NCBI RefSeq assembly: GCF_003386285.1
Contig: NZ_QPNC01000015.1
Span: 1-64,000, forward strand
Source: Nocardiopsis sp. FIRDI 009
Lineage (GTDB): Bacteria; Actinomycetota; Actinomycetes; Streptosporangiales; Streptosporangiaceae
Reading direction: 5' to 3'
Length of the DNA: 64,000 nt
The translations under genes and the position numbers were made by a program. The notes below the pieces were generated by a model that was not told the DNA's origin, ran no database searches, and saw nothing but the letters and a program-made list of their open reading frames with translations. Of the stretch, positions 1-64,000 are shown piece after piece; position 1 is the stretch's first letter, and every line of letters starts with the position of its first letter.

Positions 1-104
1 TGGCCGAGTACGCGCGGTTGTTGCTGGACACCCGCGGTGTGTTGCGACGCTCAACCGAGGCGGGAGGGCCGGTGTCCGATCCTGACCGGTTGCGGGTGCT
101 CTGA
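1..104 (+). CDS. C-terminal fragment of an unidentified protein
   Basis: Only the last 33 codons are inside the window, read in the frame that starts at base 3 and ends at TGA 102-104. The codons are strongly G/C-ending, so the fragment is very likely coding. The stretch LLLDTRGVLR resembles the C-terminal end of nucleotide-sugar dehydrogenases (a VLDTR-type ending), which would suit the envelope genes that follow, but this is a weak match from a short piece. A perfect 12-bp stem follows at 120-162, consistent with the end of a transcription unit. Confidence 0.5.
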   Translation, partial: AEYARLLLDTRGVLRRSTEAGGPVSDPDRLRVL

Positions 105-119
105 GTCTGGGGCGTCTGC

Positions 120-162
120 GGGCGCGCCGGTTGCGGACCCATCGTGGTTCACCGGCGCGCCC
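120..162 (+). terminator. Candidate terminator hairpin after the partial gene
   Basis: A perfect 12-bp inverted repeat (120-131 with 151-162) encloses a 19-nt loop, 15 nt after the stop codon at 104. There is no U-tract, as is usual in high-GC actinomycetes. The rest of 105-337 holds no convincing gene. Confidence 0.5.
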
Positions 163-337
163 TTCGCCGTTCACCCCCGGAACATGGAAGGTTCACCCGA
201 TAACCCCCGTGTGTCCACCGTGGTTTATTCGCACCGTTTCCGCTGGTGATTACCGTGTCGGACAGCTGGTACCGCGCATGTGGGGCGGATCATCGCTGTA
301 GACGGACCCGACCGGTGACACTCGTAGGTGATGTTCG

Positions 338-1489
338 ATGCACGCACTCGTGGCCACGGTGGTCCACCATCCCGAGGACGCCCGGATCCTGCACCGGCAG
401 ATCCGCGCCCTCCTCGACGCGGGACACCACGTGACCTACGTCGCCCCGTTCCGGGAGTGCGGCGTCACCCCGTGGAGTGAGGTCGACTCGGTCGACGTGC
501 CCCGGGCGGCCGGTCGTGAGCGGCTGGCGGCCCTGCGCTCGGCACGCGCGGTGCTCGCCGAGCACGCCCCCCGCGCCGACCTGCTGCTCTTCCATGACCC
601 CGAACTCATGCTGGCGCTGCCCGCCCGGCGGCCGGTGACGGTGTGGGACGTGCACGAGGACACCGCGGCGGCCATCCTGACCAAGCCGTGGGTGCCCCGG
701 CCGGTGCGTCGGCCGCTCGGCGCGGTGGTTCGCGCCTTCGAACGACGGGCCGAGCGGCGGATGCGGCTGCTCCTGGCCGAGGAGGGGTACCGGTCGCGGT
801 TCCGGTACGACCACCCGGTGGTGCCCAACACGACCGAGGTTCCGGTGGAGCCCGCACGGGAGCCGGGCGAGGACCGGGTGGTGTACCTGGGGCACGTCTC
901 GGTGGCGCGCGGGGCGCACGAGCTGGTCGAACTGGGCCGGAGGCTGCGACCCCAGGGGGTCCGGCTGGAGGTGATCGGCGGTGCGGACGCGAGCGTGCGG
1001 CCGCTGCTGCGCCAGGCCCAGCGGAACGGCGACCTCCAGTGGTACGGGTTCGTGCCCAACGACCGGGCGCTGCGGATCTGCGCGGGGGCGACGGCCGGGG
1101 TGAGCCTGCTGCACGACACGCCGAACTACCGGCACTCGATGCCGACGAAGGTCGTGGAGTACATGGCGCACGGCCTTCCGGTGGTGACGACCGCCAACCC
1201 GATGGCCGAGGAGCTGGTCACGGGGCGCCCCGAGGGCGACGCGGGCCTGGTGGTACCGTTCGGCGATGTGGCCGCGGCGGCGGAGGCCGTGCTGCGTCTG
1301 CGCCGCGACGGGGAGCTGCGGCGGCGGATGGCGCGCACCGGGCACGAGATCGCGCGGACCTCCTACCACTGGCCGGTCCAGGCGCGGATGTTCGTCAAGC
1401 GGCTGGAGGAGTGGGCGGACACCGCCACCCCTGGTGTGCCGGAGATCCCGAGGCAGCGGGTCAGACGCCGCCTCGCGCCGAGCGAGTGA
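338..1489 (+). CDS. Glycosyltransferase family 4 protein
   Basis: The 383-residue protein has a two-domain GT-B layout. The N-terminal half carries the start of a Rossmann-like domain, and the C-terminal half carries the donor-site pattern of GT4 enzymes, a KVVEYMAHGLPVV segment near residues 270-285 where the Glu binds the nucleotide-sugar ribose. It should transfer a sugar from a nucleotide donor to an envelope glycan on the cytoplasmic face. The substrate is unknown. The start is the ATG at 338, with AGGTG at 325-329 as ribosome-binding site; an ATG at 331 is in another frame. It opens a run of envelope-polymer genes. Confidence 0.85.
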   Translation: MHALVATVVHHPEDARILHRQIRALLDAGHHVTYVAPFRECGVTPWSEVDSVDVPRAAGRERLAALRSARAVLAEHAPRADLLLFHDPELMLALPARRPVTVWDVHEDTAAAILTKPWVPRPVRRPLGAVVRAFERRAERRMRLLLAEEGYRSRFRYDHPVVPNTTEVPVEPAREPGEDRVVYLGHVSVARGAHELVELGRRLRPQGVRLEVIGGADASVRPLLRQAQRNGDLQWYGFVPNDRALRICAGATAGVSLLHDTPNYRHSMPTKVVEYMAHGLPVVTTANPMAEELVTGRPEGDAGLVVPFGDVAAAAEAVLRLRRDGELRRRMARTGHEIARTSYHWPVQARMFVKRLEEWADTATPGVPEIPRQRVRRRLAPSE

Positions 1490-1510
1490 CCGACGTCACA
1501 TTTAGTCGCA

Positions 1511-1527
1511 TAGGAAATATCTTCCTA
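1511..1527 (+). promoter_or_regulatory. Inverted-repeat operator candidate upstream of the nitroreductase-family gene
   Basis: TAGGAA and TTCCTA form a perfect 6-bp inverted repeat with a 5-bp spacer (ATATC), in a short AT-rich patch (about 1498-1540) that stands out from the surrounding GC-rich DNA. It lies 80 bp before the start at 1608. The symmetry suggests a dimeric repressor site, but no cognate regulator gene is adjacent. Confidence 0.45.
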
Positions 1528-1607
1528 GATAACCATGTTGGTGTTCACGAACGACCGTCCCGGCGTCCGCGCCGGTGACGCCCGCAGAGCACGACAGAGG
1601 TTATGAC

Positions 1608-2210
1608 ATGAACGAGGCGCTGGTTCTCGACAAGGCGGCCCAGGATCTGCTGTTCCGATCCGCCCGCACCGCCAACACCTTCACCGACGAGCCGGTGACC
1701 GACGCACAGGTCCGCGCCATCCACGAGCTGGTGAGGTTCGGCCCCACCGCGATGAACAACCAGCCCCTGCGGGTCACGGTCGTGCGCTCCCCCGAGGCGC
1801 GCGAACGCCTGGTCCGGCACATGGCGGGCAACAACGCCCCCAAGACCTCGACCGCGCCGCTGTCCCTCATCCTGTCCGCGGACACCGACTTCCACGAGCA
1901 GCTGCCCACCGTCTTCCCGGTGCTGCCCGACGCCCGGGAGATGTTCGCCGGCGACGCCGAGGGCCGGGCGAGGATCGCGGAGCACAACGCCTTCCTCCAG
2001 ATCGCGTACCTGATCATCGGCGTGCGCGCCGCCGGTCTGGCCGCCGGGCCGATGTCCGGGTTCGACGCCGAGGGCGTGCGCAGGGAGTTCTTCGGCGAGG
2101 ACTCGCCGCTGCGCCCGATCGTGGTGATGAACGTCGGCAGGCCCGGCCCGGACGCGTGGTTCGACCGCCTGCCGCGCCTGGACTACGAGGACGTCGTCAC
2201 CGAGATCTGA
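1608..2210 (+). CDS. Nitroreductase-family protein, RutE/malonic semialdehyde reductase type
   Basis: This is a 200-residue flavoprotein of the nitroreductase fold. It has the N-terminal FRSARTANTF region, the FGPTAMNNQP flavin-contact motif and the C-terminal GRPGPDAW motif typical of the RutE/HadB subgroup, which reduce malonic semialdehyde or related small substrates with NAD(P)H and FMN. No rut pyrimidine-degradation genes are nearby, so the physiological substrate is open. The start is ATG 1608, preceded by AGAGG at 1596-1600. The palindrome at 1511-1527 may control it. It converges with the glycosyltransferase at 2287. Confidence 0.85.
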   Translation: MNEALVLDKAAQDLLFRSARTANTFTDEPVTDAQVRAIHELVRFGPTAMNNQPLRVTVVRSPEARERLVRHMAGNNAPKTSTAPLSLILSADTDFHEQLPTVFPVLPDAREMFAGDAEGRARIAEHNAFLQIAYLIIGVRAAGLAAGPMSGFDAEGVRREFFGEDSPLRPIVVMNVGRPGPDAWFDRLPRLDYEDVVTEI

Positions 2211-2221
2211 TCGAGGACACG

Positions 2222-2256
2222 ACGGGGGGCCGGACGCCGGGCGTCCGGCCCCCCGT
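2222..2256. terminator. Bidirectional terminator hairpin
   Basis: A perfect 16-bp stem (2222-2237 with 2241-2256) with a 3-nt loop lies between the convergent ends of the nitroreductase gene (2210) and the family 2 glycosyltransferase gene (2287). Confidence 0.75.
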
Positions 2257-2286
2257 TCGATGTCGCCGGTGCTGCCGGGCCCGGCC

Positions 2287-3255
2287 TCAGATGATCGGCG
2301 GGCGTCCCGCGCGCGTCATCCGCCAGGCGGTCGACCACCGGATCGGCGTGCGCGGACCGGCGTCCTCGCGCCAGCCCTCGCGGAAGCCGCCGAACCACGA
2401 CCGCAGCGCCGCCCGGTCGCGCTCGCGCAGCAGCGTCAGCCCGACCCAGGTGCCCAGGTAGGCGAAGGCCAGCGGCCAGGGCAGGTTGCGGCGGGCCAGC
2501 CACACCCGGTTGCGGGCGTTGAGCCGGTAGAAGTTCTCATGCCGGGTCGGCGCGACCGCCGGGTGGTACATGACCGCGTCGGCGTCGTACTCGATCGTGT
2601 AGCCCGCGTCCATGATCCGCCAGGCCAGGTCGGTCTCCTCGTGGGCGTAGAAGAACTCGCCCGGTAGGCCGCCGCCCTCCTCGAACGCCGTGCGCCGGAT
2701 CGCGCACGCCCCGCCCAGGAACGTGGTCACCACACTCGACCTGCGGGAGTCGCCCACCCGCAGCCGGGGCACGTGGCGACGCTGGTCCGGCCCCCCGTCC
2801 GGGTCGGCGATCCGGAAGGACAGCGCGCCCAGCTCCGGGTCGGCGGCGAACCGGTCCCGTACGTGCCGGGCCAGGTCGGTCGAGCGGTACCACCCGTCGT
2901 CGTCCAGGAACAGCACGACGTCGCCCTTGGTCGCGCGCACCCCGTGGTTGCGCCCCTCGGGGATGCCCACGTTCTCCGGCAGCCGCACCGTCGTGACGCC
3001 CTCGGGCAGCTTGGGCAGGTCCGCGCCGTTGCCGACCACGACCACCTCGACGTCCGCGTCCTCCTGCTCGAACACACTGGTGATCGCCCTGCGCAGTTCG
3101 GCGGGGCGGTTGCCCATGGTGAGCAGGACACAGGACAGCGTGGGCTGGATGGGACCGGACACCTCGGGACGGCTCCGTTCGGCTCGCGGCGCTCGGGAGT
3201 CCTCCTCCTCGGACGCGCCGGAGACCGGTGAGGGCGGGATCACGGATGTGGCCAT
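2287..3255 (-). CDS. Glycosyltransferase family 2 protein
   Basis: The 322-residue protein has a GT-A fold. A disordered, charged N-terminus of about 40 residues is followed by the family 2 core. The nucleotide-sugar site includes GNGADLP and the metal-binding LDDD (about residues 127-130), and the acceptor-side EETDLAWR motif supplies the catalytic base region of GT2 enzymes. It has rhamnosyltransferase-like features, but the substrate is not clear. The start is ATG 3255 without a strong ribosome-binding site. It is separated by 155 bp from the upstream CDP-alcohol transferase gene, so it may have its own promoter. Confidence 0.85.
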   Translation of the reverse strand: MATSVIPPSPVSGASEEEDSRAPRAERSRPEVSGPIQPTLSCVLLTMGNRPAELRRAITSVFEQEDADVEVVVVGNGADLPKLPEGVTTVRLPENVGIPEGRNHGVRATKGDVVLFLDDDGWYRSTDLARHVRDRFAADPELGALSFRIADPDGGPDQRRHVPRLRVGDSRRSSVVTTFLGGACAIRRTAFEEGGGLPGEFFYAHEETDLAWRIMDAGYTIEYDADAVMYHPAVAPTRHENFYRLNARNRVWLARRNLPWPLAFAYLGTWVGLTLLRERDRAALRSWFGGFREGWREDAGPRTPIRWSTAWRMTRAGRPPII

Positions 3256-3387
3256 ACTTGCGACCGTTCAGTGGACGATGGACTTCGAGCAGGTTGACTC
3301 ACGCCAACATTCGCACGAACAGACTAACGAGAGAATAAGAGGAAGGTGTACGGAGCCGTGAGTCGGGTAACACACACGGCCCCGTAT

Positions 3388-3403
3388 GTGACGGTAACGT
3401 CAC
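3388..3403. promoter_or_regulatory. Inverted repeat in the gap between CDP-alcohol transferase and glycosyltransferase genes
   Basis: GTGACG and CGTCAC form a perfect 6-bp inverted repeat around GTAA. It lies 8 bp after the end of the CDP-alcohol transferase gene and about 130 bp upstream of the glycosyltransferase start, in a relatively AT-rich gap (3256-3410). It may be an operator for the downstream gene. Confidence 0.3.
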
Positions 3404-3410
3404 TGACGCG

Positions 3411-4181
3411 TTACTCCAGGCGACGCGAGGCGACCACGCTCACGAAGTGGGCGAAGCTCATCACCACGCCCACGACCGCGCACGCGGCCACGAGCACGCG
3501 GGTCGCGGTCAGGTCGCCCAGGAAGGCGTCCACGACCGCCGCCACCACGACCAGCAGCGACAGTTCGACCGCCTGGATCACGCGGTGGACCTTCAGCGCG
3601 GAGGCCAGCCGCCGGGCCAGGCTCAGTCCGGACGAGCGCGGGCGCATCGCCTCGGCCGTGACCTCCTCCGGCAGTCCCGCCTTGGCCCGGGCCACCACGA
3701 CGTTGTCCGTCTCGGCCTTGATCAGCGCGACACCGATCGCCGCGGCCATCCCGAGGATGACCCAGCCGCCCGGCGCCAGGTCGCCCTGGGCGCGCACGCC
3801 CAGCCCGATGAGCAGGGCGATCTCCGACACGTAGTGGCCGATCCGGTCCAGGTAGATCCCCGCCACGCTGGTCCGGCCCGTGTACCGTGCGACCTCGCCG
3901 TCGGAGCAGTCCAACAGCAGGTAGACCTGCACCAGCACGGCCGCCAGGATCGCCGACCACAGCCCCCCGAGGGCCACGACCACCCCGGCCAGGACGCCGA
4001 ACGCCATCATCAGGTAGGTGATCGGGTTCGGCGGGACGCGGAGCCGGACGAACAGTGTGCTCAGGTACGGGGAGATGTCCCGCATGTAGTAGCGGCCCGC
4101 CCAGTGTTCCTCGTTCACACGCTCCTTGATCCCCGCGGGCTGACCGCCCGCGCGGACCTCAGCGACCGACGGCTTCGACAT
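3411..4181 (-). CDS. CDP-alcohol phosphatidyltransferase-family membrane enzyme
   Basis: The 256-residue polytopic membrane protein has the CDP-alcohol phosphotransferase signature: DCSDGEVAR (residues about 90-98) followed by GIYLDRIGH. The first three acidic positions are present, but the fourth, normally the catalytic base Asp, is His here. As I recall, close actinobacterial homologues also lack Asp there, so it may be a family trait rather than a defect. It should join a CDP-activated alcohol or lipid with an alcohol or polyol phosphate in the membrane. ATG 4181 is chosen because homologues start near MSKPSVAE; a GTG lies at 4193. It overlaps the end of the upstream dehydrogenase gene, implying translational coupling. 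Confidence 0.85.
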   Translation of the reverse strand: MSKPSVAEVRAGGQPAGIKERVNEEHWAGRYYMRDISPYLSTLFVRLRVPPNPITYLMMAFGVLAGVVVALGGLWSAILAAVLVQVYLLLDCSDGEVARYTGRTSVAGIYLDRIGHYVSEIALLIGLGVRAQGDLAPGGWVILGMAAAIGVALIKAETDNVVVARAKAGLPEEVTAEAMRPRSSGLSLARRLASALKVHRVIQAVELSLLVVVAAVVDAFLGDLTATRVLVAACAVVGVVMSFAHFVSVVASRRLE

Positions 4182-5226
4182 AGTCCGCGACACTCCGCTT
4201 GATCTCGTCCTCGGAGAGGTTCAGGTGTTCAAGGATGGTGAAGCGACCGGGACGCGTGCCCGGAGCGTGAACCACGGCGCGCACGAAGTCCCCCTCGTCG
4301 AGCCCCACGTCGGTGGGCAGCACCGGCAGCCGGTGGCGGATCAGGCAGGAGCGGATCTCCTCCAGCCGCCGTTGCGACCAGCCCAGGTGGCGCACCCGCA
4401 GGAAGGACGCGTACAACGCGCCCAGTCCGGCGAGCTCACCGTGGTTGCTGGTCCCCGGGTGGAGCTGGGTGACGGCGTGCAGGATCTCGTGGCACGCGCC
4501 GCTGGCCGGGCGGCTGGACCCGGCCACCGACATCGCCATCCCGGAGAGCACCAGGCCCTCGGCGAGCACGGCGAGGAAGGCGTCGGACTCGATGGAGTCG
4601 GGGCGGTGCAGGACCGCCTCGGCCGCGACCCGGGCGAAGGTGACCGCCATGCCGTCGACCGGTTCCTCGGTGATCCGGCCCGCCAGCTCCCAGTCCTCGA
4701 TGGCCGAGATGTTGCTGACGACGTCGCCGATGCCGGAGCGGACCAGGTGCGGGGGGGCGGCCTGGACGTAGTCGAGGTCGATGACCACGGCGATGGGCAT
4801 GGTCACGCCGATGGACGGCTTGCCGCCCTCGTGTTCGAGGGAGCTGACCGGGGAGGCGATCCCGTCGTGCGCCAGGTTGGTGGCCACGGCGACCATGGGG
4901 ATGCCCGCCATCGTCGCGGCGAACTTGGTCACGTCGATGGTCTTGCCGCCGCCGATGCCCGCGACCGCCTCGTAGGCGCCCGACCGCAGCTTCTTGCCGA
5001 GGTCGGTGGCGGCGTCCACGGTGCCCTCGGTGACCTGGAAGACCTCGCACTCGGGCAGGTCCAGGTCGGCGGCGATGTTCGCGCCCTGGCCCGGACCGAC
5101 CGCGACCGCGATGCGGCCCTCGGTGGCGATCCGGCGGTCAGCGAGCACCGAGCCGAGGGAGGCGATGGCGCCCCGGCGCACGTCGATCGCCAGGGGGGAG
5201 GGGAGCATTCGCGCTAGTAGCGGCAC
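4159..5226 (-). CDS. Iron-containing alcohol dehydrogenase family, sn-glycerol-1-phosphate dehydrogenase-like
   Basis: The 355-residue protein has an NAD-binding GGGKTID motif followed by the metal-binding residues of the group III dehydrogenase/G1P dehydrogenase/dehydroquinate synthase superfamily: Asp in NLAHDG, His in SGACHE and His in SNHGE. It is predicted to reduce dihydroxyacetone phosphate, or a related ketose phosphate, to a polyol phosphate. The GTG at 5226 is chosen because homologues begin with a PLLxRxxPSP segment; ATG 5208 is the alternative. It overlaps the nucleotidyltransferase stop by 13 nt and the CDP-alcohol transferase start by 23 nt, so the three are a coupled operon. 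Confidence 0.8.
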   Translation of the reverse strand: MPLLARMLPSPLAIDVRRGAIASLGSVLADRRIATEGRIAVAVGPGQGANIAADLDLPECEVFQVTEGTVDAATDLGKKLRSGAYEAVAGIGGGKTIDVTKFAATMAGIPMVAVATNLAHDGIASPVSSLEHEGGKPSIGVTMPIAVVIDLDYVQAAPPHLVRSGIGDVVSNISAIEDWELAGRITEEPVDGMAVTFARVAAEAVLHRPDSIESDAFLAVLAEGLVLSGMAMSVAGSSRPASGACHEILHAVTQLHPGTSNHGELAGLGALYASFLRVRHLGWSQRRLEEIRSCLIRHRLPVLPTDVGLDEGDFVRAVVHAPGTRPGRFTILEHLNLSEDEIKRSVADYVEAVGR

Positions 5227-5945
5227 GCGATCTCCCTCGCCTTGGCCAGGTCGTCGTGGTTGTCGACCTCGACCCACGGGACGTCGCCGATCGGGGCGAC
5301 GGAGATCTTCTCCCCGCGGTTGACGAGCTCCTGGTAGCCGTCCTCGTAGTACAGCTGCGGGTCGCGCTCCCAGGTGGCCTTGAGGGCGTCGGCCAGGCGG
5401 GCGTCGAGCGAGCCCTCGATGAGGGTGGCGCCGATGTACTCGCCCGCGGCGGTGGCCGGGTCCATCAGCTTGGTGATGGTCCTGACGTGGCCGCCCTCGT
5501 CGAGGGTCACCTTCATCTCCTCGTCGGCCAGATTTTTCACGTCGTCCACCGCGAGGAGGAGTTCCGGGCCCCGTGCCGCGAGTAGCGTTTCCTCCACGCT
5601 CACGGGATGAACCGTGTCACCGTTGACGAGGAGGACGCCCTCGGAGAAGAACTCGCGTGCGGTCCACAGGGAGTAGGCGTTGTTCCACTCCTCGGCCCTG
5701 TCGTTGTAGCTGAGGGTGATCTTGACGCCGTGGCGCTCCTCCAGCGCCTCCTTGCGCTCCTCCACGGCCTCCGCACGGTAACCGACCACCACGACGACGT
5801 CGGTGAGCCCGGCGGCGGCGAGGTTGCGCAGCGAGATGTCCATAATGGTCGTCTCGCCGTCGACGGGCACCAGGGCCTTGGGCAGGGTGTCGGTGTAGGG
5901 GCGCAGACGCCGTCCCGCGCCTGCGGCGAGAACCAGTCCGAGCAT
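5214..5945 (-). CDS. Nucleotidyltransferase (sugar- or polyol-phosphate nucleotidyltransferase)
   Basis: The 243-residue protein is an NTP_transferase-fold enzyme. It begins with the nucleotide-binding LVLAAGAGRRLRPYT loop and the LPKALVPV motif, has a metal-binding VNGDT, and ends with VEVDNHDD. The fold resembles phosphocholine cytidylyltransferase (LicC-like) and sugar-1-phosphate nucleotidylyltransferases. It should activate an alcohol or sugar phosphate as its NDP derivative. With the downstream G1P-dehydrogenase-like and CDP-alcohol transferase genes, a CDP-glycerol-type product is plausible but unproven. It starts at ATG 5945, with AAGGAGG 11 nt upstream, and is the first gene of the three-gene operon. 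Confidence 0.85.
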   Translation of the reverse strand: MLGLVLAAGAGRRLRPYTDTLPKALVPVDGETTIMDISLRNLAAAGLTDVVVVVGYRAEAVEERKEALEERHGVKITLSYNDRAEEWNNAYSLWTAREFFSEGVLLVNGDTVHPVSVEETLLAARGPELLLAVDDVKNLADEEMKVTLDEGGHVRTITKLMDPATAAGEYIGATLIEGSLDARLADALKATWERDPQLYYEDGYQELVNRGEKISVAPIGDVPWVEVDNHDDLAKAREIACRY

Positions 5946-5979
5946 GAGGGCGTGTTCCTCCTTAGGTCGGGGAGACGCC

Positions 5980-6723
5980 TCACGCCTCCCCGTTCGTTCC
6001 GGCGGCCGGTCGGCCCCCGTCCTCGTGGTCGAGTGGGGTCGTCCGGGGACCTCCCCGGTCCGTGTCGCCTCCGCGGGGGAACGCGTCGGCGGTCGTGCAC
6101 ACCTCGGTCACCGGCGTCGCGCACCAGGAGCGCACGGCTTCGCGGACGAGCAGCACCGCCAGGTATCCGGCGAGTGCGCCGTAGGCGGGTCCGAGCACGT
6201 GGAACGCGCCACCGACCGCGATGACGAGCATCCGCCCGTCCCACCCGAGCGCCGCCCCGCGCACCCATGCGGGTCGGGCGACGCCGACGGAGGGGCGTGC
6301 GACGTCGTCGCGGTGGTGGCAGACGACCACCACCAAGAGTACGAAGACCAGGGGACCGGGTACACCGGACGCCAGACCCAGAACCGTCAGGTACCCGTAC
6401 TCGGTGACGCGGAGGACGGGCGGCACGAGCCAGTCGAAGCGCCCGTCGTGCGGGTGTCCCGAGGCCAGACCGGACAGTAGCAGGGCAGCGACCGGTGCGA
6501 ACAGCGTAATGCCTGCGAGCTGTCCCCGGACCGCCACGAGCAAGGTCGCGACGACGAGGAGGCCGGTGAGCGCCGGGAGCAGGGGCGCGACCGCCCCCGG
6601 GGCGACCCTGCCGAGCAGCGCGCAGACGCGGCTGTCGTCACGCAGCGTCCTCAGGTCGGGGACGGCGGCGCGCAGGCGTTCGCGCGGGGCCCCGTCGGCG
6701 GTGCCCGGAACGCGTGCGGTCAC
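5980..6723 (-). CDS. Polytopic membrane protein, DUF5941-like
   Basis: The 247-residue protein has four or more hydrophobic segments (for example VAPLLPALTGLLVVATLLVAV and GPLVFVLLVVVV) and a charged, disordered tail. I recognise no catalytic motif. It resembles a membrane domain (DUF5941-like) that I associate with CDP-alcohol transferase genes in actinobacteria, but that assignment is from memory. The start is the GTG at 6723, which overlaps the TGA of the upstream gene as GTGA, so the two are translationally coupled. Only 34 bp separate it from the nucleotidyltransferase start downstream, so all five genes from 7571 to 3411 may be one transcript. Confidence 0.7.
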   Translation of the reverse strand: MTARVPGTADGAPRERLRAAVPDLRTLRDDSRVCALLGRVAPGAVAPLLPALTGLLVVATLLVAVRGQLAGITLFAPVAALLLSGLASGHPHDGRFDWLVPPVLRVTEYGYLTVLGLASGVPGPLVFVLLVVVVCHHRDDVARPSVGVARPAWVRGAALGWDGRMLVIAVGGAFHVLGPAYGALAGYLAVLLVREAVRSWCATPVTEVCTTADAFPRGGDTDRGGPRTTPLDHEDGGRPAAGTNGEA

Positions 6724-7571
6724 TTGTCCGCCTCCTGGGCGGTGGGGTCGACGAGTTCCCCGGTCACGGCCAGGGCGCAGCCGACGATGAGGGTGAGGAA
6801 GGCGACCCGCGCGTCCCAGAGCGTGGCGGCGACGGCGATGGCCAGGAAACGCGTGGGCTGGGCGAAGACCATGACCCGGCGGATCGCGGTCGGCAGGGGC
6901 GCTCCCGCGGGGCGCGGCGGTCGGCCGTCCCGGTGCGCGGGGCCGTCGGGCCGTGTGTCGCGGTCCGTCCCCCGGTCCGCCCCCCGCGCGGTGGCCGTCC
7001 CACGGGGGGCGTCTTTGAGCAGGCGCTCGGTGAGGCGCGGATCGTTCTCCCGGCAGTCCCGGGGCGGGGGCGGCACCAGGCCGGCCATGAGCCCCTCCCG
7101 GCCCTCGGGTCCGCCGTCCGGGCGCGGCGCGCGACCACCGCCTCCGAGGGCGGTGTCCATGCCGTGGCCGGGGGCGGTGGGCGCCGCGCGGGCCACCAGG
7201 AAGGCGTCCCGCAGCGCCAGGGCGATGAGCGCCCCGGCGGCCCAGCCCCAGGCGCCCTGGATGCCCTCGGCGACCGCGCCGAGGGCGAGTCCGACGTAGA
7301 CGACGTACTCGCGCAGTTGGCCGAGCATCGCGGCCACCCACATGGTGAGCGCGTCGCGGCGGTCGGTGCGGATGCGCGCGCGGACGGCGTCGCAGAACAG
7401 CACGGCTCCGAGGAAGGCGGATCCGACGAGGCAGCCGACGGTGTCGGCCCGGGAGAACCAGACCGCCGCCGCGAGCGCCGCCAGGACGCTGATCCGTGTC
7501 ACCCCGGAGCGGGTGACGCTCCTGCGTTCCAACATCCGCGCGGTCGACCGCGCCACCGTGCCCTTGGCCAT
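6720..7571 (-). CDS. Membrane protein with a disordered insert
   Basis: The 283-residue protein has hydrophobic segments at about residues 25-60 and 80-125, then a hydrophilic Arg/Asp/Gly/Pro-rich stretch of roughly 90 residues, then another pair of hydrophobic segments near the C-terminus. No known catalytic motif is visible. Start choice is clear: ATG 7571 has GGAGGAGG seven bases upstream. It overlaps the next gene by GTGA, and the two may act as one membrane unit in envelope polymer synthesis. A palindrome at 7601-7619 lies just upstream. Confidence 0.7.
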   Translation of the reverse strand: MAKGTVARSTARMLERRSVTRSGVTRISVLAALAAAVWFSRADTVGCLVGSAFLGAVLFCDAVRARIRTDRRDALTMWVAAMLGQLREYVVYVGLALGAVAEGIQGAWGWAAGALIALALRDAFLVARAAPTAPGHGMDTALGGGGRAPRPDGGPEGREGLMAGLVPPPPRDCRENDPRLTERLLKDAPRGTATARGADRGTDRDTRPDGPAHRDGRPPRPAGAPLPTAIRRVMVFAQPTRFLAIAVAATLWDARVAFLTLIVGCALAVTGELVDPTAQEADK

Positions 7572-7600
7572 GGTCGTGCCTCCTCCAGCAGTACTGGGAG

Positions 7601-7619
7601 TCACCGTTTCTCACGGTGA
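7601..7619. promoter_or_regulatory. Inverted repeat upstream of the membrane-protein/nucleotidyltransferase operon
   Basis: TCACCGT and ACGGTGA form a perfect 7-bp inverted repeat with a 5-nt centre, 30 bp upstream of the ATG at 7571 and just before its ribosome-binding site. It could be an operator or a small leader hairpin. Confidence 0.4.
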
Positions 7620-7685
7620 GTAACCAATCAACCACTGACACGCACATAGCGCCTGTAAGACGTGGTGAAGCCCGAGAGACCGCGT

Positions 7686-7701
7686 TCCGGGCATGCCCGG
7701 A
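7686..7701. promoter_or_regulatory. 16-bp perfect palindrome
   Basis: TCCGGGCATGCCCGGA is fully symmetric without a loop. It lies between the terminator-like hairpin at 7709-7742 and the next start at 7571, so a protein-binding role is as likely as an RNA one. Confidence 0.3.
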
Positions 7702-7708
7702 CAGACGA

Positions 7709-7742
7709 GAGCGCACCACCGAAACAGGTCGGAGGTGCGCTC
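7709..7742 (-). terminator. Terminator hairpin after the ABC transporter genes
   Basis: A stem of 9 bp plus 4 bp with one A/A mismatch (7709-7722 with 7729-7742) and a 6-nt loop lies about 40 bp after the ABC ATPase stop at 7781 on the minus strand. Confidence 0.6.
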
Positions 7743-7780
7743 ATCGTCGCGGAAACGGCTCGTCCGGGATCTTCGGGCGG

Positions 7781-8659
7781 TCAGGCGGCCCGCCCGCCGT
7801 TGGGCCCCTCACCGTCCTCGCGCTTCTGGTCCGCCTCGCGCTTCTTCTTCTCCGCCTCGCGCTTCTTGCGCTCGGCGATCTCGGCCTTGGTGTCCTCGTT
7901 GTAGGCGTCCAGGGCCGCCTCGATGTCGGTGTCCAGGGCGAGCCCGCCGCCCTTGATGTACAGACCCCGGTTGCAGAACCTGCGCAGGTCGTTCTCGCTG
8001 TGGGAGACCAGGACCATCGTGCGCTGGTTGGCCAGCATCCGGTCGATCGCCTCGTAGCACTTGCGTTTGAACGCCTTGTCGCCGACCGCGAGGACCTCGT
8101 CGACGAGCATGATGGGGTGCTCCAGCTGGGAGATCAGGGCGAAGCCGAGCCGGACCTTCATCCCGCTGGAGTAGTGGCGCACCGGGGAGTCGACGAACTT
8201 CGACTTGATCTCGGCGAAGTCGATGATCTCCTCGAAGCGCTCGTCGATCTCCTTCTCCGACATCCCGTGCAGCGAACCGACCAGGTACACGTTCTCGCGA
8301 CCGGTCAGGTTGTCGTTGAACCCGGCCCGCAGCTCCAGCAGCGGCGCGACCCTGCCGTGCACGTGGACCTCGCCCTCGTCGGGCATGAGCACCCCGGCGA
8401 TGAGCTTGAGCAGGGTCGACTTGCCGGTGCCGTTCTTGCCGACGATGCCCACGCAGTCACCGCGGGCGACCTCGAAGGAGACGTCGCGCAGGGGCCAGAA
8501 CTCGTCGCCCTCGGCGTTGGGGTCGCGTTTGGTCCCGTGGATGAACATCTCGCGCAGGCTGCGCTTGCGGCGCCGGTTCACGGCGAACTTCACGCCGAGC
8601 CCCTTGGCCTCGATGACCGGTCCGCCGGTGCCCTCGGCGCCGTAGGTGGTCTGCGCCAT
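7781..8659 (-). CDS. ABC transporter ATPase, TagH/Wzt-like polysaccharide exporter subunit
   Basis: The 292-residue ATPase has Walker A GIVGKNGTGKST, a signature region HYSSGMKVRLGFA, Walker B PIMLVDEVLAVGD and switch His in VLVSHS. The N-terminal extension and the KSLREMF-like region before the ATPase core are typical of teichoic-acid (TagH) and O-antigen (Wzt) exporters. A lysine/glutamate-rich coiled tail of about 40 residues ends the protein and is not a clear carbohydrate-binding domain. It powers export of lipid-linked polymer across the membrane with the permease encoded directly upstream; the genes overlap as TGATG with AAGGAG as ribosome-binding site. Confidence 0.9.
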   Translation of the reverse strand: MAQTTYGAEGTGGPVIEAKGLGVKFAVNRRRKRSLREMFIHGTKRDPNAEGDEFWPLRDVSFEVARGDCVGIVGKNGTGKSTLLKLIAGVLMPDEGEVHVHGRVAPLLELRAGFNDNLTGRENVYLVGSLHGMSEKEIDERFEEIIDFAEIKSKFVDSPVRHYSSGMKVRLGFALISQLEHPIMLVDEVLAVGDKAFKRKCYEAIDRMLANQRTMVLVSHSENDLRRFCNRGLYIKGGGLALDTDIEAALDAYNEDTKAEIAERKKREAEKKKREADQKREDGEGPNGGRAA

Positions 8660-9519
8660 CACAACTCCTTCAGGACGGACGTCTCCAGGCGGCGGAACGT
8701 CCAGTACCCGATGACCAGCATCAGGACCGAACCCACCACCGAAGAGGTCAACGCCAGGGTGGTCGGTGTGAGTTCCTCGAATCCAGCGAACCACACCGTC
8801 CGGTGCATCTGGAAGATACCCATCAGGGGGTTGAGCTGGAAGATCGTCGCCGCCCAGCCCGGGAGGTCCTCGGAGTCCAACACCATGACGGCGGGGAAGA
8901 GGATCGCCGACCCGTAGAAGAGCAGGCGGGTGAGGATGCGCGTCAGGCGTTCCACGTCGCGCAGCAGGACGTTGACCGAGGACAGGAACAGGGTGACGCC
9001 GAGGCCGAACATGAACGTGAGCACGACCGCCAGCGGCAGCCACAGGAGCAGGCCCTCCACCGTGGGGCGACCGCCGAGCGCGAACACGAAGACCAGCAGG
9101 ACGGGCCAGGTCAGCAGGTACTCGACGAGCTTGGTGCCCACCGTCGCCAGGGGGAAGATCTCCCGCGGCACCTTCATCGTGGTGATCAGCTTGGAGTGCG
9201 TGATCATCGTCCGGGGGGCCTCGCCGAGGATCTGCCCGAACGTCGTCCACGGCAGGATGCCCGCGACCAGGAACAGCAGGAACCCGCCGAACTCCGTGGC
9301 GTCCTCGGGCATCCCCCGGTTCGCCTCGAGGATGATGCCGAAGACGAAGAAGTAGACCAGGGTCATGGCCAGGGGTTCCAGCATCGTCCAGGCGTACCCG
9401 AGTACGGACTGCTGGTACTTGACCTTCAGGTCGCGCCGGACCAGGAGGCCGACGACCTTCCGGTGCTCCCAGACGGCCAGCGTCCTTGACGCCACCGCCA
9501 CCTCCAAGGATTGATTCAC
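8659..9519 (-). CDS. ABC transporter permease, TagG/Wzm-like
   Basis: The 286-residue ABC-2 type permease has about six hydrophobic segments and the family's N-terminal KVKYQQSVLGYAWTMLEPL region. It partners the downstream TagH-like ATPase to export an undecaprenyl-linked cell-wall polymer. The annotated start is GTG 9519, which overlaps the TGA of a small upstream reading frame as GTGA. A GTG at 9495 is an alternative, with GGAGG five bases upstream. If 9495 is used, the protein loses eight residues and the coupling argument weakens. Confidence 0.88.
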   Translation of the reverse strand: MNQSLEVAVASRTLAVWEHRKVVGLLVRRDLKVKYQQSVLGYAWTMLEPLAMTLVYFFVFGIILEANRGMPEDATEFGGFLLFLVAGILPWTTFGQILGEAPRTMITHSKLITTMKVPREIFPLATVGTKLVEYLLTWPVLLVFVFALGGRPTVEGLLLWLPLAVVLTFMFGLGVTLFLSSVNVLLRDVERLTRILTRLLFYGSAILFPAVMVLDSEDLPGWAATIFQLNPLMGIFQMHRTVWFAGFEELTPTTLALTSSVVGSVLMLVIGYWTFRRLETSVLKEL

Positions 9520-9707
9520 GTCCGGGTGTCGAAGGTCTCCGGACGGGCGTGTAGGTACTCACCTGCGCGCACCGAGCCGACGTTCACGGCGGCCCCGTCC
9601 TCACCGGGCCACGGCACGGCGGGGCCGTATCCGAGCGTGTGGGGGATGTCGCGGACCGCGCCCGGCCTCGTGACCGTGTCGAAGGAGGTTCGGACCGGGC
9701 GCGCCAT
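9516..9707 (-). CDS. Small hypothetical protein coupled to the ABC permease
   Basis: This is a 63-residue frame whose codons are roughly 90% G/C at the third position, which is strong evidence of coding. Its TGA overlaps the permease GTG as GTGA, the same arrangement used by real gene pairs across this window. The protein has no membrane segment or known domain; it is rich in Pro, Gly and Arg and ends ETFDTRT. ATG 9707 is chosen, but ATG 9719 in frame would add four residues. A weak -10 (TATTCT, at 9732-9737 on the minus strand) sits just upstream. I do not recognise its function. Confidence 0.5.
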   Translation of the reverse strand: MARPVRTSFDTVTRPGAVRDIPHTLGYGPAVPWPGEDGAAVNVGSVRAGEYLHARPETFDTRT

Positions 9708-9849
9708 ACAGGCGTCCATAGGGTACCGCCGAGAATAACGGGCCGAACCACCAGGAGGGTGCGTACCGGAGCCGTCCAGTAGTGTCGGCGACTGGATTCC
9801 CCGTGCGTACGCCCCGAGCGCGGGCGCGCGTCCCGAGAAAGGCGAAGAG
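9708..9849. other. Divergent promoter region of the exporter and cytidylyltransferase genes
   Basis: The whole gap between the permease (9519) and the cytidylyltransferase (9850) is 330 bp. The left part is filled by the small frame at 9516-9707. The remainder is likely promoter DNA for both directions: TAGTGT at 9779-9784 could be a -10 on the plus strand and AGAATA at 9732-9737 a -10 for the minus strand. Neither has a convincing -35. Confidence 0.35.
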
Positions 9850-10611
9850 ATGTCCGCAGCCGCACGCGTGATCGCCGCGGTCCTGGCCGGAGGGGTGGGC
9901 GCGCGCATGGGCGCGGCCACGCCCAAACAGCTGCTCCCACTGGCGGGACGGCCGATCATCGAGCACTCGATCGCCGCCTTCGAGGACTGCCCGGAGGTGG
10001 ACGAGGTCGTCGTCCTGATGGTCGCCGAGTACGTGGGCCGGGTGGAGGACATCGTCGCCGACGCCGGGTTCACCAAGGTCAGCCGGGTACTGCCGGGCGG
10101 CGCCACCCGGACCGAGACCTCCTACGCCGCTCTGACGGCGATGGCGTCGGCCGCCGACAGCGACCTGGCCCTGCTGCACGACGCGGCGCGGCCGCTGCTG
10201 CGCCCGGCCACGGTCACCGCGTGCGTGTCGGCACTGGGTGAGGCGGGCGCGGTCGGAGTGGCCGTGCCCAGCACGGACACGACCGTGCGGGTGGCCCCCG
10301 GCCGGACCGGCGGGGAGGCGATCGTGTCCGTCCCCCCGCGCGCCGAGCTGCGGCGGATGCAGACCCCGCAGGGGTTCCGTCTGGGGGTGCTCCGCCGCGC
10401 CTACGAGCTGGCGATGGCCGATCCCGGGCTGGTCGCCACCGACGATTGCGGCGTGGTGCTGCGGTACCTGCCCGAGGAGGAGGTCCGGATCGTGCCGGGT
10501 GAGGAGGGCAACATCAAGGTGACCAACCCGGGCGACGTCGAGATCGCCGAGACCCTGCTGCGGCGGGTCACGGCCCCGGAGCGGAGCGGGGAGGGGGAGG
10601 CGGCGCGGTGA
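9850..10611 (+). CDS. IspD/TarI-family cytidylyltransferase, probably ribitol-5-phosphate type
   Basis: The 253-residue enzyme has the cytidylyltransferase signature AAVLAGGVGARMG, a PKQLLPLAG loop, LLHDAARPL, and TPQGFRL followed by TDDCGVVL. The segment EHSIAAFEDCPEVDEVVVLM resembles teichoic-acid and capsule cytidylyltransferases more than housekeeping IspD. The predicted reaction is CTP plus a polyol phosphate to CDP-polyol plus pyrophosphate. A role as IspD (methylerythritol phosphate pathway) cannot be excluded from sequence alone. It overlaps the downstream phosphodiesterase gene by GTGA, and sits between the exporter and the LCP gene, supporting wall-polymer synthesis. Confidence 0.75.
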   Translation: MSAAARVIAAVLAGGVGARMGAATPKQLLPLAGRPIIEHSIAAFEDCPEVDEVVVLMVAEYVGRVEDIVADAGFTKVSRVLPGGATRTETSYAALTAMASAADSDLALLHDAARPLLRPATVTACVSALGEAGAVGVAVPSTDTTVRVAPGRTGGEAIVSVPPRAELRRMQTPQGFRLGVLRRAYELAMADPGLVATDDCGVVLRYLPEEEVRIVPGEEGNIKVTNPGDVEIAETLLRRVTAPERSGEGEAAR

Positions 10612-11393
10612 GCGGACTGTTCACGCCGACCGAGGTGATCGGCCACCGGGGCGCCGGGCGCGGCGTGGTCGAGGGGGCCGCGGAGAACTCCCCGGCCTCC
10701 TACGCCGCCGCGGCCGGGGCCGGGGCCGACTGGGTGGAGATCGACGTGCGGCGCACGGCCGACGACGCGCTGGTCCTGTACCACGACGCGGCCCTGGCCG
10801 ACGGACGGGCGATCGTGGACCTGACCGCCGAGGAGTGCGCGGCGGCGGGGCTGGTCGGTCTGGAGGAGGGGCTGGCCGCCGTTCCGCCCGGGGTGGGGGT
10901 GGACGTGGACGTCAAGTCGGTGATGGAGGACGCGGTCGACGCGCCGTCGCGCCGGACGGTGTCGCTCCTCCTCCCCCACCTGCGCCGGGAGGCCCGGCGG
11001 CGGCGCGTGTTCGTGTGCTCCTTCGACCCCGGCGTCCTGCTCGCCGTGCGCGAGAGCGCGCCGGAGGTGCCGACGGCGTGGATGCCCTACGTGCGCAACC
11101 CGCTGGACCAGGCGGTGGCGGGGGCGGCGGGGATGGGCTGCCCGATCGTGGCGCTCGACGCGCGCTCGCTCGGCCGGACCGGGGACGCGCCCCGGCCGGG
11201 CCGCCGTTCGGTGGCCCACACCGTCGACCTGGCGCACCGCGCCGGGCTGGAGGTGATCTCGTGGTGCCCGGACCCGGTGGACGCGGCCCGGTTCGCCGAG
11301 GCGGGGATGGACGCGGTCGTGGTGGACGACGTGCCCGGGACGGTGTCGGCGCTCAAGGCGGCCGCGGGTGAGGGCCCAGCCGGGGCGGGGTGA
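10608..11393 (+). CDS. Glycerophosphodiester phosphodiesterase family protein
   Basis: The 261-residue protein has the GDPD barrel signature: IGHRGAG near the N-terminus (catalytic His13 and Arg14), AENS, the metal-binding VEIDVRRTADD and the second catalytic His in LYHDAAL. It lacks a signal peptide and is probably cytoplasmic. Enzymes of this family hydrolyse glycerophosphodiesters to sn-glycerol-3-phosphate and an alcohol. Its start GTG overlaps the TGA of the cytidylyltransferase gene, so the two products are likely made in step, perhaps to recycle or trim glycerophosphate polymer intermediates. Confidence 0.85.
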   Translation: MSGLFTPTEVIGHRGAGRGVVEGAAENSPASYAAAAGAGADWVEIDVRRTADDALVLYHDAALADGRAIVDLTAEECAAAGLVGLEEGLAAVPPGVGVDVDVKSVMEDAVDAPSRRTVSLLLPHLRREARRRRVFVCSFDPGVLLAVRESAPEVPTAWMPYVRNPLDQAVAGAAGMGCPIVALDARSLGRTGDAPRPGRRSVAHTVDLAHRAGLEVISWCPDPVDAARFAEAGMDAVVVDDVPGTVSALKAAAGEGPAGAG

Positions 11394-11412
11394 CGGCGGC
11401 TCGCCCGGGGCG

Positions 11413-12420
11413 TCAGGACCCGGTGCGCGACGCCCGCGCGGTGCGCGAGTCGGAGCCGAGCCCGGGCGGGCTGGTGATGAACCCGATCCCCCAGGACATG
11501 TGCATCGTCGTGAGGGCCAGCGGGATCATCGGCGCGCTGGCGGCGGGCAGCCCCCTGGCGAGCGGCACCGACGCCACCGTGACCAGGGCCAGGTAGGCGG
11601 CGGGCACGAGGAACAGCGGCCACCAGAACACGCCACCGACCAGCCCGGCGACGATCCCCGCCACCGCCAGGGGCGGAGCCAGGTAGCGCAGGTTGATCGT
11701 GCCCTTGTGCTGGCGGGCGACCACGCGCCGCCAGCGCCCGTAGTGGAAGTACTGCTTGGCCAGCAGGCGCACGTTCCGCCGGGGCCGGTAGGAGACCCGC
11801 ATGCGCGGCTGGAACCACACCGTCCCGCCGCTGGTGCGGATGCGGTGGTTCATCTCCCAGTCCTGCGCGCGCAGGAACGCCTCGTCGTAGCCGCCGACTC
11901 GTTCGAGCGCCGACCTGCGGAAGACACCCAGGTAGACGGTGTCCGCCGGGCCGCCCTCGCCCCCGGTGTGGAAGCGCGCGTTACCCACGCCCACCTTGGA
12001 GGTCATCGCCGCCGCGACGGCCTTCTCCCAGGGCGTGGTGCCCTCGGCGGCCATGATCCCGCCGACGTTGTCCGCCCCCGTCTCCCGCAGGGTCTCCACG
12101 GCCACCCGCAGGTAGTCCGACGGCATCATCGCGTGCCCGTCGATCCGGGCCACGATGTCGTGGCTGGAGGCGCCGATGGCGGCGTTGAGCCCGGCCGGGG
12201 TCCGCCCCGTGGGGTTGTCCACGACCTTGACCCGGGGGTCGGCGGCGGCGAGCCCGTCGGCGACCTCGCGGGTGCGGTCGGTGGAGGGACCCACGCCCAG
12301 CACGACCTCCAGTTCGCCCGGGTACTCCTGGGCGAGGACGTGCTCCACCGCGGCGGCGAGGTGGCGCTCTTCGTTGAGAACGGGCATGACGACGGAGACT
12401 GGCGGCCAGGACACGGGCAC
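11413..12420 (-). CDS. Glycosyltransferase family 2 membrane protein
   Basis: The 335-residue protein begins with the GT2 core: VSVVMPVLNEE, a GPSTDRT donor loop, ARIDGHAM in place of the usual DxD region, and a QDWEMNHRI acceptor motif near residue 187. Two or three hydrophobic segments follow in the C-terminal third (about 240-315), so it is membrane-anchored. It resembles ExoA-type glycosyltransferases. GTG 12420 is the start; no strong ribosome-binding site is visible. It converges with the phosphodiesterase gene with only a 19-bp gap. Confidence 0.85.
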   Translation of the reverse strand: MPVSWPPVSVVMPVLNEERHLAAAVEHVLAQEYPGELEVVLGVGPSTDRTREVADGLAAADPRVKVVDNPTGRTPAGLNAAIGASSHDIVARIDGHAMMPSDYLRVAVETLRETGADNVGGIMAAEGTTPWEKAVAAAMTSKVGVGNARFHTGGEGGPADTVYLGVFRRSALERVGGYDEAFLRAQDWEMNHRIRTSGGTVWFQPRMRVSYRPRRNVRLLAKQYFHYGRWRRVVARQHKGTINLRYLAPPLAVAGIVAGLVGGVFWWPLFLVPAAYLALVTVASVPLARGLPAASAPMIPLALTTMHMSWGIGFITSPPGLGSDSRTARASRTGS

Positions 12421-12663
12421 TTCCCAAGGTCAAGACGTGTCGGGACTGGGGGTACGCGCGTCAACGGTACTGCACGCCCGGGGGCCGACCGCCGCCCTGG
12501 GCGTTTCGGCCCGTTCGTTCCGCCGTGAACGGTTCCCGCCCCGACCGCGTCACACCCAAAGGGGAGAACAACACGCCGAGGGTTGACATCCCGCGCCCTT
12601 CGGCGGATCGGGTGACAACCTAAGGATGATGGACACCGCTGCACGGGTGGGACGGGGACACCG

Positions 12664-14166
12664 ATGAGCGACGACAACGCCGGTCGGCAGGGACCTTCGG
12701 AGGAGTTCCGGCGCAAGCGTTCCCAGCCGCTCCCGCCCGAGGGGCGCCGATCTCCCCGGTCGGGCCGGGTGACGGTGCCCCCGGCCGCCGTACGCCGCCG
12801 CCGGACCGGCCTGCTGGTCATGGGGGCGCTGTCGGCGCTGGTCCTGCTGGCCTCCGGCACGTCGTGGGCGATCACGGGGTGGATGTCCGGGGCGCTCAAC
12901 CGCTTCGACGTGTTCGGGGCGCTGGCCGAGGACAGCCGCCCCGGCAGCGGCTCCGGCGGCCTCACCTTCCTGGTGATCGGGTCCGACTCGCGCGGGGAGA
13001 TGAGCCGGGAGAACCGGGACGCGCTGAGTGTGGGCTCCACGCCGGGCCGCCGGTCCGACGTCATCATGCTGGTGCGCGTCAACGACGACCGCGACCGCGT
13101 CACCGTCGTCGGCATCCCCCGCGACCTGTGGGTCGACATCCCGGGCGAGGGCGAGGACAAGATCAACGCCGCCTACGCCTACGGGGGGCCGACGATGACC
13201 GTCCGGACCGTGGAAGCCCTGACGGACGTGCGCGTCGACCACTACGTCGAGGTGGACTTCGAGGGCTTCGTGGACGTGGTGGACGCCCTCGGCGGCATCG
13301 AGGTGTGCCTGCCCGAGGCGATCGACGACCCCAAGGCCCACCTGGACATGGCGGCGGGCACACACGAGGTCGACGGCGCCGAGGCGCTGGCCTTCTCCCG
13401 CACCCGCGCCACCGCGCGCGGCGACCTGGACCGGATCGACCGCCAGCAGCAGGTGCTGTCCGCCATGCTCGACCGGGCGATGAGCACCGAGACCCTCACC
13501 GACCCCGCGCGGTTGGCCGCGTTCCTGGAGAGCGCCCTGTCGTCGGTGACCGTCGACGAGGAGCTGGACGGGAGCACCCTCAACGAGCTGGCATACCAGC
13601 TGCGCGACCTGGACCTGGAGCAGGTCACGTTCACCCAGGTGCCGATCGCCGACATGGACCACTGGACGCCGCGCGGGGACGTCGCGCTGCTGTGGGACGA
13701 GCCCGCGGCGCGCGACCTGTTCGCCGACGTCCGCGCCGACCGCCCGATCAGGGAGGGGGAACCGGCGGAGGACGCCTCCCCCGAGCCGCCGGACCCGGCC
13801 GACATCCGGATCCGGGTGTTCAACGGGACCGCGACCCCGGGTCTGGGCGCGCGGACCGACCGCAACCTCGGCCAGGTCGGGTTCGACGTCATCGCTCCGG
13901 CCGCCAACTGGGACAGCCGCGACCTGGCCACCACGCAGATCCGCCACGCTCCCGGGGACGAGGCCGAGGCGGAGTTCGTCTCCGGGATCTTCCCCGGTTC
14001 GGAACCGGTGGAGGACCGTACCCTGGAGGACGAGATCCAGGTCGTCCTCGGCTTCAACTACACGACGTTCAACGCCCCCGAGATCCCCGAGCCCGCGCCG
14101 GAGGAGACGCCGGCCCAGGACGGTCCGCTGGCCACGACGACCGCCCGGGAGAACATCTGCGGGTGA
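12664..14166 (+). CDS. LCP (LytR-CpsA-Psr) family wall-polymer ligase
   Basis: The 500-residue protein has a cytoplasmic basic N-terminus of about 50 residues, one transmembrane helix (about 52-75), and the extracellular LCP catalytic domain. The core includes FLVIGSDSR, RSDVIMLVRV with its conserved Arg/Asp, and GIPRDLWVDIPG. A LytR_C domain follows (about 375-465), starting IRIRVFNGTATPG. LCP proteins transfer teichoic acid, arabinogalactan or capsular polymers from the lipid carrier to peptidoglycan. Here it would attach the polymer exported by the nearby ABC transporter. ATG 12664 is the start. Confidence 0.9.
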   Translation: MSDDNAGRQGPSEEFRRKRSQPLPPEGRRSPRSGRVTVPPAAVRRRRTGLLVMGALSALVLLASGTSWAITGWMSGALNRFDVFGALAEDSRPGSGSGGLTFLVIGSDSRGEMSRENRDALSVGSTPGRRSDVIMLVRVNDDRDRVTVVGIPRDLWVDIPGEGEDKINAAYAYGGPTMTVRTVEALTDVRVDHYVEVDFEGFVDVVDALGGIEVCLPEAIDDPKAHLDMAAGTHEVDGAEALAFSRTRATARGDLDRIDRQQQVLSAMLDRAMSTETLTDPARLAAFLESALSSVTVDEELDGSTLNELAYQLRDLDLEQVTFTQVPIADMDHWTPRGDVALLWDEPAARDLFADVRADRPIREGEPAEDASPEPPDPADIRIRVFNGTATPGLGARTDRNLGQVGFDVIAPAANWDSRDLATTQIRHAPGDEAEAEFVSGIFPGSEPVEDRTLEDEIQVVLGFNYTTFNAPEIPEPAPEETPAQDGPLATTTARENICG

Positions 14167-14186
14167 ACCCCGAAGGAAGGTGACCC

Positions 14187-14906
14187 GTGCTCCGCCATCT
14201 GGTCGGTCTGCTGGCGGGCGTCGCCCTCGCACCGGTGCTGTGGATCGCCGCCGCGTGGGGCGCCGACCTCCTGCCCCGGCTCGCCGACGGTGACGTCACC
14301 GTGTCCTCCGTGTCGGCCGCGGTGGTGCTGTGCCTGACCGGCGTCGGCGGCGCCTACCTGGTCGCGGGCCGCGTGTCCCCGCTGTTCGCCGCGGCCGGCG
14401 GCGCCCCGCTGATCGCGCTCGCGCTGTGGCCGGTCGCCGCACCGGCCTCGATGGCGGCGGCCCTGGACTGGCTCGACCCGGAGGTCTTCCTGTACCCGGA
14501 CGGCCCGGGGGCTGCGGTGGCGCTGCCGTTGGGTGTGCTGTTGCTGTGCTCGGCGATGACGCCCACCCGGTGGCGGGCGACGCGGGACGTCCCCGGGGCC
14601 GGGCGGCCGGTCGCGGGCGCGATCCGGGACGACGTCCGCCGCGACGGCGTCGACGGCGTCCGCGGGCGGAACGGTGGAGCGGAGCCGGACCGGGCGGGAC
14701 CCGCGACGCCCAGTGTGACCGACACCATCGAGGAGGAACTCCCCGGCTTCTCGTCCGCCCGCCGTCCGCCCCCGGGCGGCGGGTTCGACGGCGATCCGGA
14801 CAGGACCACCACGCCGTTCCGCCGACACGGTGACGACGGGGCCGGGTGGACGCCGCTGGAGGCCGAGTCCGAGGGGTCCGGGGCCCTCGGCGACGACGGC
14901 CGCTGA
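14187..14906 (+). CDS. Hypothetical membrane protein with acidic disordered tail
   Basis: The 239-residue protein has four or five hydrophobic segments in its first 130 residues and a hydrophilic Asp/Gly/Pro/Arg-rich C-terminal half with no domain I recognise. The start is GTG 14187 with AAGGAAGG just upstream, 20 bp after the LCP stop, so the two genes are probably co-transcribed. The pairing suggests a role in envelope assembly, but there is no direct evidence for one. Confidence 0.75.
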   Translation: MLRHLVGLLAGVALAPVLWIAAAWGADLLPRLADGDVTVSSVSAAVVLCLTGVGGAYLVAGRVSPLFAAAGGAPLIALALWPVAAPASMAAALDWLDPEVFLYPDGPGAAVALPLGVLLLCSAMTPTRWRATRDVPGAGRPVAGAIRDDVRRDGVDGVRGRNGGAEPDRAGPATPSVTDTIEEELPGFSSARRPPPGGGFDGDPDRTTTPFRRHGDDGAGWTPLEAESEGSGALGDDGR

Positions 14907-14944
14907 CCCCCGCCGCGCCCGGTCCGTCGGCCCGCCGACCCGAC

Positions 14945-14972
14945 CCGGTGCGTATCGCCCGCTTCGCACCGG
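14945..14972 (+). terminator. Candidate terminator hairpin
   Basis: CCGGTGCG and CGCACCGG form a perfect 8-bp stem around a 12-nt loop and are followed by TAATCT. It lies 39 bp after the hypothetical membrane protein gene. Confidence 0.5.
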
Positions 14973-15164
14973 TAATCTGTGCGCCTGACTGTTCACGCCC
15001 TGTTGGGGCACGCGCCACACCCCGGCGCGTAGGGTGATGCGACCCCAATGCAGTACCCGTCTGCCCCAGTGTCCGTTTCCTGCCCCCATCCGGGGTGCTG
15101 ACCACCGCGAACGGGCACAACCAAGCACACGAGCGCGGACGGCGAGCACGGAAGGACTCCACCA

Positions 15165-16496
15165 GTGGTCGAAGCGGAACGAACGCGCGTCTCGGTCATC
15201 GGCACCGGCTACCTCGGCGCCACGACGGCGGCCTGCCTGTCGGAGATGGGCTTCGAGGTTCTCGGACTCGACGTCGACGAGGCCAAGATCGACATGCTCC
15301 GCTCCGGCCGCGTCCCCTTCTACGAGCCCGGACTCGACGAGCTGCTCACCGCGAACCTGCGGTCCGGGCGGCTGTCCTTCACGACCTCCTACGCCGAGGC
15401 CGCCGAGTTCGCCGACCTCCACCTCATCTGCGTGGGCACGCCCCAGCGCGACGATTCGGGCGCGGCCGACCTCACCTACGTCCACTCCGCGATCGACCAG
15501 CTCGCCCCCCACCTCACCCGGCCCACCGTGGTCGTCGGCCGCTCCACCGTCCCGGTCGGCACCGCCGCGACCCTCGCCGCCCGCCTGCGCCAGCTCGCCC
15601 CGGTCGGCGAGGAGGCCGAACTCGGGTGGAGTCCGGAGTTCCTGCGGGAGGGCTACGGCGTGGAGGACACCCTGCGGCCGAACCGGATCGTGATCGGCAC
15701 CGACTCCCCGCGCGTGGAGAAGGCCGTGCGCGAACTGTGGCGGCGGCAGGTCGACGACGGCGTCCCCTTCCTGGTGACCGACCTCCAGACCGCCGAGCTG
15801 GTCAAGGTGTCGGCCAACGCCTTCCTGGCCACGAAGATCTCCTTCATCAACGCGATGGCCGAGGTGTCCGAGGCGGCCGGGGCCGACGTCATCCAGCTCG
15901 CCGAGGCCCTCTCCTACGACGACCGCATCGGCGGCAAGTTCCTCGGCCCGGGCCTCGGTTTCGGCGGCGGCTGCCTGCCCAAGGACATCCGCGCGTTCAT
16001 GGCGCGCGCCGACGAGCTCGGCGTGGAGCCCGCGCTGTCCTTCCTGCGCGAGGTGGACGCGATCAACCAGCGCCGCCGGGCGCGGACGATCGACATCGCG
16101 CGGCAGCTCATCGGCGACGGCTTCGCCGGGCGCACGGTGACGGTCCTGGGCGCCGCGTTCAAACCCAACTCCGACGACATCCGCGACTCGCCCGCCCTGG
16201 ACGTGGCCTCGACCATCGCCTCGCTGGGCGCGCGGGTGACGGTGTACGACCCCGCCGCGCTGGACCGGGCCCGCGAGGCCCACCCCGAGCTGGAGTACGC
16301 CCCCTCGATGCTGGAGGCGGCGCGCGACGCCGACGTGGTGCTGCTGCTCACGGAGTGGGCGGAGTTCCGCGAGGCCAACCCGGACGAGCTGGGCGAGGTG
16401 GTGGCCGCCAAGCGGATCGTGGACGGCCGCAACGCGCTGGACCCGACCTACTGGCGCGCCTCCGGCTGGACCTACCGGGCCCTGGGGCGCCAGTAG
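15165..16496 (+). CDS. UDP-glucose 6-dehydrogenase
   Basis: The 443-residue enzyme has the N-terminal NAD-binding VIGTGYLG motif, the central domain, and the catalytic Cys in GFGGGCLPKD, followed by the C-terminal UDP-binding domain with AFKPNSDDIRDSP. It oxidises UDP-glucose to UDP-glucuronate in two NAD-dependent steps, giving a precursor for acidic envelope polysaccharide. Length and motifs are complete. GTG 15165 is preceded by GGAAGGA about eight bases upstream. It closes the polymer locus. Confidence 0.93.
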   Translation: MVEAERTRVSVIGTGYLGATTAACLSEMGFEVLGLDVDEAKIDMLRSGRVPFYEPGLDELLTANLRSGRLSFTTSYAEAAEFADLHLICVGTPQRDDSGAADLTYVHSAIDQLAPHLTRPTVVVGRSTVPVGTAATLAARLRQLAPVGEEAELGWSPEFLREGYGVEDTLRPNRIVIGTDSPRVEKAVRELWRRQVDDGVPFLVTDLQTAELVKVSANAFLATKISFINAMAEVSEAAGADVIQLAEALSYDDRIGGKFLGPGLGFGGGCLPKDIRAFMARADELGVEPALSFLREVDAINQRRRARTIDIARQLIGDGFAGRTVTVLGAAFKPNSDDIRDSPALDVASTIASLGARVTVYDPAALDRAREAHPELEYAPSMLEAARDADVVLLLTEWAEFREANPDELGEVVAAKRIVDGRNALDPTYWRASGWTYRALGRQ

Positions 16497-16658
16497 CCCA
16501 CCGCGGCCCGGGGGCCGGGCGCGGAGCCCGGGCCACCGCCCTCCGGCGCGGCCCGAGCCGCCTCCGTGACACCACCTCCGGCTGGTCCCACAGGATCGGC
16601 CGGACGTCTCCCCGCCCCTTCCCGTGCGTTCGGCCTCCGGTCGACCTCACCCGTGATT

Positions 16659-16675
16659 CACTACTTTCCGTAGTG
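16659..16675. promoter_or_regulatory. Inverted-repeat operator candidate upstream of the TNT-domain gene
   Basis: CACTAC and GTAGTG form a perfect 6-bp inverted repeat with a 5-bp spacer, the same geometry as the repeat at 1511-1527. It lies 52 bp before the ATG at 16727. Confidence 0.45.
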
Positions 16676-16682
16676 TTTCCGT

Positions 16683-16706
16683 GACACCCGACACCGTTCG
16701 GGTGTC
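16683..16706 (+). promoter_or_regulatory. Leader hairpin before the TNT-domain gene
   Basis: GACACCCGA and TCGGGTGTC form a perfect 9-bp stem around a 6-nt loop, 20 bp upstream of the start codon. It could be an operator, a transcript stabiliser or a translational control hairpin close to the ribosome-binding site. Confidence 0.4.
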
Positions 16707-16726
16707 CGAGGATCGAACGGAGCCCG

Positions 16727-17503
16727 ATGGTGAAGATCGCACCGGTGGTTGGCACGGCCGTCGCCCTGCTCCTGGCCGGGGCACCCGCCCACGGTGAGGA
16801 CGTCCGCGGGGCGACCGCCCCGGAGCGGCCCGCGCCCGCGGCGGTACGGGAGTGCCCGCGACTCGACCCACCGCCCACGTCCGAGGACCTGGAGACCTAC
16901 GTGTGCGGCGACCGCCGCCTGGGCCCGGCGGAGCTGCCCGCTCAGGGACCGGTCGCCGCCCTGGTCGAGGGGTACGAGCCGTTCGGCGGGCTGTCCCCCG
17001 TCGAGTTCCTCGACCGCTGGTGGGTGGAGGACCGGGTCGACCCGGAGACCGGTGAGACCCGGAGCGGCTGGGACTACCCCGAGCACAACGGCTTCGTGGT
17101 GGTGGACGGCGAACCGGTCAACGGACTCCAGCCGCTCGAACCCGGGGAGATGCTCGACCGGTTCGGCTCCCCGTGGGGCACCTTCATGGCCCCGGCGGGC
17201 GCCCCGTACCAGGCGCGCGCCCTGCCGCCGGACTCCCTCAACACCTGGCCGGACGGCCCCGAGCACAACTACAACTGCTACATGGTCACGACCGCCTTCA
17301 CCGCGCTGGTCGGACCGATCGCTCCGCACTTCGAGCAGCCGGGCGGCGGTGACCAGCTGCTCGTGCCCGCCGAGGAGATCCCGGAGAAGGACGGAGACGA
17401 CGGGTTCGTGCCCGTGAACGAACTGCTGGAGTGGGACTACCTGGAGCGGCGCCCGGCCGGGGAGTGCGTGGACGGGTACGGCCGGTACCGGCTGGCGGGC
17501 TGA
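16727..17503 (+). CDS. Secreted TNT-domain protein, predicted NAD glycohydrolase
   Basis: The 258-residue protein has a short signal peptide (basic start, VGTAVALLLAGAPAHG) and then a TNT (tuberculosis necrotizing toxin) domain covering about residues 120-250. Visible domain features are LDRFGSPWGTF, the RALPPDSL motif and a late Gln in EQPGGGDQ that matches the catalytic Gln position of TNT, as I recall. TNT domains hydrolyse NAD. Here the domain is fused only to a signal peptide and a roughly 90-residue N-terminal region. No gene resembling an immunity factor is next to it. ATG 16727 follows a GGAG-type site. Confidence 0.8.
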   Translation: MVKIAPVVGTAVALLLAGAPAHGEDVRGATAPERPAPAAVRECPRLDPPPTSEDLETYVCGDRRLGPAELPAQGPVAALVEGYEPFGGLSPVEFLDRWWVEDRVDPETGETRSGWDYPEHNGFVVVDGEPVNGLQPLEPGEMLDRFGSPWGTFMAPAGAPYQARALPPDSLNTWPDGPEHNYNCYMVTTAFTALVGPIAPHFEQPGGGDQLLVPAEEIPEKDGDDGFVPVNELLEWDYLERRPAGECVDGYGRYRLAG

Positions 17504-17515
17504 CCCCGCGGGGGA

Positions 17516-17549
17516 GGGGCGCGCCGGGGGCTCGGGCCCCGGGCGCCCC
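17516..17549 (+). terminator. Terminator hairpin after the TNT-domain gene
   Basis: A 13-bp GC-only stem with a one-base bulge (17516-17529 with 17537-17549) and a 7-nt loop begins 12 bp after the stop. Confidence 0.6.
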
Positions 17550-17580
17550 GCCCACGTCGGCCGCGGTAGTGTCCTGGGGA

Positions 17581-17692
17581 CCTCCGCTTCGCATCGGCCC
17601 GTGTTCGGTCGTCCCGGGGGCGGGGACTCCCTCATCCTCGGCCGCGCCTGTCGCTCGGTCCCGGCCGCACGGCCCGCCTCGTCGTGCAGAAC
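17581..17692 (+). repeat. Dispersed intergenic repeat, copy A
   Basis: About 110 bp closely match 44348-44455: they share CCTCCGCTTCGC, then CGGCCCGTGTTCGG, then a CTCATCCTCGGC block and a GGCCCGCCTCG block. The copy fills most of the gap between the convergent TNT-domain and MFS genes. Confidence 0.6.
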
Positions 17693-17739
17693 CCCGCCGG
17701 CGCCCGAACGGACCCCCGGGGAGCTGTTTCGGAAAAGCC

Positions 17740-19245
17740 TCAGGCTCCCGCTCCGGCGGGCAGCCGCCACAGGGCGACCAGGGCCAGCAGCGCGACCCCG
17801 GCCAGGGCCGAGGCCCCGGTCATGGCGCTCGCCGTGAGGCCGCTCGTGTAGGCGGCGAAGGCGGTGTCCAGCAGCGCCCCCGCCTCGAATCCGGCCAGCT
17901 CGCCGGCGGCGGCCACGGCTCCGGTGACGGTCTCGGCCGCCGCGGCTCCGGCCCCCGGCAGCTCCCGCTCCATCGTCGTGCGGTAGACCGCCGTGGCGAC
18001 CGTGCCGAGGGTCGCGATGCCCAGCGCCGCCCCGAGTTCGTGGCTGGTCTCGGAGATGCCCGCCGCCGACCCGGCACGCTCCGGTGGCGCGGTGGCCAGG
18101 ACCAGCGTGTTGGCGATGGTCGACACGACGCCGACGCCGAACGTGACCACCGCGTACCCGCCGACGAACACCGGCAGGCCGGTGTCGGGACCGACCGACC
18201 CGACGACCGCGAACCCGGCCGCCGACGCCAGCAGACCCGCCGAGACCAGCGGCCCCGGGCGGACCCGTCCGGCCAGCGCGCTCGCTCCGGCCGCGCCCAG
18301 GAAGGTGCCGACGAGGGTCGGCAGCGCCCACAGCGCGGCGGCCAGCGGGCTGAGCCCGTGCACGGTCTGCAGGAAGGTGAAGGTCAACAGCCCCAGACCG
18401 GCGGCGGCGAAGGACACCACGGCGCCCCCGCCGACGGCGGCGGCGAACGCGGGGCTGGCCAGCAGGGAGACGTCGATCAGCGGGTGTTCCGCGCTCCGCT
18501 GGCGCCACACGAACAGCGCGAGGAACACCGCGCCCGCCCCCAGGGCGGTCAGGGCGGGGCCGTCGGCGCCGTACTCGGCGCACCGCTTGAGCGCGTAGAC
18601 GAGGCCGAGGACGGCGGCGAGCGAGGTTCCCGCTCCGAGCAGGTCGAAGGGGGCCGAGCCGGGACCGCGGGACTCGGGGACGGTCCACGGCGCCGCCACG
18701 AGCAGCAGGAGCATGAAGGGCAGGTTGATCAGGAAGACCGAGCCCCAGGGGAGGAACTCCATGAGGGCGCCGCCGAGGATCGGGCCCGCGACGGCCCCGC
18801 CGGTGAACGCGACCGTCCACAGACCGACCGCGAGTCGGCGCCGCGCCCTGTCGGTGAACAGCGCGCGGATGAGGGAGAGCGTGGACGGGGCGAGGGTCGC
18901 GGCGGCCGCGCCGAGCAGGACCCGACCCGTGACGAACAGGGCGGGCGAGGGGGCCAGCGCCACCAGCGCGGAGGCCGCCCCGAACAGCGCCGCGCCGCTG
19001 AGCAGCAGGCGGCGACGGCCGATCCGGTCACCGAGGGAGCCCATGGTGACGAGCAGCCCGGCCATGACGAAGCCGTAGACGTCCATCATCCACAGCCACT
19101 GGGAGCCGGTGGGGTCGAGGTCCTCGGCGATGGCGGGGGCGGCGACGAAGAGCACCGAGATGTCCATGGACACCAGCAGCGCGGGGATCAGCAGCAGGAT
19201 CAGCCCCGCCCAGGCGCGGGCGGCGGATCGGTCGTGGGTGCGCAT
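17740..19245 (-). CDS. MFS transporter, DHA2 family (14 transmembrane helices)
   Basis: The 501-residue protein has about 14 hydrophobic segments. The motif A-like GSLGDRIGRRRLL lies between helices 2 and 3 and a motif C-type AGPILGGAL lies in helix 5. It is closest to SmvA/QacA-type drug exporters, which use the proton gradient to expel cationic or hydrophobic compounds. ATG 19245 sits 7 nt from a -10 (TACGAT), so the gene is probably leaderless. A divergent TetR gene and three symmetric ACGTACGT boxes in the shared promoter region indicate repression released by a ligand, probably a substrate. Confidence 0.88.
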   Translation of the reverse strand: MRTHDRSAARAWAGLILLLIPALLVSMDISVLFVAAPAIAEDLDPTGSQWLWMMDVYGFVMAGLLVTMGSLGDRIGRRRLLLSGAALFGAASALVALAPSPALFVTGRVLLGAAAATLAPSTLSLIRALFTDRARRRLAVGLWTVAFTGGAVAGPILGGALMEFLPWGSVFLINLPFMLLLLVAAPWTVPESRGPGSAPFDLLGAGTSLAAVLGLVYALKRCAEYGADGPALTALGAGAVFLALFVWRQRSAEHPLIDVSLLASPAFAAAVGGGAVVSFAAAGLGLLTFTFLQTVHGLSPLAAALWALPTLVGTFLGAAGASALAGRVRPGPLVSAGLLASAAGFAVVGSVGPDTGLPVFVGGYAVVTFGVGVVSTIANTLVLATAPPERAGSAAGISETSHELGAALGIATLGTVATAVYRTTMERELPGAGAAAAETVTGAVAAAGELAGFEAGALLDTAFAAYTSGLTASAMTGASALAGVALLALVALWRLPAGAGA

Positions 19246-19252
19246 GGCATTG

Positions 19253-19290
19253 ATCGTACGTACGTCAAAATCGTCCGTCAATACGTACGT
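19253..19290 (-). promoter_or_regulatory. MFS promoter with two overlapping TetR-type operator boxes
   Basis: On the minus strand a -35 TTGACG (19276-19281) and a -10 TACGAT (19253-19258) are separated by 17 bp. A perfect palindrome CGTACGTACG (19255-19264) covers the -10, and ACGTACGT (19283-19290) lies just upstream of the -35. A bound repressor would block polymerase directly. Confidence 0.7.
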
Positions 19291-19337
19291 CCGTTTAAAC
19301 ACGGGAAGGGTCCCCACGCAGGCCGGAACACGGCGGT

Positions 19338-19363
19338 ACGTACGTCCGTCCCGGTGCTAGGCT
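19338..19363 (+). promoter_or_regulatory. tetR promoter with third operator box
   Basis: ACGTACGT (19338-19345) shares TACGTACGTCCGT with the box at 19282. It lies where the -35 would be for a -10 TAGGCT (19358-19363), which ends 7 nt before the tetR ATG. This suggests autoregulation of a leaderless gene. Confidence 0.6.
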
Positions 19364-19370
19364 CCCCCGC

Positions 19371-19949
19371 ATGAGCCAACGCGAGGACCTGCTGGAGGGT
19401 GCCAAGAAGTGCCTGGTCGAGAAGGGGTACAGCCGCACGACGGCACGCGACATCGCCGCCGCGTCAGGGGCCCACCTGGCCTCCATCGGCTACCACTTCG
19501 GGTCCAAGGACAACCTCATGAACACCGCCGTGCTGGAGGCGGCCAGCGAGTGGGGGGACACCTTCGAGGCCGCCGTACGCGCGGCCGAGGCCAGGAACCC
19601 GCACGACCGGGCGCGGGCGCTCTTCGAAGCGCTGTTCAGCACCGTCCCCGACCGCAGGCCGATGCTGTTGGCGAGCGTGCAGGCGGTCGCCCAGGCCCAG
19701 TTCGACCCGGACATCCGCGAGCGGCTGGAGGCGGGGTACGCCCAGGCACGCCTGTCGATGGCGGCCATCGTCCTCGGGGTCCCGGAGGAGGCGGTGGACG
19801 AACACACCGCCGCCTCCCTCGGCTCGGTGGTCTACAGCCTGGTCAGCGGATACGTGCTCCAGGCCGTGATCGACCCCGACTCCCTGCCCACCGTCGACCA
19901 GGCCCTGGCCGGGCTGCGGACCCTCGCCCCGGACCCCGGCCGGACCTGA
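19371..19949 (+). CDS. TetR-family repressor of the divergent MFS exporter
   Basis: The 192-residue regulator has the N-terminal TetR helix-turn-helix at about residues 8-54 (KGYSRTTARDIAAASG, then IGYHFGSKDNL). A ligand-binding domain follows. It most likely represses its own gene and the divergent transporter gene through the ACGTACGT boxes. ATG 19371 lies directly after a -10, so the transcript is probably leaderless. Confidence 0.88.
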   Translation: MSQREDLLEGAKKCLVEKGYSRTTARDIAAASGAHLASIGYHFGSKDNLMNTAVLEAASEWGDTFEAAVRAAEARNPHDRARALFEALFSTVPDRRPMLLASVQAVAQAQFDPDIRERLEAGYAQARLSMAAIVLGVPEEAVDEHTAASLGSVVYSLVSGYVLQAVIDPDSLPTVDQALAGLRTLAPDPGRT

Positions 19950-19977
19950 CGCCGGCCGAGACGGGACCGATCCACGC

Positions 19978-20376
19978 TCAGACGGTCACCTCGGTGACGC
20001 GGACGCGGTTGCCGAACGGGTCGCGGAGCGCGCAGTCGACGCCGTACGGGCGCTCGGTGGGCTCCTCGGTGAACTCCACGCCCTTCGCGAGCAGCGTCTC
20101 GTAGGTCTTGCGGCAGTCGTCCGTCGTCAGGATGGACCAGCCGCCCATCGCCCCCTTGGTCACCAGGTCGCGGACCTGCTCCGCCGTCTCCTCGGACATC
20201 CCCGGGCCGCCCGGCCTCTCCAGCAGGATCTCCCGCTCGGGCTGGCCGGGAACGCGGACGGTCAGCCACCGCATGACCCCGAAGTCGATGTCGGCGCCGA
20301 CCTCCAGGCCGAGCTTGCCCACGTAGAAGTCGAGGGCCTCGTCCTGGTCGAGGACGAAGATCTGTGAGTGCGTGAT
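19978..20376 (-). CDS. VOC (glyoxalase/bleomycin-resistance) family protein with apparent ATC start
   Basis: The 132-residue VOC protein has the beta-alpha-beta-beta-beta repeats, with RPYGVDCALRDPFGN near the end. No ATG, GTG or TTG exists early enough. The first conventional start is GTG 20322, which would delete the first beta strand (HSQIFVLDQDEALDFY). The frame is open and G/C-ended from ATC 20376, with AGG nine bases upstream, and family members normally begin with ITHSQIF. No metal or ligand is assigned. The AraC-type regulator directly upstream, 46 bp away, is a common partner of VOC genes. Confidence 0.7.
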   Translation of the reverse strand: MTHSQIFVLDQDEALDFYVGKLGLEVGADIDFGVMRWLTVRVPGQPEREILLERPGGPGMSEETAEQVRDLVTKGAMGGWSILTTDDCRKTYETLLAKGVEFTEEPTERPYGVDCALRDPFGNRVRVTEVTV

Positions 20377-20422
20377 CGCGTTGAACCTGTGTACGACGAT
20401 AGTGAGCAGTCCGGAAGAAGAC

Positions 20423-20851
20423 TTATCCGAAACCGCTCAGTCGTCGGCCGGTGCGGTGGACGCCTCCCTCGACCGCGCCCACGCCGCGGCGAAGCACGAC
20501 GGCACCGCCACGGCCCCCCTCCCGCCGGAACCGGCTCGGCGACCTTCCGACGACGGCGCCGAAGGTCCGGCTGAACGTCCCCAGGCTTCCGAAGCCGACC
20601 TCGAAGCAGATGTCGGTCACACTGCGGTCGGTCGCGCGCAGCAGGAACATCGCGCGCTCGACGCGGCGGCGCTGGAGGTAGCGGTGCGGCGACTCCCCGA
20701 AGACGGCCCGGAAGGTCCGCGAGAAGTGCGCCTGCGACACGTGGGCGACACGGGCCAGGGCCGGGACGTCGAGGGGCTGCGCGTAGGCGCGGTCCATCGC
20801 GTCCCGCGCCCGGAGCATACGGCGGTTGCCGTCCTCGGTGGCTCGGTTCAC
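20423..20851 (-). CDS. AraC-family transcriptional regulator
   Basis: The 142-residue protein is essentially an AraC DNA-binding domain with both helix-turn-helix motifs: VPALARVAHVSQAHFSRTF (about 29-47) and SVTDICFEVGFGSLGTFSRTF (about 76-96). It has no separate ligand-binding domain. It probably regulates the VOC gene immediately downstream on the same strand. GTG 20851 lacks a clear ribosome-binding site. The gene ends in TAA, which is rare here, and the last 35 residues are Arg/Gly-rich. Confidence 0.82.
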   Translation of the reverse strand: MNRATEDGNRRMLRARDAMDRAYAQPLDVPALARVAHVSQAHFSRTFRAVFGESPHRYLQRRRVERAMFLLRATDRSVTDICFEVGFGSLGTFSRTFGAVVGRSPSRFRREGGRGGAVVLRRGVGAVEGGVHRTGRRLSGFG

Positions 20852-20900
20852 GGGGAGATCACACCACGCCCCTCCGACGTCCGGAACCTCCCCCGGAACC

Positions 20901-20932
20901 GGCCCGGAGCCCGGCCGTCCGGGCTCCGGGCC
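20901..20932 (-). terminator. Terminator hairpin after purE
   Basis: A perfect 14-bp stem (20901-20914 with 20919-20932) with a CCGT loop lies downstream of the purE stop on the minus strand and upstream of the AraC-family gene's 5' end. Confidence 0.65.
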
Positions 20933-20967
20933 CCGGGGTCCGTGTCACCGCGCGGCCGCTCCGCCGG

Positions 20968-21519
20968 TCAGCGCCCGAGGCCGAACCCGGCGGGCTTGCC
21001 GTCCTCGGCGACCTCCCGGCGCAGCCGCTCGCCCTTGGCGTAGGCCTGCGACCTGAGCCCCTCCTGGAACCGGGCCATCCGCTCGGACAGCTCCGGGTCA
21101 CCGGCGGCCAGCATGCGCACCGCCAGCAGGCCGGCGTTGCGGGCGGCGCCCACCGCCACGGTCGCCACCGGCACGCCCGCGGGCATCTGCACGATCGACA
21201 GCAGCGAGTCCATGCCGTCCAGGTACTTGAGCGGCACCGGGACGCCCACCACCGGGAGGGTGGTCACCGACGCGAGCATGCCCGGCAGGTGGGCGGCGCC
21301 GCCCGCTCCGGCGATGATCACCCTCAGTCCGCGTCCGGCCGCGTCCGTCCCGTACCGGATCATCTCGTGCGGCATCCGGTGCGCGGAGACGACGTCGGCC
21401 TCGAAGGGGACGTCGAACTCCCGCAGGGCGTCGGCGGCCTCACGCATCACCGGCCAGTCGGAGTCCGAGCCCATCACGATCCCCACGGCGGGCCCCCGCC
21501 CGTCGGCGTTGTCGGTCAC
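20968..21519 (-). CDS. purE: 5-(carboxyamino)imidazole ribonucleotide mutase
   Basis: The 183-residue protein is a class I PurE. It has [11 protein letters not shown] at the start (Ser/Asp phosphate-binding loop), SAHRMP, the [12 protein letters not shown] loop and [17 protein letters not shown]. It moves the carboxyl group of N5-CAIR to give 4-carboxyaminoimidazole ribonucleotide in purine synthesis. GTG 21519 overlaps the purK stop by GTGA, with GGAG seven bases upstream. Translation is coupled to purK. Confidence 0.95.
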
Positions 21520-22673
21520 TGGTCGTCTCCTCGCAGGTAGTCGGCGGCGTCGCGGGCGCGCTCCAGGAGGTCCCGGTAGTCGTCGCCCGTGACGGTGACG
21601 TGCCCGATCTTGCGGCCCGGACGCACGTCCTTGCCGTAGAAGTGCACCTTCACCTCGGGGTCCTTGGCCATGACGTGCAGGTAGCGGCGGTAGACCTCGG
21701 GGTCCCGCCCGCCCAGCAGGTTGGCCATGACGGTGTAGGGGGCCGTGGTGCGCGGGGCGCCCAGCGGCAGGTTCAGCACCGCGCGCAGGTGCTGCTCGAA
21801 CTGGGACGTGCGGGCGCCCTCGATCGTCCAGTGCCCGGAGTTGTGCGGGCGCATCGCCAGCTCGTTGACGACCACGCCGCCCTCGGTCTCGAACAGCTCC
21901 ACGGCCAGGACGCCCGTGACGTCCAGGGCGTGCGCGATCTCGATCGCCAGCTCCTGGGCCCGGGTGGCCTTCTCCTCGTCGAGGCCGGGGGCGGGGGCGA
22001 TCACCTCGTGGCAGATCCCGCCGCGTTGCACGGTCTCCACGACCGGGTAGACCGCGACCTGCCCGTGCGGGGAGCGGGCCACCTGGACGGCCAGCTCCCG
22101 GGAGAAGGCGACCTTCTCCTCCACCAGCAGGGGGACCTCCTCCGCGACGGCGCGGTCGACGACCTTCGCCGCCTCGTCGGGACCGTCGGCGACCCACACG
22201 CCCTTGCCGTCGTAGCCGCCGCGCGCCGCCTTGAGCACGACCGGCCACCCCGCCTCCTCGGCGAAGGAGGCCACGTGGTCGACCGTGGTGACCGGGCGCC
22301 ACCGCGGGGAGGGGGCGCCGAGTTCGGCCATCCGGGTGCGCATGCGCAGCTTGTCCTGGGCGAAGCGGAGGGCGTCGCGGCCGGGTCGCAGCAGGCCGCC
22401 CGCCTCCTCCACGGCGCGCAGGACGGGTTCGGGCACGTGTTCGTGGTCGAAGGTCACCACGTCGCAGACCTTGGCGAAGGCCAGGACGTCGTCCAGTCCC
22501 CGGTCGTCTCCCAGGGTGACGTCGCCGCAGACCAGTGCGGCGCTGTCGGTCGGGCTGGCGGCCAGGACCGAGAAGTCCACCCCCAGTCCGATGCCCGCCT
22601 GGTGGGTCATCCGGGAGAGTTGTCCGCCTCCCACCATTCCGACACGGGGGACAGTGCGGTTACGCTCGCTCAC
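21516..22673 (-). CDS. purK: 5-(carboxyamino)imidazole ribonucleotide synthase
   Basis: The 385-residue ATP-grasp enzyme begins [12 protein letters not shown], carries the ATP-binding [11 protein letters not shown] motif, [11 protein letters not shown], and [14 protein letters not shown] near residue 270. It uses ATP and bicarbonate to convert AIR to N5-CAIR, the PurE substrate. GTG 22673 is the start. The promoter probably lies about 110 bp upstream, at the divergent -10 palindrome around 22789 shared with the GtrA gene. Confidence 0.95.
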
Positions 22674-22783
22674 AGTTCCTCAACTCATGCTCGTCCACCG
22701 CGGTGACGGGACGGCTCCGCACGATGCGGAACCTGGCCGTTTCGGCTCGGAACCCGCGGCCGGGGTCCTGCTCCAGTCCCCGG

Positions 22784-22794
22784 CTAGAGTCTAG
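22784..22794. promoter_or_regulatory. Overlapping divergent -10 elements (purK / gtrA-like)
   Basis: CTAGAGTCTAG is a perfect palindrome about a central G. Read rightwards it provides TAGAGT as a -10 (22785-22790) for the GtrA gene, and read leftwards TAGACT for purK. Polymerase could occupy only one direction at a time. Confidence 0.5.
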
Positions 22795-22902
22795 GGCGTG
22801 CCCGCCCCGTGTCCCCGAGGACCCACCCCCGCCCCAGGTGAGCGGCCCGCCGGGCCGGGGCGTGAGACGAGCAGACCCCCGATCCGACAGGAGATCCCGT
22901 CC

Positions 22903-23403
22903 GTGCGCGAGTTCCTCCAACGGCACCCCAGGATCGCCGGGCTCACCTCCGAGGTGGGCCGGTTCGGCTCCGTCGGGGCCGTCGCCTACGTGGTCCAGCT
23001 CGGGGTGACCAACCTCCTGTGGGGGCTCGGCACGGGCCCCCTCCCCGGCCAGGTGATCGGTACCACGTGCGCGATCGCGGTCGCCTTCGTCGGCAACCGG
23101 TTCTGGACCTACCAGGACCGGGCCCGCACTGGGTACGCGCGCGAGACGGTGCTGTTCCTGGCGATGAACGGCGTGGGGTTGCTCCTCCAGCTCGGCTGCC
23201 AGGGCTTCGCGGTGTACGTGTTGGCGTTGGAGGGCCAGCTGGCGCACAACATCGCGGGGAACGTCGTCGGTGTCGGGCTGGGCACCCTCTTCCGGTTCTG
23301 GTCCTACCGGACGTGGGTGTTCCCGGTACGGGAGTCCCCCGCCGCGGAGGGCGCCGCCCGCCGTGGCGGGGAGCCGGATCGTCGGTCCCGGGTGCGACAC
23401 TGA
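22903..23403 (+). CDS. GtrA-family membrane protein
   Basis: The 166-residue protein has four hydrophobic segments with the GtrA pattern: an N-terminal GRFGSVGAVAYVVQLGVTN, then GNRFWTYQDR between helices 2 and 3, and FRFWSYRTWVF at the end. GtrA proteins help move polyprenyl-linked sugars across the membrane or associate with cell-wall glycan synthesis. GTG 22903 is chosen, with AGGAG nine bases upstream; a GTG at 22798 would add a proline-rich, non-homologous leader. It is divergent from purEK, an arrangement I recall for M. tuberculosis Rv3275c-Rv3277. Confidence 0.85.
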   Translation: MREFLQRHPRIAGLTSEVGRFGSVGAVAYVVQLGVTNLLWGLGTGPLPGQVIGTTCAIAVAFVGNRFWTYQDRARTGYARETVLFLAMNGVGLLLQLGCQGFAVYVLALEGQLAHNIAGNVVGVGLGTLFRFWSYRTWVFPVRESPAAEGAARRGGEPDRRSRVRH

Positions 23404-23447
23404 CCGCGTAGCCGGTTGTGTATCCGACGAGCCCGTGGAGAACCCAC

Positions 23448-24050
23448 ATGATGACGGACCCACGCCCCGTGACCGCAGCGACCGCCGACATCGTGCGGGG
23501 GGTGGGCGACGACCAGCTCGCGTCCTCCACACCGTGTGCCGGCATGACCGTCGGCACGCTCCTCGGCCACGTCGACGTCCTGTGCGCGGCCTTCACCTCC
23601 GCCGCGGCCAAGGAGTCCGGCGCGGCCGACGCGGCTCCCCCCTCCCCCGAGGAGTCGCGGTTGGCGGCGGGCTGGCGGGAACGGATTCCGGCGCGGCTCG
23701 ACGGGCTGGCCCGTGCGTGGCTCCGGGAGGCGGCGTGGAGCGGCATGACGCGGGCGGGCGGCCTCGACCTCCCGGGCGAGGTGGCGGGCGCCGTGGCGGT
23801 GGACGAGGTCCTCGTCCACGGCTGGGACCTGGCCGTGGCGACCGGGCAGACGTTCCCCGGCGACGACCCCGCGCTGGCGGACGCGGTGCGGACGGTCCAC
23901 GACTGGGTGCGGCAGATGGTGGCCGACAACCCCGGAGGCACCCCCGGCCTGTTCGGTCCGCCAGTGACCGTGGCGGACGACGCGCCCCTCTTCGACCGGC
24001 TCCTCGGGATGACCGGCCGGGACCCCTCCTGGCGCCCCGACGGCGGCTGA
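23448..24050 (+). CDS. TIGR03086-family (DinB/maleylpyruvate isomerase-like) protein
   Basis: The 200-residue protein has the mycothiol-dependent metal-binding fold: TPCAGMTVGTLLGHV with a metal-ligand His near residue 43, and a second conserved block VDEVLVHGWDLAVATGQ around 125-141. Members are thought to act on small molecules with mycothiol or as metalloenzymes; the substrate is unknown. ATG 23448 or the adjacent 23451 could be used, both following GGAG. Confidence 0.8.
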   Translation: MMTDPRPVTAATADIVRGVGDDQLASSTPCAGMTVGTLLGHVDVLCAAFTSAAAKESGAADAAPPSPEESRLAAGWRERIPARLDGLARAWLREAAWSGMTRAGGLDLPGEVAGAVAVDEVLVHGWDLAVATGQTFPGDDPALADAVRTVHDWVRQMVADNPGGTPGLFGPPVTVADDAPLFDRLLGMTGRDPSWRPDGG

Positions 24051-24055
24051 GCCGC

Positions 24056-24083
24056 GGCACCGGCGCACCCGCCGGACGGTGCC
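24056..24083. terminator. Short terminator-like hairpin between convergent genes
   Basis: GGCACCG and CGGTGCC form a 7-bp stem around a 14-nt loop, between the ends of the TIGR03086 gene (24050) and the CPBP protease gene (24087). Confidence 0.45.
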
Positions 24084-24086
24084 CGG

Positions 24087-25298
24087 TCAGACCCCCGTGA
24101 CCGTGCTCGTCCGGCGCAGCCCGACGCGTCGGGCGAGCCACGTCACCGTCAGGGCGTAGCTGAGCATCACCCCCGCGGCGAGGGCCAGCCCGAACGGGCC
24201 GCCCATCCCCGGCGGCCCGGCGCCGATCACGACGCCCGTGCCGATCGCCGCCGTCCGTCCCTCCACCACGCACAGGACGAGCTGGACGAGGCCGTTGACC
24301 AGGTGCAGCCCGATCGCCGCCTCCAGTCCTCCGGTGCGCCAGGTCAGCCAGGCCGTGCTGGTCCCCATCACGGTGAGCGCCGCGGTGGTCCACACGTCGT
24401 CGGGGTAGGCGGAGGCGTACAGCGCGGCGAACAGGGTCCCGCTGGCGAGGATCGCCGGGGCGGGCGAGCGCAGCACCCGGGCCACCGCCTGGTCCCCGCC
24501 GGGGGCGTGGGCGGGCGCGCCCAGCGAGCCGACCCACTGCATGACCAGGCCCCGCAGGGTGACCTCCTCGGCCACCGACTGGAACGGCACCAGCAGCAGG
24601 ATGACCAGGACCGCCCCCGACACCGCCGCCACCTCGGCCCCTCCGGACACGGCGCCGGACATCGTCCCCGTCCGGAAGTCGTCCGACAGCAGCAGGTAGA
24701 GCACCACGCTCACGGAGACGGGGGCCACCGCCAGGGCCGCGCAGCGCGCCAGCCACGTCCACCTCATCCGCCCCTCGACCGACATCAGCGTGCCCACGCG
24801 GCGCCACTGCACCACCCGTACGACGAGCAGCACGATGGGGATGAGCAGCGCGGCCGAGACCAGGCCGATCGCCAGGCCGGCGATCTGCCCCACCCGGGCC
24901 GACCCCGCACCGAGCCCGCCCCCCTCCACCAGGGCGACGATCGTCATCGACAGGGCGACGGCGACCCAGAGGAAGAACAGCAGGAACGCCAGGACCAGGA
25001 TCGTCAGGGGCGGCATCCACCAGCGGTACCGCGAACCGCGCGCGAGTCTGTGATAGGGCTCACCCTCCGGAGCCTCGGCGGGGGCGAACCCGCTGGTCCG
25101 CACCGGCCGGGGCGGCGGCCAGGCCCACACGTCGGAATCCGGGTTGACCGCCGGATGCCCTCCGGGGGGCGTCAACCGGCCTCCCCCGGGCGGTCCCGCC
25201 CAGGTCTGCTCATGGGTCCACGCACCGTCGGCCCGCCCCTCCGGCCCCTCCGGGGCGGCGGGCCAGGACGAACCAGGCGGTGGTGGCGCATTTCCCAT
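24087..25298 (-). CDS. CPBP-family intramembrane metalloprotease
   Basis: The 403-residue protein has a proline/glycine-rich cytoplasmic N-terminus of about 90 residues, then about eight hydrophobic segments. The CPBP/Abi motif EEVTLRG carries the EExxxR signature near residue 240, and a later HLVNGLVQ supplies the second metal-binding His. CPBP members cleave within membranes or modify prenylated peptides, but the substrate here is unknown. ATG 25298 is the start. The AT-rich stretch upstream (25299-25360) holds an inverted repeat that may regulate it. Confidence 0.85.
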   Translation of the reverse strand: MGNAPPPPGSSWPAAPEGPEGRADGAWTHEQTWAGPPGGGRLTPPGGHPAVNPDSDVWAWPPPRPVRTSGFAPAEAPEGEPYHRLARGSRYRWWMPPLTILVLAFLLFFLWVAVALSMTIVALVEGGGLGAGSARVGQIAGLAIGLVSAALLIPIVLLVVRVVQWRRVGTLMSVEGRMRWTWLARCAALAVAPVSVSVVLYLLLSDDFRTGTMSGAVSGGAEVAAVSGAVLVILLLVPFQSVAEEVTLRGLVMQWVGSLGAPAHAPGGDQAVARVLRSPAPAILASGTLFAALYASAYPDDVWTTAALTVMGTSTAWLTWRTGGLEAAIGLHLVNGLVQLVLCVVEGRTAAIGTGVVIGAGPPGMGGPFGLALAAGVMLSYALTVTWLARRVGLRRTSTVTGV

Positions 25299-25334
25299 GG
25301 TGCGCAGAGACTACTATCCGGGCTTGTATTGCCA

Positions 25335-25358
25335 GCGTTAAGGGCACGCCGTTAACGC
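25335..25358. promoter_or_regulatory. Inverted repeat upstream of the CPBP protease gene
   Basis: GCGTTAA and TTAACGC form a perfect 7-bp inverted repeat with a 10-bp spacer, about 40-60 bp upstream of the ATG at 25298 (minus strand). The repeat lies in a locally AT-rich segment, fitting an operator or promoter. Confidence 0.4.
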
Positions 25359-25546
25359 CTGGTCACGGTATGGATCGACGCCTCCGGACCCCTGCTTCGA
25401 CACCCCCGCACCTCCACCCCCACCCGGCTCCCCGGACCCCGACGACATCCCGGAATAGCCCCATGCCCGTCCCCCGTTGCACCGGATGGCACGTGGGAGA
25501 GACACCACAGGCCAAGACCCCGTTCCGCTGACCTACGATTGGGTAC

Positions 25547-26686
25547 ATGTCCTCCACACCATCCACCGAGCAGGTGCAGAAGGCCCTGGCCACGGTGCAA
25601 GACCCGGAGATCCGCCGCCCCATCACCGACCTCGGCATGGTCAAGAGCATCGACATCGCCGACGACGGTGCCGTACGTGTCGGCATCTATCTCACGGTGG
25701 CCGGCTGCCCGATGAAGGGCCGCATCGAGAAGGACGTGACCGAAGCGGTGACCCAGGTCCCCGGGGTCACCTCCGTCGCGGTCGAACTCGACGTGATGAG
25801 CGACGAGCAGCGCAAGGAACTCCAGACCAAGCTCCGCGGCGGCCAGGCGGAGAAGGAGATCCCCTTCGCCAAGCCGAACTCCCTGACCAGGGTCTTCGCC
25901 GTCGCCTCCGGCAAGGGCGGGGTCGGCAAGTCCTCCGTGACCGTCAACCTCGCCGCCGCCATGGCCGCCCAGGGCCACAAGGTCGGTGTGGTCGACGCCG
26001 ACATCTACGGCCACTCGGTGCCGCGCATGCTCGGCGCGTCGGACTTCCCGACCAAGGTCGAGGACATGATCCTCCCGCCGACCGCGCACGACATCAAGGT
26101 CATCTCGGTCGGCATGTTCACCCAGGGGAACCAGCCGGTCGTGTGGCGCGGCCCCATGCTGCACCGCGCGCTCCAGCAGTTCCTCGCCGACGTCTTCTGG
26201 GGTGACCTCGACGTCCTGCTGATGGACCTGCCCCCGGGCACCGGTGACATCGCCATCTCCGTCGCGCAGCTCCTGCCGTCGGCCGAGCTCCTCGTGGTGA
26301 CCACGCCGCAGCAGGCCGCGGCCGAGGTCGCCGAGCGCGCGGGCGCCATCACCGCCCAGACACACCAGCGCATCGCCGGTGTCATCGAGAACATGTCGTA
26401 CTTCGTCCCGCCGGAGGGCGGCGAACCGCTGCACCTGTTCGGCGAGGGCGGCGGCCGGACCGTGGCCGACGCGCTGACCAAGACCCTCGGCACCGACATC
26501 CCGCTCCTGGGCCAGGTTCCGCTGGACACCCGCCTGCGCGAGGGCGGCGACGAGGGCAAGCCCCTCGTCCTGACCGACCCCGACGCCGAGGCCAGCACGG
26601 TGATCTCGTCGATCGCCGAGAACCTGGTCGGCAAGCCGCGCGGACTGGCCGGTATGCAGCTGGGCATCTCCCCCGCCGGCCGCTGA
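25547..26686 (+). CDS. mrp: Mrp/NBP35-family iron-sulfur cluster carrier ATPase
   Basis: The 379-residue protein has an N-terminal DUF59/MIP18 domain (about 1-90) followed by the ParA/MinD-like ATPase. The P-loop reads GKGGVGKSS, the switch includes DADIYGHSVPRML, and DLPPGTGD forms the Walker B region. Mrp proteins bind and deliver Fe-S clusters to apo-proteins. The usual CxxC metal site at the C-terminus is not evident here, so the mode of cluster binding is uncertain. ATG 25547 lies 7 nt after a -10 (TACGAT, 25534-25539), so the gene is probably leaderless. Confidence 0.92.
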   Translation: MSSTPSTEQVQKALATVQDPEIRRPITDLGMVKSIDIADDGAVRVGIYLTVAGCPMKGRIEKDVTEAVTQVPGVTSVAVELDVMSDEQRKELQTKLRGGQAEKEIPFAKPNSLTRVFAVASGKGGVGKSSVTVNLAAAMAAQGHKVGVVDADIYGHSVPRMLGASDFPTKVEDMILPPTAHDIKVISVGMFTQGNQPVVWRGPMLHRALQQFLADVFWGDLDVLLMDLPPGTGDIAISVAQLLPSAELLVVTTPQQAAAEVAERAGAITAQTHQRIAGVIENMSYFVPPEGGEPLHLFGEGGGRTVADALTKTLGTDIPLLGQVPLDTRLREGGDEGKPLVLTDPDAEASTVISSIAENLVGKPRGLAGMQLGISPAGR

Positions 26687-26703
26687 GCCGTGTCCGCCCC
26701 GGA

Positions 26704-26733
26704 CCTCCGCCTCGCTTCGGCCCGGGTCCGGGG
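26704..26733 (+). repeat. Dispersed intergenic repeat, copy C (partial)
   Basis: CCTCCGCCTCGCTTCGGCCCG matches the beginning of the longer copies at 17581 and 44348. Flanking CCCCGGACC (26697-26705) and GGTCCGGGG (26725-26733) form a 9-bp stem with the shared core in the loop. Confidence 0.5.
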
Positions 26734-26832
26734 CTCGAACGGCGCCCCTTCCGGGTGACCGTTCCCGGGGACCGGATCCCGCCCACCGGGCGGGCACCGT
26801 ACCGACGACGGCGCCCGGTGGGGATGGACGAT

Positions 26833-26873
26833 ACGGCGAAGGCCCCGGAACGCGGTTCCGGGGCCTTCGCCGT
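26833..26873. terminator. Bidirectional terminator between mrp and htrA
   Basis: A perfect 19-bp stem (26833-26851 with 26855-26873) with a 3-nt GCG loop lies between the convergent mrp (ends 26686) and htrA-like (ends 26898) genes. Confidence 0.8.
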
Positions 26874-26897
26874 GTCGGTGGGCCCCGACCGGGCGCG

Positions 26898-28625
26898 TCA
26901 GTCGGTGGAGGAGCCCAGGACGATCGTGGTCGTCTCCGCGTCGCCGTCGCGCGTGTACTCGACCTCGACCTCGTCACCCGGTGAGAGGTCCCGCAGCATC
27001 GCGAGCAGCTCCTGCCCGGAGTTCACCCGGCGCCCGTCGAAGGACGTGATCACGTCGCCCGGCTCCAGCCCCGCCTCGTCGGCCGGACCGCCGCGCTCCA
27101 CGGCGTCGGAGCCGCCCGCGATGACCGCCCCCGCCCGGGGGCTCTGGAGGTCGAGCTCCGCCCCGATGTCGGCGTAGGCGGCCGACCCGTTCGCGATGAG
27201 CCGCTCGACCACGTTCTGCGCCTCGGAGGACGGGATCGCGAAGCCCAGGCCGATGTTGCCGGAGCCCTCACCCATGTAGCCGCCCATGGTGACGATCATC
27301 GAGTTGACCCCGATCACCCGTCCCTGGAGGTCGACCAGCGGTCCCCCGGAGTTACCGGGGTTGATCGCGGCGTCGGTCTGGAGGGCGTAGAAGCGGCTGG
27401 CGTTCTCCCCCTCCGGGCTGACCGGGCGGTCGGTGGCGCTGATGATCCCCTGGGTGACCGTGCCCTGCAGCCCCAGGGGCGCACCGATCGCGATGACCTC
27501 GTCGCCCACGATGACCTCCTCCGAGTCGCCGAACTCCAACGGCTCGACGTCGATCGGGTCCGCCAGGGACAGCACGGCGAGGTCGGAGCTGGGGTCGGCG
27601 CCGACGATGGTGGCGTCGGACAGGCTGCCGTCGCTGTACTCGATCCGGATGCCGTCCTCCTCCAGCACCGAGGACACGTGGTCGTTGGTGACCACGTAGT
27701 CCCCCTCGATGACGAAGCCCGAACCGCCTCCGGACACGCCGGGGTCGGCGCTGCCGATGTACACGACGCTGGGGCTCACGCGTTGGGCGACGCCCGCGAT
27801 GGTGTCGGGGTCGCGCTGGGGCGCCTCGGGCGGCGGCTCGTTCATGACGGGCCCCTCCTCCTCGGGAGCGGCCTCCTGGGCGGCCGACGAGCTGACCGCG
27901 GAACCCGCGACCCCGCCCGCGCCACCGGCGATGAGGGCGACGACGAGCATCCCGGCCAGCGCCATCCACGCGGGCACGCCGCGTCCGTGTCGCCCGGTTC
28001 CGTCCTGGTACGGCGGCTGGCCGCCGGTCAGCCCCGGTTGGGCCAGGACCTGCTGGGTGTGGAACTGGTGCCCCTGGGTCTGCGGGTTCTGCCGGTCCGC
28101 CGCGGTGAACTGGGCGGGCCGGTTCGGCTGCGCCTGTCCCGCCTGCTGGCCGGGCGCCCCCGCGGGCCCCTGCACGGCCTGCCGCTGGACCTGCGGCGCC
28201 TGCTGCTGGACCCCCTGTGCCGCCTGGGCGGGCCGGGGGTCGGCCTGACCGGTGCCGCCCGGCGCGGGCTGACCGTACGGGCTCGCGGCGGCCTGGTCCC
28301 GCTGGCCGGGGTGGGGCGAGGGGGGCGCTGGGGGCCCGGACGGGTCGCCCGGGCCTGGGGTCGGGGTGGGGTTCATGGGATCTCCGCTGCCGGGGGGCGA
28401 GGGCTGGGGGGAGGTGTTGCCGTGGCCGGGGGGACCGGCCGTCTGTCGGGGACCGGGGGGCGGAGGCGGAGTGACCGGGACCGGCCGCTGGGGGAGCTCC
28501 GCAGGTTCCTGGCCCGAGGCGGACACCACGCTGTGCCCGCCCGGGTCGGGGGGTGTGCCACCGCTCGGCGGGGTGGCCGCGTCCGGCCCTGCCCCCCGTG
28601 CCGAGCGGCCGTAGTCCTCGCTCAA
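26898..28625 (-). CDS. htrA: HtrA-family serine protease with PDZ domain
   Basis: The 575-residue protein has a disordered proline/glutamine-rich cytoplasmic N-terminus (about 1-215), one transmembrane helix (about 219-242), a trypsin-like protease domain with His316 (TNDH), Asp348 (SSD) and Ser426 (GNSGGPL), and a C-terminal PDZ domain (about 475-560). It should degrade or refold envelope proteins outside the cell. It ends the sigE cluster, as in mycobacteria. TTG 28625 with GGAG upstream is the start. The long N-terminus is unusual for HtrA but common in actinomycetes. Confidence 0.9.
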   Translation of the reverse strand: MSEDYGRSARGAGPDAATPPSGGTPPDPGGHSVVSASGQEPAELPQRPVPVTPPPPPGPRQTAGPPGHGNTSPQPSPPGSGDPMNPTPTPGPGDPSGPPAPPSPHPGQRDQAAASPYGQPAPGGTGQADPRPAQAAQGVQQQAPQVQRQAVQGPAGAPGQQAGQAQPNRPAQFTAADRQNPQTQGHQFHTQQVLAQPGLTGGQPPYQDGTGRHGRGVPAWMALAGMLVVALIAGGAGGVAGSAVSSSAAQEAAPEEEGPVMNEPPPEAPQRDPDTIAGVAQRVSPSVVYIGSADPGVSGGGSGFVIEGDYVVTNDHVSSVLEEDGIRIEYSDGSLSDATIVGADPSSDLAVLSLADPIDVEPLEFGDSEEVIVGDEVIAIGAPLGLQGTVTQGIISATDRPVSPEGENASRFYALQTDAAINPGNSGGPLVDLQGRVIGVNSMIVTMGGYMGEGSGNIGLGFAIPSSEAQNVVERLIANGSAAYADIGAELDLQSPRAGAVIAGGSDAVERGGPADEAGLEPGDVITSFDGRRVNSGQELLAMLRDLSPGDEVEVEYTRDGDAETTTIVLGSSTD

Positions 28626-28682
28626 GACCTGCTCCGTACGTCTGTGTGGTCGGGGTCGGCGCGCGGCGCGTCCGGGTGGTGG

Positions 28683-29765
28683 TCAGGGGACCCCCCACCT
28701 GGACAGACCGCGCTGCACTCTGGCCCAGAACCCGGAGCCCTCGGGCCCCGGCAGCGCGGTCACCGCGGCGGAGGCCAGACCCGCGGGTGCGTCCGCGAGG
28801 ACCGTGAAGACGAACCCGTCGGACTGCCACACGCTCTGGTACTGACCGACGTCACCGCCGAAGATCGTGTCGTGCTGTGTTGTGACGTCACTTCCCCCCG
28901 TTCCGGTTCCGGCGTATCCGTCACGAAGTGTGGAGGGATGTTCCGTTCCCAGCTTCCCACGTTGCGTGAAGACGGACACCTGGGACAGACCATCCGAATA
29001 GATGGCGTGCACGACACGCTGCTTCCCCAGGTACGTCGACCTGGCGTCCACCAGCCGCAGGTTCCACGTGAGGTGTTCTGGCAGGTACCAGCCGCGTTCG
29101 CGGAGTCCGTCGCGTTCGGGGGCGGTCAGGGCGTCACCCCAGGGCTCTCCGCCGACGGCCCCCTCCGGCCAGTCGCCCGCACCGAGGCGCACGTCGGTCA
29201 GTCGCGAGCTGAGGGCGACCGCGCCGGACTCCGTGTGGACGGTGCGCCCGACGAGGACGCCGGTCTCGTCGTCCACCCAGAACCGGCCCGCGACGGAGCC
29301 GTCCCAGCGGTCGGCCTCGACCAGCCTGACCGGGCGCCCGTCCAGTTCGGCCGGGCCCTGGTCGGTGACGCGGTAGGTGTCCTCCAGCATCCGGAGCAGC
29401 CGGTCGTCGAGTGACTCCAGCGCCGAGGAGTCGCGTACCACGAAGGCGCCTCCGCCGTCGTCCAGGGGCGCGAGCGCGACCCCCTCCCCCGGGCGGTTCA
29501 CCACGCGCAGACGGATCCCTCCCCCGCCGTCCGCGCGGTTCCCGGCCAGGAGCCCGGACACCGTGCGCACCGCCGTGTAGGCGAGTTCGTCCTCGGCCTC
29601 CGCGGCCCGCCGCAGCACCGCCATCCCGTCGTCGGCCCCCTCCGCGGGCACCCCCGAGGAGTCGGGGTGCGTCGCGGCGGTCAGACACAGGGCACACAGC
29701 ACCACCAGGGCCACGAGGGTCACCGGGGCGGGGGACGGACGGGAGGAGGGTTCCTCCGCGCTCAC
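28683..29765 (-). CDS. MucB/RseB-like periplasmic regulator
   Basis: The 360-residue protein starts with a signal-anchor segment (about 15-32), then an N-terminal region around RRAAEAEDELAYTAVRTV and a C-terminal region like MucB/RseB, which bind anti-sigma factors and sense envelope stress. Its GTG overlaps the anti-sigma factor stop by GTGA, so the two are made together. It lies where mycobacterial sigE loci have no such gene. The RseB-like role is inferred from fold-like pattern and position; binding to the anti-sigma factor is not proven. Confidence 0.75.
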   Translation of the reverse strand: MSAEEPSSRPSPAPVTLVALVVLCALCLTAATHPDSSGVPAEGADDGMAVLRRAAEAEDELAYTAVRTVSGLLAGNRADGGGGIRLRVVNRPGEGVALAPLDDGGGAFVVRDSSALESLDDRLLRMLEDTYRVTDQGPAELDGRPVRLVEADRWDGSVAGRFWVDDETGVLVGRTVHTESGAVALSSRLTDVRLGAGDWPEGAVGGEPWGDALTAPERDGLRERGWYLPEHLTWNLRLVDARSTYLGKQRVVHAIYSDGLSQVSVFTQRGKLGTEHPSTLRDGYAGTGTGGSDVTTQHDTIFGGDVGQYQSVWQSDGFVFTVLADAPAGLASAAVTALPGPEGSGFWARVQRGLSRWGVP

Positions 29766-30541
29766 CGGGTGGTGTGGGTCCGGCCGGTCGGGTTCGGCTC
29801 CCCGATGGTCTGGGACTGGCCGTCCAGCGCGCCGAGGGGCGTGGCCGCCTCCGGCTGCGGTTCCGTGGTCGAGGGTCCGACCACCGGCATGTTCCTGCTG
29901 GTCACCGCGTGTTCGACCGCGTAGTCGGCGAGCCGGGGCTCCACGACCGGGGTCTGGTCGTCATCCCCTCCGGCGACGAACGCCGAGCCGAGCAGGGCCG
30001 TCACCACCGCGACCCCGGCGAAGGCGTAGCGGCCGCCCGGGATGGGCGGGAACAGGTGGGCGAGGCGTTCGGCCCCGCGACGGCGTTCGGGTCGGGGTCC
30101 GGTCCGCGGGTCGGCGGTCGTCCGCGCGCCGGAGGGTCGCGTCGCCACCGCCCCGGAGTCGGCCGCGGATCCGGGCTCGCCCGCCTCGGCGGTCAACGGG
30201 CCGCCGAGGGGGTGGTCACCCAGGGGATGACCGCCGAGCGGACGGGAGGAGCCCAGGGGCGGACGTTGACCGAACCCGGCTCCGCCGGGCGGCGGGCCCG
30301 GGCGGCGCCGTTCGTCCGGGGCGGCCCCGGTGTCCCGGGACAGGCTGGTCAGACGGCCCAGGAAGTCGTGGTCCGGCTCGGGTCCGCCGAGACCGGTCAG
30401 GCGCCGCTTGAGTCGGCGCATCATGTCGGCCTCGAACCGGCACGACTCGCACTTGGCGAGGTGGATCAGGGCACGCTCGTGCTCGGCCTGGCCGAGTTCC
30501 CCGTCGACGAGCGCGGAGAGCCGCTCTCCGAGATGGTCCAT
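29762..30541 (-). CDS. rseA: Anti-sigma factor with zinc-binding ZAS motif, RseA-like
   Basis: The 259-residue membrane protein starts with a zf-HC2/ZAS domain, where the HxxxCxxC motif appears as HLAKCESC near residues 27-34. A disordered Pro/Gly/Arg-rich linker and one transmembrane helix (about 170-190) follow, then an extracytoplasmic tail. It should bind and inactivate the SigE-type sigma factor encoded directly upstream. ATG 30541 is the start, with GGAG five bases upstream, and overlaps a GTGA junction with sigE. Confidence 0.85.
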   Translation of the reverse strand: MDHLGERLSALVDGELGQAEHERALIHLAKCESCRFEADMMRRLKRRLTGLGGPEPDHDFLGRLTSLSRDTGAAPDERRRPGPPPGGAGFGQRPPLGSSRPLGGHPLGDHPLGGPLTAEAGEPGSAADSGAVATRPSGARTTADPRTGPRPERRRGAERLAHLFPPIPGGRYAFAGVAVVTALLGSAFVAGGDDDQTPVVEPRLADYAVEHAVTSRNMPVVGPSTTEPQPEAATPLGALDGQSQTIGEPNPTGRTHTTR

Positions 30542-30543
30542 AC

Positions 30544-31140
30544 TCACTCCGCCTCCCCGTTGGTCACGTGTGCTCCGCGCTTGGCCGCCTCGGCGGCCAG
30601 GGCCCGCCGGTGTTCCAGGGCGCGGCGCAACTGGGCGCGGCCCCGGTGGATACGGCTGCGGACGGTGCCGAGCTTGACGTCGAGCGTCGCGGCGATCTCC
30701 TCGTAGGAGAGGCCCTCGATGTCGCACAGGACGACGGGGGCGCGGAACTCGGCGGGCAGGGCGTCCAGGGCGCTCTGGACGTCGGCGTCGAAGTGCCGGT
30801 CCTCGTAGCGCTGGGCGGGCGAGGGTTCCCGGCCCTCCAACCGCTCGTCGGCGTTGTCGGCCAGGCCCTCGAAGCGGATGCGCGCCTTGCGGCGCGCCAT
30901 GTCCAGGAAGAGGTTCGTGGTGATGCGGTGCAGCCAACCCTCGAAGGTGCCGGGGGTGTAGTTGGCCAGGGAGCGGAACACCCGGATGAAGACCTCCTGG
31001 GTGAGGTCCTCGGCGTCGTGCTTGTTGCCGGTGAGCCGGTAGGCGAGCCGGTACACCCGGGGCGAGTGGACCCGAACGACCTCTTCCCAGCTCGGGGGTT
31101 CCCATGCCTCGAATTCCACGGCTGGGCCGGTCTCTGGCAC
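30544..31140 (-). CDS. sigE: ECF sigma factor, SigE-like
   Basis: The 198-residue ECF sigma factor has region 2 (about 20-90, containing [17 protein letters not shown]) and region 4 (about 130-185, with [28 protein letters not shown]). It directs polymerase to envelope-stress promoters with a GGAAC-type -35. The gene order sigE, anti-sigma, (MucB-like), htrA with a divergent O-methyltransferase matches mycobacterial sigE loci. GTG 31140 has GGGAG upstream. A promoter with GGAAC and CGTT 18 bp apart at 31227-31253 suggests autoregulation. Confidence 0.93.
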
Positions 31141-31226
31141 CGCTGCTCCCTTCGTCCCTTCGACGACGCACGAGGCCCGGTGGGGGGAGGTGGTTCGTGG
31201 CGGTCAACGTGCGTTCCTCCCGTTTC

Positions 31227-31253
31227 AACGCCGGGAGACGCCCGTTAAGTTCC
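31227..31253 (-). promoter_or_regulatory. SigE-type autoregulatory promoter
   Basis: On the minus strand GGAAC (31249-31253) and CGTT (31227-31230) are spaced by 18 bp, about 90 bp upstream of sigE. This resembles ECF promoters of the mycobacterial SigE/SigH type, and autoregulation is common for such factors. Confidence 0.5.
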
Positions 31254-31397
31254 CGCCGCCACGCTCGGAGTTCGCGTCGGATCAAGCTAATCTTGCGCCA
31301 GGGATGTGACCCGATCGCGAAGAACACACCACGGTGTGTGACACATCGCTGGTCAGGAAACCCGACCACAACGTGACCACCGCAGCGGGAGGCCGTC

Positions 31398-32063
31398 ATC
31401 ACGAGCACGGAGCAGAGCGCGGCCCACATCACCTGGGTCCGCACCGAGCAGAACCGGTTCGCCCAGGACGCCGTGGGGGACGGTCCCCTGGCCGACGCCT
31501 ACGCGGTGGCGGAGCGGTCGTCGGCCCCGCCGGTGGATCCGATGACGGGGGCGGCGCTGCGGTTCCTGGCCGCCGCGATCGGGGCCCGGTCGGCCGTCGA
31601 GGTCGGCACCGGGTACGGGGTGTCCGGGGTGTGGCTCCTGCGGGGCATGGCCCCGGACGCGATCCTCACGACCGTGGACACCGACGCCGAGCACCAGGAC
31701 CACGCCCGCACGGTGTTCGCCGGGGAGGGGTTCGGCGCCGGTCGGGCCCGGCTCATCCGGGGGTGGGCGATGGAGGTGCTGCCGCGGCTCACCGACGGCG
31801 GGTACGACCTCGTCTTCGTGGACGCCGACCGGGAGACCTACCTCCACTACCTGGACGAGGCCCGGCGGCTGCTGCGCCCGGGCGGCGTGATGGTGTTCAA
31901 CGGGTCCCTGACCGCCTCCCCCGAACCGGACGGGCCGCTGCGCGCGCCCGATCCCGCCGAGACCGTCATCCGCGAACTGGTCCGGCGGGTGCGGGAGGAC
32001 GAGGGGCTGGTGCCGCTGCTGATGCCCGTGGGCGAGGGGTTGCTGGCCGCCATCCGCCCCTGA
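31398..32063 (+). CDS. O-methyltransferase with apparent ATC start
   Basis: The 221-residue SAM-dependent methyltransferase has the class I motif VEVGTGYGVSG and motif DLVFVDADRE of the caffeoyl-CoA-type O-methyltransferase family. The first GTG in frame, at 31473, would cut off a 25-residue N-terminus of 25/25 G/C-ended codons. The in-frame TGA at about 31374 rules out starts further up. ATC 31398 has GGGAGG (31387-31392) five bases upstream. No ATG, GTG, TTG or CTG lies between the stop and it. The substrate is unknown. It is divergent from sigE, as is Rv1220c in M. tuberculosis. Confidence 0.8.
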   Translation: MTSTEQSAAHITWVRTEQNRFAQDAVGDGPLADAYAVAERSSAPPVDPMTGAALRFLAAAIGARSAVEVGTGYGVSGVWLLRGMAPDAILTTVDTDAEHQDHARTVFAGEGFGAGRARLIRGWAMEVLPRLTDGGYDLVFVDADRETYLHYLDEARRLLRPGGVMVFNGSLTASPEPDGPLRAPDPAETVIRELVRRVREDEGLVPLLMPVGEGLLAAIRP

Positions 32064-32085
32064 GGCCGTCCGCCGGCCGTCCGCG

Positions 32086-32113
32086 CCCCGGAGCCGCGAG
32101 CGCGACTCCGGGG
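32086..32113. terminator. Bidirectional terminator hairpin
   Basis: CCCCGGAG and CTCCGGGG form an 8-bp stem around a loop that itself can pair (CGCG-AG-CGCG). It separates the convergent O-methyltransferase (ends 32063) and aminopeptidase (ends 32133) genes. Confidence 0.55.
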
Positions 32114-32132
32114 GACCGGGCCCGCAGACCTC

Positions 32133-33644
32133 CTAACGGGAGGCGAGCCAGCGCAGCAGGGTGCGCGTGGAGAACGCGGTCCCGCCCTTGCTGAGGATGC
32201 CGTTCTCCTTCATCGACCGGCCGGGACCGGCGATGTCCAGGTGGGCCCAGGGCACGTCGCCGGTGAACTCGCGGAGGAACAGGGCCGCCTCGGTCGCGCC
32301 CGCCGGGCCGAAGTCCCTGCCCCGGGTACCGATGTTGGCGAGGTCGGCCACCCGGGACTCGGTGGTCTCGGTGTAGGCGTCGGTGAGCGGCATGCGCCAC
32401 AGCGGTTCGCCCGAGTCCCGCCCGGCGCGCTCCAGCTCGGCGGCGACGGTGTCGTCGTCGCTGTACAGGGCAGCCGTGCCGGTGCCGAGCGCGACCTTGG
32501 CCGCGCCGGTCAGCGTCGCCACGTCCACCAGGAGGTCGGGGTCGAGTTCGCTGACCGCGTAACCGATGGCGTCGGCCAGGACCAGACGGCCCTCGGCGTC
32601 GGTGTTGAGGACCTCCACGGTCGTGCCCGAGTAGGTGGTCAGCACGTCGCCGACCCGGGTGGCGCTTCCGGAGAAGGCGTTCTCCGCCAGCGGCAGCAGA
32701 CCGGTGACCCGGGCCGAGGCGCCGACGGAGGCCAGCGCCGACAGCACGGCGAGCACGACCGCCGAACCGCTCATGTCGGTCTTCATGAGCATCATGTTGT
32801 CGTTGGGCTTCAGCGACAGACCGCCGGTGTCGAAGGTGATGCCCTTGCCGACCAGGACCACGTGCTCGGTCGGGTTCTCCGGCGTGTAGGAGAGCTGGAC
32901 CAGTCGCGGTGGCCGCGAGGAGCCCTGGCCCACGGCCAGGATGGCGCCGAAGCCCGCCTCGGCGAGCTCGTCCTCGTCCCAGACCCGCACCTGGAGGCCC
33001 CTGTCCGCGGCGACCTCGCGGGCGCGGGCGGCCATCCACTCCGGGTCCTTGGTCAGGGAGGGGGTGTTGATGAGGTCGCGGGCCAGGGCGGTGGCCCCGG
33101 CCAGGTCGGCACCGCGGCGCAGGGCGTCCGCGAGCTCCCCGGCGCCGTCGCCCACCACGTCGATGCTCTCGGCCGGACGCTTGTCCTCGGGTGTCTCACC
33201 CGTCTTCATGCTGAACGTGTACGAGGCGAGCAGGGCGCCCTCGGCGAAGGCGGTCGCCTCCTCGGGGCCCGCGCCCGGCCAGGCCAGGGCCACACGGCTT
33301 CGGCCCCTGGCCGCCCGGGACAGGGCCGCTCCGGCTTTCCGGAGGTCGTCGGGCGATCCCGACCCCACCCCCAGAAGCGCCAGCCGCGCCAGGCCCTCGT
33401 CCCGGGACACCGGGAACTGGACGAGCTCGCCGGACTTCCCGGTGAGCGAGTAGTGCGTGAACAGGTCGGTGAGCGGGGCGGGAAGATCCCCGCCCAGTCC
33501 GCTGTCGGCCACCCCTTCGGCCGCCTTGGGCCCGTCGTCCGCGAACACGGGCAGGACCAGCAGGTCCGCGGTGGATTCGGCGAGGTTTCCCGCTCGGGAC
33601 TGGATCTGCGTGGCGAAGGGCACGGGCCGCTCACAATCGTTCAC
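32133..33644 (-). CDS. pepA: Leucyl aminopeptidase (M17 family)
   Basis: The 503-residue protein has a poorly conserved N-terminal domain and a C-terminal M17 catalytic domain. It has the metal-binding GITFDTGGLSLKP and the diagnostic NTDAEGRL near residue 335, plus MKTDMSGSA. It releases N-terminal residues in the cytoplasm with two metal ions, and it may take part in glutathione- or mycothiol-linked peptide turnover. GTG 33644 lacks a good ribosome-binding site; a GTG eight codons in would leave the fold intact. An imperfect stem at 33653-33667 lies just upstream. Confidence 0.93.
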   Translation of the reverse strand: MNDCERPVPFATQIQSRAGNLAESTADLLVLPVFADDGPKAAEGVADSGLGGDLPAPLTDLFTHYSLTGKSGELVQFPVSRDEGLARLALLGVGSGSPDDLRKAGAALSRAARGRSRVALAWPGAGPEEATAFAEGALLASYTFSMKTGETPEDKRPAESIDVVGDGAGELADALRRGADLAGATALARDLINTPSLTKDPEWMAARAREVAADRGLQVRVWDEDELAEAGFGAILAVGQGSSRPPRLVQLSYTPENPTEHVVLVGKGITFDTGGLSLKPNDNMMLMKTDMSGSAVVLAVLSALASVGASARVTGLLPLAENAFSGSATRVGDVLTTYSGTTVEVLNTDAEGRLVLADAIGYAVSELDPDLLVDVATLTGAAKVALGTGTAALYSDDDTVAAELERAGRDSGEPLWRMPLTDAYTETTESRVADLANIGTRGRDFGPAGATEAALFLREFTGDVPWAHLDIAGPGRSMKENGILSKGGTAFSTRTLLRWLASR

Positions 33645-33724
33645 TCAGTTGGGAGGTGTGCAACCTCGGGGGTCGTCAGGGGGCTCCGGCCCGGGGTGGG
33701 GGTCACGGGCACGGAACGTCGTGG

Positions 33725-33892
33725 CTAGCCGACGACTCCCTTGAGCGCGTCCCGGAGCTCGACCGCCTCGTCCGGCGTCAGTTCGACGACCAGGCGTCCG
33801 CCGCCCTCCAGGGGGACTCGCATGATGATGCCGCGACCCTCCTTGGTGACCTCCATCGGCCCGTCGCTGGTCCTCGGCTTCATCGCCGCCAT
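33725..33892 (-). CDS. DUF3117 small conserved protein
   Basis: The 55-residue protein matches the full length of the DUF3117 family: MKPRTSDGPMEVTKEGRG near the start, then LVVELTPDEA and DALKGVV. It is a very conserved actinobacterial protein of unknown function (Rv1211-like in mycobacteria). ATG 33892 is chosen, with AAAGGGG upstream. Its position between an M17 peptidase and DivIVA-like genes fits the conserved order. Confidence 0.9.
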   Translation of the reverse strand: MAAMKPRTSDGPMEVTKEGRGIIMRVPLEGGGRLVVELTPDEAVELRDALKGVVG

Positions 33893-34272
33893 GCCATTCC
33901 CCTTTCTAGATGTTCCTCGCAGGTGACCGGGGCCGACCCGCGGCACCGACGCCGATCCGACGAGACGGTTCGGTTCCGGAACCGTGGACCGGGTCCGTGT
34001 GACTCGCGCCCGCGTGAGGTCAGGGACGTGAACCACTCCTCGACCATTATCTCGGAGGTTGACCCCGGTGTGTGCGCCAGGCGACGGCCGCGCGAGCGCG
34101 CGAACGTCTACCAGCGAGGAATCGTTGGTCAGTAAAGGTTATATCGGTCCTGACCGAATTCCGATGAGAGCGTGGGAGCCGAACGATCTCCTGCCCCGGC
34201 GCGGCCGGTCGAAACAGGGGCTCCGGCCGCTCCCGCGCCACCGCGGCGACCGGGGGCCTCCTCCGGGGAGGC
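33893..34272. other. 380-bp gap with a likely promoter
   Basis: No convincing gene is seen. On the minus strand a TATAAC -10 (34138-34143) lies next to the perfect palindrome TCGGTCCTGACCGA (34144-34157) and within a wider repeat GGTCAG/CTGACC (34127-34132 and 34150-34155). A transcript from here would reach the DUF3117 gene with a leader of about 240 nt. GATAAT at 34045-34050 on the minus strand is a second candidate. Confidence 0.4.
34144..34157 (-). promoter_or_regulatory. Palindrome adjacent to a TATAAC -10
   Basis: TCGGTC-CT-GACCGA is fully symmetric and touches the -10 (34138-34143). It is well placed for a repressor to block transcription toward the DUF3117 gene. Confidence 0.4.
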
Positions 34273-34866
34273 TCAGTCCATCGCCCCCGTGGAGGTCATC
34301 CGGGTTCCCTCGTCCGTGACGGACGACCACTCGGCCATCAGGCCCCGTCTGTCGCCGTCCGGCCACAGGGTCAGCTCCGCGTCGTCGACGCAGCGGTCCT
34401 CGGGGTCGGCGAGCTCGGTGTAGGCGTACACGACGCGGTCGCCGTCGCGCGCGGACAGCTCCAGCGTCCCCGAGCAGCTGAAGGTCGTCCACGCGGTGCC
34501 ACCGGTCTGGCCGCCCTCCTCGATACGGACCTCGGCGTGCCAGTCGGCGACGTGTTCGCCCTCGGTGTCGACCTGAGTCATCTCACCCGCCCAGGATCCG
34601 ACGAACCGCTCCAGGTGTCCGGCGTCCTCCGCGACGTCGGACCCGCCGTCCCCCAGGAGGGTCCACGCGGCGGCGATGCCTCCCGAAAGCACAAGGGCCG
34701 CCAGCACCGCCCCGGACACGAAGGCGATCCGACGGCGGCGCCTGAGGGTGTGGCGGGTCGATCGGGGGGGCTGCCACAGGGACATCTGGCGGACGGGGCT
34801 GGGGGAACCGTCGCCCCCGCCCTCGGGTCCCGGATCGAGATCGGCTGCTGTGTCCATCCTCGCCAT
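34273..34866 (-). CDS. Hypothetical membrane-anchored protein with lipocalin-like tail
   Basis: The 197-residue protein has a charged N-terminus of about 45 residues, one transmembrane helix (about 50-70), and an extracellular domain of about 115 residues. VGSWAGEMTQVD and later WHAEVRIEEGG and AEWSS suggest a small beta-barrel or lipocalin-like fold. Two cysteines (in TFSCSG and EDRCVDD) may form a disulfide. I do not recognise a specific function. ATG 34866 is favoured; ATG 34857 is also possible. It lies between the DUF3117 gene and a DivIVA-like gene. Confidence 0.65.
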   Translation of the reverse strand: MARMDTAADLDPGPEGGGDGSPSPVRQMSLWQPPRSTRHTLRRRRRIAFVSGAVLAALVLSGGIAAAWTLLGDGGSDVAEDAGHLERFVGSWAGEMTQVDTEGEHVADWHAEVRIEEGGQTGGTAWTTFSCSGTLELSARDGDRVVYAYTELADPEDRCVDDAELTLWPDGDRRGLMAEWSSVTDEGTRMTSTGAMD

Positions 34867-35032
34867 CCTGACCGAAGCTCCGCCCGCTCCGGTGGAACGG
34901 GGGGTACGTGTGTACAGCGAACGAGAATAGGGCACCGGAAACCGGCACGGCGGACGATGACGGGGCGTACGTTGTGACACACGACATACCCCGCGTCGGG
35001 GCGCGGTCCCACCCGGTCGGGTACGGGCGGTG

Positions 35033-35497
35033 TCAGCCCTGGCCGGGAGCGGTGGAGGCGTTCTCCGCCGAGGCGTCGGCCCCGCCTCCGGCCACGCCCT
35101 CCCGGTCGGGGGCGTCGCCGGATCTCTCCGGGGCGTAGGCGTCGCCGGGCAGGCGCTGACCGGCCCCGGGCCCCTGCCCCTCGGGGACGTACGGGGCGTC
35201 GAGCCGGGCGAGCCGCCACTCCAGGTCCTCGATCCTCGCCTCGCGCTCGCGCAGCGTGGCGGTGAGACGTGCGAGGAGTTCGTCGACGGCGCGGACGTGG
35301 TAGCCCCACAGCGCCAGGGGCAGCAGGAGCCGACCGAGGTCGGCCGATCCGACCGGGCGGTCCACGGGCAGGTCCAACGGGGGGTAGTCGGCCTCGAAAC
35401 GGGCGAGCTGCCCACCCTTGCCGAGCACGACGTAGACGACGCCGATGAGCACGGCCAGGGCAGCGGCACCGACCAGGATCATGATGAAGACAGGCAC
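35033..35497 (-). CDS. DivIVA-domain-like membrane protein
   Basis: The 154-residue protein has an N-terminal hydrophobic segment (about 3-27), then a DivIVA-like coiled-coil region: LPLALWGYHVRAVDELLARL and a REREARIEDLEWRL heptad stretch. The C-terminus is disordered. It may be a membrane-tethered growth or division factor, like Rv1209 in mycobacteria, but the homology is judged from pattern only. GTG 35497 is chosen since homologues begin with the hydrophobic segment. Confidence 0.7.
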   Translation of the reverse strand: MPVFIMILVGAAALAVLIGVVYVVLGKGGQLARFEADYPPLDLPVDRPVGSADLGRLLLPLALWGYHVRAVDELLARLTATLREREARIEDLEWRLARLDAPYVPEGQGPGAGQRLPGDAYAPERSGDAPDREGVAGGGADASAENASTAPGQG

Positions 35498-35651
35498 GGT
35501 TAGATGCTCCCACGCCCGCCCGTCGCCCGCCACCACCTGTGGACGGCCGCCTCACGGAGGGACGCGGCCCCCCCGACGGACGCCCGACGGCGCGGCGCCC
35601 CCACGACGTCACCCGCCGCCGCACGTGGACGGCCGGTGGACGGCGGACCGC

Positions 35652-36425
35652 TCAGCTGGTACCCGGCGGGATCTCACCGTTGCGCTGGGCGATGTCCAGG
35701 TGCGACTTGCGGATGATGTCGACGATCTCGTCGGGGTCGTCGGTCAGCTGGAGCAGCTCCGTGTCCGCCGGGCTGATCAGGCCGTGCTCCAGCAGACGGG
35801 ACTCGACCCACTCGCACAGGCCGCCCCAGAACTCCGTGCCGACCAGGACCACGGGGAACCGGGTCACCTTGTTGGTCTGGACGAGGGTGATCGCCTCGAA
35901 CAGCTCGTCCAGCGTCCCGAACCCGCCGGGCAGCACCACGAAGGCCTGCGCGTACTTCACGAACATCGTCTTGCGGACGAAGAAGTACCGGAAGGTCATC
36001 CCCACGTCGATGTAGGCGTTGAGGGACTGCTCGAACGGCAGCTCGATGCCCAGCCCGACGGACATGCCGCCCGCCCCCTGGGCCCCCTTGTTGGCGGCCT
36101 CCATCATCCCCGGGCCGCCGCCGGTGATCGTGGCGTACCCGGCCTCAGCCAGCCTGGCGCCGACCTTCACGCCCAGCGCGTAGTGCTCGCTGTCCGGCTT
36201 CACCCGGGCCGACCCGAACACGCTCACCGCCGACGGCAGCTCGGACAGCAGACCGAACCCCTCGACGAACTCCGACTGGATGCGCAGCACCCGCCAGGGG
36301 TCCGTGTGGACCCAGTCCGTCGGCCCCCGCTGGTCCAGCAGGCGCTGGTCGGTGGTGGTCTGGGGGATGGCCCGCCCCCGGTACGTCAGCGGACCCGCGT
36401 GCCGAATGTGTTCCTCTTCCGTCAT
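35652..36425 (-). CDS. LOG-family (TIGR00730) Rossmann-fold protein
   Basis: The 257-residue protein carries the LOG signatures GGGPGMMEAANKGA and PGGFGTLDELFEAI, the PGGxGTxxE motif that binds phosphoribosyl groups. Members hydrolyse nucleoside 5'-monophosphates to base and ribose 5-phosphate (cytokinin-activating in plants). The longer N-terminus and size fit the actinobacterial type II group. ATG 36425 lies 7 nt from a -10 TAGCTT (36433-36438), so the gene is probably leaderless. Confidence 0.9.
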   Translation of the reverse strand: MTEEEHIRHAGPLTYRGRAIPQTTTDQRLLDQRGPTDWVHTDPWRVLRIQSEFVEGFGLLSELPSAVSVFGSARVKPDSEHYALGVKVGARLAEAGYATITGGGPGMMEAANKGAQGAGGMSVGLGIELPFEQSLNAYIDVGMTFRYFFVRKTMFVKYAQAFVVLPGGFGTLDELFEAITLVQTNKVTRFPVVLVGTEFWGGLCEWVESRLLEHGLISPADTELLQLTDDPDEIVDIIRKSHLDIAQRNGEIPPGTS

Positions 36426-36572
36426 GCTCGTAAAGCTATCCGAGCGGGGGCGGACCACACCTGAACCACGCGTGTACCCGTGGTGACCGGAAACGGCCGA
36501 TTCGCCATCCGAACACCCGAAACCCCCTGGTCGCGACGGTGGTCACCGCCCATGGCCGGTGGTGACCCTCGG

Positions 36573-37637
36573 TCAGCGCGCCCCGCCGAGCCAGGCGACC
36601 ATCCGCTCCTCGGCCTCGCGGATCCTCGCGATCTCGGCGTACTCGTCCCTGGTGTGGGCCAGCAGCGGATCGCCGGGACCGTAGTTCACGGCGGGAACAC
36701 CCAGCTCGGAGAAGCGCGACACGTCGGTCCACCCGAGCTTGGCGCGCGCCCGCCCCTCCCCCACAGCGGTGACGAACGCGGCGGCGGACGGGTCGTCGAG
36801 ACCGGGACGCGCCGGGGCGGCGGCGTCGGTCACCATGACCTCGAAGCCGTCGAACACCTCGCGCAGGTGCGCCTCGGCGTCCGCGACCGACAGGTCCGGG
36901 GCGAAGCGGTAGTTGACCGTGACCGCGCACTCGTCGGGGATGACGTTGCCCGCGACCCCGCCCTCGATGGCCACCGCGTTGAGCCCCTCGTGGAAGCGCA
37001 GCCCCTCGACCTCCGGCTCACGCGGGGTGTAGGCGCGCAGGACGTCGAGGATCGCCCCGGCGCCGTGGATCGCGTTCTCCCCCATCCAGGAGCGGGCGCT
37101 GTGCGCACGCCTGCCCCGGGCGACGACCCGCGCGCGCATCGTGCCCTGGCAGCCGCCCTCGATGACGCCGTCGGTCGGCTCCATGAGGATGGCGAAGTCG
37201 CTGCCCAGCCACTCGGGGTGGTGCAGCGCCAGGCGGCGCAGGCCGTTGCGGGAGGCGTCGACCTCCTCGTTGTCGTAGAACACGTACGTGACGTCGTGCA
37301 CCGGCTCCGTGACCAGCGCGGCGAGCTTGAGCTGGACCGCGACCCCGGCCTTCATGTCGGTGGTGCCGCAGCCGTACAGGCGGCCGCCCTCCACGTGCGA
37401 GGGGACGTTGTCGACGATGGGGACGGTGTCGATGTGACCGGCGATCACGACCCTGCGGGGGCGGCCCAGGTCGGTGCGGGCCACGACCGCGTCACCGTCG
37501 CGGACGACCTTGAGGTGCGCCAGCTCGGACAGGGCCTGCTCGACCGCGTCCGCCAGGATCCGCTCGTCACCGCTCTCGGAGCGGATGTCCACGAGGGCGG
37601 CGGTCAGGTCCGCCACGTCGGAGGTCACATCCAGCAT
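36573..37637 (-). CDS. dapE: Succinyl-diaminopimelate desuccinylase
   Basis: The 354-residue M20 metallopeptidase-like enzyme has IAGHIDTVP (first zinc ligand), GTTDMKAG, the catalytic Glu in NEEVD, and MEPTDG. It cleaves N-succinyl-LL-diaminopimelate to LL-DAP and succinate, a step in lysine and peptidoglycan synthesis. ATG 37637 is the start. It sits in a dap neighbourhood with dapD (38623) and dapC (40677), all on the minus strand. Confidence 0.93.
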   Translation of the reverse strand: MLDVTSDVADLTAALVDIRSESGDERILADAVEQALSELAHLKVVRDGDAVVARTDLGRPRRVVIAGHIDTVPIVDNVPSHVEGGRLYGCGTTDMKAGVAVQLKLAALVTEPVHDVTYVFYDNEEVDASRNGLRRLALHHPEWLGSDFAILMEPTDGVIEGGCQGTMRARVVARGRRAHSARSWMGENAIHGAGAILDVLRAYTPREPEVEGLRFHEGLNAVAIEGGVAGNVIPDECAVTVNYRFAPDLSVADAEAHLREVFDGFEVMVTDAAAPARPGLDDPSAAAFVTAVGEGRARAKLGWTDVSRFSELGVPAVNYGPGDPLLAHTRDEYAEIARIREAEERMVAWLGGAR

Positions 37638-37785
37638 CGTCTCGCCCCGTTCAGGTCGTCGTCCGTCGCTCGCGCCGCACCGCGTCCCCGGACGCGCACG
37701 CGCCGTCCAGCCTAGGTCAGGAGTCCCGGAGGGCTGTCCGCCGCCGCCCCGGCGCTCACCCGCCTCCGTTCGGCACGGCTCCGCG

Positions 37786-38523
37786 TCAGGCCGGGGTGAG
37801 GACGCAGAACTCGTTGCCCTCGGGGTCGGCCAGGACCGTCCACGGCACGTCGCCCTGGCCGATGTCGATGGGGGTGGCGCCGAGCGCCCGCAGCCGGGAC
37901 ACCTCCTGCTCCTGGTCGTCGCCGGGGTACGGTCGCAGGTCGAGGTGGACGCGGTTCTTCACGGTCTTGGCGTCGGGGGTGCGGAGGAACACGAGGTAGG
38001 GGCCGACGTCCTTGGCGGAGCGCAGCACCGCGTGGTCGTCGGTCACCTCGCGCAGGGTCCAGTCCATCGCCTCGTCCCAGAACCGGGCCATCGCCCGGGG
38101 GTCGACGCAGTCGACCGTCACCGCGGCCATCGGCCCGGTGTCCCGGTAGACCTCCCGGGGCTCCAGCACGCGGAACTCGTTGCCCTCGGGGTCGGCCAGG
38201 ACCGTCCACGGCACGTCGCCCCGGCCGATGTCGGCGGGCGTCGCGCCGAGTTCCTCAAGGCGGGCGACCAGCTCCGTCTGATGAGCCGCGGACGTGGTGG
38301 CGAGGTCGACGCGCACCCGGTTCCGCACCGTCTTGGGTTCCGGGACGGCGACGATGTCGAGGCAGACGGCGACCGGATCGGGGTAGACGAAGCCCTCGGG
38401 TTCCAGGTTGGTCACGCCGGGTCCCTCGCTGGAGATGTCCCAGCCGAGCACCTTCGCCCAGAACTCGCCGAGCGCGGCGTCATCCAGAGCACTCATATGG
38501 ATTTGAACAAGCCGAGTCGCCAT
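37786..38523 (-). CDS. Two-domain VOC family protein
   Basis: The 245-residue protein is a tandem of two VOC modules (about 1-123 and 130-245), each ending in GDVPWTVLADPEGNEF. The two copies of this segment are encoded by identical 49-nt DNA (37807-37855 and 38173-38221), showing recent sequence homogenisation. It is of the glyoxalase-6/DUF type without an assigned substrate. ATG 38523 is the start. It lies between dapE and dapD but has no obvious link to them. Confidence 0.88.
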   Translation of the reverse strand: MATRLVQIHMSALDDAALGEFWAKVLGWDISSEGPGVTNLEPEGFVYPDPVAVCLDIVAVPEPKTVRNRVRVDLATTSAAHQTELVARLEELGATPADIGRGDVPWTVLADPEGNEFRVLEPREVYRDTGPMAAVTVDCVDPRAMARFWDEAMDWTLREVTDDHAVLRSAKDVGPYLVFLRTPDAKTVKNRVHLDLRPYPGDDQEQEVSRLRALGATPIDIGQGDVPWTVLADPEGNEFCVLTPA

Positions 38524-38573
38524 GCCGCCGATCCTATGCCCGCGCGGAGCGGGGAGAGCAACCGAGAAAACGG

Positions 38574-38604
38574 AGCGCCCCTCCGCACCGGGCGGAAGGG
38601 CGCT
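38574..38604 (-). terminator. Intrinsic terminator after dapD
   Basis: A 13-position stem with one mismatch (38574-38586 with 38592-38604) and a 5-nt loop is followed on the minus strand by CCGTTTTCTC, so it has a U-rich tail, which is uncommon in this window. Confidence 0.7.
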
Positions 38605-38622
38605 TTCGAGGGGTCGCGCGCG

Positions 38623-39459
38623 TCAGGCGTTGACGCCGTGCTCGCGGAGCAGGTCGTTCAGCGCGAGCTTGTCGTGCTCCTGCCCCTTCTCCAGTCGCTT
38701 GAGCACCAGCAGGACCGGCATGCCGAAGTCACCGCCGGGGAAGCTCTTGACGCGGTTGGCGGTCACGCAGACCGACCAGGCCGGGGCCTCACCGCGCGGC
38801 AGCTCCTCGCCGGTCTCGGCGTCGAAGACGCGCGTGGAGGAGGTGAGGATGGTGCCCGCGCCGAGCTTGGCGCCGGTACGCACCCGCGCGCCCTCGACGA
38901 CCATGCTGCGGGAGCCGAGGAAGGCGTCGTCCTCGATGACGACCGGGGACGCCTGCGGCGGCTCCAGGACGCCGCCGACGCCGACGCCGCCGGACAGGTG
39001 GACGTTCTCGCCGACCTGGGCGCAGGAGCCGACGGTCGCCCACGTGTCCACCATGGTGCCGGAGCCGACGTGGGCGCCGATGTTGGTGAAGGACGGCATG
39101 AGCACGACGCCCGGGGCCAGGTAGGAACCCCAGCGGGCGATCGCGCCCGCGACGACGCGGACGCCGTCGAAGCGGGTCTTCAGCGGCATCCGGTCGTGGT
39201 GGTAGAAGTCGCCGACGTGCGACTCCTTCATGTCCAGGACCTTGAAGCCGAGCAGGATGGAGCGCTTGGCGCGCTCGTCGACCACGACCTCGTCGGTGCT
39301 GGGGTCGACGAAGGCGACGCGCGCCTTGCCCTCGTCGATCTGGTCGATCGCGCCGATGATGGTCTCGCGCGCCTCGGTGTGGCCGGGGGTGAGTTCGGAG
39401 CGCCGCTCCCAGAGTTCGTCGATCTGTTCCGGCAGCGGGCTTGTGTACGAGCTGGTCAT
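38623..39459 (-). CDS. dapD: Tetrahydrodipicolinate N-succinyltransferase (E. coli type)
   Basis: The 278-residue left-handed beta-helix enzyme has FTNIGAHVGSGTMVDTW, GSCAQVGENVHLSGG and the VIEDDAFLGSRSMVVEG hexapeptide repeats seen in E. coli DapD. The mycobacterial DapD (Rv1201c) is longer and has a different N-terminal domain. It adds succinate from succinyl-CoA to tetrahydrodipicolinate in the DAP pathway. ATG 39459 lies 8 nt from a -10 TAACGT (39468-39473), so it is probably leaderless; GTG 39465 would add two residues. Confidence 0.92.
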   Translation of the reverse strand: MTSSYTSPLPEQIDELWERRSELTPGHTEARETIIGAIDQIDEGKARVAFVDPSTDEVVVDERAKRSILLGFKVLDMKESHVGDFYHHDRMPLKTRFDGVRVVAGAIARWGSYLAPGVVLMPSFTNIGAHVGSGTMVDTWATVGSCAQVGENVHLSGGVGVGGVLEPPQASPVVIEDDAFLGSRSMVVEGARVRTGAKLGAGTILTSSTRVFDAETGEELPRGEAPAWSVCVTANRVKSFPGGDFGMPVLLVLKRLEKGQEHDKLALNDLLREHGVNA

Positions 39460-39662
39460 GTCCACCCACGTTAGCGGGTTGGCGGGGGTGCGCCGCTGAG
39501 GCCCCGGTCCGTACGCCGCGGACCGGTCCCGGTGACGCTCCGTGCGAACCCGTACCGACGACTACAATTCGGCCCAGGCGCGCGACGCGCCCCACGCGCA
39601 GCACGAACGACCCCCCGTCCCGTGCGGCGCGTTCCACCCGTCACCGACCCGTTGGTTCGCCC

Positions 39663-40544
39663 GTGCCCAGTAAGCGCCGGAAAATCTCCGCGTTCGTCAA
39701 GATCCTCCTGGCTCTGTTCCTCGTGTGCGGTGCTCTCGTCGCCGGGGGCTACTACGTGCTGACCACGGTCGAGCCGCTGGACACCGCCGAGGAGGCCCCG
39801 ACCCCGGCCTGCCGCCTGGACATGGCGCAGGGCAGGTACGACCTGGAGCCCGAGCAGGCGGTGAACGCCGCCACGGTCGGAGGCGTGGCGTTCAGCCGCG
39901 ACCTGCCCCGGGAGGCGGTCACGGTGGCGTACGCGACCGTGTGGCAGGAGTCCACCTTCTACAACCTGGAGTTCGGCGACCGCGACTCGATCGGCCTGTT
40001 CCAGCAGCGGCCGTCCCAGGAGTGGGGCGAGCCGGAGGAGATCCTCGACCCGGTGTACGCCAGCGGCGCGTTCTACGACGCGTTGGCGCAGGTCGGCGGC
40101 TGGGAGGAGCTGCCCGTGTTCGAGGCGGCCCAGGCCGTGCAGCGCAGTGCCGACGGTTACGCCTACGACCAGCACGAGACCCTGTCCGCGGACATGGCCG
40201 AGGCGTTCACCGGCGCCCTGGGCCCGGCGATGACCTGCTGGTACGACGCCGAGACCCTGGAGTCCATGACGGCCGCCGACCCCGACGTCGCGGGCGCCGA
40301 GGCGGAGATGGCCCGGGTGTTCGGCACCGACCCGGCTGAGCTGCCCGTGGCGGAGGACCCGAGCACGGGCGACCTGGGGTGGGCGATGACGCTCTGGGCG
40401 GTCGCCCACGCGGAGGAGTACGGGATCACCTCGGTGACCTACGGCGACCAGCGCTGGCGCGCGTCCGACGGGACCGAGGGCGCCGAGGAGTGGACCACGG
40501 TCGAGGACGGCTCCGACACCGGGGGACGCCCCGTCCTTGACTAG
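39663..40544 (+). CDS. Membrane-anchored lysozyme/transglycosylase-like protein
   Basis: The 293-residue protein has an N-terminal signal-anchor (about 12-35) and an extracellular domain with WQESTFYNLEFGDRDSIGLFQQRPSQEWG, the pattern of SLT-like transglycosylases, with a catalytic-looking Glu in the WQES segment. It could cleave peptidoglycan. The C-terminal third is uncharacterised. GTG 39663 is the start without a strong ribosome-binding site. It is divergent from dapD. Confidence 0.75.
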   Translation: MPSKRRKISAFVKILLALFLVCGALVAGGYYVLTTVEPLDTAEEAPTPACRLDMAQGRYDLEPEQAVNAATVGGVAFSRDLPREAVTVAYATVWQESTFYNLEFGDRDSIGLFQQRPSQEWGEPEEILDPVYASGAFYDALAQVGGWEELPVFEAAQAVQRSADGYAYDQHETLSADMAEAFTGALGPAMTCWYDAETLESMTAADPDVAGAEAEMARVFGTDPAELPVAEDPSTGDLGWAMTLWAVAHAEEYGITSVTYGDQRWRASDGTEGAEEWTTVEDGSDTGGRPVLD

Positions 40545-40609
40545 CTGACACGGCGGCCCCAGGGGGTTACCGTTCGGGCGCCCGACGAGAGCGAGTACCG
40601 CGCCGTAGG

Positions 40610-40672
40610 CGTCCGTTGAGGGTGGTGGCGGGCGACGGGCGGGCCAAAGCGAAGCGGAGGCCCGCGAACAAC
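40610..40672 (-). repeat. Dispersed intergenic repeat, copy D (minus orientation)
   Basis: The reverse complement contains GGCCTCCGCTTCGC, GGCCCG and CGCCCGCCACCACCC, as in copy B (44348-44460). The copy has a stem GCGGGCC/GGCCCGC (40639-40645, 40659-40665). It lies between the convergent transglycosylase-like and dapC genes. Confidence 0.5.
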
Positions 40673-40676
40673 ACTG

Positions 40677-41786
40677 CTACGACGCCAGGCGCCTGACCGC
40701 CGCGTCGACCCGCTCGTCGGTCGCGGTGAAGGCCACCCGGACGTGCCGGGCGCCCGCCGGTCCGTAGAAGTCCCCGGGGGCCACCAGGACGCCGCGTTCG
40801 GCGAGGACGGACACCGCGCCCCACGCGTCGTGTTCGGGGTGGCTCGCCCACAGGTACAGCCCGGCGTCGGAGTGCTCGATCCGCCATCCCGCGCCCTCGA
40901 ACGCGGCGCGCAGGCGGGAGCGGCGCGCACGGTAGCGCTCCTTCTGCTCGGCGGCGTGCTCGTCGTCGTCCAACGCGGCCCGCATGGCGGCCTGTACCGG
41001 GGCGGGGACGATCATCCCCGCGTGCTTGCGGACCGCGAGCAGCTCCCCGACCAGGGCCGGGTCACCGGCGACGAACGCGGCGCGGTAGCCGGCCAGGTTG
41101 GAGCGCTTGGACAGCGAGTGCACGGCCAGCAGGTTCTCGTGCGAGCCGTCGCACACGTCCGGGTGCAGGATCGAGACCGGTTCCCGGTCCTCCCAGCCGA
41201 GGTCGAGGTAGCACTCGTCGGAGGCGACGACCGCCCCCCGCTCGCGCGCCCACTGGACGACCTTGCGCAGATGGGGTACGTCGAGCACGCGGCCGGTGGG
41301 GTTGCTCGGCGAGTTCACCCACACGAGCCCGACCGGCGCCGGTCCGAGCGCGGTCAGCCCGTCCGAGGCGACCGGGGTGGCACCCGCCATGCGGGCGCCG
41401 ACGTCGTAGGTGGGGTAGGCCAGTTCGGGGTGGACGACCGTGTCGCCCTCGCCCAGGCCGAGCAGGGTGGGCAGCCAGGCCACGAGCTCCTTGGAGCCGA
41501 CGGCGGGCAGGACGGCGCCCTCCTCGACGCGGACGCCGTGGCGGCGCGCCAGCCACCCGCGGATCGACGCGCGCAGCTCCGGGGTTCCCCAGGTCATCGG
41601 GTATCCGGGGGAGTCGGCGGCGTCGGCCAGGGCCTGGCGCAGGTTCGGCGGCACCGGATCGACGGGGGTGCCGACGGAGAGGTCGACGATGCCGTCGGGG
41701 CTGGCCGCGGCCGTGCGCTTGTACGGGGCGAGCCTGTCCCACGGGAAGGTCGGGAGCCGGTCCGTCACGCGTCGCCGTTCGGCCAT
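40677..41786 (-). CDS. dapC: N-succinyldiaminopimelate aminotransferase
   Basis: The 369-residue class I/II aminotransferase has the PLP-binding motif VHSLSKRSNLAGYR (catalytic Lys) and the NSPSNPTGR and DECYLD segments of the family. It transfers an amino group from glutamate to N-succinyl-2-amino-6-ketopimelate in DAP synthesis. ATG 41786 with GGAG nine bases upstream is chosen over ATG 41801. It follows a ferredoxin gene on the same strand, as in mycobacteria (Rv1177-Rv1178). Confidence 0.9.
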   Translation of the reverse strand: MAERRRVTDRLPTFPWDRLAPYKRTAAASPDGIVDLSVGTPVDPVPPNLRQALADAADSPGYPMTWGTPELRASIRGWLARRHGVRVEEGAVLPAVGSKELVAWLPTLLGLGEGDTVVHPELAYPTYDVGARMAGATPVASDGLTALGPAPVGLVWVNSPSNPTGRVLDVPHLRKVVQWARERGAVVASDECYLDLGWEDREPVSILHPDVCDGSHENLLAVHSLSKRSNLAGYRAAFVAGDPALVGELLAVRKHAGMIVPAPVQAAMRAALDDDEHAAEQKERYRARRSRLRAAFEGAGWRIEHSDAGLYLWASHPEHDAWGAVSVLAERGVLVAPGDFYGPAGARHVRVAFTATDERVDAAVRRLAS

Positions 41787-41840
41787 CGGTGCGTTCTCCA
41801 TCCGGGTCGGAGGGGTCGGGAAACCAGGGTCGGAACAAGC

Positions 41841-41874
41841 GTCGCGCCGACCCCCGGCCGGGGGTCGGCGCGAC
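41841..41874. terminator. 34-bp perfect palindrome between ferredoxin and dapC
   Basis: Seventeen bases on each side are perfectly complementary with no loop base. It is a strong GC hairpin or cruciform-capable site, downstream of the ferredoxin stop (41968) and about 55 bp before dapC. Together with nearby stems it could insulate the two genes. Confidence 0.65.
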
Positions 41875-41885
41875 ACTCACGTTCG

Positions 41886-41905
41886 GCTGTCCACGCGGGG
41901 ACAGC
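41886..41905. terminator. Short hairpin in the ferredoxin-dapC gap
   Basis: GCTGTCC and GGACAGC form a perfect 7-bp stem around a 6-nt loop, between the 17-bp palindrome and the hairpin at 41932-41956. Confidence 0.35.
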
Positions 41906-41931
41906 ACCCTCTGCGCCAAGGGGGTGCGTGT

Positions 41932-41956
41932 GACCGGCCGGTGCGCCCGGCCGGTC
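41932..41956 (-). terminator. Terminator hairpin after the ferredoxin gene
   Basis: GACCGGCCGG and CCGGCCGGTC form a perfect 10-bp stem around TGCGC, 12 bp past the ferredoxin stop at 41968 on the minus strand. Confidence 0.65.
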
Positions 41957-41967
41957 GTCCGGGCGTC

Positions 41968-42285
41968 CTAGGCCTGCGGCGGGAGCTTGGCCACGAGCGG
42001 GTGGTCCCGCTCGATCTTGCCCACCTTGGAGGCGCCGCCCGGCGAGCCGATCTCGTCGAAGAAGTCGACGTTGGCCTTGTAGAAGTCCTGCCACTGGTCG
42101 GGCAGGTCGTCCTCGTAGTAGATGGCCTCGACAGGGCAGACGGGCTCGCACGCACCGCAGTCGACGCACTCGTCCGGGTGGATGTAGAGCATGCGCTCGC
42201 CCTCGTAGATGCAGTCCACAGGGCACTCGTCAATGCACGCCTTGTCCAGCACATCAACACAGGGCTGCGCGATGACGTAGGTCAC
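41968..42285 (-). CDS. 7Fe-type bacterial ferredoxin
   Basis: The 105-residue ferredoxin has two cysteine sets: [17 protein letters not shown] near the start, which lacks the fully regular CxxCxxCxxxC spacing and fits a [3Fe-4S] site, and [12 protein letters not shown], a [4Fe-4S] site. It resembles the FdxC/7Fe ferredoxins of actinobacteria. It carries electrons to oxidoreductases and may be linked to an essential function. GTG 42285 with AAGGAG six bases upstream is the start. Its location before dapC is conserved. Confidence 0.9.
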
Positions 42286-42402
42286 GTCGAACTCCTTGAT
42301 CTCACCCCCGCGCTCCACCGGGGAGGGCGGGGACCTTCGGAGTCCCGGGGAGGGACCGGCGTGCGGGCGCCGACTCCCCCGGTTCCCGGGCTCCGCAAGC
42401 TG

Positions 42403-42429
42403 TTGGCACAGATGTCGTTCTCCTAGTAT
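42403..42429 (+). promoter_or_regulatory. Promoter of the small SH3-like gene
   Basis: TTGGCA (42403-42408) and TAGTAT (42424-42429) resemble -35 and -10 hexamers but are spaced by only 15 bp. It lies in the 186-bp gap shared with the divergent ferredoxin gene. Confidence 0.4.
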
Positions 42430-42471
42430 GGCGTCGGAGAATACCCAGCGCACAATCGGGGGTGGCGTTCG

Positions 42472-42729
42472 ATGCACTTGAGGGGTCGTCTGGTGCACCG
42501 GATCACCCGTGGGGACGTAGGAAAACGGGTCTCCGTCCGAATCCGCCTCCCCGATCAGGGTTTCACCGATATCGTCGGTGTCGTGGAGTCCTGGACGGAC
42601 GGCGTGCTGACCCTGCGCCGCCGCGACGACTCGGCGGTCGAGGTCGCCGAATCCGACATCGCCGCCAGCCGTGTCGTTCCCCCCGTGCCACCGCGACGAC
42701 ATGACGGGCGTCCCCCACAGGCGCCCTGA
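42472..42729 (+). CDS. Small SH3-like domain protein
   Basis: The 85-residue protein has strong G/C-ended codons and a compact beta-rich pattern ([10 protein letters not shown], then [11 protein letters not shown], then [13 protein letters not shown]). This resembles the N-terminal domain of Rv0428c-type GNAT proteins, but no acetyltransferase domain follows. The C-terminus is basic and proline-rich. Its function is unknown. ATG 42472 is the start, reached from a promoter in the gap with the divergent ferredoxin gene. Confidence 0.7.
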
Positions 42730-42739
42730 CGGTCGCGGC

Positions 42740-42800
42740 CGTCCCGGTGCCACGACGACAGTCCGAACACACCGACGGCGCCCCGGACGGCACCGGGACG
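42740..42800 (+). terminator. Large-loop hairpin after the small SH3-like gene
   Basis: CGTCCCGGTGCC (42740-42751) and GGCACCGGGACG (42789-42800) form a perfect 12-bp stem. The 37-nt loop contains GTCCG and CGGAC, which extend pairing. Confidence 0.5.
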
Positions 42801-42968
42801 CCAGATCAGCCCTGAACACAGGCATTCTTCGCCCCGTCCGGGGTAGAAGACGGCAGAGCCCCGCCATGAGCACGAGCCAGCTCCGCGGGACACAGGAGAG
42901 CACCGCGCCCCGGCGTCACCCCACGCTGAGCGGGCGCCCGGCACGGCGGGAGGTGGTGAGCGCCCATC

Positions 42969-44330
42969 ATGCGCGAAGCAGTCGCGTCCGCCCTCGCGGA
43001 ACTGGCCGGACGGGACGAGCGGGCGGCCGGGTCCGCGCGTCAGGCGTTGGACACCCTGTCCCCCGAGCACGACGTCGAACGGCTCACCCAGTACGCCGTC
43101 CAGCGGTTCTGCTGGTTCGAGCTCCCCGCACGGTTCCCCCGGTCCGTGGACGACCGGGTGTTCACGGCCCGCTCCCTCGGCACGCTCTTCTCCCTCCTCG
43201 AACTCCACCGCTACGCCCAGGTGTGCTCGGCGCCGGAGACGGTCGCGCTGCTGTCCATCGGCGACGACGACCACGGCACCAGGCTGGCCCTGTACGAGCG
43301 GCTCATGTGGGAGTCGGGTGTGGAACCGCCGGACCTGCCCGAACTGACGTGGGGCGGCGCGGTCGGCGACGCCGAGATCCGGGCGCGCCACGAGACCGCC
43401 GCCGCGCTGGAACTGGCCATCACGGTCGGTGACGTGCGTCCGGGCAAACACGGATGGCGGACGGCGCAGGAGCGGTTCGCCCGCTCCTTCCTCACCCAGC
43501 CCGACCGCCGGGGCCTGAGCCACCTGGACCGGATCCGGGAGGAGCGGGTGCGCGCGTGGATCGGATCGTCCGTGCATCCGCACAGGCAGCGCCTGTGGCC
43601 GCTGGTGGGGCAGATCATCGCCGGGGCGGACGTCCCGCGTGGGGCGGACACGGCCCTGGCGCCGCTGCGGGCTCTGCTGGACCTGGCGGCGGACGGGATC
43701 GTGCTCACCCAGATCGGGTACATCGCGCCCGGAGTGGTCCGGCAGATGTGCGCGGACTTCGGGTGGCACACCTCGCCGGACCCCCCGCGCAGCGAGACCG
43801 ACGCCACCCAGTTGATCGCCCTGCACCAGGTGCTGCGCGGGATGCGCGCGGTGCGCAGGTCGGGGCGGCGACTGGTGCTGACGCGGCGCGGCCGGCAGTT
43901 GCGCGAGGACCCCGAGGCTCTGTGGTGGGCCGTCACCGAGACGCTGTGCCGGACCGGCGGCATCGAGCAGGCGGCGGCGGAGACGCTGCTGGGGCTGCTG
44001 TTGGCGCGGTCGCCGCAGGGGGCCGGGTCGCACGCCCGGCGCGGGGAGTCGGACGTGGTGACGGCGGAACGGGTTCTGACGGAGTCCGGGTGGGTGCCCG
44101 CGGAGGTCCCGGTGTCCGCGGGACGGCACGCGGCGGCGCGTCGCAGGACCGCGGAGACCGCGTCGGACCAGGTCCGGGCGCTGGTGATGGCGGTCGGTTG
44201 GCTGCTGGAGACCCTGGGTCTGCTCACCGAGGACGATGGCGAGGGTCACCGGGAGCTGACCGCTCCGGGGCGGGCGTTCGCGATCGCGTGCCTGCACAAG
44301 TCCGCGGTGGCGCCGCGCGCGGTGGTCTAG
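42969..44330 (+). CDS. Hypothetical protein with winged-helix-like C-terminal region
   Basis: The 453-residue protein has no named domain that I can place with confidence. A segment in the middle (TQIGYIAPGVVRQMCADFGW, then LHQVLRGMRAVRRSGRRLVLTRRGRQL) resembles the winged-helix region in some large actinobacterial proteins of the plasmid pRiA4b ORF3 or SEC-C type. It is soluble and leucine/arginine-rich. ATG 42969 is preceded by GGTGAG eight bases upstream. Neighbours are not informative. Confidence 0.7.
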   Translation: MREAVASALAELAGRDERAAGSARQALDTLSPEHDVERLTQYAVQRFCWFELPARFPRSVDDRVFTARSLGTLFSLLELHRYAQVCSAPETVALLSIGDDDHGTRLALYERLMWESGVEPPDLPELTWGGAVGDAEIRARHETAAALELAITVGDVRPGKHGWRTAQERFARSFLTQPDRRGLSHLDRIREERVRAWIGSSVHPHRQRLWPLVGQIIAGADVPRGADTALAPLRALLDLAADGIVLTQIGYIAPGVVRQMCADFGWHTSPDPPRSETDATQLIALHQVLRGMRAVRRSGRRLVLTRRGRQLREDPEALWWAVTETLCRTGGIEQAAAETLLGLLLARSPQGAGSHARRGESDVVTAERVLTESGWVPAEVPVSAGRHAAARRRTAETASDQVRALVMAVGWLLETLGLLTEDDGEGHRELTAPGRAFAIACLHKSAVAPRAVV

Positions 44331-44347
44331 CCGGTGTTCGTCGTGGT

Positions 44348-44460
44348 CCTCCGCTTCGCCCCGGCCCGTGTTCGGGCGCCCCGAAGGCGGGGATGCCTCA
44401 TCCTCGGCGGCGCCTGACGCTCGTTCCTCGCCACGCGGCCCGCCTCGCCCGCCACCACCC
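44348..44460 (+). repeat. Dispersed intergenic repeat, copy B
   Basis: About 110 bp matching 17581-17692 with scattered differences, followed by an extra inverted repeat GCCCGCCA/TGGCGGGC (44447-44454, 44483-44490). It fills the gap between the unknown gene (ends 44330) and the M50 protease (44543). Confidence 0.6.
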
Positions 44461-44542
44461 CTCGCGAAGCGACCCTGGGCGATGGCGGGCCACGGGAGGG
44501 CCTAATCTGGACCGCGAACCACCCGCGATCAGCAGGAGCGCC

Positions 44543-45553
44543 ATGCCCACGCCCGAGACGCCGCAGAGTGCGGACACGACCGACGGGCCCGGACCGGACA
44601 CGGCCCCGGACGCCGGGGACGCGCGCGGCACGGACCCGTGGGAGCGGATGCCCCAGGACGCTCTCAACGTCCCGGACCTCGATGGGGACACCGAGGACGA
44701 AGGCGTGGCGGGTGAGGACGCGAGGCTCGCCGAAACCGCCGCGCCGAAGCGCGACGTGTCCGGCGGCTGGTCGGACTTCCTGCCCAGCCCGGTGTTCGTG
44801 CTGCTGCTGGGCCTCGTCGGTTTCGCGGGCTGGCTGTCGTGGACGGCGGTCGAACTGGACTGGGCGGCCGAGGGGACGAGCGTCACACCGCTGATCCCGC
44901 CCCTCCTCATCGTCCTGGGGTGGATCGCCTCGGCGACCGTGCACGAGTTCGGGCACGCGCTCGCCGCCTACCTGGCCGGTGACCGCTCCCTGCGCGGCAG
45001 CGGCTACCTCAGGCTCAACCCCTTCGCCTTCCGGGAGACCTTCGGCGGCCTGGTCCTGCCCGTGGTCTACCTGTGCCTCGGCGGCCTGGGGCTGACCGGG
45101 CCGCCCACCTACGTGACGTGGGACCGCGTCCCGGCCTCGCGCCGTGCCGCGGTGGTGCTCGCCGGTCCGCTGGCCAGCCTCGTGCTGTCGGCGGCGCTGA
45201 CGGTCACCGTCTCGGTCCTCGTCCCGCCGGGCAACGACACCACCAACTGGGCGATCTCCTCGATGGCCTTCCTGTCGCTGGCCAACCTGACGGCGGCCGT
45301 GGTCAACCTGCTGCCGATCCCCGGCCTGGACGGGTTCGAGCTGCTCGCGCCCGCGCTGTCGGACAGGGTGGCCGGTTTCCTGCGCGTCAACGCGCTGTAC
45401 TTCTCGATCGCGGTCTTCGCGCTGCTGTGGTTCCCGACCGTCAACGACGTCTTCGTCGACGCCTTCTACCGGTTCTACGACCTGGTCCTGCCGAACCCGG
45501 CGTACCCGGGCATGGTGTTCTTCGGTCAGCTGCTGCTGCGGTTCTGGGCCTGA
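44543..45553 (+). CDS. M50-family site-2 protease homologue
   Basis: The 336-residue protein has an acidic disordered N-terminus (about 1-75), then about six hydrophobic segments. The zinc-binding HExxH motif reads HEFGH at residues 134-138 within a membrane helix, and LPIPGLDG near residue 260 supplies the third metal-ligand Asp. Site-2 proteases cut membrane-bound regulators such as anti-sigma factors. The neighbouring sigE locus makes this a candidate for processing its anti-sigma factor, which is inference. ATG 44543 has AGGAG upstream. Confidence 0.9.
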   Translation: MPTPETPQSADTTDGPGPDTAPDAGDARGTDPWERMPQDALNVPDLDGDTEDEGVAGEDARLAETAAPKRDVSGGWSDFLPSPVFVLLLGLVGFAGWLSWTAVELDWAAEGTSVTPLIPPLLIVLGWIASATVHEFGHALAAYLAGDRSLRGSGYLRLNPFAFRETFGGLVLPVVYLCLGGLGLTGPPTYVTWDRVPASRRAAVVLAGPLASLVLSAALTVTVSVLVPPGNDTTNWAISSMAFLSLANLTAAVVNLLPIPGLDGFELLAPALSDRVAGFLRVNALYFSIAVFALLWFPTVNDVFVDAFYRFYDLVLPNPAYPGMVFFGQLLLRFWA

Positions 45554-45565
45554 CCCCCCGGAGCG

Positions 45566-46030
45566 TCAGCCGCGGCCGTCGTCCCCGAGGGGACGGCGGC
45601 CGCGCGCGCTTCGGACCGAGCTGACCACCACGGCCGCCGCCAGTGCCAGCATCGACCCGAGCTGGTAACCGTTGTGGATCATGTGACCGGTGAGCACGAT
45701 GTCGCCGCCGGGCGTGTAGCCGATCACGACGAAGACGGAGAGCACGAACCCCACCGTGAAGGCCATCGCGGCGTCCGGCGTCCCGCTGCCCCACGCCAGG
45801 AGTCGGCAGCCCGCGTACAGCAGGGCCGCGTAGACCAGGAGGGCGACCACCGCGATCGTCGGCACCGGCTGTCCCGCCTCCCAGTACCGGGTCAGCCATC
45901 CCGCGCACAGGGACGACACGAACCCGACCACCGCCCCCAGCGGCGCCACGACGGCGAGCGTGGCCAGGTACACCAGGATCGAGGCGCCACGGCCCCGTGC
46001 GGCCCCCGCGTCGGTCTCGGTCGTGGTCAT
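45566..46030 (-). CDS. Small integral membrane protein (DUF6113-like)
   Basis: The 154-residue protein has four hydrophobic segments. It lies directly downstream of mshB on the same strand, like the Rv1171 protein in mycobacteria. The pattern resembles DUF6113 proteins, a family found beside mshB in streptomycetes, as I recall. No function is known. ATG 46030 lies 8 nt from a -10 TATCCT (46039-46044), so it may have its own leaderless transcript. Confidence 0.75.
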   Translation of the reverse strand: MTTTETDAGAARGRGASILVYLATLAVVAPLGAVVGFVSSLCAGWLTRYWEAGQPVPTIAVVALLVYAALLYAGCRLLAWGSGTPDAAMAFTVGFVLSVFVVIGYTPGGDIVLTGHMIHNGYQLGSMLALAAAVVVSSVRSARGRRPLGDDGRG

Positions 46031-46077
46031 GTCAGTGGAGGATACGCGGCCGGCCCCGCCGTGTCCGTCGGTGCCGC

Positions 46078-46941
46078 TCACAGGCCCGCGAAGAGGTCGG
46101 TCTCGAACTCCCCGCCGACGGTCCTCGGCGTCGGCCCCATGAGCAGGGTGAAGTGCTCCACGGCGTCGATCTCCTGCGCGATGCCGTTCGACAGCGCGAA
46201 CCGCTCGCCCTCCACCGCGATCTGGGTGGCGTGCGCGCGCATCGCGAGCGCCTTGGCCGCCCAGTGGTCGGTGGCGTCGATCCGCGTGGTCACCGCCGAG
46301 TCGGGCGTGCCCAGGGCGATGTCGGACACCCGGGAGGGCGGCGTGAAGGAACCGGGCTCCTCGGCCAGGCGGGAGATGGACGCCTCGATCCGCGACACGG
46401 GCTGGGCGATCGCATAGAGCTTGCGGACCTGCCAGGGGGTCCCCGGCATGGTGCGCTCCCCCGCCTTGACGCAGGCCCGGCGGGTGACCCGGTGCGCCTG
46501 GATGTGGTCGGGGTGGCCGTAGCCCCCGTTCTCGTCGTAGCTGACCACCACGTGCGGACGCGTCTGGCGGATCAGCTCCGCCAGGAGGGTCGCCGCCTCC
46601 TCGACGTCGGCCCCGCAGAAGGCGCGGGGGTGGTCGTTGGCGGGGCCGCCGGCCATCCCGGAGTCGCGGTAGCGGCCGGGGCCGCCGAGGAACCGGTGGT
46701 CGCGCACGCCCAGCGCGACACAGGCCTTGTCGAGTTCGCCGACACGGTGTTCGCCCAGCGTGTCGTCGCGGTCGGCGGCCAGGTGCGCGAGCTCGTCGGG
46801 GATGACCTCCCCCTCCTCGCCCAGGGTGCAGGTCACGAGGGTGACCTGCGCGCCCTCGGCCGCGTACTTCGCCAGCGTCGCCCCCGTGACGATGCTCTCG
46901 TCGTCGGGGTGCGCGTGCACCATCATCAGTCGCCTGTCCAT
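46078..46941 (-). CDS. mshB: N-acetyl-1-D-myo-inositol-2-amino-2-deoxy-alpha-D-glucopyranoside deacetylase
   Basis: The 287-residue PIG-L family zinc enzyme has the AHPDDE motif (residues about 10-15) with the catalytic Asp, and a second metal-ligand His in [11 protein letters not shown]. It removes the acetyl group from GlcNAc-inositol in the second step of mycothiol synthesis. ATG 46941 is the start. It explains how the predicted mycothiol-dependent protein at 23448 could be supplied with cofactor. Confidence 0.95.
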
Positions 46942-47082
46942 CACGTAGCGAACGATACCGGGCGGACCGCCCCTCCTCCGACCGGCCGGCCTCCGGGGTC
47001 CGGCTCCCGCTCCCCGGGCCCGGGGAGGGGCTCGCCACGGTCGGCGCGACGGGACGGCCGGGTGATGGGACACAATCGCCCT

Positions 47083-49293
47083 ATGAGCTTTCCTCGCCAA
47101 CTGGCCCGAACCCACCGCTTCACCATCGGTGTCCCGTACGCGTTCGAGATCTCCCCGGACGGGCGACGTGTCGCCTTCCTGAGGGGGCGGGACGGCGTGG
47201 ACACCGCCACCTGTCTGTGGGTGCACGAGACCGAGGAGGGTACGGCCTGGGTGGCCGCGGACCCCCGGGCGCTCGGCGCCGATGACGAGAACCTCCCTCC
47301 GGAGGAGCGCGCCCGCCGTGAGCGGCTGCGGGAGAGCGGCGGCGGCATCGTCTCCTACTCGGTGGACGACGCGTTCACCCGTGCCGTGTTCGCCCTCTCG
47401 GGGCGGCTCTTCTACGTGGACCTGGTGGGCGACGACAACACCCCCCGCGAGCTGCCCGCGACCCAGCCGGTCGTGGACCCCCGGATCAGCCCGCGCGGCG
47501 ACCGCGTCGGCTATGTGAGCGGCGGCGCGCTGCGTGTGATCGACATCGCCGCCGCCGAGGAGGACCACGGGGACCGCGTCCTGGCCGAGCCCGACGGGGA
47601 GCACGTGACGTGGGGTCTGGCGGACTTCGTCGCGGCCGAGGAGATGAGCCGGTACCGCGGCTTCTGGTGGGCTCCCGACGGCGGGGCGATCCTGGCCACG
47701 CGGGTCGACGAGGCCGACGTCGCCCGCTGGTACGTGGACGACCCCGCCAGCCCGGGGCAGGAGCCGACCGCCCTGCGCTACCCGGCGGCCGGGACCGCCA
47801 ACCCGGACGTGCGGATGGCGGTGCTGTCGGTGGGCACGGCGGGCCAGCACCGGGCGGACGGCCCGGGCGAGCCCGCGTGGATCGAGTGGGACCGCGCGGC
47901 GCTTCCGTACCTGGCGCGGGCGGGCTGGACCACCGGCCCCGACGGGACTCCGACGGTGGTGTTCACCGCGCAGAGCCGCGACCAGCGCACCATGACGCTG
48001 TTCAGCGCCGACCCGGTGACCGGCCTGGTCGCCGAGGTGCGCACGGACACCGACGACGTGTGGCTGGAGATCGTGTCGGGGGTGCCCGACCACACCGCCT
48101 CCGGTGACCTGGTGTGGGTGGCGCGCGATCCGGAGCACGGCGAGCGGCGGGTGTACGTGGGCGACCAGCCGGTCAGCCCGCCCGACGTGTACGTGCGTTC
48201 CGTGGTCGACGTGGACGGGGACCGGGTCCTGTACTCGGGTTCCCCGGCCGGGCGCCCCGGGGTCGTGTCCCTGTGGCTGGTGGACCTGCCGACGGGGCTG
48301 GCCGCGCCGGTGGAGGTGCCCGGACACGGGTGCTCGACCACCTCCGACGCGGAGGCGCACAGCGGGGTGCGGTCGGGGCGGCTGCGCGGTGACACGCTCG
48401 TGGTGCAGCACCGGTCGATGGAGTTCCCGGGCGTGCACACGCTGGTGTTCCGCAACGCCAGTTCGGAGACGCAGCGGGAGCTGAGCGAGATCGCCAGCTT
48501 CGCGGAGAGCCCCGACCTGCCGGACCCGCTGCGGGTGGAGAGGTGGCGGGCCGGCGAGCGGGGCATCCCGACCGCGCTCGTGCTGCCGTCCTGGTACCGG
48601 GAGGACCTGCGTCCGCTGCCGGTGCTCATGGCTCCGTACGGCGGACCGCACGCGCAGCGGGTGCTCAACGCGCGGGGGGCGTTCCTGACCGCGCAGTGGT
48701 ACGCGGATCAGGGGTTCGCGGTGCTGATCGCGGACGGTCGGGGCACCCCCGGCGTCGGCGTGGAGTGGGAGCAGGCGATCCACCTCGACCTGGCCACGCC
48801 GGTCCTGGAGGACCAGGTGGCGGCGTTGCGGGACGCGGCGGAGCGGTACCCGTTCCTGGACACCTCACGGGTGGGGATCCAGGGGTGGTCGTTCGGCGGG
48901 TACCTGGCGGCGTTGGCGGTGCTGCGCAGGCCGGACGTGTTCCACGCGGCGATCGCGGGCGCCCCCGTCATCGACTGGAAGCTGTACGACACGCACTACA
49001 CCGAGCGGTACCTGGGCACGCCGCAGGAGCGGCCGGAGGCATACGAGGGCAGCTCGTTGCTGGCGGACGCGGCGAAGCTGGAACGGCCGCTGATGATGAT
49101 CCACGGCCTGTCGGACGACAACGTGGTGTTCGCGCACACGCAGCGGATGTCGTCGGCGCTGCTCGCGGCGGGGCGCAAGCACACGGTGCTGCCGTTGTCG
49201 GGGGTGACGCACATGCCGTCGGACCCGGTGGTGGCGGAGAACCTGATGCTGCTCCAGGTGGAGTTCCTGAGGGACAACCTCACCGGGGAGTAG
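47083..49293 (+). CDS. Prolyl oligopeptidase/dipeptidyl-peptidase IV-like S9 peptidase
   Basis: The 736-residue protein has an N-terminal beta-propeller region (about 1-450) and a C-terminal alpha/beta-hydrolase domain. The catalytic Ser lies in GWSFGGY (Ser603), with the Asp in LSDDNV and the His in VTHMP. No signal peptide is visible, so it is probably cytoplasmic. It cleaves small peptides after Pro or Ala. ATG 47083 lies 6 nt from a CACAAT -10, so it is probably leaderless. Confidence 0.92.
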
Positions 49294-49413
49294 ACGGGAC
49301 GGGCGGGGCGGGGGCGGGTCGCGTCGGTCCGCCCCGGGGGTCCCCGGCTCGGCGGCCCCTCCCGCCGCCCGACCCGCCGAACGGTCCGCCGAGGGTGGCC
49401 ATAGCCTGGGGGT

Positions 49414-49788
49414 ATGCGTTCCTTCGCGGTGCCGCTCGCGCTGGCGGCCGACCTGGTGTGTGTGCTCGCCTTCGTCGTGATCGGCAAGGTCGACCACGAG
49501 ACCGGACTCGCCCTGCCCGCGGTGGCCTCGACCGCGTGGCCGTTCCTGGCCGCCCTCGCCCTCGGCTGGGCGGTCACCCTGGCCTGGCGCTCACCGCTCC
49601 GCATCTGGCCGACCGGTCTGTTCGTGTGGGCGGTGACCGTCGCCGGGGGCATGGTGCTGCGCCTGGCCACCGGGGAGGGGGCGCCCCTGAGCTTCGTCCT
49701 GGTCACCTCCGCCTTCCTCGCCGTGACGCTCCTCGGCTGGCGCGCGGGGGCGCTCCTGGTCACCGGGGGGCGTCGGCCGACCGCCTGA
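49414..49788 (+). CDS. DUF3054 membrane protein
   Basis: The 124-residue protein has four hydrophobic segments and the DUF3054 pattern: an early ADLVCVLAFVVIG, then WPFLAALALGWAV, and a final TSAFLAVTLLGWR. It is a small actinobacterial and archaeal membrane family of unknown function. ATG 49414 is 6 nt after TAGCCT (49402-49407), so it is probably leaderless. Confidence 0.88.
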   Translation: MRSFAVPLALAADLVCVLAFVVIGKVDHETGLALPAVASTAWPFLAALALGWAVTLAWRSPLRIWPTGLFVWAVTVAGGMVLRLATGEGAPLSFVLVTSAFLAVTLLGWRAGALLVTGGRRPTA

Positions 49789-49835
49789 GGGGAGGGGGCG
49801 GCATCGACCCGTGGAGGCTCCCTAAGCTGGAACGG

Positions 49836-50504
49836 ATGAACGAGCACACCGCACCCGCGACCACCCCGACGCCGCCTCCCGGTGAGGATGAGGCGCGCGA
49901 GGTGGGTGTGGGCCCGTGGGTCGGCCCCTGGCCCGAGGACGACCGGTACGATCCCGAGCTCCTGGCCGGGGGAGACCGCCGCAACGTCGTGGACCGCTAC
50001 CGCTACTGGCGGCGCGAGGCGATCGTCGCCGACCTCGACGCCGTGCGACACCCCTTCCACGTCGCCGTGGAGAACTGGTCGCACGACTTCAACATCGGTT
50101 CGGTGGTGCGCACCGCCAACGCCTTCGGCTGCGCGGCGGTGCACATCGTCGGCCGTCGCAGGTGGAACCGGCGCGGCGCCATGGTGACCGATCGCTACCA
50201 GCACGTCCACCACCACCCCGACACCGCCGCGCTGCTGGAGTGGGCCGGGGAGCGCGGGCTCCCGCTGGTCGGGATCGACAACCTGCCCGGAGCGGTCCCC
50301 CTGGAGACCCATCCGCTGCCCCGCGAGGTCGTCCTGGTGTTCGGCCAGGAGGGTCCGGGGCTGTCGGAGGAGGCCCGGAAGGTGTGCGAGGCGGTGCTGT
50401 CGATCGCGCAGTTCGGGTCGACGCGGTCGATCAACGCGGGAGCCGCCGCGGCGGTGGCGATGCACGCCTGGGTACGGGCGCACGTGTTCGGCCAGTCGGT
50501 GTGA
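49836..50504 (+). CDS. TrmH/SpoU-family RNA methyltransferase
   Basis: The 222-residue SPOUT enzyme has the knotted-fold motifs: NIGSVVRTANAFG, VVLVFGQEGPGL and IAQFGSTRSINAGAAAAVAMHAW. It probably 2'-O-methylates rRNA or tRNA; the exact site is not predictable. The N-terminal 35 residues are disordered. ATG 49836 is 7 nt after TAAGCT (49823-49828), so it is probably leaderless. Confidence 0.9.
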   Translation: MNEHTAPATTPTPPPGEDEAREVGVGPWVGPWPEDDRYDPELLAGGDRRNVVDRYRYWRREAIVADLDAVRHPFHVAVENWSHDFNIGSVVRTANAFGCAAVHIVGRRRWNRRGAMVTDRYQHVHHHPDTAALLEWAGERGLPLVGIDNLPGAVPLETHPLPREVVLVFGQEGPGLSEEARKVCEAVLSIAQFGSTRSINAGAAAAVAMHAWVRAHVFGQSV

Positions 50505-50610
50505 GCACGCGGCCGGTGTGAGCCTGGCCACCGCGGCCCGGACCCGGATCCGTCGTGACACTCCCGTGATCTACCATGTGCGGAACGCCCCCTATCGGAG
50601 AGTTCTTGGG

Positions 50611-51246
50611 ATGAGTCCGATCGCCACCGCCGCCGTCCGCCCCGCCACGATCGACGACGTGCCCGCCGTGGCCCGGGTCCTGAGCCGGGCGCTCCACGAC
50701 GATCCGCTCTTCCGGTGGCTGTTCCCCGACGAGGAGCAGCGGATGGCCCGCACCCGGCGCCTCTTCGCGCTGGCGGCGGGCTTCGGCTACGTCCCGTCCG
50801 GGGACACCCGCGTCGCCGAGATGGCCGAGACCGCCGCGGACTCCCCGGTGGTCCGGGCGGCCGCGCTGTGGGCGCCTCCGGCGGCCAACCCCGAGGGGCC
50901 GCTGGTCTCGCCGCGCTCCTGGCCGCACTGGGGGCCGCTGGTCGGTCGGACCCGGATGAGCGCCTTCGTCCGACTCTTCGCCGAGTGGAAGATGGCCGCG
51001 CCCCAGGAGCCGCACCTGTACCTGGCGGCTCTGGGCGTCGACCCCGCCGTCGAGGGCGCCGGTCTGGCCCGGGGGCTGCTGTCCGCGGGTCTGGCCCGGG
51101 CCGACGCCGAGTACACGCCGGTCTTCACCCAGACGCTCGACCCCGCCGCCGTGGCCTTCTACCAGCGGTTCGGTTTCGAGGTGGTCCGCGAGGTCGAGCA
51201 CCCCGGGGTCGGCACCAGCCGCTTCCTCCTGCGTGCTCCGATGTAG
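50611..51246 (+). CDS. GNAT-family N-acetyltransferase
   Basis: The 211-residue protein has the acetyl-CoA-binding core with LYLAALGVDPAVEGAGLARGL, the A-motif of GNAT enzymes, and YQRFGFEVV near the end. It is similar to short GNAT proteins of unknown substrate. ATG 50611 has a GGAG site about 10 bases upstream. A longer frame from 50518 would add a non-conserved leader. The gap up to the tetR stop at 51454 holds no clear gene. Confidence 0.85.
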   Translation: MSPIATAAVRPATIDDVPAVARVLSRALHDDPLFRWLFPDEEQRMARTRRLFALAAGFGYVPSGDTRVAEMAETAADSPVVRAAALWAPPAANPEGPLVSPRSWPHWGPLVGRTRMSAFVRLFAEWKMAAPQEPHLYLAALGVDPAVEGAGLARGLLSAGLARADAEYTPVFTQTLDPAAVAFYQRFGFEVVREVEHPGVGTSRFLLRAPM

Positions 51247-51453
51247 GAGGAGTCACCGAAGGGCTACGTAGGACGACGCCGCGCGTCCAGCACGAGCCGT
51301 GACCGAACCCCGGTTCCACGGGAAGAGGCGGCGCGCATGGCCTCCACGACTCCGGCGGACGCCCGCGTCCGCACCGCGACGACGAACCCCGTCCCACGGG
51401 CGCCACGGCTTCCGGGTGGTGCGCGCGGTCGACGAACCGTCGGCGCCCCCGGC

Positions 51454-52101
51454 CTACTGCATGCTGCGTCCCTCCGCGGCCTGAGCCGCCCCCGCCCGGG
51501 CCGGTCGGGGGGCGAGCAGACCAGCCACCAGGTCACGCGCGGCCCGACCGTAGTCGGCGGAGGACAGCTCGGGCTCCCAGGCCCGCTGGAGGATGTAGCC
51601 CTGCACCAGGCCGAGCACCACGCGGGCCGTGGCCAGCGGGTCCACGGACTCGGGGATCTCGCCCTCCGCACAGCCGAGGGCCACGCGTTCACGCAGTTGG
51701 TCGACCACGCCGTCGACCCCCTCCTGCAGCACCTCGCCCAGCGCGGGATCGCGCAGCGCCTCACCCCACGACTGGACGGCCAGGCGCGTTCGCGAGTCGG
51801 CCCTGTCCATCGCCTCGATGGTGGCGGGCAGGTCCCCGACCAGCTCGGGGAAGGGCCTGCGCCGCGCGATCGACTCGCGGACCACGCCCTGCACCGCGCC
51901 GATCGCGTCCAGGGCGATCGCGGCGATGATGGCGTCCTTCCCCGGGAAGTAGCGGTACACGGCGCCCGGTGACAGACCGGCCTCGTCGATCACGTTCCGC
52001 ATGGACGTGCGGTGGAAGCCGTCCCGGGCGAAGCACGTGGCGGCCGCGGCGAGGATGTGCTCCCGGCGCTGCGCCAGGTAGGCGTCGGAGACTCGTGGCA
52101 T
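51454..52101 (-). CDS. TetR-family regulator of the monooxygenase operon
   Basis: The 215-residue protein has an N-terminal TetR helix-turn-helix (about 13-58, including FHRTSMRNVIDEAG and YRYFPGKDAII) and a ligand-binding domain. It probably represses its own gene and the divergent monooxygenase gene via the two AACGAAC operator sites between them. ATG 52101 lies 6 nt from a -10 TACTAT (52108-52113), so the gene is probably leaderless. Confidence 0.88.
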   Translation of the reverse strand: MPRVSDAYLAQRREHILAAAATCFARDGFHRTSMRNVIDEAGLSPGAVYRYFPGKDAIIAAIALDAIGAVQGVVRESIARRRPFPELVGDLPATIEAMDRADSRTRLAVQSWGEALRDPALGEVLQEGVDGVVDQLRERVALGCAEGEIPESVDPLATARVVLGLVQGYILQRAWEPELSSADYGRAARDLVAGLLAPRPARAGAAQAAEGRSMQ

Positions 52102-52107
52102 GCGTAC

Positions 52108-52135
52108 ATAGTAGAACGAACGATCGTTCTTGACA
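52108..52135. promoter_or_regulatory. tetR promoter and operator 1
   Basis: The perfect palindrome GAACGATCGTTC (52118-52129) sits between the tetR -10 (52108-52113) and its -35. A consensus TTGACA (52130-52135) reads rightward for the monooxygenase. A bound regulator would block both. Confidence 0.65.
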
Positions 52136-52164
52136 GATGCCCCTCTCCCGAGGAAGCTAAAAAG

Positions 52165-52178
52165 AACGAACATTCGTT
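52165..52178 (+). promoter_or_regulatory. Operator 2 upstream of the monooxygenase start
   Basis: AACGAA and TTCGTT form an inverted repeat around CA. The surrounding 19 bp match operator 1 at most positions (shared AGAACGAAC, then TTCGTT-like), so the same regulator should bind. It is just before the ribosome-binding site. Confidence 0.6.
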
Positions 52179-52190
52179 TTAGGAGATGTC

Positions 52191-53723
52191 ATGATCGACG
52201 TCCTCATCGTGGGAGGGGGCCCGACCGGGCTCGCCCTCGCCGCGCGCCTCCTCCAGTTCGGGGTCCGCCCACGCGTCATCGACAAGCACGCGGGCGTACT
52301 GGAACTGACCAAGTCCGCCGCCCTGCACGCCCGCACCCTGGAACACCTGCGCGACCTCGGCGTGGCCGACACGGTGCTGGCCGAGGGTCAGCGGGTGGAC
52401 GTCCTGACGCTGCGGACCGGGTACCGGGACCGGATCTCCGTGGACTTTCGCACCCTGGCCGACACCGCCTACCCGTTCATGGTGGACATCCCCCAGGCAC
52501 GCACCGAGCACCTGCTCATCGACCTGCTCGCGGAGCACGGTGTGCGGGTCGAGCGCGAGACCGAGTGCGTCGGGATCGAGCAGCACGCCGACGGGGTCCG
52601 TGCGACGGTCGTCGCCGACGGCCGGTCCCGCACCCTGGAGGCCCGCTGGGTGGTCGGGTGCGACGGGTCCAGGAGCACCGTGCGCGAACTCCTCGGGATC
52701 GGGCGCGTCGGCGCTCCCTACGCCGACGACTGGGTGCTGTGCGACGCCGTCGTCGACTGGCCCCTGCCCCGGAACGAGATGGCCTTCTCCGGCGACACGG
52801 AGGGAATCTTCGGCGTCTTCCCGCTGCCCGGCGACCGCCGCTACCGCCTCGCCTACACCGCCACCCCCGGGGTGGCGCCCAGCATCGAGGACGCCCAGCG
52901 CGGCATGGCCCGCACCGGGGTCGACGGGACCATCCGCTCCGTCGACGAGTTCTGGACCTTCTCGCTCGCCCACGAGCAGGCCGTCCGCTACCGGAGCGGA
53001 CGGGTGTTCCTGGCCGGGGACGCCGGGCACGTGCACACCCCGTTCGGCGGCCAGGGCCTCAACCTGGGCGTCGGCGACGCGATGAACCTGGCCTGGCGGC
53101 TGGCCGCCGTCCTCGGCGGCGCGGACCCCGGCCTGCTCGACGGCTACCAGGACGAACGCCACCCGGTCGCGGCCGAGGTCATCGCCTTCACCCACCGGGG
53201 CGCCCAGGCCATGCTGCTGCGCGGCGACCCGCGCCGCCACCTGCGTGACGCGGCGCTGACCGTGCTCCGGTCCTCCGAGCGCGCACGGCGCGCACTCGCC
53301 CGCCGGTTCTCCCAGCTCGACCACCGCTACCGCGGCGCCCCGGGCACCGGGGGCCGCGCGGGCGGCCTGGTCGGGGGCGACCGGCTGCCCGACACGGAGT
53401 TCTTCGACGGCCTCGCCCAGCGCACCCGCCGCCTGCACGACCTGCTGCCGCGCGACCGGCACACCCTCCTGCTCACCGACGCCACCCAGGCCGACGGGCT
53501 GTCCGTGCCCGACTCCCGCGCGGTCCGCCTCATCACGCCGGACTGGGCGGCGGCCCACGCGGACCGGGGCGTGCCGACCGCCCTCGACCGGGGACGCGCG
53601 GCGGAACGGCTGTACGGCTCCGCCTACCTGGTCCGGCCCGACCGGCACATCGCCCGGATCGGTCCGGCCGGGGAGCTGGCCTCCGTCCCGACCGCGCCCG
53701 TCACCCGTGAGGAGTCCCGATGA
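52191..53723 (+). CDS. FAD-dependent class A monooxygenase
   Basis: The 510-residue flavoprotein has the GxGxxG FAD motif (VGGGPTGLALAARLL) and a second FAD contact GDAGHVHTPFGGQGLNLG near residue 285 with the DG motif of para-hydroxybenzoate hydroxylase-like enzymes (VVGCDGSRSTVR). A C-terminal thioredoxin-like domain follows, as in polyketide or rifampicin hydroxylases. It uses NAD(P)H and O2 to hydroxylate an aromatic substrate. AGGAG precedes ATG 52191. It is first in an operon with an MBL hydrolase. Confidence 0.9.
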   Translation: MIDVLIVGGGPTGLALAARLLQFGVRPRVIDKHAGVLELTKSAALHARTLEHLRDLGVADTVLAEGQRVDVLTLRTGYRDRISVDFRTLADTAYPFMVDIPQARTEHLLIDLLAEHGVRVERETECVGIEQHADGVRATVVADGRSRTLEARWVVGCDGSRSTVRELLGIGRVGAPYADDWVLCDAVVDWPLPRNEMAFSGDTEGIFGVFPLPGDRRYRLAYTATPGVAPSIEDAQRGMARTGVDGTIRSVDEFWTFSLAHEQAVRYRSGRVFLAGDAGHVHTPFGGQGLNLGVGDAMNLAWRLAAVLGGADPGLLDGYQDERHPVAAEVIAFTHRGAQAMLLRGDPRRHLRDAALTVLRSSERARRALARRFSQLDHRYRGAPGTGGRAGGLVGGDRLPDTEFFDGLAQRTRRLHDLLPRDRHTLLLTDATQADGLSVPDSRAVRLITPDWAAAHADRGVPTALDRGRAAERLYGSAYLVRPDRHIARIGPAGELASVPTAPVTREESR

Positions 53724-54388
53724 ACACCTCCGTCGTCCCGTTGCCGCTGGGCGCGTCCACCGCCTACGCGATCCGGGGGGAGCGCACCGTCCTCGTGGAC
53801 ACCGGTTTCGCCGACGGCGAGGACCGGCTGCTCGGTCGCCTGGTCAAGGCGGGTGTCTCCCCCGCCTCGATCTCCCTCGTCGTGCTGACGCACTGCCACC
53901 CCGACCACGCGGGAGGGGCCGCCGGACTCCGCCGGCGGCTGGGGGTCCCGGTGGCGGTGCACGAGGCGGAGGTTTCGTGGGCCAGGTCCGGGACGAGCGA
54001 GTTCTACGCCCCGTTGGGCCTCTTCGGGCGGGTCCTGCGGCGCACCCTGGACACCGGTTTCCCGGCGTTCACCCCGGACGTGGTCCTACGCGACGGCGCC
54101 GACCTCGCGGCCCACGGGGTGCCGGTGGACGTCCTGCACACCCCGGGGCACACCCCCGGATCGATCACCCTCCTGCACCGGGACGGCGGTGAGGCGCTCG
54201 TCGGGGACCTGCTGGCCGGGAGCATGACGCGGCGCGACCGGCCCGGTCCGCCCTTCCTCGCCCAGGACACCGGCTCGATCCGACAGAGCGTGCGGCGGGT
54301 CCTGGACACACGGCCCACGCGGTTCCTGTTCGGCCACGGCCGCCCGGCCTCGGCCGCCTCGGTCCGTCGCCTCCTCGGCTCCGGCTGA
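53720..54388 (+). CDS. MBL-fold metallohydrolase
   Basis: The 222-residue protein has the HxHxDH zinc motif as THCHPDHAGG near residue 57, a third ligand-bearing HTPGHTPGS, and later FGHGRPA. It hydrolyses ester-type bonds in many family members. Its ATG overlaps the monooxygenase TGA as ATGA, so the two are translationally coupled; it may process the monooxygenase product. Confidence 0.88.
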   Translation: MNTSVVPLPLGASTAYAIRGERTVLVDTGFADGEDRLLGRLVKAGVSPASISLVVLTHCHPDHAGGAAGLRRRLGVPVAVHEAEVSWARSGTSEFYAPLGLFGRVLRRTLDTGFPAFTPDVVLRDGADLAAHGVPVDVLHTPGHTPGSITLLHRDGGEALVGDLLAGSMTRRDRPGPPFLAQDTGSIRQSVRRVLDTRPTRFLFGHGRPASAASVRRLLGSG

Positions 54389-54435
54389 GGCATGCGCGCA
54401 CCCCGGGTGACACCCCCCGCTGCCAGACTGTCCCC

Positions 54436-55023
54436 ATGCTGATCGTCATGAGCGGGCTGCCCGGAACCGGGAAGAGCACCCTCGCCCGCGCGCTCGGGAA
54501 GGAGCTCGGCGCACCGGTGCTGTCCGTCGACCCGGCCGAGGCCGCCATGCGGCGGTCGGGGGTGGGGCGGGACCAACCGACCGGGTTGGCGGCCTACGTC
54601 GTGGTGGAGGCGCTGGCCTCCGACGTCCTCGCCCTGGGCCTACCCGTCATCGTCGACGCGGTCAACGACGCGCGGGAGGCCCGGGACCGGTGGCGCGGCC
54701 TCGCCGACCGGCACGACCGCCCCCTGCGGTTCGTGCACGTCGTCTGCTCCGACGCCGACCTGCACCGCCACAGGCTGGAGAACCGCACCCGTGACCTCCC
54801 GGGTCTTGCCGAACCCGGGTGGGAGTCGGTCGAGGCCCGCCGGATCGGCTTCGCCGGCTGGACCGGCGAACGGATCGTGGTCGACTCGGTCCGCCCGCTG
54901 GCGGACAACGTCCGGGCGGTGGTCGACGGCCTCGCCGCCGACCGTCGCACGGCGGGGGTGCGCGAGTTCTCCCCGGAGATCGCCGACCGGGACGCCGGAC
55001 TCCTCCGGCGACTGGCGGAGTAG
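54436..55023 (+). CDS. AAA/P-loop kinase-like protein
   Basis: The 195-residue protein has a Walker A motif GLPGTGKST near the start and a family-like DAVNDAREARDRW segment. It resembles small ATP-dependent kinases such as adenylylsulfate- or gluconate-kinase-like proteins. The substrate is not known. ATG 54436 lies 6 nt from CAGACT, so it is probably leaderless. Confidence 0.78.
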   Translation: MLIVMSGLPGTGKSTLARALGKELGAPVLSVDPAEAAMRRSGVGRDQPTGLAAYVVVEALASDVLALGLPVIVDAVNDAREARDRWRGLADRHDRPLRFVHVVCSDADLHRHRLENRTRDLPGLAEPGWESVEARRIGFAGWTGERIVVDSVRPLADNVRAVVDGLAADRRTAGVREFSPEIADRDAGLLRRLAE

Positions 55024-55040
55024 TCCCCTCCCCACGCGGC

Positions 55041-55080
55041 GGGGCCGCGCCCCCTGGAGGTCTCCAGGGGGCGCGGCCCC
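55041..55080. terminator. Strong bidirectional terminator
   Basis: A perfect 18-bp stem (55041-55058 with 55063-55080) with a GGTC loop lies between the convergent kinase-like gene (55023) and the sdhB gene (55103). Confidence 0.85.
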
Positions 55081-55102
55081 GTGCGACGCTCGGGACCGGC
55101 GG

Positions 55103-55845
55103 TCAGCCGATGCCCTTGCTGAGCGAGCCCAGCAGGTCGCGGTTGAGCTGGGAGATGGTGTCCAGCGGGATGCCCTTCGGGCAGACCGCGGCGCACTCAC
55201 CGATGTTGGTGCAGCCGCCGAAGTCCTCCTCGTCGTGCTGGTTGACCATCTTCACCACGCGCGAGGCCCGCTCCGGCTGCCCCTGCGGGAGCATGCCCAG
55301 GTGGGTGACCTTCGCGGCGGTGAACAGCATGCCGGAGGCGTTCGGGCAGGCCGCCACGCACGCGCCGCAGCCGATGCAGGTCGCGGCGTCGAACGCGCGG
55401 TCGGCGTCGTCCTTGGGCACCGGGGTGGCGTGGGCGTCCGGGGCGGTACCGGTCGGGGCGCTGATGTAGCCGCCCGCCTGGATGATGCGGTCGAAGGCGC
55501 CGCGGTCCACGACCAGGTCCTTGACCACCGGGAACGCCTTGGCGCGCCACGGCTCGACGGTGATGGTGTCACCGTCCTTGAAGCTGCGCATGTGCAGCTG
55601 GCAGGTGGTGGTGACCTCCGGGCCGTGGGCCTCACCGTCGATCACGACACCGCAGGCGCCGCAGATGCCCTCACGGCAGTCGTGGTCGAAGGCGACCGGG
55701 TCCTCGTCCTGAAGCGTGAGCTTCTCGTTGAGGACGTCGAGCATCTCCAGGAAGGACATGTCCGGCGAGACGTCCGAGAGCTCGTAGTTGACCATCCGGC
55801 CCTCGTCGTCCGGGCCCTTCTGGCGCCATACGCGCAGGGTGATCT

Positions 55846-55849
<4 letters not shown>
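55103..55849 (-). CDS. sdhB: Succinate dehydrogenase iron-sulfur subunit (first operon)
   Basis: The 248-residue subunit has three Fe-S sites: a plant-type [2Fe-2S] ([10 protein letters not shown]), a [4Fe-4S] ([12 protein letters not shown]), and a [3Fe-4S] ([12 protein letters not shown]). It passes electrons from the flavin to quinone. GTG 55849 overlaps the sdhA stop by GTGA, with GGAG six bases upstream. It is last in the sdhCAB operon. Confidence 0.95.
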
Positions 55850-57791
<1,942 letters not shown>

Positions 57792-57792
<1 letters not shown>

Positions 57793-58499
57793 TAAGGCAC
57801 CAGTCCAAAGGTGACCGCCAGAGGCGGAAGGAGGAAGCCGACGGTCACGACCAGCGCGATGGTCACGGCCACGGCGTTGATCTTGCCCTGACGGCCGGCC
57901 TTGTTGGCGCCGAGCGTGGCGGCGCCGCTCCAGATGCCGTGCCGCAGGTGGAAGCCGGCCGCGATGACCGCCGCCACGTAGAACAGGGTCACGTACCAGT
58001 ACTCGGGCTGGAAGCCGTTGACGAGCCGCTCGTAGGGGCTGTCGGAGGCGCCGCCCGGTGCGATGACGTTCACCGTCAGGTGCAGGATGTGGAAGATCAC
58101 GAAGAGCGCGATCAGGACGCCGCCCCAGCGCATGGTGTAGGAGGCGTACGTGCGCTGCACGCGCTTGGTCACCTGGTACCGGTGGACGCCGCCACGCGCG
58201 CGGTTGTCGCGCATGGTGAGCACGACCGCGCAGTAGATGTGGATCAGGACGCTCGTCAGCAGGACGACGCGCGCGATCCACAGGAAGCCCCCGTGCGGGA
58301 GGAGCGGCTCGCCGAGCTCGCGGAGCCCCTCGGCGTAGCCGTCGAAGGCGTCCTGTCCCAGGAAGACTTTGAGGTTGCCGTACATGTGCGCGATCAAATA
58401 CAGCACCAGGATCGCACCGGTGACCGCCATCGCTGACTTGAGCGCCACCGTGGACCCGTAGGCCGTAGACCGCTTCTTGGTCAAGGTACTGTTCGCCAC
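57792..58499 (-). CDS. sdhC: Succinate dehydrogenase cytochrome b subunit (first operon)
   Basis: The 235-residue anchor has five hydrophobic segments with candidate haem-ligand His residues in [11 protein letters not shown]-like and HILHLTVN regions. It is the B. subtilis/Corynebacterium-type single-subunit cytochrome b558. GTG 58499 lies 8 nt after a TAAAGT -10 (58508-58513), so it is probably leaderless. A divergent LysR gene shares the promoter region. Confidence 0.92.
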
Positions 58500-58579
58500 A
58501 GCCTGCCACTTTAAAATCGAGTTAAGTCTGACGTCCAAGTCATCAGGACGCTGGTGTCCATAGCTCTAGGCTATGGAGC

Positions 58580-59599
58580 ATGCAGTTCCAGCAGCTCGCG
58601 TACTTCGTCGCGGTAGCCCGCACACGCCATTTCACCCGCGCAGCCGAGCTTTCGCGCGTCGCGCAGCCGAGCTTGAGCAAACAGATCCGCAGCCTTGAGC
58701 GGGAGTTGGGCGCACCGTTATTCAGTCGTGCCAGGGGAAACATCACACTCACACCGGCGGGTGAGGCGCTCCTGCCGCTGGCCCAGCGGATGCTGACCGA
58801 CCTGGAGACCGCCCGCCGCGAGGTGGCGGAGCTGGCCGGGGTCCGCCGGGGCCGGGTGCGGCTGGGCGCGACCCCCTCGCTGTGCGCGGGGCTGCTGGCC
58901 GACGTGCTCGCGGACTTCCACACCCGCTTCCCCGGTATCGAACTCCAGGTGGAGGAGAGCGGTTCGCGCGACCTCATCCGCGACCTGGGCCGCGGCGAGC
59001 TGGACCTGGCGCTGATCATCCTCCCCCTGCAGAGCAGCGATCCGGACTTCGCCACCACTCCGATCCTGCGGGAGAACCTGGTGGTGGCCAGCCCGATGAG
59101 CCAGCCCTCGCCGAACGGCCGCGCCTCGATCCGCATCACCGAGCTCCAGGGCCGCCCCCTGGTCATGTTCCGGCGCGGGTACGACGTGCGCGAGGCGACG
59201 CTGCGCGCGTGCCGGGCCGCCGGGTTCGATCCCGAACTGGCCGTCGAGGGCGGCGAGATGGACGCCGTGCTCCGGTTCGTGGAGGCGGGCCTGGGACTGG
59301 CGGTCGTGCCGAGCATGGTGCTGCGCAACCGCCCCGGCCTGCGCGGGACGCCCCTGGCCCGCCCGCGGCTGCTGCGGACGGTGGCGCTGGCGCACCGCAA
59401 GGACGTGGAGCCCTCGCACTCGGCGGACGCCTTCCGCCGCCACCTCAACCGGTACCTGCTGGACCTGACGCCGAAGGAGCTGGGTCCGGACCTGGAGGTA
59501 CTGATTTCGGCCACGGACGCGGGCGCCCCGGAGGAGGCGCCGGACGGCGACGAGGACGCGGCCCCCGCGCCCCGCAGCAGAAAAAAGGGCCGAAGCTAG
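58580..59599 (+). CDS. LysR-family regulator between two succinate dehydrogenase operons
   Basis: The 339-residue LysR regulator has an N-terminal winged helix-turn-helix (about 3-60) and an effector-binding domain. The gene contains a TTA codon at residue 47 (58718-58720), which in actinomycetes may need the bldA-type tRNA. I noticed no other TTA codon in the clear genes. It lies between and divergent from sdhCAB, and upstream of a second SDH operon, making it a candidate regulator of either. ATG 58580 follows TAGGCT by 7 nt, so it is probably leaderless. The tail is basic and disordered. Confidence 0.85.
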   Translation: MQFQQLAYFVAVARTRHFTRAAELSRVAQPSLSKQIRSLERELGAPLFSRARGNITLTPAGEALLPLAQRMLTDLETARREVAELAGVRRGRVRLGATPSLCAGLLADVLADFHTRFPGIELQVEESGSRDLIRDLGRGELDLALIILPLQSSDPDFATTPILRENLVVASPMSQPSPNGRASIRITELQGRPLVMFRRGYDVREATLRACRAAGFDPELAVEGGEMDAVLRFVEAGLGLAVVPSMVLRNRPGLRGTPLARPRLLRTVALAHRKDVEPSHSADAFRRHLNRYLLDLTPKELGPDLEVLISATDAGAPEEAPDGDEDAAPAPRSRKKGRS

Positions 59600-59904
59600 C
59601 AGGTTCCTCTCACTTCACCCCAATACCACAGTGGGCGAAGTTTCCAAAAACACTATTTGCGACAAAAGCCCACAAAGGGCATCAAAATTCCACGCAAGAG
59701 TGGCGCATTTCACACACGTTCACCCCGTGTTTCTTGGCCACTGGAACGTGACCGTGATCACAGCACCCTAACGTTGCGTTGCAGACCGGCTTCGCTACTG
59801 CCTCTCCCCAGCCGTCCAGCACGCCCGGAGAGCGGCCGCGGCCACGGGGCGCAGACCGCCCGCCCGTGCGCCCGGAGCTCTCCACGAAAGAGGTGGAGAC
59901 CACG
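59600..59904 (+). other. 305-bp regulatory gap before the second SDH operon
   Basis: The left part (about 59620-59710) is the most AT-rich stretch I saw in the window and has a small GCCC/GGGC stem near 59670. The right part has a CRP-like site and -10. No gene is evident; a GTG at 59779 in frame with sdhC-like would add a non-homologous leader. Confidence 0.4.
59747..59774 (+). promoter_or_regulatory. CRP-like site at the -35 and -10 of the second SDH operon
   Basis: CGTGA-N6-TCACA (59747-59762) fits the CRP/GlxR consensus TGTGA-N6-TCACA at 9 of 10 defined positions. TAACGT (59769-59774) is a -10. The site overlaps where the -35 should be, which suits an activator. Confidence 0.5.
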
Positions 59905-60717
59905 GTGACCTCGACCGAAAGCGCGCGACCGGGCAGCGGCCGGGCGCGCGTCGCCCAGCGCACGCTGCGCACCGACCGATGGTGGCTCGGCCCGACCCTC
60001 ACCACACTGGGCCTGGCCGCCTTCGTCGTCTACAGCACCGTCCGCGTGTTCCAGCAGGACCACTACTGGGTCCAGGAACACCACTACCTGACCCCGTTCT
60101 ACTCACCGTGCGTGGCGCAGCAGTGCGCGCCGGACGCGGCCCTGTTCGGGCGGCTCCCCGTGGAGTTCCCGCCCTTCGTCCCCTACGCCCTGATCAGCCT
60201 GCCGATCCTGCTGCTGTTCCGGGTGACCTGCTACTACTACCGCAAGGCCTACTACCGGTCGGTCTGGCAGGCGCCCACCGCGTGCGCCGTGCGCGAGCCG
60301 CACCGCTCCTACACCGGCGAGACCCGGCCGCTCATGCTCCCCCAGAACGGCCACCGCTACTTCTTCTACGCCGCCTTCGTCATCACCGTGATCAACACGT
60401 GGGACATGGCGGTCGCCTTCGGCCACGGCGCCGACGGAGGCTTCGGGATCGGCGTCGGCAACCTGATCATGCTCGTCAACGTGCTCATGCTCTGGGGGTA
60501 CACGCTCAGCTGCCACTCCTGCCGCCACGTCTTCGGCGGGCGCCTGCGCACCTTCCGCACCCACCCCGTCCAGTACTGGGTGTGGACCCGGTTGTCCACG
60601 CTCAACAACCGGCACATGTACTTCGGCTGGTTCAGCATCGCCACGCTGATGGCCACCGACGCCTACATCGCCCTCGTCGCCAGCGGCGCCATCACCGACC
60701 TGCGGATCCTCAACTGA
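59905..60717 (+). CDS. Succinate dehydrogenase membrane anchor (second operon), Sdh1-like
   Basis: The 270-residue membrane subunit has about five hydrophobic segments. It resembles mycobacterial Sdh1 anchors (Rv0249c-like). A CHSC motif (Cys203, His204, Cys206, His208) and another pair of Cys (69, 74) stand out, and they could match the reported membrane Rieske-type cluster of mycobacterial Sdh1. It carries electrons to menaquinone. GTG 59905 has GGAG six bases upstream. Confidence 0.82.
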   Translation: MTSTESARPGSGRARVAQRTLRTDRWWLGPTLTTLGLAAFVVYSTVRVFQQDHYWVQEHHYLTPFYSPCVAQQCAPDAALFGRLPVEFPPFVPYALISLPILLLFRVTCYYYRKAYYRSVWQAPTACAVREPHRSYTGETRPLMLPQNGHRYFFYAAFVITVINTWDMAVAFGHGADGGFGIGVGNLIMLVNVLMLWGYTLSCHSCRHVFGGRLRTFRTHPVQYWVWTRLSTLNNRHMYFGWFSIATLMATDAYIALVASGAITDLRILN

Positions 60718-60743
60718 GCCCCGGGGAAGGAAGACACCGGTAC

Positions 60744-62672
60744 ATGCCCTCCACAACAGAACCCGACATCACCCGGTACCGCTACGACGTCGTGGTGATC
60801 GGCGCGGGCGGGGCCGGGCTCCGCGCCGCGATCGCCGCCCGCGAGCAGGGGAAGCGCACCGCCGTCATCTCCAAGTCGCTGTTCGGCAAGGCGCACACCG
60901 TGATGGCCGAGGGCGGGGCCGCCGCCGCGCTCGGCAACGCCAACCCCAGCGACGACTGGCGGACGCACTTCCGCGACACGCTGCGCGGCGGCAAGTTCCT
61001 CAACGACCCCCGCATGGCCGAACTCCACGCCCGCGAGGCCCCCGAGCGCATCCTGGAGCTGGAGTACTGGGGCGCGCTGTTCGACCGCACGAAGGACGGG
61101 CTGATCAGCCAGCGCAACTTCGGCGGCCACGAGTACCCCCGACTCGCGCACGTGGGCGACCGCACCGGCCTGGAGATGATCCGCACCCTCCAGCAGCGGA
61201 TCGTGGCGCTCCAGCAGCAGGACGCGGCCGAGCTCGGCGACCCGGACGCGCGGCTGCGGGTCTTCGCCGAGACCGCCGTCACCCGGCTGCTCACCGAGGA
61301 GTCCGCCGACGGCCGCCCCGGGCGGATCCTCGGCGCCTTCGGGTACCGGCGCGTGGACGGCGGCTTCGTGGTCTTCGAGGCCCCCGCCGTCGTCCTGGCC
61401 ACCGGCGGGATCGGCAAGGCGTTCCGCACCACGTCCAACTCCTGGGAGTACACCGGGGACGGGCACGCGCTCGCCCTGCGCGCCGGGGCGTCCCTCATCA
61501 ACATGGAGTTCGTCCAGTTCCACCCCACCGGGATGGTCTGGCCGCCGTCGGTCAAGGGCATCCTCGTCACCGAGTCGGTGCGCGGCGACGGCGGGGTGCT
61601 GCGCAACTCCGAGGGCACCCGGTTCATGTTCGACTACGTGCCCGACGTGTTCCGGTCGCAGTACGCCGAGACCGAGGAGGAGGCCGACGGCTGGTACGAC
61701 GACCCCTCGGGCCACCGCAGGCCGCCCGAACTGCTGCCCCGCGACGAAGTGGCGCGGGCCATCAACAACGAGGTCAAGGAGGGTCGGGGCTCCCCGCACG
61801 GCGGCGTGTTCCTGGACGTGTCCTCCCGGTTGCCCGCCGAGGAGATCCGCAGGCGGCTGCCGTCCATGCACCACCAGTTCAAGGAGCTGGCGGACGTGGA
61901 CATCACCGCCGAACCGATGGAGGTCGGTCCCACCTGCCACTACGTCATGGGCGGGGTCCGGGTGGACGCCGACACCGCCGCCTCCGACGTGCCCGGGCTG
62001 TTCGCGGCGGGCGAGGTCGCGGGAGGGATGCACGGCTCCAACCGACTGGGCGGCAACTCCCTGTCCGACCTGCTGGTGTTCGGGCGGCGGGCCGGGCTCG
62101 GGGCGTGCGGCTACCTGGACTCGCGCGACGGCCCCGAACCGCCGCGCGCCGCGGTCGACGGCGCGGTCGAGCGGGCGGTCGCCGAGGCGCTGTACCCGCT
62201 CAGGCAGGGGGACGGGGTCAACCCCTACGACGTGCACGGACAGCTCCAGGACACGATGAACGACCTGGTCGGCATCATCCGGCGCGGACCGGAGATGGAA
62301 CGGGCGCTGGAGCGGCTGGACGAGTTGGAGGAACGGTCCCGGCTCCTGTGCGCGCCCGGCGACCGGGTGTACAACCCCGGCTGGCACCTGGCGCTGGCGC
62401 TGCCCAACATGGTCCTGGTGTCGCGGGCGATCGCCACCGCCGCGCTGGAACGCACCGAGTCGCGCGGCGGGCACACGCGCGACGACCATCCGGACATGTC
62501 GCCGGAGTGGCGGCGGGTGAACCTGGCGGTCCGGGCGGACGGCGACGATCAGGTCGTCCTGACCCGGCGTCCGGTCGCCGACGTGCCGCCCGAGCTGCTG
62601 GCCCTGTTCGAGCGTGACGAACTGGCCAAGTACCTGACCGAGGAAGAGCTGCCCGAGGAGGAGCGGTCATGA
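60744..62672 (+). CDS. Succinate dehydrogenase flavoprotein subunit (second operon)
   Basis: The 642-residue protein has the IGAGGAGLRAAIAAREQG FAD motif and the covalent-FAD His in AHTVMAEGG. It oxidises succinate to fumarate. It is clearly different from the first-operon SdhA and belongs to the Rv0248c-like group. ATG 60744 has GGAAG upstream. Confidence 0.93.
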   Translation: MPSTTEPDITRYRYDVVVIGAGGAGLRAAIAAREQGKRTAVISKSLFGKAHTVMAEGGAAAALGNANPSDDWRTHFRDTLRGGKFLNDPRMAELHAREAPERILELEYWGALFDRTKDGLISQRNFGGHEYPRLAHVGDRTGLEMIRTLQQRIVALQQQDAAELGDPDARLRVFAETAVTRLLTEESADGRPGRILGAFGYRRVDGGFVVFEAPAVVLATGGIGKAFRTTSNSWEYTGDGHALALRAGASLINMEFVQFHPTGMVWPPSVKGILVTESVRGDGGVLRNSEGTRFMFDYVPDVFRSQYAETEEEADGWYDDPSGHRRPPELLPRDEVARAINNEVKEGRGSPHGGVFLDVSSRLPAEEIRRRLPSMHHQFKELADVDITAEPMEVGPTCHYVMGGVRVDADTAASDVPGLFAAGEVAGGMHGSNRLGGNSLSDLLVFGRRAGLGACGYLDSRDGPEPPRAAVDGAVERAVAEALYPLRQGDGVNPYDVHGQLQDTMNDLVGIIRRGPEMERALERLDELEERSRLLCAPGDRVYNPGWHLALALPNMVLVSRAIATAALERTESRGGHTRDDHPDMSPEWRRVNLAVRADGDDQVVLTRRPVADVPPELLALFERDELAKYLTEEELPEEERS

Positions 62673-63463
62673 GTGAGCGGAAGTTCCGGGTGTGGCGCGG
62701 CTCCGGCGAGGGCGGCGGCCTGACCGACTACACGGTGGACGTGCACGAGGGCGAGGTGGTGCTCGACGTGCTGCACCGCCTCCAGGCCACCCAGGCGCCC
62801 GACCTCGCCGTCCGGTGGAACTGCAAGGCGGGCAAGTGCGGGTCGTGCTCGGTGGAGATCAACGGCAGACCCCGGTTGTCGTGCATGACCCGGATGAGCG
62901 TGTTCGAGCCGGACGAGGTCGTGACCGTGACGCCGATGCGCACCTTCCCCGTGGTCAGGGACCTGGTGTGCGACGTGTCGTTCAATTACCGGAAGGCGCG
63001 GGAGATCCCGTCCTTCACCCCCGATCCGAACACCGGGCCGGGCGACTTCCGGATGAGGCAGGAGGATGTGGAGCGGTCACAGGAGTTCCGCAAGTGCATC
63101 GAGTGCTTCCTGTGCAACAACGTGTGCCACGTGATCCGTGACCACGAGGAGAACATGGAGCACTTCTCCGGGCCGCGGTTCCTCATGCGGGTGGCGGAGT
63201 TGGAGATGCATCCCGAGGACACCGCGGACCGGAGGAAGATCGCGCAGGACGAGTTCGGGATGGGGTACTGCAACATCACCAAGTGCTGCACGGAGGTGTG
63301 CCCGGAGGGGATCCACATCACCGACAACGCGCTGATCCCGCTCAAGGAGCGGGTGGTGGACCGCAAGTACGACCCGCTGGTGTGGCTGGGGTCGAAGATC
63401 GGCGTGCGCCCCAAGGACACGCCGATCGTGCCGAACACCCGGCGGCCCGCCGACGAGGGCTGA
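62669..63463 (+). CDS. Succinate dehydrogenase iron-sulfur subunit (second operon)
   Basis: The 264-residue subunit has [2Fe-2S] (CKAGKCGSCS), [4Fe-4S] (CIECFLCNNVCH) and [3Fe-4S] (CNITKCCTEVCP) sites. It is similar to Rv0247c and passes electrons toward the anchor. ATG overlaps the flavoprotein stop by ATGA. A perfect 16-bp terminator follows. Confidence 0.93.
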   Translation: MSERKFRVWRGSGEGGGLTDYTVDVHEGEVVLDVLHRLQATQAPDLAVRWNCKAGKCGSCSVEINGRPRLSCMTRMSVFEPDEVVTVTPMRTFPVVRDLVCDVSFNYRKAREIPSFTPDPNTGPGDFRMRQEDVERSQEFRKCIECFLCNNVCHVIRDHEENMEHFSGPRFLMRVAELEMHPEDTADRRKIAQDEFGMGYCNITKCCTEVCPEGIHITDNALIPLKERVVDRKYDPLVWLGSKIGVRPKDTPIVPNTRRPADEG

Positions 63464-63472
63464 TGTCCGCTG

Positions 63473-63510
63473 CCGTGTGGGGCGGCGGTGTCGTCCGCCG
63501 CCCCACACGG
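63473..63510. terminator. Bidirectional terminator
   Basis: A perfect 16-bp stem (63473-63488 with 63495-63510) with a 6-nt loop lies between the convergent sdh gene (ends 63463) and the proline-rich gene (ends 63515). Confidence 0.85.
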
Positions 63511-63514
63511 GTGG

Positions 63515-64000
63515 TCAGTGCGCGAAGACGAAGGGACGCGATGCGTCCGGAGCCGTCCCGAGGTCGCCGCTGTGCTCACGGGCGCGCTGGCTCTGCCAGG
63601 CACGGACCAGGCTGGCGAGTTCGTCGAACTCCCCCGGTTCCCGCGTGATCGGAGCCGCGAGCAGGTCACCTTCGGGGACCGGACGCGGGGTGGGAACGTG
63701 CGGGGTCGGAGATGTGGGGGCCGCGTGTTTGGGGGTGTAGGCGGTCGCGCGTTCGGGGGTCGGCACCCGGGGCCGGAGCGGACTGGCGAGGGTCGGCCGT
63801 GTCGTCCGGGCGCGCAGGCGGCGGGCGGGGTGCGCGTCCGCGTAGGCGAGTTCTCGCTCGTGGGCGACGACGTAGGGCCGGACGAAGGCGGCGTCCCTGG
63901 CCGGAGGGGTCGGACGCGGCGCCGGAGGGGCGCTGACCTGCGGGGGCTCGGGCGTCGGCTCGGAGATGACGGGGGCGGGCGTCGGCGCGTAGCGGCGGAC
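63515..64000 (-). CDS. Proline-rich protein of unknown function, C-terminal part
   Basis: The visible 161 residues run off the window at 64000. They are rich in Pro, Ala, Thr and Arg. A segment VRPYVVAHERELAYADAH, and a final ELASLVRAWQSQR region, may be short helices. The frame has strong G/C-ended codons throughout. A family is not recognised. It converges with the SDH operon. The start lies outside the window, so the length is unknown. Confidence 0.75.
   Translation of the reverse strand, partial: VRRYAPTPAPVISEPTPEPPQVSAPPAPRPTPPARDAAFVRPYVVAHERELAYADAHPARRLRARTTRPTLASPLRPRVPTPERATAYTPKHAAPTSPTPHVPTPRPVPEGDLLAAPITREPGEFDELASLVRAWQSQRAREHSGDLGTAPDASRPFVFAH

Follow-up and report, generated by a model that had tools for sequence, protein, structure and literature searches.

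A gene pair in Nocardiopsis sp. FIRDI 009, encoding a LicC-like cytidylyltransferase (NTP) and a dehydrogenase of the AraM/EgsA type (G1PDH), most likely makes CDP-glycerol from sn-glycerol-1-phosphate for teichoic acid, with both the chemistry and the chirality being predictions. The data suggest that this pair stands in for the usual TagD route to the teichoic acid building block. On balance we favor a role for the whole operon in both supplying and using CDP-activated glycerol for teichoic acid, by way of sn-glycerol-1-phosphate.

Three questions would meet in this one operon. It bears on the role of actinobacterial G1P dehydrogenases, given that GGGPS was found in none of the 246 genomes of our class sample, and on the source of CDP-glycerol in TagF-type genomes that have no TagD above cut-off. 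It also bears on how Thermobifida fusca, which carries the operon (L041), makes polyglycerolphosphate lipoteichoic acid without LtaS. Passages of two papers (PMC3196553, PMC3089915) describe LtaS as absent in Actinobacteria, and state as open the synthesis of this polymer in actinomycetes such as T. fusca.

Organization of the operon and its surroundings

The window is the 64,000-nucleotide stretch at positions 1 to 64,000 of contig NZ_QPNC01000015.1 (assembly GCF_003386285.1). Five genes lie on its minus strand in the order MEM2, DUF5941 protein, NTP, G1PDH and CDPOH. An earlier note had placed a five-gene cluster here, and all five genes are found at the coordinates it gave. That note spoke of two coupled membrane proteins preceding the enzymes. 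The MEM2 (6720-7571) and DUF5941 (5980-6723) genes do share a stop/start overlap, GTGA, and MEM2 can now be placed. It has no Pfam family match, and we considered it as a new family; this was rejected on its alignment with CdpA, a second CDP-alcohol transferase (comparison of family alignments with hhalign, probability 99.6, E 7.4e-24). The four motif aspartates of CdpA are all invariant in nine of nine sequences from other genomes, and MEM2 is a relative in which the motif is lost. The DUF5941 membrane protein matches PF19365 with 80.9 bits (cut-off 27). In relatives it forms a single protein with an intact CDP-alcohol transferase (L057, L136) or adjoins one (L044); we found no literature on DUF5941 in open-licence PMC papers.

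NTP (5214-5945) matches PF00483 with 53.6 bits (cut-off 21.2) and also PF12804, G1PDH (4159-5208) matches PF13685 with 93.8 bits (cut-off 28) and CDPOH (3411-4193), a CDP-alcohol phosphotransferase, matches PF01066 with 28.1 bits (cut-off 22). These three had been called overlapping genes. That holds for G1PDH and CDPOH, which overlap by 35 bp, but NTP and G1PDH are separated by 5 bp, given an ATG start.

Exporter genes of the teichoic acid type are among the neighbors. A GT2a glycosyltransferase (2287-3255, minus strand; PF00535, 64.8 bits) adjoins CDPOH. On the other side lie a TagH-like ABC exporter ATPase (7781-8659, minus strand; PF00005) and a TagG/Wzm-like permease (8659-9519, minus strand; PF01061, 44.5 bits). 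The ATPase falls below the cut-offs of the NCBIfam teichoic acid exporter models (195.9 bits where 538 is required, and 164.8 where 320 is), but from its position and family it may act as a teichoic acid exporter. NCBIfam matches of the permease, to KpsM and a galactan export permease, are likewise under cut-off. An LCP (LytR-CpsA-Psr) protein, possibly a ligase to peptidoglycan, is encoded at 12664-14166 on the plus strand (PF03816, 175.9 bits). A phosphonate cluster was rejected, there being no such neighbor among the genes scanned, and an Rfam scan of the window gave no matches.

The genome has one TagF-type (PF04464) match at E 1e-10 (G000 C60:63131-64234). It lies on a different contig from the operon, which counts against our reading. 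This polymerase scores better with the TarF model than with TarL (298 and 112 bits, both under cut-off). Across the five polymerases tested, i.e. this one and those of four relatives, the glycerol-type TarF model scores best, below its cut-off.

Predicted functions of NTP and G1PDH

We propose that NTP is a CTP:sn-glycerol-1-phosphate cytidylyltransferase; the pointers to glycerol phosphate are indirect and come from the genome survey and the CDPOH loci below. Its nearest solved chain is LicC (1jyk), both in single-sequence and profile comparison, and solved relatives also include IPCT (2xme) and sugar-1-phosphate enzymes. The best NCBIfam model is that of AglF, a UTP-using enzyme, which tells against our reading, although its score of 76 bits is far short of the cut-off (400). 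Residues W87, N88, N89, Y91, D110 and K145 are invariant in all 22 sequences aligned, and the S. fungicidicus relative is annotated as a member of the phosphocholine cytidylyltransferase family.

G1PDH is proposed to be a DHAP reductase. Its Pfam family, its nearest structures and the conserved GGG and D/H/H residues agree with the EgsA/AraM family. The GGG, H240, H244 and H256 are found in 24 of 24 sequences and D162 in 23; the D/H/H residues are of the metal-ligand type. The best solved match is 3ce9 (named glycerol dehydrogenase), followed by 4rgq, 4rfl and 5fb3 (named G1PDH). The NCBIfam equivalog NF002022 (EgsA/AraM) gives 239.3 bits, under its curated cut-off of 413, a point against our reading. 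The resemblance to the archaeal sn-glycerol-1-phosphate enzyme that had been claimed is supported by PF13685 and the solved relatives, but does not extend to the equivalog level.

That score would be consistent with a dehydrogenase that reduces a different ketose phosphate, the pair then making another CDP-polyol. Several polyols occur in actinobacterial teichoic acids, and the IspD-reductase fusions of related loci are modules of reductase and cytidylyltransferase, probably for another polyol. Yet the best NCBIfam and solved matches of G1PDH are G1P dehydrogenases and glycerol dehydrogenases, and the polymerases tested fit glycerol-type TarF best, if below cut-off. We consider another ketose phosphate decidedly improbable.

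Association of the pair across genomes

We surveyed a class sample of 246 genomes, 59 with the pair and 187 others, and an order sample of 121 genomes. In the class sample every genome with NTP also carries G1PDH (59/59). One genome has G1PDH, 137 bases from a contig end, and no NTP match. Within the order each gene has an orthologue (E 1e-25 or better) in 120 of 121 genomes, and both are absent from the same one. The two genes lie on one strand no more than 200 bp apart in 122 of 123 loci, and with a gap of exactly 5 bp in 100 of 123, some genomes being counted twice. Beyond the order, 33 of 34 pairs are 8-17 bp apart as measured between match ends. The pairing is more than chance. A mirror-tree comparison of NTP and G1PDH over 22 loci gave r = 0.57, equaled in none of 2000 permutations, a result that does not distinguish linkage from shared ancestry. 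Against our reading, G1PDH stands without NTP in two of 60 loci (L051, L064).

TagF-type PF04464 polymerases are found in 57 of the 59 pair genomes, compared with 36 of the 187 others. In three genomes the polymerase gene is close to the pair, at 5.4 kb (L136), 1.7 kb (L137) and 4.4 kb (L138). TagD scoring at least 109 bits, a threshold of our own choice, occurs in none of the pair genomes and in 20 of the others. The p-values for co-occurrence ignore the relatedness of the genomes, and for TagD the difference beyond the order is only marginal (0/34 vs 20/187, p = 0.049, relatedness ignored). Within the order sample PF04464 is present in 118 of 121 genomes and TagD above cut-off in none, though 106 have some match at E 0.001, a point against our reading; the Nocardiopsis genome itself gave no TagD (TIGR01518) match at E 0.001. 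Some observations run the other way. Two of the 59 pair genomes are without PF04464, and eight give weak hits of TagD type (58.7-65.8 bits). Moreover, among the 93 genomes with PF04464, 23 carry neither the pair nor TagD, G187 in that group having G1PDH, so other routes must exist.

GGGPS (PcrB) is the known G1P-using lipid enzyme. Its family PF01884 was matched in none of the 246 class genomes at E 1e-6, and was detected in five of 14 controls including Bacillus subtilis. An ether lipid of archaeal type, like the one that B. subtilis makes with AraM and PcrB, would draw on the same dehydrogenase family, but we rejected it on this count and give it almost no credence. The earlier note had raised the possibility of an unusual lipid or polymer of opposite stereochemistry. 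Of these, the distribution of TagF, TagD and GGGPS, together with the three nearby TagF-type genes, favors the polymer.

The stereochemistry might instead be ordinary, with NTP activating sn-glycerol-3-phosphate to give standard CDP-glycerol and G1PDH having a separate purpose. In a passage of PMC7086022 the wall teichoic acid of B. subtilis derives from sn-3 CDP-glycerol, and a passage of PMC8262930 reports that Cps3B and Cps7B, both glycerol phosphate cytidylyltransferases, accepted either enantiomer. The company of NTP and G1PDH (59/59 in the class sample), their short and mostly constant gap, and the absence of a GGGPS match that could explain a separate use of G1P all argue against this. 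We regard ordinary chirality as quite unlikely, and retain sn-glycerol-1-phosphate as the probable substrate of NTP.

CDPOH, the proposed pathway and known systems

CDP-alcohol phosphotransferases have a canonical motif with four aspartates, DxxDGxxAR(x8)GxxxDxxxD, which can also be read in the solved chain 4o6m. In CDPOH the first three aspartates and the G, A, R and G of this motif are kept in 42 of 42 sequences, but the fourth is replaced in every one, by histidine in 40 (His120 in the Nocardiopsis protein) and alanine in two. Judged by this motif, CDPOH is a CDP-alcohol phosphotransferase of a subfamily lacking the fourth aspartate. The order of events suggested earlier, i.e. reduction, activation with CTP and membrane transfer, agrees with the protein families and with how the genes are arranged, but is weakened at its last step by the missing residue.

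Among solved structures, CDPOH comes closest to AF2299 (4o6m), IPCT-DIPPS and phosphatidylinositol-phosphate synthases. NTP and CDPOH resemble the two halves of IPCT-DIPPS, as might be expected if the product were a soluble osmolyte of phosphodiester type, for example glycerophosphoinositol, which is an osmolyte in Archaeoglobus. An osmolyte sits poorly with the exporter, glycosyltransferase and LCP neighbors and with the PF04464 association, and we think it very improbable.

The same relatives would suit a lipid route, in which the pair makes CDP-sn-glycerol-1-phosphate and CDPOH transfers the glycerol phosphate to a lipid, which might be diacylglycerol. On diacylglycerol this would be a Kennedy-type synthesis of phosphatidylglycerol with its usual sn-1' head group. 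CDPOH is present in 54 of the 59 pair genomes, and in 49 of 81 loci its gene shares 35 bp with that of G1PDH. At L141 (G197), where it is missing, the end of G1PDH is overlapped by a different CDP-alcohol transferase that keeps the four motif aspartates; the pair is thus followed by an enzyme of this class there as well, which raises the odds of a lipid slightly. However, CDPOH is absent from five pair genomes and lacks the fourth aspartate, and the association of the pair with PF04464 is at least as close. In Nocardioides (L054, L055, L065) there is no CDPOH match, and the pair is accompanied by an exporter, a GlfT2-like protein and a LicD gene about 1.6 kb away on the other strand; a passage of PMC11666461 compares the LicD-family transferase CpsC with the glycerophosphotransferase TarF, so the LicD gene also speaks for our reading. 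A lipid product seems unlikely to us.

CDPOH also occurs in 28 genomes with no NTP match, against our reading, so the product of the pair is not necessarily its substrate. In 20 loci where CDPOH stands apart from the pair, a GT2a relative is present in 15. TagD is one gene away in one (L148), and an IspD-reductase fusion is nearby in five, including L165, whose genome also carries the pair elsewhere. Neither was found in the other 14 within the stretch examined, so evidence for a swap at these loci, which speaks for our reading, rests on six of the 20. The L148 genome (G302), for all its TagD, gave no hit to PF04464 at E 1e-30, which is again contrary to our reading.

We infer the following pathway, including its reactions, stereochemistry, the role of CDPOH and the attachment to the wall. 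G1PDH would reduce DHAP to sn-glycerol-1-phosphate, which NTP would join to CTP to give CDP-glycerol of opposite handedness to the TagD product made from sn-glycerol-3-phosphate. The TarF/TagF-type polymerase, whose gene lies on the other contig, would build the chain from this CDP-glycerol. CDPOH and GT2a probably make a lipid-linked primer or load the lipid carrier with a first unit, the part of CDPOH being the weakest step. TagGH would export the chain, and its attachment to the wall may fall to an LCP protein. A teichoic acid so made would share the handedness of lipoteichoic acid.

A broader possibility, held tentatively and a little short of an even chance, is that Streptosporangiales, Streptomyces and some other actinomycetes make polyglycerolphosphate from archaeal-type sn-glycerol-1-phosphate by a dedicated pair that replaces TagD. 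Their wall polymer would be the mirror image of that of Bacillus, with the chirality of lipoteichoic acid, and a single cytoplasmic pathway could give both polymers without LtaS. CDPOH, with histidine for the fourth aspartate, would then represent a novel type of primer transferase. Such walls could differ in recognition by phages, hydrolases and the immune system. An enzyme test that reads polymer chirality exists in the sn-3-specific GlpQ, as described in a passage of PMC7086022.

A close analogy is the TagD-TagB-TagF system of B. subtilis, with which the operon shares the logic of CDP-glycerol, PF04464 polymerase (best matched by TarF) and TagGH exporter. It differs in having no TagD match, with G1PDH and the LicC-like enzyme as the proposed replacement, a glycerol phosphate that would be sn-1 rather than sn-3, and a single PF04464 match genome-wide. 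AraM and PcrB of B. subtilis share the dehydrogenase family, but here PcrB/GGGPS is missing across the class sample and the dehydrogenase has a cytidylyltransferase as its partner. In IPCT-DIPPS and AF2299 a cytidylyltransferase is joined to a CDP-alcohol phosphotransferase, and NTP and CDPOH match these two parts in sequence; here the genes are separate with the dehydrogenase between them, and CDPOH lacks the fourth aspartate. Enzymes of the Bcs1/Acs1 type are reductase-cytidylyltransferase modules for CDP-ribitol. They likewise make a polyol phosphate by reduction that is activated by a neighboring domain or gene, and IspD-reductase fusions lie near CDPOH at the five loci noted above, but the enzyme families are unrelated and the polyol is another. 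Among the matches listed from the open-licence PMC literature we found no description of a G1P-based route to CDP-glycerol. A syntenic block of Streptomyces (araM, tagG, tagH, a CDP-alcohol transferase, GT2 and a nucleotidyltransferase) is mentioned in the context of teichoic acid biosynthesis in a passage of PMC13118837. Neither a pathway nor chemistry, a TagD test or chirality is given there, but the block is the same kind of neighborhood as the Nocardiopsis operon.

The operon and its nucleotidyltransferase-dehydrogenase pair

Five co-directional genes occupy positions 3411-7571 on the minus strand. They encode MEM2 (6720-7571), a DUF5941 protein (5980-6723), the LicC-like nucleotidyltransferase NTP (5214-5945), the G1P-dehydrogenase-like protein G1PDH (4159-5208) and the CDP-alcohol transferase CDPOH (3411-4193). 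The GT2 glycosyltransferase GT2a (2287-3255) comes after CDPOH, a TagG/TagH-like exporter (7781-9519) lies ahead of MEM2, and an LCP protein is encoded at 12664-14166. The loci nearest to the operon assign the genome to Nocardiopsis. Divergent from the exporter is an IspD-like protein (9850-10611) scoring 167.8 bits against the ispD equivalog cut-off of 181.3; judged by sequence it could be either an MEP enzyme or a polyol cytidylyltransferase. The end of its gene is overlapped by that of a glycerophosphodiester phosphodiesterase (10608-11393; PF03009, 82 bits).

G1PDH matches PF13685 with 93.8 bits (cut-off 28). Its top NCBIfam model is G1P dehydrogenase (239 bits, short of the 413 cut-off), and among solved chains 3ce9 and 4rgq come closest. 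All 24 aligned homologues share the GGG motif and three histidines, and 23 of them keep an aspartate of the metal-site type. We take the conserved Asp and His residues to be metal ligands. A remote relative, 33% identical, lies on a Nitratidesulfovibrio plasmid (L171, 5737-6786) with no annotated cytidylyltransferase beside it. The phylogeny of bacterial G1PDH is treated in parts of PMC6431249 and PMC5059525, and in a passage of the former the main bacterial clan is that of Firmicutes and Actinobacteria.

Of the solved chains, that of the CTP enzyme LicC is closest to NTP, with inositol-1-phosphate cytidylyltransferase and sugar-1-phosphate enzymes also among the matches. Among NCBIfam models NTP scores highest with AglF, which uses UTP (76 bits; cut-off 400), so the sequence leaves use of CTP as likely only.

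The two genes travel together. Of the 121 order genomes, 120 carry both NTP and G1PDH, and the remaining one has a match to neither. In the class sample of 246 genomes NTP occurs in 59 and G1PDH in 60, including all 59 with NTP; in the sixtieth (G187) the G1PDH gene is 137 bases from a contig end. Of 123 loci, among which some genomes are represented twice, 100 have an intergenic gap of exactly 5 bp and 122 one of less than 200 bp. The exception is L142, where the genes are 10 kb apart. NTP is absent from two of the 60 nearest loci, L051 and L064, whose G1PDH homologues (8983-10035 in each locus; 60 and 63% identical) have no adjoining cytidylyltransferase.

TagF-type polymerase and TagD in genomes with the pair

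The TagF-type polymerase domain PF04464 is present in 118 of the 121 order genomes. TagD, the glycerol-3-phosphate cytidylyltransferase, reaches its cut-off in none of them (top score 61.5 against 165.4 bits), with some match at E 0.001 in 106. In the class sample PF04464 is found in 93 of 246 genomes; TagD exceeds its cut-off in three and scores at least 109 bits in 20, a threshold that we placed at a break in the score distribution, where the following value is 84. PF04464 accompanies the pair in 57 of 59 genomes against 36 of 187 others, and TagD at that threshold in none of 59 against 20 of 187, by tests that ignore relatedness. Outside the order the corresponding values are 32 of 34 against 36 of 187, and none of 34 against 20 of 187 (p 0.049), again ignoring relatedness. 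Within family f24, the pair and PF04464 occur without TagD in one genome (G316); TagD is present in 15 of the 17 other genomes among the matches listed, beyond which match-less members of the family may exist.

Three observations count against a simple replacement of TagD by the pair. PF04464 occurs with neither the pair nor TagD in 23 genomes, including G187 with its G1PDH; two genomes have the pair and lack PF04464; and weak TagD-like matches (58.7-65.8 bits) occur in eight pair genomes.

The only PF04464 match of the Nocardiopsis genome itself (G000 C60:63131-64234; L168:6276-10247, 1323 aa) is on a different contig from the operon, and the protein scores 298 bits with TarF and 112 bits with TarL, each under cut-off. 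Elsewhere a GT2-Glyphos_transf protein of TagF type lies 5.4 kb (L136), 1.7 kb (L137) or 4.4 kb (L138) from the pair, TarF being its top-scoring model, under cut-off. In three Nocardioides loci, where CDPOH was not matched, the pair is accompanied by an exporter and a GlfT2-like protein, and LicD is encoded about 1.6 kb away on the opposite strand. One of the three (L055, 5065-13842) holds LicD, NTP, G1PDH, the GlfT2-like protein and the exporter together; a galactan decorated with glycerol-phosphate is a possible product.

CDP-alcohol transferases and their loci

CDPOH passes PF01066, with AF2299 as its closest solved relative. Of 42 aligned homologues, 40 have His and two have Ala in place of the fourth Asp of the family motif; none has Asp there. 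MEM2 aligns with CdpA, a second CDP-alcohol transferase of other families (probability 99.6), and has lost the transferase motif; all four Asp are retained in nine of nine aligned CdpA sequences. In L057 and L136 CdpA and DUF5941 form a fusion protein, and in L044 the two adjoin. MEM2 seems to be a second transferase that has decayed or changed role in the aligned Nocardiopsaceae loci.

CDPOH is found in 54 of the 59 pair genomes of the class sample and in 28 with no NTP match, after removal of two weak matches (G197 and G280) from an initial 84. In G197 a different CDP-alcohol transferase with four motif Asp (L141, 11139-11858) overlaps the end of G1PDH, the position of CDPOH in other genomes.

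We fetched 20 CDPOH loci, from 18 of the 28 NTP-less genomes and two pair genomes with CDPOH on a separate contig. TagD is one gene from CDPOH in one of them (L148), in whose genome (G302) PF04464 was not matched at E 1e-30. An IspD-reductase fusion lies nearby in five (L155, L156, L157, L162 and L165), all with GT2a and four with TagH; Pfam domains were determined for three of the fusions, and the arrangement seen in all five is probably a CDP-ribitol type module in other actinobacteria. Neither gene was found within the stretch fetched in the other 14. GT2a relatives are present in 15 of the 20. Because TagD or the fusion, and GT2a relatives, are found at CDPOH loci, CDPOH and GT2a look like a shared module joined to differing makers of CDP-polyols. 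Nucleotidyltransferases 29-34% identical to NTP occur in five CDPOH loci without a G1PDH match (L151, L153, L154, L164 and L167).

A proposed route to CDP-glycerol

The best fit is a pathway in which G1PDH would reduce DHAP to sn-glycerol-1-phosphate, NTP would convert this into CDP-glycerol (sn-1), and the product would go into a teichoic acid, probably primed by CDPOH and GT2a. It is possible that CDPOH instead makes a Kennedy-type lipid. GGGPS/PcrB, the known G1P-using lipid enzyme, was matched in none of the 246 class genomes at E 1e-6, and in five of 14 controls. On plasmid p1 of Streptomyces fungicidicus (L170, 6429-19038), genes for DUF5941, a cytidylyltransferase, a dehydrogenase, a CDP-alcohol transferase, a glycosyltransferase and an ABC transporter adjoin the hopanoid genes hpnC, hpnD, hpnE and shc.

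Among the matches listed, open-licence PMC papers gave no description of the proposed G1P-based pathway to teichoic acid. A similar gene neighbourhood in Streptomyces is given with teichoic acid biosynthesis in a passage of PMC13118837. According to an excerpt of PMC7086022, in B. subtilis the phosphoglycerol polymers of wall teichoic acid and lipoteichoic acid are enantiomeric and can be distinguished with GlpQ, and the capsule polymerases Cps3D and Cps7D accept either enantiomer in vitro, as stated in portions of PMC5974469 and PMC8262930. Sections of PMC3196553 describe the lipoteichoic acid of Streptomyces hygroscopicus as similar to its wall teichoic acid, and Actinobacteria as without clear LtaS orthologues; the glycerol chirality of these polymers was not found in those sections. 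If the proposed route is correct, a common sn-1 CDP-glycerol pathway would account for the likeness of the S. hygroscopicus polymers without LtaS.
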